From IMG/VR virus record IMGVR_UViG_3300023180_000359, positions 1 through 25,725 of that record: 25,725 nt of DNA. One strand, written 5' to 3'. Positions within the stretch are counted from its first letter, which is position 1. Each line of letters opens with the position of its first letter. The position numbers and the translations under genes are program-made. The notes beneath the pieces were generated by a model. That model was not told the origin of the DNA. It saw only the letters and a program-made list of their open reading frames with translations, and did not search any database. The stretch comes from a virus. Positions 1 through 25,725 of the stretch are shown in pieces.

Positions 1-195
1 TTGAGGACGGATAACGTCGATGGGGTATCCTTCGATAGCCGCATCACCCGCTTCTAAGTCCATAAAGAGTGTAGTGTTAGGCTCTAGTGTACGAGCCAGT
101 GTTGTTTTGCCGACACCACTTGCACCACATACGACGATCTTATGACCGCGCTTTTCTGCAAGACGTTGTTCGGCTGTGATAATTTGCAAACCCAT
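1..195 (-). CDS. P-loop ATPase, AAA_24/RecA-like phage NTPase (partial, runs off window)
   Basis: Only the first 65 codons are present; the gene continues beyond base 1. The product begins MGLQIITAEQ and carries a clear Walker A loop, GASGVGKTT, at residues 24-32. This is followed by LFMDLEAGDAAIEGYPIDV, a pattern typical of the phage P-loop proteins grouped as AAA_24, which are usually encoded beside recombination or replication genes. The likely role is an ATP-dependent DNA-processing step such as strand pairing or helicase function; this is inference from the family, because the Walker B and later motifs lie outside the window. The start is ATG at 195, sharing one base with the stop of the upstream gene (TAATG). 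A GAGG ribosome-binding site sits in that gene's last codons, implying translational coupling. Confidence 0.8.
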   Translation of the reverse strand, partial: MGLQIITAEQRLAEKRGHKIVVCGASGVGKTTLARTLEPNTTLFMDLEAGDAAIEGYPIDVIRPQ

Positions 196-593
196 TATTC
201 CACCTCTTCGATTGAGAAACCACCAACCTCTACCGTGCGGCAAGGCTCCAATACTTCTTTGATTGCAGGTGGCGCTGTTGTGTATTTACGCTCATCAACC
301 GCAAGTGTTAGCTTGCCGTAATGTCGAGCGTCTTCTTCTGGCATCGCCTCAAGGACGAGTCCAAGTTCGTTTTGATCCCACGTTACCTTTTTGCGGACAA
401 TAGCCTTTAGCTTTTTGTTTCCGGCAACGATATATGTGGTGCCAAAGTCTTTACCATCAGCGCGTAATGCGTCACGCGCTACAGATAACCACATATCTGA
501 GATTTGATCTTCGATGTCTTTAAGTTCAGTTTTCAAGTCTGAGAGAATAAACTTTAACTCTTCTCGACGTTGAAACAGTTCACTACTGTTCAT
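195..593 (-). CDS. Conserved phage hypothetical protein, N-terminal coiled coil
   Basis: This 132-residue acidic protein is not recognised with confidence. Residues 5-40 are a charged heptad-like segment (RREELKFILSDLKTELKDIED) that should form a helix or short coiled coil. The middle (residues 58-75) is basic, with KKLKAIVRKKVTW. The C-terminus ends in a compact VEVGGFSIEEVE. ATG at 593 is preceded by GGAG six bases upstream, which fixes the start. Its stop overlaps the start of the P-loop ATPase by one base, so the two are probably co-translated and may act in the same DNA-metabolism step; that is inference from context. No catalytic motif was seen. Confidence 0.75.
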   Translation of the reverse strand: MNSSELFQRREELKFILSDLKTELKDIEDQISDMWLSVARDALRADGKDFGTTYIVAGNKKLKAIVRKKVTWDQNELGLVLEAMPEEDARHYGKLTLAVDERKYTTAPPAIKEVLEPCRTVEVGGFSIEEVE

Positions 594-650
594 GTCATGC
601 TCCGTATAAATTTTCTAGAGCCTTATACTTAGAAAAGTATGGGATTCGTG
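594..650 (-). other. 57-base spacer with a small hairpin
   Basis: This spacer between the nuclease gene and the 132-aa gene contains a perfect 6-bp inverted repeat, ATACTT at 625-630 and AAGTAT at 635-640, with a 4-base loop. No T-run follows it on the minus strand, so it does not look like an intrinsic terminator. A TTGACA hexamer on the minus strand (649-654) overlaps the nuclease stop codon. No good -10 hexamer lies at 17 bases; TCTAAG lies at 15 bases and TATAAG at 21. A promoter here is possible but weak. Confidence 0.3.
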
Positions 651-1025
651 TCAACTATTTTTTTTAGAAAGATAAATTTCAATGTTGTGAACAGCTTTCA
701 TCAACTTCTTTTTTAGTTTAAATTCAGTGGTTTCCACGCCCTTGGCATCTTCGACAATATGCTCCCAGTTACCTTCAGCGTCTTCTTTATCGTATCGAAA
801 GTCAGCAACGTAAGTGCAGATCTTTTGCCCATTTATTATTATAAGAAAGCGCGGCTGCAGTTCGAGATTCTGCACACGACCCGCTTTTTCAAGAGACTTT
901 AGATATAAGTACCGCTGTGATTCCCACTTGGAATCAAATGTAATCCCATCAACCACAGTCTTCTTGTTGCCGTACTTGGGCCTTGACCTTTTTAGTTTGG
1001 GATTATATGTTGGTTTTGAGTACAT
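651..1025 (-). CDS. DUF1064-like PD-(D/E)XK endonuclease
   Basis: The 124-residue basic protein matches the DUF1064 pattern seen in many phages. Its N-terminus contains KYGNKKTVVDGITFDSKWES (residues 18-37), followed by ADFRYD (residues 74-79) and VEDAKG (91-96). Read as a PD-(D/E)XK fold, the metal-binding set would be E35, D75 and D93-x-K95. Family members are thought to be nucleases that cut branched DNA, such as a Holliday-junction resolvase or T7 endonuclease I analogue. That would suit resolution of recombination intermediates next to the P-loop ATPase at the window edge. I chose ATG at 1025 because the family motif begins soon after it; a GTG at 1088 in the same frame would add 21 residues lying inside the opposite-strand regulator gene. 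The ribosome-binding site is poor. Confidence 0.75.
   Translation of the reverse strand: MYSKPTYNPKLKRSRPKYGNKKTVVDGITFDSKWESQRYLYLKSLEKAGRVQNLELQPRFLIIINGQKICTYVADFRYDKEDAEGNWEHIVEDAKGVETTEFKLKKKLMKAVHNIEIYLSKKNS
983..1011 (+). promoter_or_regulatory. Candidate sigma70-type promoter for the plus-strand regulator
   Basis: On the plus strand, TTGACC (983-988, five of six matches to the -35 consensus) and TATGTT (1006-1011, four of six) are 17 bases apart. Transcription would begin near 1018, about 24 bases before the GTG start at 1042. The promoter lies inside the coding region of the divergent nuclease gene. The -10 match is modest. Confidence 0.4.
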
Positions 1026-1041
1026 TATGGGAGTTATGCTA

Positions 1042-1248
1042 GTGCCTAAACCATCAAAATACAAGTCTATAGGTGTCAACACTGACACTTATGAGAAGAT
1101 TGTTTACATGGCGAATAAAGATCGTCGTAACATTTCGCAGCAACTGTCGTTGCTTGTTGACCGTGAATACGAATCTTACAGAAAAAAAAGAAAGCCCACC
1201 CCTGCGCGTCATGTTACAGGTGGACTATCTGCTCTTATCGAAGACTAA
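1042..1248 (+). CDS. Ribbon-helix-helix (Arc-like) DNA-binding regulator candidate
   Basis: This is the only convincing plus-strand gene. The 68-residue product contains KYKSIGVNTDTYEKI followed by ANKDRRNISQQLSLLVDREY. This is the expected order for a ribbon-helix-helix protein: a short beta strand (SIGVN), helix 1 (TDTYEKIVYMANKD), a turn with a serine/asparagine cap, and helix 2 (SQQLSLLVDREYESY), then a basic tail (RKKRKPTPARH). Such proteins dimerise and contact operators through the strand. GTG at 1042 is preferred because GGGAG lies eight bases upstream; ATGs at 1027 and 1036 are in frame but have worse spacing. The stop TAA overlaps the stop of the convergent 950-aa gene by four bases. 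Its 5' end abuts the divergent nuclease start. The family call is by pattern only. Confidence 0.65.
   Translation: MPKPSKYKSIGVNTDTYEKIVYMANKDRRNISQQLSLLVDREYESYRKKRKPTPARHVTGGLSALIED
1073..1088. promoter_or_regulatory. Inverted repeat, candidate operator
   Basis: GTGTCA (1073-1078) and TGACAC (1083-1088) form a perfect 6-bp inverted repeat with a 4-base centre. It lies within the first codons of the regulator and upstream of the divergent nuclease start. On the minus strand it contains TTGACA, a perfect -35 hexamer 50 bases upstream of the nuclease ATG. An Arc-type regulator could bind here and control both genes. A repeat this short can occur by chance. Confidence 0.3.
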
Positions 1249-4097
1249 AGAAGCCCTGCGCTTCCAAGACCGCCCAGTAGTGATAACGCCACTGCTGGAT
1301 TTTCTCTTGCACGTTCGCGAATACCCATCATGCCCATAGGCTGCTGTACCGGGACTGGTGCGGATATTTGTTCGGGTTGTATCGCAGGCTGGACTTGAGG
1401 TACCGGGGTCCGTGGCGGGACTGGAGCATTCATCTGGCTCTGCGCTGTATTCAGCAGTGCTGATAACTGACGCGATCCTTCTTGCGCACTTTCTTGAAGA
1501 ATTTGTGCAGGTGCCTGAGATGTTGCCGAACCAAATGCACTGGCAAGTAGATTGCCAAAGATTTCAGCCTTTGTTTTTTCTGACTTACCTGCAGACATTG
1601 CTTTGTATTGACTTACGATTGATTTGTACTGTGGCGCAGAAGATAAAATTTTACCAATAATCCCAAGTCGAGCAAGTGTGGCTAAGTTTTCTAACGGTTT
1701 GGCTGCAATGTTCGCTGCGACAAGATCGCCCCCTTCAGCGGCTTTGGAGTTAAAAACCATGACGCGCCCAAAATCTCGCATATCGTCAGCCATTTCTTTA
1801 CCAAAGACTAACTCTAACTTACCAGATTTATGCTCATCTTGCAGTCTTTTCCCGAACAATTTAAATTGGCTTGGATCAGTTAAAAATGTATCACCAAAAT
1901 CACCGATAATGTTGTTAACATAAAACGATCTAATTTTGTTTATATCTTCTGGATCATCAAAGTATTTAATGAGCTTTGTTACATCAACGTCTTTTGTAGA
2001 ACGGTCTGCAATAACTTCTGCTGCCGCTGTAGCTGTTAAAGAATCATCCTGAAGTGCTTTAATTGCACGACTTCTCTTCATAGCTGCTTCTTCATCTACA
2101 GCAGACTTTAAGTTTCTAAGCAAGCTAATCGCAGGCAGGTCTGCGCCTTCTGCTACAACATTATCAATCATACTTTGAGATACATCAGAAAGGCTCATAA
2201 CATTCATTTGAGAAGCTAGTTTTTTTATTTCCGGAAAGTTTTTTCCGAACAATTCTTCGCCTGTAGAACCTAACTTTTCTATCTCGTCATGTAGCTTGTG
2301 GAAGCTCATTACGCCTTTTCTGTTTGCTTTAGTCGCGTCCTTAAAGGCTTGCCGCAACCATTCCGCACCAATACGCGTTTTAATAGGTGTGAATATAGAA
2401 GAACCGCCAACTGCCTTTTCAGCATCTTTTAGTAACTTAGGATTGTTTGGTTTAATTAAGGTATTAGCCGCACCTACTGTATCAACTTCCTTGCCGCCTT
2501 TTACCGAAGCTACAAGGTTACGAACACCTAATTTACCGTGTATTCCCTCAAATTGCTCAATGCCTTTTTTAAAATTAGTACGAGCATCAGGAATTGCTTT
2601 AGACGCGGCCTTGTACATATCTTTTTGTTCGTCAGTAAGCTGTTTCAATGCAACTCTATTTAAGGCTCGGTTGATTTCCTTTAATTCTAACTGCTCATCC
2701 AAACGACCAAGAAACTTTTTCTTCACATCTTCGACGTTACTTGAGCCATAACGAGACAGCCATGTGTCATTCAAACTTTTACGTGCGCGATATACTTGCG
2801 CAAATGAAGCCTTGTCAGGTAAATTAGCAATGCCTCTAAGCATGTCTTCTGCAATTTTTTGATTTCCTGTAGTCACACCAGAGAATTGATTTAATCTGTC
2901 TTGAGCATCTTTTTTAATTGCGGCTACATTTAGTGATGGAATGTTGCCTGCAGGGTCATCAACCAACTTATTAATTGCAGCAAATTGCGCCTGCATGTCG
3001 TCATCAAATTGCTTGTAAGCCTCTCTAAAAATTTTAAATGTGTCATCATCAATCGTAGCATCACGGGCTGTAGCTGCGCCCAATGCTTCATTGGCTTGCT
3101 TTAAATTTTCAACAATTCTCTTACTTATTTGTTTTTTCTGATTAGCAATTATCTTATTGCCACTTTTCGCAGCACCTACAAGAACATCTGCAACTTCATC
3201 TGGCGTTGCTGCACCATAATCTGAGCGAAAATCATCTAGAGTTTTTTTGATCGCATCATGGTTTTGTTTAAGTCTTGTAGATGTTCCAAAAACCTTTTCA
3301 GTCATAGCCTGCTGTCTAGATAAGATTTTGTTTGCACCCACCTGACTAAGTGTAGGTGTGACACCAAATTTATCTATGGAAAGACCAGCAAGTTCTAATT
3401 GCTCTGGCGTTAAATCACCACCCGGCTTTCTAAATAGTCTACCAATGGTTTTAAACAAAACCTGACCTGCGCCTTCACCAGCCGCACCGATTAAAGCCTC
3501 TGTCCCAGCGTCTTTAAATACTTCACCTGCAGTTTGGCCCTGTGTGCCTTGCACAACTTCTTGCGCTTCTTCTAGTAACTTTACTCCACCAGTACCCAAA
3601 CCTGCGCCAATCATAGCACCAATGATTGGAATAGGTATAGTAGCCTGACCAACAAGTGCGCCACCTACACCACCTGCTATTTCACGACCAAGACTAGACA
3701 AATCAGCAAAGTCTGAACGTGTAAGACCACGCTCATCAATAATTACGTTACGATCTGATTCTACACCGAAACGTTTTGCCCCTTGCGGTGTTAAGGCAAG
3801 GCGACCTCTATAATCTCTTGTAAAGTCTGTTTCTGACAGGCCCATAGTTTTGAGAGCCAGAACTTCTTCTTCTGCATCTTCCGCTCGACTTAATTTGCGG
3901 CGAAGTTCGTTGTTTTGAATCCCGGTACGGTAGTCGAACTTTTGTTCGGCTTGTCGGCGTGCGGAATCTCTTTGAGCTTTCATGCTTTGATTAGCTATGA
4001 TGCGTTGAATTTTCGCAAGCTCTGCTGGGTTCGGCGTATCCCCAGCAATCGTAAAGTTCAGCAATCCATTATTTGTTTGAACCGAAACAGTTCCCAT
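1245..4097 (-). CDS. Large internal virion / DNA-ejection protein candidate
   Basis: At 950 residues this is the largest protein in the window. The N-terminal 130 residues are charged and helical. Residues about 137-180 form a glycine- and alanine-rich hydrophobic stretch (GREIAGGVGGALVGQATIPI, then GAMIGAGLGTGG) resembling a membrane-inserting or glycine-zipper segment. A long helical region rich in K, D and N follows, and the C-terminus is proline/glutamine-rich (PVPPRTPVPQVQPAIQPEQ). Size, position as the last of four large genes after the lysis cassette, and lack of enzyme motifs fit an ejection or internal core protein, as in short-tailed phages (T7 gp15/gp16-type role); no homology is claimed. 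ATG at 4097 has AAGGAG seven bases upstream. Its stop overlaps the convergent regulator gene. Confidence 0.6.
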   Translation of the reverse strand: MGTVSVQTNNGLLNFTIAGDTPNPAELAKIQRIIANQSMKAQRDSARRQAEQKFDYRTGIQNNELRRKLSRAEDAEEEVLALKTMGLSETDFTRDYRGRLALTPQGAKRFGVESDRNVIIDERGLTRSDFADLSSLGREIAGGVGGALVGQATIPIPIIGAMIGAGLGTGGVKLLEEAQEVVQGTQGQTAGEVFKDAGTEALIGAAGEGAGQVLFKTIGRLFRKPGGDLTPEQLELAGLSIDKFGVTPTLSQVGANKILSRQQAMTEKVFGTSTRLKQNHDAIKKTLDDFRSDYGAATPDEVADVLVGAAKSGNKIIANQKKQISKRIVENLKQANEALGAATARDATIDDDTFKIFREAYKQFDDDMQAQFAAINKLVDDPAGNIPSLNVAAIKKDAQDRLNQFSGVTTGNQKIAEDMLRGIANLPDKASFAQVYRARKSLNDTWLSRYGSSNVEDVKKKFLGRLDEQLELKEINRALNRVALKQLTDEQKDMYKAASKAIPDARTNFKKGIEQFEGIHGKLGVRNLVASVKGGKEVDTVGAANTLIKPNNPKLLKDAEKAVGGSSIFTPIKTRIGAEWLRQAFKDATKANRKGVMSFHKLHDEIEKLGSTGEELFGKNFPEIKKLASQMNVMSLSDVSQSMIDNVVAEGADLPAISLLRNLKSAVDEEAAMKRSRAIKALQDDSLTATAAAEVIADRSTKDVDVTKLIKYFDDPEDINKIRSFYVNNIIGDFGDTFLTDPSQFKLFGKRLQDEHKSGKLELVFGKEMADDMRDFGRVMVFNSKAAEGGDLVAANIAAKPLENLATLARLGIIGKILSSAPQYKSIVSQYKAMSAGKSEKTKAEIFGNLLASAFGSATSQAPAQILQESAQEGSRQLSALLNTAQSQMNAPVPPRTPVPQVQPAIQPEQISAPVPVQQPMGMMGIRERARENPAVALSLLGGLGSAGLL

Positions 4098-4100
4098 AGA

Positions 4101-5942
4101 TTAGCTCCTTACGTCATAAGTTTGGGTCTGAGAGCCATCCTCATTTTGAACCATTGTTGGTGTAAAATAGTTAGCAGAACCACCCAATGATTGATTGAGT
4201 TTTTCCATTGTCTTTTCATAGAGCTTATCACCCGCTTCACCCGAATAATAATTGTCGCGATCAGTAAAGTTAGTGATCATTGGCTGCAAAGACTGAAGTG
4301 AGCCGTCAAATAGCTTTCTTAATTCTTTAAATGCAACCAAAGACTTTTCTGGGTTTTTGAACGATAAAAGCTCATCTAACGCACCAGATGCAGCTTCGAT
4401 CTGTGCCACATCAACGTTTGAAATACCGTTACCTGTTTCTTGAGAGATAAATCTTTTAAATCGCATAATGAATGCTCTACGAATAGCGTCAAGTTCATCC
4501 TCTGCAGACAAGCCTTTACCTTCTTCACTTCTAAAGAAATCGTCTTCGCTCATCCCCATAGACCTTAAAACGCCTTTGGCACTATCCAAGAATCTTCGAC
4601 CTGTCATTCCAGCAGGAGTTTCACGAGACAAGTCAATCAACTCATTGGTCAGTTGTTCCATCTCGTTAATTGTATTCAAACCAGAGATTGTTTTGCTGTA
4701 TGCAGTTCCAATCTCATCTGCGTCCATAGTTGGATTGATAAATACAGGCTGAAGGTTAGACGGGTTTATGCCCATTCTGACCTTGTATGTATTTGTGCCG
4801 ATCTTAATCTCTTCATTGTATATTGACTCAGGCATTTGACTTACATCTTTGCCCTTAAGTTTAGCTTCTAAGATTTTCATCTTGGCATCATTTTGAGCGT
4901 CGATGTTTTTAAGAATCAACTCCTGTCTCAATGCTGCGTTTGACGTTTCAATCGCCTGACTTGCATCCTCATCAGATTTGATTTTTTCTAACGCATACTT
5001 ACCTGCAGCAATACGAGCTTGCTTTGCATCTTCTTTGGCTTTGGTTAAGTAAGGCATAGCAGCCTGACCTGCCTCGCCAACTGAGCTTAATATGCGCCCG
5101 ACATTAAAGCCCTTACCCGCTCGGTTTTGCATCAAGCCAAGGCCAAGAGCCATCAGTGCTTGGCTTTTGTCAATCTTTCCCTCTACAGGAATGCCTGTCG
5201 CTTCAGAGAACTCTTGCATATACTTTTGCAAAAGTTCCTTGCGATCACCAACCTTCGGAACTTCACGGCCCAAGACGCTCATCATTTCGTCTATACCGCT
5301 CATAAATGTGTCTTCTACAGCTTTGTTTTTATCAGGAGAACCAGAATCGCCAAGCACTTTAGCAATAGCGCCCCCCATTTCTGGCATACCCTGCATGTCA
5401 GCAATCTTTGCTTCTTCCGCCCGAAACTCTTCGGCGTCTCTTTTTCTTTGCCCTTCTTCTCCTATATTTTTTATTTCATTTACAGGAGGTGGCAAATCTG
5501 AAGAAGGCGGTTTTTTAGGTGAAGAAGGCGATTTTTTAAGTAATGTTGATAATAATTTTTCTGGCCCCTCAAGAGCAAAAACACTTGGGTCCGCAGAAAG
5601 AATGTCTTCAACAGACGGTAATGTAGACGAAGTTTTAGGCCGCGCAGTTTCCACAACTTCAGCATATGCTTTTGCTATATCTGAAAACTTAGACATGTCA
5701 GTAGGTCCGCCAATTGGAAGCGAACCCAAGCCTAAACCTTTGATAGCCTTTTCACGCGGAACACCACGAGACATTATAGATTGAAGCTGTTTATTTGCTA
5801 AAGAATCCGCTCCCAGCGCAGATGCTGGACCCTCTTCTGCAAAAACTGTTCGCTCTTGCATAGGGTTAAAGCCCAATCCACCCAGCCCAAGTCCGTAGCG
5901 AGACAGTTCTGTCTGGTATTTGCGTAATGAGTCTGTCGCCAT
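4101..5942 (-). CDS. Structural / internal virion protein candidate
   Basis: The 613-residue product is not assigned to a known family. The N-terminus is glycine/leucine-rich (RYGLGLGGLGFNPMQERTV). Residues about 125-175 are low-complexity, rich in proline and serine then charged (LLKKSPSSPKKPPSSDLPPP). Alanine-rich helix (residues about 290-355) surrounds QAARIAAG-type sequence. The C-terminal half has ordinary globular composition, including a RETPAGMTGRRFLDSAKGVL segment. The start at ATG 5942 has AAGGCG upstream within an 18-base sequence also present at the start of the next gene upstream. It lies three bases from the 950-aa gene, so the two are almost certainly co-expressed. A role inside the capsid or in the ejection apparatus is inferred from size and context only. 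Confidence 0.55.
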   Translation of the reverse strand: MATDSLRKYQTELSRYGLGLGGLGFNPMQERTVFAEEGPASALGADSLANKQLQSIMSRGVPREKAIKGLGLGSLPIGGPTDMSKFSDIAKAYAEVVETARPKTSSTLPSVEDILSADPSVFALEGPEKLLSTLLKKSPSSPKKPPSSDLPPPVNEIKNIGEEGQRKRDAEEFRAEEAKIADMQGMPEMGGAIAKVLGDSGSPDKNKAVEDTFMSGIDEMMSVLGREVPKVGDRKELLQKYMQEFSEATGIPVEGKIDKSQALMALGLGLMQNRAGKGFNVGRILSSVGEAGQAAMPYLTKAKEDAKQARIAAGKYALEKIKSDEDASQAIETSNAALRQELILKNIDAQNDAKMKILEAKLKGKDVSQMPESIYNEEIKIGTNTYKVRMGINPSNLQPVFINPTMDADEIGTAYSKTISGLNTINEMEQLTNELIDLSRETPAGMTGRRFLDSAKGVLRSMGMSEDDFFRSEEGKGLSAEDELDAIRRAFIMRFKRFISQETGNGISNVDVAQIEAASGALDELLSFKNPEKSLVAFKELRKLFDGSLQSLQPMITNFTDRDNYYSGEAGDKLYEKTMEKLNQSLGGSANYFTPTMVQNEDGSQTQTYDVRS

Positions 5943-5957
5943 AATTGTTCGCCTTAT
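5940..5957 (-). repeat. 18-base repeat at a start codon (copy 2)
   Basis: The sequence CATAATTGTTCGCCTTAT on the plus strand (AAGGCGAACAATTATG on the coding strand) is identical to 7073-7090. Both copies hold the ribosome-binding site, spacer and ATG of a large structural gene. Confidence 0.85.
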
Positions 5958-7075
5958 GCAGCTTGGTTAATGCCCTGAAGCGTAGTGTATGCGCCAAGAC
6001 CAGACACGAACGGGTTAGGTGCAGGAGCATAGTTCTGCTGCGTTTGTGAATAGACGCTTGCTGACGGAGTTCCTGACAGCGCACCGTATGCGTATGTATA
6101 CGGTAGCAACGCTTGCTCCGTTGGACGCTGATATTCCTGACGCGCTGCGTCGATCATTTGCTGACGATATGCACGTTCTGCCTCTCCTACACCCGTCATA
6201 AATGCTAGATCTGCTGGACCAAGAGCGGAATAAACGCGACCAATATCGGCTGTTGTACCAGCCAAAGACCCATATTGACCGCCAAGTGTACCAAACTGAG
6301 AGCCAAGCTGACCAACTGATTGACCAAGGCCACCCATCAAACGACCTGCTTCTAAGTCACGAGTAGCCGCCTGCTGATATGCTTGAGATGATGCAGCTAG
6401 AGCTTGATCATAATTTCTAGCGCGAAGGTCTGCAGTCGCCTTGGATTTTGCATCTTGAATAGCACGTTCTACTTCTGCGGCTTGAATACCTTGACGAGAA
6501 CCACCAAACGCCCCACGGCCCACAGCTTCTGCTGACGCACGTTGACGCGCTACGTTACCCTGACGTTCGATGTCAGAAACAGTTTCATCAATTACAGCTT
6601 CAGTATATGGATTCATATATGCACCAACATACTGAGATGGGTCGTACATGCCGCGCCCACCAGATACATACTGTGCTGCAGGCCCAAAGAATGTTTTTGC
6701 CTCTCCCAAAGAGCCAAGGCCACGACGAAGAGATTCAATGCCACCAGTCGTTGCAGCACCCGCTGTTTCAAAATATGGCTGATAGCGACCTAAAAAGTCT
6801 GGAATTCCGTCATTGTTTAAATCTTGAGAAAGAGCTTGTGCAGCAAATGTCTCAAGGCCAAGACCAGTAATTGCACCAGTTTCTGGATCACGACCTTGCT
6901 GACCTGCTAGTCTATAAGGTGCTACCTGAAACAAAGTAGGGTCTTGAAGAAGACCCCCCTGAAAAACACCTGAAGTGTCTTCTTCTCCAAATATTCCACC
7001 AAGAAGAGCTTTCTCAAGGCGCTCAATGTATTCGGGGCGGCGCTGGATCGTTTCCGTTGTGTAGGTATCAGACAT
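5954..7075 (-). CDS. Structural / internal virion protein candidate, Ala/Gln-rich
   Basis: This 373-residue protein is rich in alanine, glycine and glutamine. It has a conserved-looking core, YMNPYTEAVIDETVSDIERQ (from about residue 153), leading into a helical stretch ending GRGAFGGSRQGIQAAEVERA. I have seen this combination in uncharacterised virion proteins of marine and roseobacter-type phages, but I cannot name a family. A glycine-rich segment (LGQSVGQLGSQFGTLGGQYG, residues about 250-275) follows, then a tyrosine/proline-rich tail. ATG at 7075 has AAGGCG seven bases upstream in an 18-base repeat shared with the next gene. It overlaps the 273-aa gene by eight bases. The group of four consecutive large genes suggests one ejection or internal-core assembly. 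Confidence 0.55.
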   Translation of the reverse strand: MSDTYTTETIQRRPEYIERLEKALLGGIFGEEDTSGVFQGGLLQDPTLFQVAPYRLAGQQGRDPETGAITGLGLETFAAQALSQDLNNDGIPDFLGRYQPYFETAGAATTGGIESLRRGLGSLGEAKTFFGPAAQYVSGGRGMYDPSQYVGAYMNPYTEAVIDETVSDIERQGNVARQRASAEAVGRGAFGGSRQGIQAAEVERAIQDAKSKATADLRARNYDQALAASSQAYQQAATRDLEAGRLMGGLGQSVGQLGSQFGTLGGQYGSLAGTTADIGRVYSALGPADLAFMTGVGEAERAYRQQMIDAARQEYQRPTEQALLPYTYAYGALSGTPSASVYSQTQQNYAPAPNPFVSGLGAYTTLQGINQAA

Positions 7076-7889
7076 AATTGTTCGCCTTATTCTCTAGCTG
7101 ATTCATCATGGAATATGCTTTTGCAATTCCTTTTCTTGAATCACCGTTACCCAGACCTTTCACCGCGTCTTTGGTTAAAACAAATTCACCTGCCATTAGC
7201 ATAGCAGGAACATCATCCTTTTGACCAGAACCTTCTGACGGCATAATCCCACCATTGCGACGAGGAAAATATTGCCCGTCAATGTATCCACCAGCCGCAT
7301 ATTTGTTCGGGATGTTGAGCTTAACACTTCCTTCTCCGCCAAACGGACGAGTTGCCATTCCAGTGCCTAGCCGCTCTTCTTTGTCGAACAACTTAGAGCC
7401 AAGACCAGATAAAAGTGATGTAGCTAAAGCCTCACCAACGCGAGAGTTTAAAAGACTTGCCATTTTACTGTTAGGATCAAGTATACCTGCATCCACAAGA
7501 AACTTAGCGTATCCTAGTGTTTTTGGGTCTTGCTTAAATACTGGAGAAATTTGTTTTAACGCTTCAGGGGAAGTGCTTAAATATTCAACAGTTTTCATCG
7601 CTCTGTCAGCAACTTCTGGTATTTCAGAAGACATATCAGCACCAAGAGAGGCGAGAAGTTCATTTCTTTGCTGTCCTGATGCTGCTGTTTCAGCACCACC
7701 ACCGAACAAGTTTCCTAGATTAAAGCCATTAGAGCCAAGCCCTTGCTGAAGGGCTGTAAACATAAGAGCGTCTTTTGTGTCACCGCCTAAAACTTTTGAG
7801 GTAAGGTAATTTGCAACCAAATTAGATGCTAAATCGCCGCCTGTAAAAGCTCCAAGCCCCTTTTTTATAAGGTCACCTAATTTACTCAT
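7068..7889 (-). CDS. Virion-associated protein with tape-measure-like C-terminal motif
   Basis: The 273-residue product has an N-terminal GLGAFTGGDLASNLVANYL-type hydrophobic region. Its C-terminus (about residues 195-255) contains NGGIMPSEGSGQKDDVPAML followed by MAGEFVLTKDAVKGLGNG. The DDVPAML-GEFV-TKDAV pattern is common at the ends of tape-measure and other large virion proteins of phages, so a structural or assembly role is likely. It is short for a tape measure, and no long-tail genes were identified, so an internal-core or tail-associated role fits better. ATG at 7889 has GGAG seven bases upstream. A 38-base spacer separates it from the endolysin. Confidence 0.55.
   Translation of the reverse strand: MSKLGDLIKKGLGAFTGGDLASNLVANYLTSKVLGGDTKDALMFTALQQGLGSNGFNLGNLFGGGAETAASGQQRNELLASLGADMSSEIPEVADRAMKTVEYLSTSPEALKQISPVFKQDPKTLGYAKFLVDAGILDPNSKMASLLNSRVGEALATSLLSGLGSKLFDKEERLGTGMATRPFGGEGSVKLNIPNKYAAGGYIDGQYFPRRNGGIMPSEGSGQKDDVPAMLMAGEFVLTKDAVKGLGNGDSRKGIAKAYSMMNQLENKANNYV
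7073..7090 (-). repeat. 18-base repeat at a start codon (copy 1)
   Basis: This is identical to 5940-5957. Here the ribosome-binding site AAGGCG lies inside the last codons of the upstream 273-aa gene, whereas in the other copy it lies just after a stop codon. Confidence 0.85.
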
Positions 7890-7927
7890 ACAAACGCTCC
7901 AGATACTGTTTATACATTTTTAACACA

Positions 7928-8380
7928 CTATGACACGATTTCAAAGTGGGGAGCGTCAATAAATGGCCTGCGCCCTTGTCCACGGCGTGTGTCAATATAA
8001 TCATTCATAGCGGATTCCATGCTACCTTCCCAATAAGCAATGTTCGGCACAGTCCATGCGGCTCCCCACTTTATAGGCACGTCAACTGCCCTAGCGCCTT
8101 CTGCCATCGCATCCGCAATTTCATCATACAGATTTAATTCCCAACGATCACCTGCGCAGTAAGCCATAAGATCTACGGCGTGACCATCAAGATGCTTACT
8201 CTTCATAGTCTTGCTTGCACCTTTAGCGACCAACACACGCTGCTCTTCAATAGTTCTCAGCCCACAAATCACAGAAAAATCTTGTTTCGTCACTGATATG
8301 GCATAACGGACAACAGCCACCATACGCTCATCCACGCCCTCTAGCTTCTCCAAGCTGCGCTTGCCTAACTTATAACTCAT
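7928..8380 (-). CDS. Endolysin, peptidase M15 (L-alanyl-D-glutamate peptidase type)
   Basis: The 150-residue protein has the zinc-peptidase signature SKHLDGHAVDL (residues 61-71) and DAPHFE (142-147). Expected zinc ligands are H63, D70 and H145, with D142 as the catalytic acid. The spacings of seven between the first two ligands and three between the acid and the last histidine match the phage T5 endolysin. The enzyme would cut the peptide stem of peptidoglycan at the end of infection. No signal peptide is visible, so it should depend on a holin. The start ATG at 8380 overlaps the stop of the upstream holin-like gene (ATGA) and has AAGGTG five bases upstream. The gene is intact and of usual length for this family. 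Confidence 0.9.
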   Translation of the reverse strand: MSYKLGKRSLEKLEGVDERMVAVVRYAISVTKQDFSVICGLRTIEEQRVLVAKGASKTMKSKHLDGHAVDLMAYCAGDRWELNLYDEIADAMAEGARAVDVPIKWGAAWTVPNIAYWEGSMESAMNDYIDTRRGQGRRPFIDAPHFEIVS

Positions 8381-8835
8381 GGTTTCACCTTCATATATTT
8401 TCCTACAGCCCTACCCCCAAACCAAAAACTGATTATGGCGGCAAACAATCCAGATGTTGCATCATCCCATATTAACGAAAGAGAACGCCCTAAATCATTA
8501 CCTGCGTCCATTAGAGCAATAAGAGCCGTTACTTTGATGGCAACAAAAAGAGCAAAGAAAACGTAAGTAATGACAGGACGGACAGACCCTCTAAGTCCAT
8601 TAATGAACCAACCAGCATCGATACTGTCATGCTTGTATAAACCTTCCGTCTCTTTAATCTCCGCTTGCTTGTCCATGATGTTAAGCTGCAATTCATTGCG
8701 TTTTGCCATCATGTCCATTTCAAGCTGCATCCGTTCAAGATTGTGCTTATGCTCCTGCCCAGCCTTAAAATAATTCAAAACCTCTGGCAAAAACGATGTA
8801 CCAAAACCAAGCAAGCTGCCAAGAAGTGTAATCAT
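8377..8835 (-). CDS. Holin-like membrane protein (three hydrophobic segments, coiled coil)
   Basis: The 152-residue protein begins with a hydrophobic segment (ITLLGSLLGFGTSFLPEVL). A charged helix or coiled coil rich in M, E and K (residues about 26-66) follows, then two transmembrane segments, PVITYVFFALFVAIKVTALI (from 86) and SGLFAAIISFWFGGRAVG (about 128-145). The layout resembles the three-TM holins described for gene-transfer-agent release (GTA_holin_3TM). Its coupling to the endolysin (ATGA overlap) supports a lysis role. The start codon ATG at 8835 has no good ribosome-binding site but overlaps the stop of the 32-codon gene upstream, suggesting translational coupling. The coiled coil between membrane segments is unusual for a simple pore. 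Confidence 0.65.
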   Translation of the reverse strand: MITLLGSLLGFGTSFLPEVLNYFKAGQEHKHNLERMQLEMDMMAKRNELQLNIMDKQAEIKETEGLYKHDSIDAGWFINGLRGSVRPVITYVFFALFVAIKVTALIALMDAGNDLGRSLSLIWDDATSGLFAAIISFWFGGRAVGKYMKVKP

Positions 8836-8930
8836 ACCATCACCGTCCCATATAAACTCATCTTTGTGTTGAGCAGAAACTCAAGCGCCCTAACCATAAG
8901 GAACACTATAAAGTCCTCAACGGTTGTCAT
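8832..8930 (-). CDS. 32-residue hydrophobic peptide in the lysis cassette
   Basis: This is a short gene easily missed by length cut-offs. The product begins MTTVEDFIVFLMVRALEFLL, is hydrophobic and probably helical, and ends in LYGTVMV. ATG at 8930 is preceded by GAGG six bases upstream, inside the last codons of the two-TM holin candidate, whose stop it overlaps in another frame. Its TGA overlaps the ATG of the next gene as ATGA. It therefore exactly fills what would otherwise be an 81-base spacer in a region where neighbours overlap or abut. A role as a small membrane lysis factor (antiholin, holin modulator or pinholin-like peptide) is inferred from location and hydrophobicity only. Confidence 0.6.
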   Translation of the reverse strand: MTTVEDFIVFLMVRALEFLLNTKMSLYGTVMV

Positions 8931-9165
8931 ACTTTTCCTCGTGAACAACCTTTTCAGACGTAACCGTAGTTTTAGACTCTTTGCCCATCCATATGCCGAA
9001 ACAACCCGTCAGAGCACCCATGCACACAGATACTAATCCTGATTGTGCTACTGATGGGTCAGGCAAACTCATAAACCAATGCACCGCTTGGTAGGTTAAG
9101 ATTGTAACCGCCAACATCATAAGACGTGGAAGCACCTTCCAATCATCAAGCATTGTACGTGCCAT
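8917..9165 (-). CDS. Holin candidate, two transmembrane segments
   Basis: The 82-residue product has two hydrophobic helices: LPRLMMLAVTILTYQAVHWF (about residues 12-31) and SGLVSVCMGALTGCFGIWMG (about 42-61). A short loop containing LPDPSVAQ lies between them, and a charged C-terminal tail (KTTVTSEKVVHEEKYDNR) follows. Size and two-helix topology with a charged tail fit a class II holin, which would permeabilise the inner membrane to release or activate the endolysin. ATG at 9165 directly follows the previous stop, with GGAGG five bases upstream encoded in that gene's last codons. The lysis assignment is supported by the downstream M15 endolysin. Confidence 0.7.
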   Translation of the reverse strand: MARTMLDDWKVLPRLMMLAVTILTYQAVHWFMSLPDPSVAQSGLVSVCMGALTGCFGIWMGKESKTTVTSEKVVHEEKYDNR

Positions 9166-9396
9166 TTAGACCTCCATATTTACGATCTGGCCTTGCGGCT
9201 GTAGTTGCGTATTCTGCGCCCCAAACTTATCATAACTGAGCATTAAATCAAGTTGCGCACGTTCTAGAGCTTTAGAGAGCTTGTGAGCGCGTAAATGCTC
9301 CTTTTGAACCTGTTGCTGTGCCTGATGATTTTCGATGCTCTCACGGCTTCTCTGTGTCTCTACAGCAAATGGCAGGTTTCCTACGGGATCAAGCAT
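9166..9396 (-). CDS. Small Gln-rich helical protein, unknown
   Basis: This 76-residue protein is not recognised. The middle (residues 15-55) is strongly helical and rich in Q, E, R and H (IENHQAQQQVQKEHLRAHKL), consistent with a short coiled coil. There is no membrane segment and no cysteine. It overlaps the upstream gene by eight bases. Its last codons supply the GGAGG ribosome-binding site of the holin candidate, so its translation probably sets holin expression. It sits in the lysis cassette, but no function can be read from its sequence. Confidence 0.6.
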   Translation of the reverse strand: MLDPVGNLPFAVETQRSRESIENHQAQQQVQKEHLRAHKLSKALERAQLDLMLSYDKFGAQNTQLQPQGQIVNMEV

Positions 9397-9856
9397 TGGC
9401 GAGCCACACGAATCCTACGAGGCACCCCACCCCTATGATGAATAGTAATATTCCTGCCACCCATTCTAAGATCTTTTGTTTGATCTCCATCTTACGAAAC
9501 TCATGTTCACGCTTTTGTTTTCGTATCTCGGCTTCTATTCTCAGAAATTCTTGCCAGTGAGATGGTCCTAGTATGGCTGGGTGCGATATTAAGTCCCGCA
9601 ACTCATCACGCATCTTTTGGGCCTGCTTCCGCGCTAGAAACACTTCCATAGCTTGCGCCTGTGCTCCTCCACCCAACGCCTTGTACCAAGGAGGTTTCTC
9701 CGCCATCTTTTCGGCTTGGTCAATATCAGCCATGCAGTTAGCCCATTTCTGCAACTGTTGGCCCATATCTCCGAGTTCACGGCCGACTTGAACGCCTTGC
9801 TTTAAAAAACGGTAAGCAGCCTGTGCGCCTGCAATCGCAACGCCTATCTCTATCAT
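9389..9856 (-). CDS. Conserved phage protein, coiled coil with C-terminal membrane anchor
   Basis: The 155-residue product starts with a moderately hydrophobic helix (IEIGVAIAGAQAAYRFLKQG). It then has the segment SDIDQAxKMA-like DIDQAEKMAEKPPWYKALGG (about 44-63), a long charged helix (residues 75-130) and a C-terminal hydrophobic segment, WVAGILLFIIGVGCLVGFVW (about 132-151). I recall similar uncharacterised proteins in marine cyanophages and pelagiphages. A membrane-anchored, helix-rich protein at the head of a lysis transcript could be a spanin-like or lysis-timing protein, but no lipobox or signal peptide is seen. It is the first gene after the promoter at 9910-9938; ATG at 9856 has only a distant GAGG. 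Confidence 0.65.
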   Translation of the reverse strand: MIEIGVAIAGAQAAYRFLKQGVQVGRELGDMGQQLQKWANCMADIDQAEKMAEKPPWYKALGGGAQAQAMEVFLARKQAQKMRDELRDLISHPAILGPSHWQEFLRIEAEIRKQKREHEFRKMEIKQKILEWVAGILLFIIGVGCLVGFVWLANA

Positions 9857-9882
9857 GTCTCATAAAACCTCACAGGGCATGT

Positions 9883-9900
9883 GTAGTTGGGGGAAACTAC
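9883..9900 (-). promoter_or_regulatory. Leader hairpin upstream of the lysis operon
   Basis: GTAGTT and AACTAC form a perfect 6-bp stem around a 6-base loop (C-rich on the transcribed strand). It lies a few bases after the predicted transcription start and before the first start codon, so it may stabilise the mRNA 5' end or influence translation. Confidence 0.4.
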
Positions 9901-9909
9901 ATACCGCTT

Positions 9910-9938
9910 ATCATACCATAAGTATGAAGGTCTGTCAT
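9910..9938 (-). promoter_or_regulatory. Sigma70-like promoter with extended -10
   Basis: On the minus strand, ATGACA (9933-9938, five of six) and TATGAT (9910-9915, five of six) are separated by exactly 17 bases. TGG directly before the -10 makes an extended -10 element. Transcription would start near 9903, giving a leader of about 47 bases. It sits just downstream of an intrinsic terminator, which supports a new transcription unit driving lysis and internal virion genes. Confidence 0.6.
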
Positions 9939-9989
9939 ACCCACAGTCGTAATAACAGGCTTGATATAACAAGCTACCATGCTGAGGGG

Positions 9990-10018
9990 AAAAAATGTGT
10001 CCGAATCCCACGAACACA
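9990..10018 (-). terminator. Intrinsic terminator ending the virion operon
   Basis: On the minus strand, TGTGTTCG and CGGACACA pair as an 8-bp stem (one G-U pair) around a 7-base loop, followed immediately by six T residues. It begins about ten bases after the zinc-ribbon stop codon. It is the clearest terminator in the window. Confidence 0.75.
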
Positions 10019-10028
10019 AGTATGCACA

Positions 10029-10256
10029 CTAGGCTTCACCAGATATAGCCTCTGGCGCAGTTACAGAAATACGAACCCCTGTTGCCTCAGAGCCTGTCCA
10101 GCCATTGCCACATTGTGGGCAATTACCATTAGGATAAGACGCAATCTCTTCGGGGGTATCAACCGCGTTATCGCAAGAAGCACAGTGGATTAAATCTTGG
10201 CTAGTAGACGGTTTCCACTTAGAACCGTTTGCCATTGTTAAAATAGTATCACTCAT
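10029..10256 (-). CDS. Small zinc-ribbon protein
   Basis: The 75-residue product has two CxxC knuckles, CASC (C25, C28) and CPQC (C46, C49), 17 residues apart. This is the pattern of a zinc ribbon that would bind one zinc ion. Flanking residues include HCASCDNAVDTPEEIASYPN and GNGWTGSE, which I recognise from small uncharacterised proteins of marine phages. The function is unknown; zinc ribbons of this size can bind DNA, RNA or protein, or stabilise a virion protein. The start ATG at 10256 overlaps the stop of the upstream tail-associated gene (ATGA). It is the last gene before the terminator at 9990-10018, so it belongs to the virion transcript. Confidence 0.75.
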   Translation of the reverse strand: MSDTILTMANGSKWKPSTSQDLIHCASCDNAVDTPEEIASYPNGNCPQCGNGWTGSEATGVRISVTAPEAISGEA

Positions 10257-10549
10257 GTTGTTGTCACCGTTACTGAACCAACTGCACCTGTCCCAGAAGA
10301 GCCACGAGCATGTGGAACATTTGTTCGAGTTATTTTTACAAAACCATCCTGCTGGAACAATGCGCCTACTTCCAAACCACTATCATCAGTCTGCAAGTCA
10401 GTAAGAGTTAACTTTGTCGCACGTTCTTCGCCCGGGTTTTGTTGCTGCTGCATATATGTAGAAAAACTCCGCGTTAAGTTTGCGAAGTATTGCTGATCAT
10501 ATTCTCTTGGGGGTACCGCAAAGTACGGAAGGATTAAGTCACGAGACAC
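10253..10549 (-). CDS. Small tail-associated structural protein, GTG start
   Basis: The 98-residue protein contains DLILPYFAVPPREYDQQYFA near its N-terminus and QQDGFVKITRTNVPHARGSS near its end, and finishes in GAVGSVTVTTT. The last motif matches the repeat unit of the protein at 21906-22760. I place the start at GTG 10549, not at TTG 10600 in the same frame, for two reasons. GGGAGG lies five bases upstream, encoded by the last codons of the gp10-like gene. The stop and start also share one base (TAGTG). The tight coupling suggests a protein made in proportion to the tail protein. The exact role is unknown. Confidence 0.7.
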   Translation of the reverse strand: MSRDLILPYFAVPPREYDQQYFANLTRSFSTYMQQQQNPGEERATKLTLTDLQTDDSGLEVGALFQQDGFVKITRTNVPHARGSSGTGAVGSVTVTTT

Positions 10550-12459
10550 TACCGCCTCCCGTCTGTTCTTATATCCAAGCGTGGCGAACCAAGTCGCCAA
10601 CCAACACCGCTGTCATCGGACTCTATTCGGAATGCAAAGCTACGACCTCTCAAGCGCAAATGTACTTGGTTCGTAAACTGCTCAACAGGAACAGATGCGG
10701 TTTTGGTTACTGCTGATTCTGTTGATTGCAGGTAGTTGCCACCGGGGAAATTTCGGGTCTTAATCGTAATGTTAGCCGATGGGCTAGATGCTGTTGATCC
10801 TCTAAACGTCAAATCTGGTATCATACGGCGAATGAACGCGAAGCTGTCTCCATCACCAATATCTACTTGGCTTGATTCAATATACGCAGTAAAGGCAGAG
10901 CCATCGTCATCAAAGCCGCGTTCTTGTGTGTATAGATAATTGTTTGGGCCTGCAGCAATCGGATTATCAAAGATACCGCGATCCATCCAAAAACTACGAG
11001 CCAAAGTTCCGTAATACCAAACTTGCTGTTGATAGTTGTAAACTACATAACGGTCATTAGTTTCACTATTAGCTGACGGATAAAACCACCATATTTCACT
11101 GAACGCCGTGTTTGTTGCGGCAACAACTTTTTCACGTTGCAGTGTATTAAAGTCATCAAAAACAAAATCACGAACCGTACAGGGCAAACGTTGAACTGTA
11201 CCACCGTAAACATAGAACTCGTTTAAGCCCATCCAGAACACGTTGTCTTCAATCGCCACTGCAGATAACGGTCCCATAGTTGTGATATGCTCAGATATTA
11301 GGTTAATACCAAATGTAAATGGTGGTCCCAAGAACTGCATCGCGTACAGCGATTCATCGGTGTAAACCAGAATCTGCTGTCTTGTTTCTACTGCCGTGAC
11401 GATTTCAGAACCAGAGCCAAGACGAAGTTCGCCTGCAGTATTGTCTGGCCTTGTTTCCCAGTCCGTTAGACTTTCTTGACTAGAAAAGCGAATAACCAAT
11501 GGGTCTTGAACGCCGGGATCATTCTCTGGATCACACCCAAATGCAATAACGTGACGGTCACGGTCAGATACCAAAATTTGTTTGGCTATCGTAGGCGCAC
11601 TGTTTGATCCCGCTAATGAATCCAAACTAACCGCCCGTGTTGTAAATCCGCCTGTCTTATCCCAATAGTAAATGCCGCCGTTGCGGACATTCATTAACAG
11701 GTCTTCGCCAAAGTTATCGTGCGACCAGATACGCAGTGTGTTTGTCACGATAGGCGTAGTAGCCGCCGATCCCCACGCGCCACGGCCCCAAGTGCCAACC
11801 CCCCAACCTGCACCAGTTGCAGTGGTGTCTAGACCAACACTAACTTGATACGCAGCAACGCAAGACGCGCCACCGTTTCCAGTGTCAGAACCATCTGCGT
11901 CAACCTCAGTAGGGGCTAATGCGCCATCCACAGTGATGTCTTGTATCGTTGTTCCTGCGGAACGCGCTGTAATGGTGTAGTTGTTGTCATCAACTACGCT
12001 TACGACATAATACTCTTGGTTCAGTACGTCCGCTGTAATGTTGCCACCAAGACTTGTAGCACCGCTGAAAGTCATAAAGTCGTTGACCACGCAACCGTGA
12101 TTAGTGTCTGTGACTGTGATCGTTGATGATCCACTTGTTGCAGAGAAGGTTACGTCACCCGCAGCCGTTGTGTTGCGAATGGGCGTAATGTCGTTAAACA
12201 AACCACCGTCTTGGTTAATGTAATATTTAAGGGATGTGCCAATACCAATTAAGCGACTGTTGTCTAACGCCACCCAAGGGTGCATCGCACGGGCTGTTCC
12301 GAGATAAGATGCTGATGCAAACTTCTCCCACCCACCAATTTTCTCAGGCATACCAAAGCGAAAGCGTACTTTGTCCACATCGTACCAACCACCTTCGTTA
12401 GTATACGAGGTGGTTTCTCTGTTTACTCCGGGCTTAAACTGTAGCTTGGTGAGAGGCAT
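10549..12459 (-). CDS. P22 gp10-like tail (stabilisation/needle-complex) protein
   Basis: The 636-residue product looks like the gp10-type tail or packaged-DNA stabilisation proteins of short-tailed phages. It starts MPLTKLQFKPGVNRETTSYT with GGWYDVDKVRFRFGMPEKIG. Many short beta repeats follow (FGEDLLMNVRNGGIYYWDK, LVYTDESLYAMQFLGPPFTF, IEDNVFWMGLNEFYVYGG), as expected for a propeller-like fold. Residues about 101-165 look like an inserted beta domain (GDVTFSATSGSSTITVTD). Residues 218-230 contain GWGVGTWGRGAWG, a tryptophan/glycine motif shared with the protein at 21906-22760. It would cap or seal the tail tube below the adaptors. ATG at 12459 has AGGTGG four bases upstream. Confidence 0.75.
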   Translation of the reverse strand: MPLTKLQFKPGVNRETTSYTNEGGWYDVDKVRFRFGMPEKIGGWEKFASASYLGTARAMHPWVALDNSRLIGIGTSLKYYINQDGGLFNDITPIRNTTAAGDVTFSATSGSSTITVTDTNHGCVVNDFMTFSGATSLGGNITADVLNQEYYVVSVVDDNNYTITARSAGTTIQDITVDGALAPTEVDADGSDTGNGGASCVAAYQVSVGLDTTATGAGWGVGTWGRGAWGSAATTPIVTNTLRIWSHDNFGEDLLMNVRNGGIYYWDKTGGFTTRAVSLDSLAGSNSAPTIAKQILVSDRDRHVIAFGCDPENDPGVQDPLVIRFSSQESLTDWETRPDNTAGELRLGSGSEIVTAVETRQQILVYTDESLYAMQFLGPPFTFGINLISEHITTMGPLSAVAIEDNVFWMGLNEFYVYGGTVQRLPCTVRDFVFDDFNTLQREKVVAATNTAFSEIWWFYPSANSETNDRYVVYNYQQQVWYYGTLARSFWMDRGIFDNPIAAGPNNYLYTQERGFDDDGSAFTAYIESSQVDIGDGDSFAFIRRMIPDLTFRGSTASSPSANITIKTRNFPGGNYLQSTESAVTKTASVPVEQFTNQVHLRLRGRSFAFRIESDDSGVGWRLGSPRLDIRTDGRR

Positions 12460-12467
12460 GGCACCAC

Positions 12468-12815
12468 CTATGCATTTAGAGCAGTAAGGTCATCCCAAAC
12501 ACGTTGAGCATGTGAAGCCGCATCAAAAGAAACAGTTGCATTTGGATCATTCGGGTCTGGGTCTGCCCAGCCGTTTGCCTCTGCCTGTGCCGATAGATAT
12601 GACTGCAAGTCAGCTTGTGTGGCGATTTCCTCAATAGCGTCAGAAGTATCTGCGCCATCCGCTGAAATGCCAATCATAATCCAATCTTGCGGTGACGGTG
12701 TGCTTGGGTCTGCAACCGCGTACATCCCACCTGTTGATTGTGGGACACCAAACTTTAGCCATGCTGGGATAGTCCCATCGGCATCAAGTCTGTATTTTAC
12801 AACTTTATGAGCCAT
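12468..12815 (-). CDS. Small phage protein of unknown function
   Basis: The 115-residue acidic protein starts MAHKVVKYRLDADGTIPAWL and contains PSPQDWIMIGISADG. A helical stretch follows (residues 60-80), then a DPDPNDPNATVSFDAASHAQ segment. It resembles conserved small proteins next to fibre genes in marine phages, but I cannot give a family. Its start overlaps the end of the coiled-coil gene by 11 bases, with GAGG nine bases upstream, and it lies eight bases before the gp10-like gene. It may be an accessory or assembly factor for neighbouring tail proteins; that is inference from position alone. Confidence 0.6.
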   Translation of the reverse strand: MAHKVVKYRLDADGTIPAWLKFGVPQSTGGMYAVADPSTPSPQDWIMIGISADGADTSDAIEEIATQADLQSYLSAQAEANGWADPDPNDPNATVSFDAASHAQRVWDDLTALNA

Positions 12816-13656
12816 CCGTTTGATCCTCTAATTGTGGGGTGTTCGTCAAAGATGTTTCGTCTAGTATAGCAAACCCGCGACTCTCTGCAAAGGCACTTGG
12901 ACAATGCGCCCATTTCTCTGCACAAGCCTCTAGCCATGCTACTGTGTGATGATGCTCTGGTGCCTTGCCTTGCTTGATTAGCTCGTTTTCCCATTGAAGG
13001 TATGAAAAAACTTCTGCTTGCGCCTGTGCTGCGTTGATGCCCAAATCAAACACATATATCAAGTTGCCTTCATCAATGTTACCACCACGACTACGCGCTG
13101 CATTCAGAGCCTGCTTCATGCAGGTCATAATGTGGTATTTGACTTCTTCTCGCTCATAATCTTCTTCGGTCAGTTCATCCTTGCCGATCTTCTTCATCAG
13201 GTTTTCATACTGATTACTAAAGAAGTTTAGCTTGCGAACCGCACCTTCAACGTAGCCACGGGATGACGCGGCTTGCGCTTGCTTTTCGTTAATCTTTATC
13301 TCTAACATTTCGCGCTCAAGGTCGTCTGTTTCTTCTTCTAACTTGCGCTCTAACTTCTTGAGCTTGACTTCTTCCTTTTTCATGCGGAAGTAGCCTTCTT
13401 GCAAAGCCTGTTTGGTTTTTTCAATTTCTGCGAGGCTATGTTTAATAGAACGGATAGGCGTGATTGCAGTAACGTCTAGCGTCACCGACATCATCTGCGA
13501 GTGCGATTTATAGAAGTTGCTGGATGCCTGCGCGATTGCAGGTGCTTTTTCGGCAATGTTTGCCAACATAGACTTGTATTCGGGCTTCGCGCTTGGAAGC
13601 TGAATGTTAATGTCTGGCGTTGTTAACGCGATTTCCTTTTGTGTATCTTTTGGCAT
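12805..13656 (-). CDS. Long coiled-coil protein, possible tail fibre-associated or assembly protein
   Basis: The product is 283 residues from ATG 13656, chosen because GGGAG lies a short distance upstream; an in-frame start at 13701 would overlap the previous gene by 31 bases and is less likely. The N-terminus is KDTQKEIALTTPDINIQLPS. Residues about 70-170 are a highly charged helix with heptad character (MKKEEVKLKKLERKLEEETD). The C-terminus has HHHTVAWLEACAEKWAHCPS, with two cysteines, and an ESRGFAILDE motif. Such layouts occur in uncharacterised proteins of marine myo- and podoviruses next to tail-fibre genes. A trimeric or dimeric rod, or an assembly chaperone for the fibres, is plausible, but not shown. 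Confidence 0.6.
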   Translation of the reverse strand: MPKDTQKEIALTTPDINIQLPSAKPEYKSMLANIAEKAPAIAQASSNFYKSHSQMMSVTLDVTAITPIRSIKHSLAEIEKTKQALQEGYFRMKKEEVKLKKLERKLEEETDDLEREMLEIKINEKQAQAASSRGYVEGAVRKLNFFSNQYENLMKKIGKDELTEEDYEREEVKYHIMTCMKQALNAARSRGGNIDEGNLIYVFDLGINAAQAQAEVFSYLQWENELIKQGKAPEHHHTVAWLEACAEKWAHCPSAFAESRGFAILDETSLTNTPQLEDQTDGS

Positions 13657-13670
13657 GGTGTTCTCCCTTG

Positions 13671-14516
13671 TTATGTCGCTGGACGCAAAGCCAAAGTACA
13701 AGAAACGCAGCTAAAGCTGCTGCTTGTTGAATCGCTAAAGGTAAACGCCGCAGGGTCAAAAGCCCCAGATTCCCAGTCAGAGTAAGACCCCATACCAACA
13801 CATGGCTTGTATGTTTGTGTCCCTGAAAGGGTGAGAAAGTTACTCAAGTCCGAAGAACTATATGTATCTGCGCTTTGATGGTTATGCCCCCCGCACCCAC
13901 CAGAGATAATCACTGCACCATCCGTCACAGGAGTAATAGCAGGAGGGTCTATTAAGAGGGTATTCGCCTGTCCATTTGTCGTAGGGGTAACATCCATTGG
14001 AGTTGTCGTATCAACATTTCTCCAAACCTGCACCGCCATGACTGGCCCCCAAGAACTTGTACTTGTAGGGGTGTTACAGGTAACAGATGTGTCGGGCGTT
14101 GCTCCCATAACCTTATAACCTACAAGCAAGTTTCCCGCATAACTATCATTTTGAAACAAATCAGCAACTTCGGTATAACCACTTGTAACAAAAGATAAGT
14201 TTTCGTTGCTGCCGTTCGTTGCCAACCCATAATAAACAATAACGATATCGTTTTCAGATGGGCTACTTGCAAGGCCACCCGTTAGAGAGGTAAGAGAAAC
14301 TGTTTGATCTGTTGAGGTGTTAGGGGCAGAGGCAATGACTCCACCTACATACGTTGGTGGGGGGGTATTACCAGCCGTAGGCCACAGCCCAGCCGCTGTG
14401 TATGCATTCGCTTCCGCAAGTGACCACACGCCGCTTGCTGCGCTGTTCTCATATGGCCCTGCGGGTGCTGTCGGAGTATCAGTTATAATGTTACCTGTGT
14501 ATCGCTTACTGGTCAT
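13671..14516 (-). CDS. Receptor-binding / tail fibre tip protein candidate
   Basis: The 281-residue product has an N-terminal module, ASGVWSLAEANAYTAAGLWP (residues about 27-46), that matches the start of the neighbouring fibre gene (GVWSL...WP). A beta-rich, serine/threonine-rich domain of about 230 residues follows, including WGPVMAVQVWRNVDTTTPMD, resembling a jelly-roll surface domain. Several cysteines cluster at the end (CGGHNH, CVSCTLALRP). This suggests a conserved attachment segment joined to a variable head. The start ATG at 14516 shares one base with the previous stop (TAATG). Its GGAGG ribosome-binding site is encoded by the final HGG codons of that gene. The receptor-binding role is inferred from context. 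Confidence 0.6.
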   Translation of the reverse strand: MTSKRYTGNIITDTPTAPAGPYENSAASGVWSLAEANAYTAAGLWPTAGNTPPPTYVGGVIASAPNTSTDQTVSLTSLTGGLASSPSENDIVIVYYGLATNGSNENLSFVTSGYTEVADLFQNDSYAGNLLVGYKVMGATPDTSVTCNTPTSTSSWGPVMAVQVWRNVDTTTPMDVTPTTNGQANTLLIDPPAITPVTDGAVIISGGCGGHNHQSADTYSSSDLSNFLTLSGTQTYKPCVGMGSYSDWESGAFDPAAFTFSDSTSSSFSCVSCTLALRPAT

Positions 14517-15466
14517 TATGCAATTCCTCCGTGGGAATTAGATGCGCCACTTACCTGTGAAATTGCCTCTAACAGGTCACCAAAATCAGTGGCGTTTCCT
14601 GTGCTTGCAATCGTAACTTCTTCTATAACGTTTACATCACCGCTGCTGTTATTACCGCCAGCACAGATGCCCTTTGTTTCACTTGAACATGCAGCAAGAT
14701 AATCTTTTGCAGAAGAAAGATCGCCAAAGTCTGTTTCGTTGCCAGTAGATGCAATTGTGATATATCCGATAACATTTATCTGGAAAGTGTTGTCACCGCC
14801 CATAAACAAACCTCTAGTAGAAGAAGAACAGCCAGCCATTTGTATTTTCGCTTCTAATAGATCGCCAAAATCAGTAGCGTTTCCTGTGGTAGCAATAGTT
14901 ACATAATCTATTACATTGCTTAAAGCAGAAATTGTAAACCCACCTCCTACAACGCTGCGAGTTGATGATGCAAATGCTGCTACCTGCTGCCTGCCAACGG
15001 TCAAATCACCAAAATCAACCGCATTTCCAGCAGACGCAATTGTTATATAATCAATAACATTAACACTTGCCCCAGTAGTGCCGCCAGAAAACAAACCCCT
15101 TGTAGAGTTAGATGAAGCCCCTAAGCTATATTTAGCTGCGGTTAGATCGCCAAAGTCTGTAGCGTTTCCAACAGATGAAAACGTAATGTAATCTATAACA
15201 TTGCTGTAAGCACCTGTGAACCCACCGCCTCGCACACCTCTTGTCGCGCTCCCTAGAGAGGCGTTAAGCCTGACAGTTTGCGTCAAATCCCCAAAATCTG
15301 TTGAATTTGCCGCAGATGTTAAATCAATGTATTGCATGGTATTTAAAGCTGCTGATTGATTATAGCCGCCAAAGAAAACACCAACACTAGCTGGAAACGG
15401 TTGAGGCCAATCCCCAGCATTCTGATACTGCGTCGAGAGCGACCATACACCTTGATAATTTGGCAT
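14516..15466 (-). CDS. Kelch-like repeat tail fibre / receptor-binding protein
   Basis: The 316-residue protein begins MPNYQGVWSLSTQYQNAGDW, the same GVWSL...WP entry module as the next gene. It then has six repeats of about 46-50 residues spanning residues 27-316. Each repeat has the pattern GG...NVIDYITIASTGNATDFG, then DL..A, then a small-residue stretch ending STRG. The GG pair and the spacing of hydrophobic strands suggest a six-bladed Kelch-type propeller. The gene ends SHGGIA. The same unit forms the C-terminal half of the upstream 666-aa protein, so the two are paralogous. A surface-exposed, sugar- or protein-binding tail role is likely. ATG at 15466 overlaps the previous stop by one base. 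Confidence 0.7.
   Translation of the reverse strand: MPNYQGVWSLSTQYQNAGDWPQPFPASVGVFFGGYNQSAALNTMQYIDLTSAANSTDFGDLTQTVRLNASLGSATRGVRGGGFTGAYSNVIDYITFSSVGNATDFGDLTAAKYSLGASSNSTRGLFSGGTTGASVNVIDYITIASAGNAVDFGDLTVGRQQVAAFASSTRSVVGGGFTISALSNVIDYVTIATTGNATDFGDLLEAKIQMAGCSSSTRGLFMGGDNTFQINVIGYITIASTGNETDFGDLSSAKDYLAACSSETKGICAGGNNSSGDVNVIEEVTIASTGNATDFGDLLEAISQVSGASNSHGGIA
14519..15388 (-). repeat. Six-unit Kelch-like coding repeat array
   Basis: Six in-frame units of roughly 140-150 bases encode variations of VIDYITIASTGNATDFGDL followed by STRG. At the DNA level the units are diverged but retain short identical blocks, so recombination within the array or with 15469-16347 is possible. Confidence 0.75.
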
Positions 15467-17466
15467 TAGGAAACTCCTCCGTGGTTATTACCAACTGCGG
15501 CAGGCTGATATCTATTCGTAGAAAGAGAGCCAAAGTCTGAAGCATTGCCTGTTGTAGCGATGTTTACATAATCTAAGGACATTGCAGTTCCCCCGTTAGA
15601 CATAGCCATGATGGCGCGTGTTTTGTTGCTTGTCGCCTCGTGATACGCTTGCGAAACTGTTAAATCCCCAAAGTCCGTCGCATTACCTGTAGATGCAATA
15701 GTTACATATTCAATTACGTTACTGCTTGCTACTCCAGAAAAAATACCGCGTGTCCCATTAGATGCCGCTCCTTGCCTGTAAGATGTTTGAGTAAGATCAC
15801 CAAAATCAGAATAACTCCCTACTGTGGCAATGGTAGTGTATCTAATATCATTATATTGAACATTTGTTTCTGACAGACCGCCACATGAAACTCCTCTGGT
15901 GGTTGAAGAACAGCCAGACGGACCTTCTCGCAAATTTATTCCGTAGTTACCATAATCAGTGGCATTTCCAGTTGTTGCTATAGTTACATAATCGGTAGTT
16001 TGAGAAGCATTTGGTCCTGCAACTCTTCCTGAAATAAAAATACCGCGAGTATCATTTGATATACCACCAACCCTATAATATCGCGCAACAGTAGTGTCTC
16101 CAAAATCTACCGCATTTCCTGTGGACGCAAATGTGATATAGTCAATCGTGTTTCGTATTTGTGTAATATAAATGTTCCCTCCAGCCGCAGCAATCCCACG
16201 AGTAGAGTTAGAAGCAGGAGCCGCACCCCCTCTGGCAACCGTAAGGCTTCCCCAATTAGAAGCACTACCTGTTGTAGAGATGTTTACATAATCTATTACA
16301 CTGGAAACATATGGACTACTACCGAAAGACCCGCCCATAAATACAGCAACATCCGCTACGGGACTTACAGCTTCACTCGCATCACTAGGACTAGACCAAC
16401 CAAACGCATTGATCGCCCAGACGTTAAACGTGTAGCTTGTGCCGTTGGTTAGGCCAGTGATTGTGACAGGGGATGCGGTGGGGTAGTCTACTTGAGCAGT
16501 GGAGTATTGATAGACAGACTGGTTGGCGACTCCTGATATAAACATTTTTTCGCCATCTGATGAGAAGTGAACATCTACTGGTGTAGAATCCTGAGAGGCG
16601 ACACTAAAGCTAATGTTATCAAAGGAAGCAGTAGAGACATCCCAAGAAGTAGAAAGACTGTACTGAAGCACTTCATCATCGTTTATTCCAACCACAAAAA
16701 GCACTGAGCCATCAGACTTAAAGAAAATTCCTCTTGGATCACCTTCTTGACTTGCTACAGAAAAACTTTTACTTGCATAAGAAGCGGTACTCAAGTCCCA
16801 TGCAGAACTCAAGGAATACTGAAATATGGTCTGATTGGTGCTTCCACCAGCGTACATTTTTGTTCCATCGGCACTGAAAAACAAAAAGTTTACATTACTA
16901 CCCCCAACTTGCGTTCCGACACTAAAGGAAACACTATCATAAGAAGCTGTAGACACATCCCATGCAGAACTTAAAGAATACTGGCGCACATTGCTAGTTT
17001 GCTGACCAACCATAAACATTTTGGTTCCATCAGACTTAAATTGAATAGACGTTGGAAAAGTATCTTGCGATGCTACGCTAAAACTTTTACTACTATACGA
17101 TGCTGTAGATATGTCCCAAGCTGTAGATAAAGTGTATTGATACACAGTATCATTGACTAAACCTACTACATACATTTCAGTGCCATCAGACTTAAATGTA
17201 ATCCCTCGTTGGTTAGTTTCCTGCGATGATACGCTAAAACTTTTACTATCATAACTAGCATTAGCTATGTCATAAGAAGTCTCCCAAGTTCCATCCCCAT
17301 TACTAGACTGAACTTGATATCCAGTAATAGCCGATCCACCAACGTCACTTGGCGCGGTAAACGAAACTGTCGCCTGCGCATCACCAGCAGTTCCGCTGAC
17401 CCCTGTTGGGCTGTCTGGCGCATTAAGCCCGTCTTGGCCTATGAAGCCGCCTTTACCTTTAGCCAT
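15466..17466 (-). CDS. Multidomain tail fibre protein: Fn3 split by a propeller, plus Kelch-like repeats
   Basis: The 666-residue product has a short leader (MAKGKGGFIGQDGLNAPDSP). Residues 18-58 form the first half of a fibronectin III domain (PTGVSGTAGDAQATVSFTAP, GSAITGYQVQSS). Residues about 63-325 hold five repeats of about 52 residues with the pattern STASYDSKSFSVASQ, FKSDGTKMF.VG and QYSLSSAWD, resembling a five-bladed beta-propeller. Residues 329-371 give the second half of the Fn3 domain (ASPVTITGLTNGTSYTFNVW, then AINAFGWSSPSDAS). Residues 374-666 are six Kelch-like repeats like those of the downstream gene, ending NNHGGVS. A host-recognition fibre is the likely role. The SD-bearing HGG codons overlap the next gene's start. 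Confidence 0.7.
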   Translation of the reverse strand: MAKGKGGFIGQDGLNAPDSPTGVSGTAGDAQATVSFTAPSDVGGSAITGYQVQSSNGDGTWETSYDIANASYDSKSFSVSSQETNQRGITFKSDGTEMYVVGLVNDTVYQYTLSTAWDISTASYSSKSFSVASQDTFPTSIQFKSDGTKMFMVGQQTSNVRQYSLSSAWDVSTASYDSVSFSVGTQVGGSNVNFLFFSADGTKMYAGGSTNQTIFQYSLSSAWDLSTASYASKSFSVASQEGDPRGIFFKSDGSVLFVVGINDDEVLQYSLSTSWDVSTASFDNISFSVASQDSTPVDVHFSSDGEKMFISGVANQSVYQYSTAQVDYPTASPVTITGLTNGTSYTFNVWAINAFGWSSPSDASEAVSPVADVAVFMGGSFGSSPYVSSVIDYVNISTTGSASNWGSLTVARGGAAPASNSTRGIAAAGGNIYITQIRNTIDYITFASTGNAVDFGDTTVARYYRVGGISNDTRGIFISGRVAGPNASQTTDYVTIATTGNATDYGNYGINLREGPSGCSSTTRGVSCGGLSETNVQYNDIRYTTIATVGSYSDFGDLTQTSYRQGAASNGTRGIFSGVASSNVIEYVTIASTGNATDFGDLTVSQAYHEATSNKTRAIMAMSNGGTAMSLDYVNIATTGNASDFGSLSTNRYQPAAVGNNHGGVS
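15469..16347 (-). repeat. Six-unit Kelch-like coding repeat array
   Basis: Six units encode patterns such as DYVTIATTGNATDYG and ASTGNATDFGDLTVS, each closing with a TRG/TRA turn. The array is the paralogue of 14519-15388, but its units are more diverged from each other. Confidence 0.7.
16492..17280 (-). repeat. Five-unit propeller coding repeat array
   Basis: Five in-frame units of about 156 bases encode SFSVASQ, FKSDGTKMF and QYSLSSAWD blocks. The SDGTKMF-type turn recalls WD40/YVTN-like beta-propellers. The array interrupts the fibronectin III domain. Confidence 0.75.
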
Positions 17467-17479
17467 CGGAAACTCCTAA

Positions 17480-17854
17480 TTAGCTAATTTCCTCGTAGCT
17501 CACGATCACTTCTAAGTCGTTTGCAGTGCCAGCCGTTGCCGTAATTGACCGATCTTCTTCCAAGTACAGCGCAGTATTTTTGTCCAAAACAACAAGTGAT
17601 GCGTCTGCAGGAACAGAAACTGTGCTTACCAGAGAGTACGCTGTGCCGCCGCCATCATCTTCTGAGTGTACATCCACAGTTACGTCACATGCGTTTGTAC
17701 CATCAACATTTGCTACTTGAATCATGTTGATCTTGAAGACCTGACTGCTTGAAGCCGCGTTACTAACAAGTGTTGTTTGTGAAGTTGTAGAAAGCGCGAT
17801 AGTGGCAGACTTGCCTGTGATCGTGCTTACATTTACGATATTTGGTGCAGCCAT
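17480..17854 (-). CDS. Small beta-rich structural protein
   Basis: The 124-residue product is rich in T, S, V and A and likely all-beta. It contains ITGKSATIALSTTSQTTLVS and ATAGTANDLEVIVSYEEIS, and has no membrane segment or charge clusters. Proteins of this composition and size near fibres in marine phages are usually virion components, such as decoration or fibre-base proteins. I cannot assign a family. ATG at 17854 has a strong AGGAGG seven bases upstream, suggesting high expression. Gaps of 13 bases separate it from both neighbours in the fibre operon. Confidence 0.6.
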   Translation of the reverse strand: MAAPNIVNVSTITGKSATIALSTTSQTTLVSNAASSSQVFKINMIQVANVDGTNACDVTVDVHSEDDGGGTAYSLVSTVSVPADASLVVLDKNTALYLEEDRSITATAGTANDLEVIVSYEEIS

Positions 17855-17867
17855 CTTCTAGCCTCCT

Positions 17868-18131
17868 TTACCCAAAAACGATAGCCATAGCTATGGCCTT
17901 ACCAGTTGAAATTCCAGCGTCTGAGAACGATAGGGTTCCAGAGCCATTTGTAACAAGTGCCTGTCCATTTGTACCATCTGCACCCGGCATTGTCAGCGTA
18001 AAACTTGAACTGACCGTAGTTGGTGCGTCCAATCCTACATATTCTCCACCAGCAGCGTCTTCTAAACGAAGGGCTGGAGAAAGTGCCCCTGTCCCAATGA
18101 AGTCTGCTAAATCCTTTGCGCGTGTTGCCAT
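17868..18131 (-). CDS. Small fibre-like structural protein
   Basis: The 87-residue protein starts MATRAKDLADFIGTGALSPA and contains SSFTLTMPGADGTNGQALVT followed by NGSGTLSFSDAG. The LTMPGADGTNGQ.L.TNGSG.L.F pattern recurs in marine phage tail fibres as a conserved structural element. A short stand-alone protein of this kind could be a fibre adaptor or a fragment of a modular fibre. It ends in a hydrophobic stretch (GKAIAMAIVFG). ATG at 18131 has GGAG eight bases upstream. It belongs to the fibre gene series; its exact role is unknown. Confidence 0.6.
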   Translation of the reverse strand: MATRAKDLADFIGTGALSPALRLEDAAGGEYVGLDAPTTVSSSFTLTMPGADGTNGQALVTNGSGTLSFSDAGISTGKAIAMAIVFG

Positions 18132-18143
18132 TGTTCAAACTCC

Positions 18144-18641
18144 TTATGGTTTCGCAGGCCAATCGTCGTCGTTTAGATTAGGCCAATTCGCGTGTGTTGT
18201 TATATCACGCAAAGCCTGACGATAAGTTGTCATTTCCGCTGTTAAGGTTACGTCTGTCAGAGCGTAGAAGTCTGTTTCAGCTAGTTTGGCATCGCGTGTC
18301 GCACGATTAGTTTCAGCAGTGGCAGCGTCTAGTGTTGCCTGATACGCCGCCTCATGCTCTGCCTTGGTTGTCGTAACGCCATCCTCTGTGGTGTCAGCAA
18401 ACATGTCACGGGCAACGTAACGCTCTACCCAGTTACCGTTAGCGTCTTGCTCTACGCCATCACGCACTGACGTTTGGTATTGCCCAACAGTTGCAGCGGG
18501 TGACTTTAGCACTGGGTCTAGGTCTAGTGCGTCTAGGGTTGCTGCTTTCCAGACCCGTGGCAAAGACATATTGGGGTTAGCTGCTCGCCATTGCCCCTGC
18601 GTTTTAACTTCGCCTGTTGTTCTGTTTCTGTATTCACTCAT
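18144..18641 (-). CDS. Phage tail assembly chaperone-like protein (DUF4376-like)
   Basis: The 165-residue product ends with the pattern RDAKLAETDFYALTDVTLTA followed by YRQALRDITTHANWP. This resembles the C-terminal motif of phage tail-fibre assembly chaperones and DUF4376 proteins (R..LL..TDW....D......W..YRQ.LRDI). The N-terminal part contains NRTTGEVKTQGQWRAANPNM and a substrate-like charged helix. Such proteins usually help a neighbouring fibre fold or attach, which fits the position between two fibre genes. AGGAT precedes ATG 18641. It lies 34 bases after the 656-aa gene, the longest spacer in this operon. Confidence 0.65.
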   Translation of the reverse strand: MSEYRNRTTGEVKTQGQWRAANPNMSLPRVWKAATLDALDLDPVLKSPAATVGQYQTSVRDGVEQDANGNWVERYVARDMFADTTEDGVTTTKAEHEAAYQATLDAATAETNRATRDAKLAETDFYALTDVTLTAEMTTYRQALRDITTHANWPNLNDDDWPAKP

Positions 18642-18675
18642 GTGATTGATCCTTTCATATGAGTTTGATTATGGC

Positions 18676-20646
18676 TCAAGCCACCGCATAGAAGATGTAG
18701 GTTGCACTTGATACGTTGATGTTTGTCGCTGATACCTGATTAACTGCAAAGCCTGACGATACAGGGTCAATGCTGTCGTCTGTGGTAACTTCAGCAGCAG
18801 TTGTGTTTAAACTTAGGTGTGGATCATTCCCCGCAACAATACCACGAGCCGTATCCCAGACATACCAGTCGCCTGTGCTGTCGGTGCGCTTGATAAGGAT
18901 GAACCTAGCACCCGCACTGAAACCACAGTCAATCGTTTGAGTAGAGCCATTGCCTGTGTAGCTTCCCACCTTAGACACACCAGCTAGGCTTGCGAATAGG
19001 TAGGCTATATGCGTTCCACCGTTTAGATTTACATCGTCTTGATGGCCTATAGTAAACACAGTGTCAGTTGGGGCTGTATTTCTCCACCAATTCGCACTTG
19101 TTGCAGCCGCAGCAGTACCATTCAAGTTCATGTATTTTGTTGCACCTATTCCAGAATGATAAACAGCCCAGTTTTCTGAAGCGGTACGACATTTAATCCA
19201 CATCATTTCAGGTGCTACACCAAGATTATGCTGTATATCTCTTGAGTTAGGAGAGGCTGTAGCATCCCCGTCATAAGCAACGACATCAAAGAAGTTGGGG
19301 GCACGTTTACACATATAGAAAATGTGATCATTAGATTGGCTTGGATATATATTCATATCAACGCCATTCATATAATCCCAACCTGTATAGTAGGTACTAT
19401 CAGTGCCTACTAAATCTGCCCCAGTAGTATTTGTACTTAACCATTTATTTTCACCTCTTAATCTATCTGCTAAATACCAAGACGAACTTAATGCTGTATG
19501 CTTCTGAAGTGCTAAATCTGTTACAAATCCAGTAGTAACGAATTTATTGGGGTTATTAGCTTCTTCTAAATAAAACACATCAGTCGCACTCTCAGGCACA
19601 GCCATAGGGCCACGGCGAATGGCTATGTAGATGTAGGTTCCACCAGAGGTATTGTAATAAGGTACGCTGTAATCAATACGGAAACCTGTTGGCGTTGGAC
19701 TAAAGATGTTGTAGTCAGCCTCTGCTGAACTAGCGTTAGCCTCTAAATAAGCGTCATTATTTCCGACGGGCATACCCCGCATTACATCGTGAAGCCTCCA
19801 AGGTGCAGTATCATCAGCACGTTTATATAGTATAAATTGCGGCTCAAACCCTAAATCAACAGTTTGCGCTGAACTGCTTCCGCTTACGGAACCACACTTG
19901 ATAATATCAGCATCAGCATCAGGGCCGAACTCACCGTCACCATCGTTGTGGGCGAATAGGTAGGCTACGTAGGTGCTACCAGAAGCATTTACAGCGCTAT
20001 GATCTGAAACAGTGAATACTGTGCTGGTAGGGTCTATCTTTTGAGTGTCATCACCAAAATAATACTGAACTAATGCATTGTTAAATGCTGCGGTGCTATT
20101 TAACTGGCCGCTTGAGCTAGTACCTGAACCTGCACCTTCCCTATGCCACACTTGCCAAGAACCAGCGCCACTTGTGCATTTTATGATAACAGAGCCAACA
20201 GTCGTGCCAAGGTTATGTGCAATCTCACGACCAGCAACACCATCCCCCGTATAAGTCACCACATCAAAGAACTTAGGGGCTTTGCGGAATGTCCAAGAGG
20301 CGTAGGTAGAACCTGATTGATTGAACTGAATGTTACTGCCGTTGATTGTAAACCCGTTAGAATTAAACGTATGAGCATTTGTAGTGTAATCAACCTCAGC
20401 ATTGGTTAAGTCTGAAAATAGAAAATTCGTACTTCTTTCACTGTCCTGCAACATATGGTTTCTGGCATTATCCCTGTCTTTAATCCAAACCAAACCACCT
20501 TCGCCATCAAGGTCAATACCATTAGTAATCGTTTGCGCAGAACCTGTGCCATCATACAAATAAGTGCTGAACACTTCTTCTACGTTCAGACCAGCACCGC
20601 CAGCAGCACCCGCAGCAGCTTGAAGCAGTTTTTTCTTAGTTGCCAT
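18676..20646 (-). CDS. Large repeat tail fibre protein (DUF7483-like repeats)
   Basis: The 656-residue product opens with MATKKKLLQAAAGAAGGAGL, then contains about six related units of roughly 95-110 residues. Each runs from a YTGDG/YTGNGSTQTI-type strand through a WI.K or FILIKR strand, a D..RG or HR.G turn and a LNST/LNTTAA segment, to GF...N..G.TYI.YLFA. Units begin at about residues 27, 130, 255, 365, 460 and 560; the fourth is incomplete. The family appears in many marine phages and is often labelled DUF7483; the family name is from memory. The repeats probably build a lectin-like or fibre shaft surface. It lies three bases after the 414-aa fibre gene, with GGGG upstream of ATG. Confidence 0.65.
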   Translation of the reverse strand: MATKKKLLQAAAGAAGGAGLNVEEVFSTYLYDGTGSAQTITNGIDLDGEGGLVWIKDRDNARNHMLQDSERSTNFLFSDLTNAEVDYTTNAHTFNSNGFTINGSNIQFNQSGSTYASWTFRKAPKFFDVVTYTGDGVAGREIAHNLGTTVGSVIIKCTSGAGSWQVWHREGAGSGTSSSGQLNSTAAFNNALVQYYFGDDTQKIDPTSTVFTVSDHSAVNASGSTYVAYLFAHNDGDGEFGPDADADIIKCGSVSGSSSAQTVDLGFEPQFILYKRADDTAPWRLHDVMRGMPVGNNDAYLEANASSAEADYNIFSPTPTGFRIDYSVPYYNTSGGTYIYIAIRRGPMAVPESATDVFYLEEANNPNKFVTTGFVTDLALQKHTALSSSWYLADRLRGENKWLSTNTTGADLVGTDSTYYTGWDYMNGVDMNIYPSQSNDHIFYMCKRAPNFFDVVAYDGDATASPNSRDIQHNLGVAPEMMWIKCRTASENWAVYHSGIGATKYMNLNGTAAAATSANWWRNTAPTDTVFTIGHQDDVNLNGGTHIAYLFASLAGVSKVGSYTGNGSTQTIDCGFSAGARFILIKRTDSTGDWYVWDTARGIVAGNDPHLSLNTTAAEVTTDDSIDPVSSGFAVNQVSATNINVSSATYIFYAVA

Positions 20647-20649
20647 TAC

Positions 20650-21894
20650 TTACCCCAATGCTTGCCCAGCCGTAAATCCGTACCAATTTGTACCGCCATC
20701 TCTGGTGTAAAACACAAAGACATCCTTTGCAGATGCAGTCGCTGTGAGCGTAGGTGCGGTCGCGCTCGGCCAGTCTACTGAACTTGGCCAAGTGACCGTG
20801 AATCCAGACGCAGACGCATCTTGGATAATCTCTAGGCTAAAGCTGTACGCAGTGCCGCTGGCTGGTGGGTTAGAGAACGTGAAAGTCGTATTCTCTGTCA
20901 GTGTGTGGCTGAATGCGTTACCTGCCTCACAGTCCACCGTAGTGGCGTTAGAGGATGATGTAACCGCACCGTAAGTTTCGTTGTAGCTATCAACAATCAA
21001 CTCACCAGTAATATCAACATCGCCTGTGTAGGTCGGTGTCATCTTAGCGTCTAGCTGCGTTTGAATGTTGGACGTAACACCATCAACATAGTTAATCTCT
21101 GCTGTTGTCGCCGTAACGCCATCCAACAAATTCAATTCCGCAGCCGTTGAAGTAACACCCAAGTTAGTCAAAGCAGTCGCTGCGCTTGTCAAATCAGACA
21201 GATTGTTCGCTACCTGTGAATAACGCGCATCTGCCTGCGCTTTGGTATATGCGTCGGTGACATTAAATGTTGCATAAGCCACCACATCAATCGCGTCACC
21301 AGATGTCGCACCTGCTGCAAGTACAACAGATGTACCATTTGTCGCGGTGTAGTCTGTCGTATCTCGAAGTAAAACACCATTTTGGTACACTGCAATATTG
21401 CCAACCGTGTACGTCACAGAAAAAGTAGTTTGCGCTGCTGTTGCAGTAAAGGATGTTATGTCGATTGTGTTTGTAGCACTCGAACCCGCTGTAATTTCCA
21501 CAACAGAAGCTGCTGCTCCTGTGCCGTCACAGTAAACAATCGAAGAACTGGTATCTAAAATATCAACAGTGCTTCCAGACCCTTGCGAAATCGTAATCGT
21601 TTGACCGCTATTGTTTTTGATGAAGTAAACCTTCTGAGCGTCATTCGGCGCAATCGTAACTGTAACCGCAACCCCGGGCGTACCGCCAAACACCAGAACT
21701 TTACTCATACCATCCGATATGGTTCCGTCCGAAGTGGTTACTGTTTCAGTAGCCCCTGTTAACGTAATGTTGACTACGCCGTTTGTTAAACGGTCAATGA
21801 TGTCAAAGTTCGTGTTGGTGGATGTACCCCATGTACCGGATTCATCACCAGTGGCGATCTTTTTTATCCCGCCGTTTGTTGTATAGGTAGCCAT
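20650..21894 (-). CDS. Tail fibre protein
   Basis: The 414-residue protein has an N-terminal domain (GIKKIATGDESGTWGTSTNT; FIKNNSGQTITISQGSGST) typical of marine phage fibre proteins. Residues about 225-285 hold a shaft-like section with TAAELNLLDGVTATTAEINY followed by VDGVTSNIQTQLDAK, a hallmark repeat of fibres from marine T4-like and other phages. The C-terminal domain (about 310-414) is a beta-sandwich-like head containing TLTENTTFTFSNPPASGTAY and FTVTWPSSVDWPSATAP. The order attachment domain, shaft and head supports a host-adsorption fibre. AAAGGAA precedes ATG 21894. Confidence 0.75.
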   Translation of the reverse strand: MATYTTNGGIKKIATGDESGTWGTSTNTNFDIIDRLTNGVVNITLTGATETVTTSDGTISDGMSKVLVFGGTPGVAVTVTIAPNDAQKVYFIKNNSGQTITISQGSGSTVDILDTSSSIVYCDGTGAAASVVEITAGSSATNTIDITSFTATAAQTTFSVTYTVGNIAVYQNGVLLRDTTDYTATNGTSVVLAAGATSGDAIDVVAYATFNVTDAYTKAQADARYSQVANNLSDLTSAATALTNLGVTSTAAELNLLDGVTATTAEINYVDGVTSNIQTQLDAKMTPTYTGDVDITGELIVDSYNETYGAVTSSSNATTVDCEAGNAFSHTLTENTTFTFSNPPASGTAYSFSLEIIQDASASGFTVTWPSSVDWPSATAPTLTATASAKDVFVFYTRDGGTNWYGFTAGQALG

Positions 21895-21905
21895 TTCCTT
21901 TACCT

Positions 21906-22760
21906 TTACGCTGCTATTTCAGTCCAAATTGTTTCAGGCGCTGGTTCCTCTTCTGTCCAAGTGCTGCCCGGTGAAGGCGTTACACCCGTCCAAGTCGTGC
22001 CCGGATCAGGAATTATCTGGTCATAAACTAGCACAGAACCTACTGTTGCGCCAGCACTAAGCCCTGTTACGTTTATGCTTACATTTAACTTGGCGATCAC
22101 AGAACCTACTTGCCCCTGCGCTAACATTCCAATGTTATTAACAGGAACACGCTGGAATGTTTTAAGATCAACAGAACCGACATTGCCAGTAGCTGCGACA
22201 CCTGTAACCTGAATGTTTGGCGCGTCACCAATAATGCTAACGTCACCAATAGCAGGAGTAGCTGCGACACCTGTTGCATTTACATCAATACCAGTACCAG
22301 CATTGATGGTTACACTGCCAACACCACCAGTCGCCTCAATACCAGTTTGTGGCACATAGGCATTTATAACAATACTGACGCTATCTACCGCAGAAACTGC
22401 CGCAGATGGGGCAGTAATAGGTACGGTTACACCCGCGCCCTCTACAACTGTGACGGAACCAACCGACATTGTTGCTTCAAGGCCCGTTTGCGGAATATTC
22501 TGGTCAGTGCGCAGCGTTACATCACCAACCACGCTTGTGCCTTCAAGACCAGAAAGAGAAACTTGGGCGCTTCCCGTTATTGTAACAGAGCCAACACCAC
22601 CAGTCGCAAATACTCCTGTGGGAGAAACTATTGCATCTGCGGCAACAGTAACAGAGCCAACACCACCAGTCGCAGAAGGCAAAGAGGGGCTTTCACCCCA
22701 AGCATCGCTGCCCCAAGGGCCAAACCCCCAGCCTGTTATGGGTACAACGACATCTGCCAT
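21906..22760 (-). CDS. Repeat structural protein with ten VGSVTV-type units
   Basis: The 284-residue product starts with GWGFGPWGSDAWGES (residues 10-24). It then has about ten units of 22-24 residues with the consensus ATGGVGSVTI followed by a short variable strand and V..TG. The C-terminus has three short proline/tryptophan units (PDPGTTWTG, PSPGSTWTEE, PAPETIWTEI). The regular strand-turn pattern suggests a beta-solenoid or stacked beta-hairpins, as found in virion spikes or decoration proteins. There are no cysteines and few charged residues. The ribosome-binding site is poor, and the gene starts three bases after the upstream gene's stop, suggesting coupling. Its function is unknown; a structural role is likely from context. 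Confidence 0.6.
   Translation of the reverse strand: MADVVVPITGWGFGPWGSDAWGESPSLPSATGGVGSVTVAADAIVSPTGVFATGGVGSVTITGSAQVSLSGLEGTSVVGDVTLRTDQNIPQTGLEATMSVGSVTVVEGAGVTVPITAPSAAVSAVDSVSIVINAYVPQTGIEATGGVGSVTINAGTGIDVNATGVAATPAIGDVSIIGDAPNIQVTGVAATGNVGSVDLKTFQRVPVNNIGMLAQGQVGSVIAKLNVSINVTGLSAGATVGSVLVYDQIIPDPGTTWTGVTPSPGSTWTEEEPAPETIWTEIAA
22011..22673 (-). repeat. Ten-unit VGSVTV coding repeat
   Basis: About ten in-frame units of 66-72 bases encode GGVGSVTV/I-type strands. Several units share near-identical DNA (for example the blocks complementary to acagagccaacaccaccagt at about 22588 and 22650), indicating recent internal duplication in part of the array. Confidence 0.7.
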
Positions 22761-22763
22761 TTT

Positions 22764-23213
22764 TTATGCTATGCGAATAATCGCGTTAGATGCGTCAGCC
22801 GTTGGGAATACAATCTGGAAGTCACCCGCTGTAGAAGACTTGTCCGAACCAAAGTCTAGTACAACAACTGCATCAGTTGTGCCAGTACCTGCACCTGTTG
22901 TAGTGTTGTATATCAACGCCCCACGCGCAGTGATTGTAGCTGACGTAAACGTCAGATCCGCAAAGTCTGTTAACGCAGTTGTACCAGAAGTCGTCGGAGT
23001 TACGTTTGTCAACGTACCGCCACCCGCTGCATACGAACCAGAGTTCGCTACTTCGTTAGTCGCAGTATAGTCTGTGGTAGACGCATCAAATGTTGCAGAG
23101 TTTGTATACAACGCCAGTTTGAACGTATCACCTGTTGAGTTTGTAAAGTTATGACTTCCTGTCAGCAATTCCTGCTTGAAAGAAGTACACATAAAGTTTC
23201 CTGTAAAGGCCAT
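22764..23213 (-). CDS. Structural protein, beta-rich (marine phage type)
   Basis: The 149-residue product starts MAFTGNFMCTSFKQELLTGS and is rich in T, S, A, G and D. It contains FKLALYTNSATFDASTTDYT and a C-terminal AGDFQIVFPTADASNAIIRI. It is a recognisable small virion protein type in marine phage genomes, probably all-beta and surface-exposed, but without a named function. GGAG lies nine bases upstream of ATG 23213. It stands between the adaptor genes and the fibre series, so it could be a decoration, tail or fibre-base protein. Confidence 0.6.
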   Translation of the reverse strand: MAFTGNFMCTSFKQELLTGSHNFTNSTGDTFKLALYTNSATFDASTTDYTATNEVANSGSYAAGGGTLTNVTPTTSGTTALTDFADLTFTSATITARGALIYNTTTGAGTGTTDAVVVLDFGSDKSSTAGDFQIVFPTADASNAIIRIA

Positions 23214-23215
23214 AG

Positions 23216-23512
23216 TTATAGTCTCCTTATGAGTTCAGCCAGTTCGGGATGCCCCGCATCATTAAGTGCATTATACACAGTTGTGCGGTCGCTGCGAATA
23301 GCTTGTCGCATATAATATGCAATTAGCTTTTCAATGTGCTTTGAGAAAGCACGGGCTTGGTCCCGTATACCCGGATGGGCACTGTCGGAAACCGATACGA
23401 TCTTTTGGACACATTGTTCCGCAAGTTCATCTGGAGTAAACCCACGATTTTCTGTGGTGCGAACACCTACAACCGAAACATCTTTTGGTATGCTTACATC
23501 TATCTTAAACAT
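23216..23512 (-). CDS. Conserved small phage protein, helical
   Basis: The 98-residue protein has an N-terminal beta segment with TTENRGFTPDELAEQCVQKI. A helical remainder includes SVSDSAHPGIRDQARAFSKH and a C-terminal AGHPELAELIRRL. The EnRGFtPdElAeqc and IRDQArAF blocks look strongly conserved in phages from marine metagenomes as I remember them, but I know of no function. Its ATG shares one base with the stop of the second adaptor gene (TAATG), and it ends two bases before the next gene, so it is expressed with head-tail completion proteins. Confidence 0.65.
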   Translation of the reverse strand: MFKIDVSIPKDVSVVGVRTTENRGFTPDELAEQCVQKIVSVSDSAHPGIRDQARAFSKHIEKLIAYYMRQAIRSDRTTVYNALNDAGHPELAELIRRL

Positions 23513-24162
23513 TATTGTTTGGCCCTTATAACTTTACCAGTACGGTATTCATCAGTTGTTTCTTTGGCTTCGCCTAGCATCTTGAGGCCAGATAGAGATT
23601 CAGTAAACCGCTTATCGTAATAAGCCATCATGTCTTGTTCACCCTTCATAAATAAATATGCCTCAACAAGAGAGCCATAAAGAAGAGTTAACTCTGCATT
23701 TATACTTAACCAAGTTGTACCGCTATCAGAACCTGCAGTTAGACTTAGAGGACGATAGAAGTAATGAAGTTCAGCCGTATATGTTGTGTCTGGGGTAGGT
23801 GCCAACAAAAAGTTATCTATATCAAACACTGAATAATAACGTGGCGCACCTGTTGTAGTGGCATCAGGCGTATAGCTTTGCAAAAAACTAGGATCTTTAA
23901 AATCAATAAAAAATTTGTCTCCATCAGCACCCGCAAGACTCAATGAAAACGGAGCCAAGAAGTCACTTGGGCATGCTAAATATTTATTGCTTGCTGTTGT
24001 GCTTGCTGTTGCGTTCTTGCGAAACAAACTAAGCTGAACACTCTTTAAAATACGCTCTTCAGCTTGTCTAATAAATAAAGGCAAGTTTGTGACGAATGTA
24101 GTTTCATTGTTTTCAGTATAATCCTGAATCGCTTGTTTAAGCTGTGCGTATGTAAAACTCAT
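23512..24162 (-). CDS. Head-tail adaptor-like protein (SU10 adaptor type)
   Basis: The 216-residue product begins MSFTYAQLKQAIQDYTENNE, then FVTNLPLFIRQAEERILKSV, a helical opening common to phage adaptor proteins. A beta section follows with CPSDFLAPFSLSL and a GAPRYYSVFDIDNFLLAPTP strand pair. A helical end (LLYGSLVEAYLFMKGEQDMM, then RFTESLSGLKMLGEAKE) closes the protein. This layout matches the SU10-like adaptor family, which forms a ring beneath the portal. The start overlaps the previous stop (ATGA). It follows another adaptor-like gene two positions upstream, consistent with a head-to-tail connector set. Confidence 0.7.
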   Translation of the reverse strand: MSFTYAQLKQAIQDYTENNETTFVTNLPLFIRQAEERILKSVQLSLFRKNATASTTASNKYLACPSDFLAPFSLSLAGADGDKFFIDFKDPSFLQSYTPDATTTGAPRYYSVFDIDNFLLAPTPDTTYTAELHYFYRPLSLTAGSDSGTTWLSINAELTLLYGSLVEAYLFMKGEQDMMAYYDKRFTESLSGLKMLGEAKETTDEYRTGKVIRAKQ

Positions 24163-24485
24163 GTTGTCACCACCGTAACTGCTCCCACAGAGCCTGTCAT
24201 TTTTAATCTATTAGGAGTTAAATTACCATCAGAGGGTCCACCAACAGGATTCCAACTCCACTGAATATTTCTTTCCTGATTGAGATTTGGCTCTGGTCTA
24301 GCGCCTTTAATAGCCTCTGGGTCTGGGGGAACTCGTAAAGGCTCTAATTGTGGATGCTTTTCTTCCCATTCATCTTTACCAACAAGAAGACCATTCCACT
24401 CTTTACGCATGTCTTTTAACCGATATCTGAAGCCAGATCGGTCTGAAATGCCATAGGCCCATTTACCTGTTGCATATTTAGACAA
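24159..24485 (-). CDS. Conserved phage connector-region protein, TTG start
   Basis: The 108-residue product contains KYATGKWAYGISDRSGFRYR near its start, then LKDMRKEWNGLLVGKDEWEE and KHPQLEP. It has a proline-rich centre and ends GSVGAVTVVTT. The DRSGFRYR...EWNGL.VG block is familiar from marine phages. I use TTG at 24485 as the start because the conserved block begins immediately after it and the next ATG would remove that block; AAGGA lies nine bases upstream. It overlaps the adaptor gene by eight bases. The terminal VGAVTV motif is shared with proteins at 10253-10549 and 21906-22760. A virion-completion role is inferred from position. Confidence 0.7.
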   Translation of the reverse strand: MSKYATGKWAYGISDRSGFRYRLKDMRKEWNGLLVGKDEWEEKHPQLEPLRVPPDPEAIKGARPEPNLNQERNIQWSWNPVGGPSDGNLTPNRLKMTGSVGAVTVVTT

Positions 24486-25146
24486 TACGATAATTCCTTA
24501 AACTGGGACTTATTTGGAATGATGCACGATCTCTATCTTCATCAATCGCACGGCGCATTTCTTCTTCATACACCATTTTCAACATCTGAACACGTTCAGG
24601 CGCACGTTTTAATGCAATGTAATATGCCAATCCCGCTGAAAGACAGGGATAAAACCGAAATGGAACGTCCATCGTGTTTATTTGAGTGTCTGCATCGTCA
24701 ATACGAGTCAAACAATCATATACAATAACATCAGTGCTATTATCTGGAACAGGCCAAACCTTTAAAACAGGCGTTATTTGGCGATCAACAAAAAATTGAG
24801 TAATACGACCTTCAGTTGTTTTTGTTGGGATAGCTAAATACTGATCACGGCTAATACGATCTATAGTGTAATCTGTACCGCTACGACGAATAACTGCGGA
24901 CAAAATGTCTATAACATCAGCATCTAACGTGTAATCTCCATCAGATTCTACTGCTGTGATGGTTCTTTGCTTGATTGTCCACTGATTTAGACCACGGTTA
25001 GCCCAATCTGCAAACATAAGATTTAAAGAACGTTTTGCTGTGCGTAAGTCATAACCTGTACGCGCTTCTAAGCCGCAACGCTCAAAAGCCTCTTCGATGT
25101 ACTCCGCGACATCTAATTCAAAGTCTGTTGAGCCTGATACGGTCAT
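24478..25146 (-). CDS. P22 gp4-like head completion / tail accessory protein
   Basis: The 222-residue protein opens with helices DVAEYIEEAFERCGLEARTG and YDLRTAKRSLNLMFADWANR, followed by a beta segment (QRTITAVESDGDYTLDADVI, SRDQYLAIP). It closes with FYPCLSAGLAYYIALKRAPE and a charged helix (EEEMRRAIDEDRDRASFQIS). This order is typical of the gp4-like tail accessory factors of P22-type short-tailed phages. These bind under the portal and start tail assembly. It pairs logically with the gp10-like gene at 10549-12459. The start ATG overlaps the previous stop (ATGA). Confidence 0.75.
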   Translation of the reverse strand: MTVSGSTDFELDVAEYIEEAFERCGLEARTGYDLRTAKRSLNLMFADWANRGLNQWTIKQRTITAVESDGDYTLDADVIDILSAVIRRSGTDYTIDRISRDQYLAIPTKTTEGRITQFFVDRQITPVLKVWPVPDNSTDVIVYDCLTRIDDADTQINTMDVPFRFYPCLSAGLAYYIALKRAPERVQMLKMVYEEEMRRAIDEDRDRASFQISPSLRNYRIV

Positions 25147-25421
25147 TTCTTTTTCCTTTTAAGCGACTGAACGCGCTTCGGTTTGCCTGCAGGTTGTCCA
25201 AGACGCTTCTTTTGGGATATTCTACTACGCTTTTCGCTTGATGTCATCTCCGAAGCTGTTTTTGGAGTTTTTGAACTTACACGCTTAGTTGGCCTACAAT
25301 ATGGAGTACCGCGCTTTTCTCCTTCTTGACGCCCACATGCTTTTCCAGTGCGGACATCCTTCCAGTCCTCCTTAAACCAACGCTTGAGTGCAGCACCCTT
25401 TTTTGTCTTACGAACAGCCAT
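25143..25421 (-). CDS. Small basic Cys-containing protein (DUF5872-like)
   Basis: The 92-residue product is extremely rich in lysine and arginine. It has the pattern KKGAALKRWFKEDWKDVRTG then KACGRQEGEKRGTPYCRPTK, followed by a serine/threonine/lysine tail (SSKTPKTASEMTSSEKRSR). I associate the W-K-E-W-D and CGR...YC.P pattern with DUF5872-type phage proteins; the family name is from memory. The charge suggests nucleic-acid binding, perhaps with packaged DNA or RNA, and the two cysteines could bind metal or form a disulphide. It overlaps both neighbours by 1-4 bases. Confidence 0.65.
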   Translation of the reverse strand: MAVRKTKKGAALKRWFKEDWKDVRTGKACGRQEGEKRGTPYCRPTKRVSSKTPKTASEMTSSEKRSRISQKKRLGQPAGKPKRVQSLKRKKK

Positions 25422-25696
25422 TACGAATAGCTCGTTACCTTGCGACGATTTGTCATTACCTTACCGCATCCATTTGCAATCGCCTCTCCACCACCTAACA
25501 TACGGCGCACTGGACGCTTGCGAAACTCGTTTGATGGCATCATAACGCCACCTTGAGCAGCTTTTTTAACTTTACTTTTGTTTCCCCAGTTTTTTGCCCC
25601 AACTTTACGACACTTTGCGATTGCTCCGCTTGCGTATGCGCTTGGAAACACTTTGTACCTTGCTTTTACCTTTTTGTAGCATGCGTCTTTTGGCAT
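25421..25696 (-). CDS. Small basic phage protein, paired with downstream basic protein
   Basis: The 91-residue basic protein contains KDACYKKVKARYKVFPSAYA followed by SGAIAKCRKVGAKNWGNKSK, a block I recognise from many marine phages but without a known function. A second part reads GGVMMPSNEFRKRPVRRMLG and ends with CGKVMTNRRK. Three cysteines and a strong positive charge suggest nucleic-acid binding. ATG at 25696 has AGGTG seven bases upstream. Its stop shares one base with the next start (TAATG). Its position before the adaptor genes suggests head or DNA-packaging association; this is inference. Confidence 0.7.
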   Translation of the reverse strand: MPKDACYKKVKARYKVFPSAYASGAIAKCRKVGAKNWGNKSKVKKAAQGGVMMPSNEFRKRPVRRMLGGGEAIANGCGKVMTNRRKVTSYS

Positions 25697-25725
25697 TTTT
25701 CTTCACCTTTTTCTTCATAGGTGGC

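What the first reader, a model, noticed from the sequence alone, without database searches (positions are those of the whole stretch)
8832..8930. Overlooked 32-residue membrane peptide in the lysis cassette
A 33-codon frame has a good GAGG site six bases before its ATG, overlaps the holin candidate at its start and forms an ATGA overlap with the following holin-like gene. It fills the only sizeable gap in the cassette, and the product (MTTVEDFIVFLMVRALEFLL...) is hydrophobic. The downstream gene lacks its own good ribosome-binding site, so translation of this peptide may be needed for it. It could be a new small lysis regulator.
Basis: partly seen in the sequence, partly recalled or inferred. 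Interest (0 to 1): 0.6.

Follow-up and report, generated by a model that had tools for sequence, protein, structure and literature searches.

The report
Conserved 32-residue phage lysis-cassette peptide
A very short gene hidden between two cell-bursting (lysis) genes of a marine bacterial virus is real: about a hundred related virus sequences keep its protein, its length and its interlocking with the neighbouring genes, so it is probably a small membrane-associated helper or regulator of lysis, although its function is untested.

Summary
The 33-codon frame at 8832-8930 (-) is a real protein-coding gene. Relatives occur in 98 distinct IMG/VR contigs (45 different proteins, down to about 35-41% identity to the window copy). 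All are 31-32 residues, and in all 98 the stop codon overlaps the next gene's start (77 ATGA/TTGA, 21 TAATG). pN/pS is 0.21 (p ~1e-35), with V13, E17, M24 and Y27 invariant. The peptide sits between three upstream and four downstream membrane-protein families in eight combinations; one downstream family is a clear holin (PF11351/phrog_3427). It is an optional module: 59 of 80 relatives of the upstream gene lack it, and most of those join the neighbours directly by ATGA. One lineage keeps only an 8-codon remnant.

Two parts of the reading need correcting. The downstream gene does have good anti-Shine-Dalgarno complementarity. And because the neighbours couple without the peptide, selection acts on the product, not on coupling. 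AlphaFold gives one helix (residues 3-20); hydrophobicity is borderline for a transmembrane span, so membrane association is inferred.

Best reading: a small membrane-associated lysis accessory, probably modulating the holin-type neighbours. No Pfam, PHROG, PADLOC or PDB family matches, and no isolate phage or GTDB genome was found to carry it. Function is untested.

The parts
8832..8930 (-). 32-residue peptide gene (MTTVEDFIVFLMVRALEFLLNTKMSLYGTVMV)
   Evidence: 98 contigs with homologues, pN/pS 0.21, fixed length
8937..8940 (-). GAGG Shine-Dalgarno core of the peptide gene, 6 nt before its ATG, inside the 3' end of the upstream gene
   Evidence: sequence; anti-SD duplex -5.9 kcal/mol
8917..8930 (-). 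14-nt overlap of the upstream gene's 3' end with the peptide's 5' end
   Evidence: 11 or 14 nt in 96 of 98 relatives
8832..8835 (-). ATGA stop/start overlap with the 152-aa gene
   Evidence: a stop/start overlap is kept in 98 of 98 relatives
8917..9165 (-). upstream gene U1: 82-aa membrane protein with two hydrophobic segments by inspection, holin-like candidate (phrog_10198, unknown function); a homologue overlaps a lysozyme gene in phages CRP-406 and HMO-2011
8377..8835 (-). downstream gene D1: 152-aa membrane protein (phrog_6637; weak similarity to the phrog_3427 holin, E = 0.0075); occupies the slot filled by a PF11351 GTA_holin_3TM protein in D4-type relatives
7928..8380 (-). endolysin (M15-type peptidase; phrog_465, E = 2e-44)

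Best explanation
A genuine small protein gene, an optional and exchangeable module threaded between two holin-type genes of a marine phage lysis operon. It is translated in order with its neighbours (11-14 nt overlap upstream, 4 or 1 nt downstream), so its product is made in step with them. The product is a mostly hydrophobic helix (about residues 3-20) carrying K/R14 and E17, followed by a strongly conserved [N/G]-x-[K/E]-M-x-L-Y tail. I infer that it binds in or on the inner membrane and tunes hole formation or its timing by contacting a holin-type neighbour (antiholin-like or holin-accessory). Shown: a coding gene, product-level selection, conserved gene overlaps, cassette context, optional presence. 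Inferred: membrane location, partner, and the sign of the effect.
For: 98 distinct contigs encode it, as 45 proteins of only 31 or 32 aa. 26 disjoint pairs give 157 synonymous and 111 nonsynonymous differences over 569 and 1900 sites: pN/pS 0.21, p = 1e-35, and 0.195 outside the upstream overlap. V13 is encoded by all four GTN codons yet is always V; L26 varies at codon level; Y27 uses both codons. Constraint is strongest at residues 21-27 (0.07), which overlap no neighbouring gene. Context is constant while partners vary: U1, U2 or U3 upstream and D1 to D4 downstream. D4 is GTA_holin_3TM (PF11351, E = 2e-20; phrog_3427 holin, E = 1e-34). Endolysin-type genes follow in many loci. On the U1 tree the peptide's presence changes 4 times while downstream type changes 17 times, so it stays with the upstream gene rather than with D. 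AlphaFold predicts helix 3-20 at pLDDT about 80-87. Positions 3, 6, 10, 14, 17 and 21 fall on one narrow polar stripe. A functional precedent exists: BSPM4 ORF52, a 64-aa single-TM protein, binds a holin and delays lysis (PMC11657625).
Against: No experiment. The hydrophobic stretch is borderline as a transmembrane span: best 19-residue Kyte-Doolittle mean 1.38-1.64, octanol-scale sums near zero in most members tried. Amphipathicity is only suggestive (p = 0.04-0.11 against shuffled columns). The peptide works with three upstream and four downstream families, which argues against a highly specific partner. Only D4 is a clear holin; D1 to D3 and U1 to U3 are holin-like by position and hydrophobic segments only. 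Lineages without the peptide are common, so it is not essential to this cassette type.
Confidence: 0.5

Rival explanations
1. The peptide is itself a small membrane-disrupting effector (a minimal holin, pinholin or holin helper) that adds to the holes made by its neighbours rather than restraining them.
For: Hydrophobic helix with a narrow polar stripe (K/R14, E17) in a lysis cassette. Precedent: overexpressed BSPM4 ORF52 disrupts membranes by itself (PMC11657625).
Against: Borderline transmembrane hydrophobicity; its cassettes already hold one clear holin (D4) or two holin-like genes; it is often absent.
Confidence: 0.17
2. The peptide acts on the host membrane or a host membrane enzyme in a way unrelated to holin control (superinfection exclusion, cell-wall enzyme inhibition, outer-membrane step) and merely uses the late lysis operon for expression.
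For: Compatible with free combination with different U and D families and with being optional. Small phage proteins that act on host factors are known (review PMC11323111).
Against: Always at the same junction of a lysis-type cassette in every locus whose neighbours could be read; no hit to PADLOC families.
Confidence: 0.2
3. Only the act of translating the frame matters: it is a coupling spacer that carries ribosomes from U to D.
For: All stop/start overlaps are kept; the lineage that lost the peptide keeps an 8-codon mini-frame MISVEVEL with the same ATGA.
Against: Strong amino-acid constraint (pN/pS 0.21). Most relatives without the peptide couple U directly to D by ATGA. D has good anti-SD complementarity.
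Confidence: 0.05
4. It is a leader peptide whose nascent chain slows or arrests the ribosome at its C-terminus and so meters translation of the downstream holin-type gene.
For: The C-terminal half holds the most constrained part (residues 21-27, pN/pS 0.07) and D starts at the stop codon of the peptide gene.
Against: The helix core is also constrained (0.22); residues 28-32 follow the downstream gene's SD (YGS before ATGA, YQG before TAATG) rather than a fixed arrest motif; no known arrest motif was recognised.
Confidence: 0.05
5. A chance open frame without a function.
For: ORFs of this size are common in the window (73 of 25-45 aa).
Against: Conserved in 98 contigs with fixed length, product-level selection and conserved overlaps.
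Confidence: 0.01

Closest known systems
BSPM4 ORF52 (64-aa single-TM protein that binds the holin ORF37 and delays lysis; PMC11657625)
   Same: Small, hydrophobic, phage-encoded, plausibly acting on a holin at the inner membrane.
   Different: ORF52 is twice as long with a predicted N-terminal TM segment; by its ORF number it lies apart from the holin, endolysin and spanin genes (ORF37, 38, 40). Sequence homology was not tested here.
Dual-start antiholins (lambda S107, phage 21 S71; reviewed in PMC9636201)
   Same: Lysis-timing factor made in step with the holin at the same locus.
   Different: Those are N-terminally extended forms of the holin itself. The peptide is an independent frame; a possible upstream TTG start in the window has no equivalent in many relatives.
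GTA_holin_3TM family (PF11351; phrog_3427)
   Same: Immediate downstream neighbour (D4) of the peptide in 21 of 98 contigs.
   Different: The peptide is a separate 31-32 residue protein without detected similarity to it.
Small phage gene families predicted at scale (Fremin et al. 2022, Cell Rep 39:110984, seen here only as a citation in PMC11364881 and PMC11323111)
   Same: Short conserved phage genes predicted by comparison.
   Different: Whether this family is among them could not be checked; the paper is not held in the library.

Membership tests
Real protein-coding small gene | Frame, length and amino acids conserved under purifying selection across relatives | tested here: met
   98 contigs, 31-32 aa, pN/pS 0.21, p ~1e-35
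Real protein-coding small gene | Translation product detected | not testable with these tools
   Needs ribosome profiling or mass spectrometry of an infected host
Lysis-cassette member | Lies with holin and endolysin genes, in related phages too | tested here: met
   D4 neighbours are PF11351 holins; M15 endolysin or muramidase-like genes follow in many loci
Dual-start antiholin (S107 type) | Shares the holin's frame with an N-terminal extension | tested here: not met
   Independent frame; upstream in-frame start missing in many relatives and a weak SD for the TTG in the window (-2.9)
Holin (known families) | Sequence match to a known holin family | tested here: not met
   No Pfam hit and no PHROG hit better than E = 0.03 for any of 27 members
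Holin / pinholin | At least one transmembrane helix | tested here: inconclusive
   Helix 3-20 predicted; hydrophobicity borderline
Antiholin (functional sense) | Binds a holin and delays lysis | not testable with these tools
   Needs co-expression and lysis-timing experiments
Spanin (Rz/Rz1) | Lipobox cysteine (o-spanin) or TM plus periplasmic coiled coil (i-spanin) | tested here: not met
   No cysteine in any of 45 variants and only 32 residues
Translational coupling spacer only | No amino-acid constraint; needed to link the neighbours | tested here: not met
   pN/pS 0.21; neighbours overlap directly by ATGA when it is absent
BSPM4 ORF52 family | Sequence homology | not tested
   The ORF52 sequence was not fetched

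The most novel reading that the evidence does not exclude
A widespread, previously unnamed family of 31-32 residue lysis-timing proteins that works as a plug-in regulator, combining with several different holin-type families, either as a membrane helix that gates heterologous holins or as a nascent-chain regulator of the downstream gene's translation.
Probability: 0.2. Interest if true: 0.7.

Novelty: new variant of a known kind. Interest (0 to 1): 0.45.

Why it matters
Lysis cassettes of uncultured marine phages are poorly annotated. A conserved, optional 32-residue gene placed exactly between two holin-type genes, kept while its downstream neighbour is exchanged, is a testable candidate for a minimal lysis regulator. 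It also shows how small overlapping genes can be recognised from overlap and codon conservation. The same comparison points to unknown-function families (phrog_6637, phrog_2524, phrog_10198) that sit in holin slots.

Tried and rejected
Chance frame: rejected by conservation. Coupling spacer only: rejected by amino-acid constraint and by relatives whose neighbours overlap directly. Dual start with the upstream TTG (8948): not conserved and weak SD. Homology to known families: none in Pfam, PHROGs (best E = 0.03, two members), PADLOC or PDB. Isolate phages: two tblastn searches found nothing, though BLAST's low-complexity filter may hide so short a query. GTDB species genomes: 37 pattern matches, none a relative. 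Homology of D1, D2/D3 and D4 to each other: hhalign on shallow alignments gave no support. AlphaFold of D1 was poor (pLDDT 61), so no fold search was run. Amphipathic-helix statistics were only suggestive. One tally of junctions failed on an off-by-one and was redone; the first SD table mis-set the TAATG starts and was replaced.

Full report
What is in the sequence. The window is a 25,725-base virus record, apparently from a tailed marine phage; its large structural protein at 10549-12459 has full-length relatives in Roseobacter, Pelagibacter and other phages. On the minus strand the order is: a 76-aa gene (9396-9166), U1 of 82 aa (9165-8917), the peptide (8930-8832), D1 of 152 aa (8835-8377), and an M15-type endolysin (8380-7928). 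The peptide has GAGG six bases before its ATG, overlaps U1 by 14 nt and shares ATGA with D1. As a bare frame it would be unremarkable: 73 ATG-started ORFs of 25-45 aa exist in the window and 11 have a GRAVY of at least 1.0.

Conservation. Three profile searches of IMG/VR gave 98 distinct contigs with a homologue: 45 different proteins from 52 different gene sequences. Identity to the window copy falls to about 35-41%. Every homologue is 31 or 32 residues long. In every one the stop overlaps the following start: 77 by ATGA or TTGA, 21 by TAATG. The 5' end overlaps the upstream gene by 14 nt in 64 contigs and 11 nt in 32. Over 26 disjoint pairs there are 157 synonymous differences on 569 sites against 111 nonsynonymous on 1900, pN/pS = 0.21, binomial p = 1e-35; leaving out codons 1-6 gives 0.195. 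All 52 sequences have stops in the two other forward frames. V13, E17, M24 and Y27 never change; V13 uses all four codons. By segment pN/pS is 0.22 (helix core, 7-20), 0.07 (21-27) and 0.49 (28-32, where the downstream SD lies).

Context and modularity. Three kinds of upstream gene (U1; U2 of 110-116 aa; U3) and four kinds of downstream gene (D1 to D4) occur, in eight combinations. D4 is the GTA holin family (PF11351 E = 2e-20, phrog_3427 holin E = 1e-34). D1 is only weakly similar and D2/D3 belong to phrog_2524 of unknown function. Relatives of U1 directly overlap a lysozyme gene in phages CRP-406 and HMO-2011. L164 and L165 have an identical peptide gene followed by D2 and D1 respectively. 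Among 80 loci found through U1 alone, 21 have the peptide and 59 do not; in most of the 59 U1 overlaps D directly by ATGA. Five contigs (L017, L022, L024, L028, L032) have instead an 8-codon frame ending in the same ATGA, MISVEVEL in four and MISAEVEL in L024; on the U1 tree the remnant (L017) groups with a peptide-bearing contig (support 98), which suggests loss by in-frame deletion. On that tree peptide presence changes 4 times and downstream type 17 times. The tree is short (159 columns) and many branches are weak.

What this says about mechanism. Coupling alone cannot be the reason for the peptide: the neighbours couple without it, D1 has its own anti-SD complementarity (-13.0 kcal/mol in a simple duplex calculation with an assumed anti-SD), and the amino acids are selected. 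AlphaFold gives helix 3-20 and an extended tail. The polar positions 3, 6, 10, 14, 17 and 21 fall within 80 degrees of the helical wheel, with all other positions from 7 to 20 (apart from T/V9) hydrophobic in all 45 variants; the family moment is only suggestive (p = 0.04-0.11), and the transmembrane scores are borderline. I therefore infer a membrane-associated helix, transmembrane or in-plane. Because it stays with the upstream gene while D is swapped, a partner, if there is one, is more likely U or something constant in the host membrane than D; but the 11-14 nt overlap would also tie it to U mechanically, so this is weak.

Comparison with the known. No family matches in Pfam, PHROGs, PADLOC or the PDB, no isolate phage and no GTDB genome. 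The nearest functional precedent I read is ORF52 of Salmonella phage BSPM4, 64 aa, which binds the holin and delays lysis (PMC11657625). Dual-start antiholins (PMC9636201) are a different design. Large catalogues of small phage genes exist; I could not check whether this family is already listed in them.

Verdict. The interpretation as a new small lysis-associated protein is well supported at the level of 'a selected small protein of the lysis cassette' and unproven at the level of 'regulator'.

Noticed in passing
L253:2676-3005 (+); also L216, L242, L250: The U2-type upstream gene (110-116 aa) has an N-terminal EF-hand-like loop DLNGNGKIDPDE (Pfam EF-hand_5 E = 0.006, below cut-off) before hydrophobic segments, in a holin-like position: possible calcium-responsive lysis protein.
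   Followed up: partly
L188, L189, L181, L167, L197, L198: just after the D gene: Another very small conserved frame, MEMWQWILLFTAVSLNTLVNCWRLYLEKKR..., 33-35 aa, starting at the stop of the D gene; also looks membrane-associated.
   Followed up: no
window 8377-8835 (-) and 8917-9165 (-); D2/D3 genes of relatives: phrog_6637, phrog_10198 and phrog_2524, all of unknown function, sit in slots that hold a PF11351 holin in other relatives or next to endolysin genes; candidates for holin annotation.
   Followed up: partly
L017, L022, L024, L028, L032: 8-codon remnant frame (MISVEVEL or MISAEVEL) between U1 and D1 that keeps the ATGA overlap, probably an in-frame deletion of the peptide.
   Followed up: yes
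L145, L153, L155, L157, L158: U1 overlaps by about 35 nt a gene for a lipobox-like protein (MRNLIASLILGSLLAGC..., MKKAIKVLLIAGSLLLASC...), perhaps an outer-membrane spanin subunit.
   Followed up: no
window 9389-9856 (-): 155-aa protein with a hydrophobic C-terminal segment (phrog_32327, unknown function) just upstream of the lysis genes.
   Followed up: no
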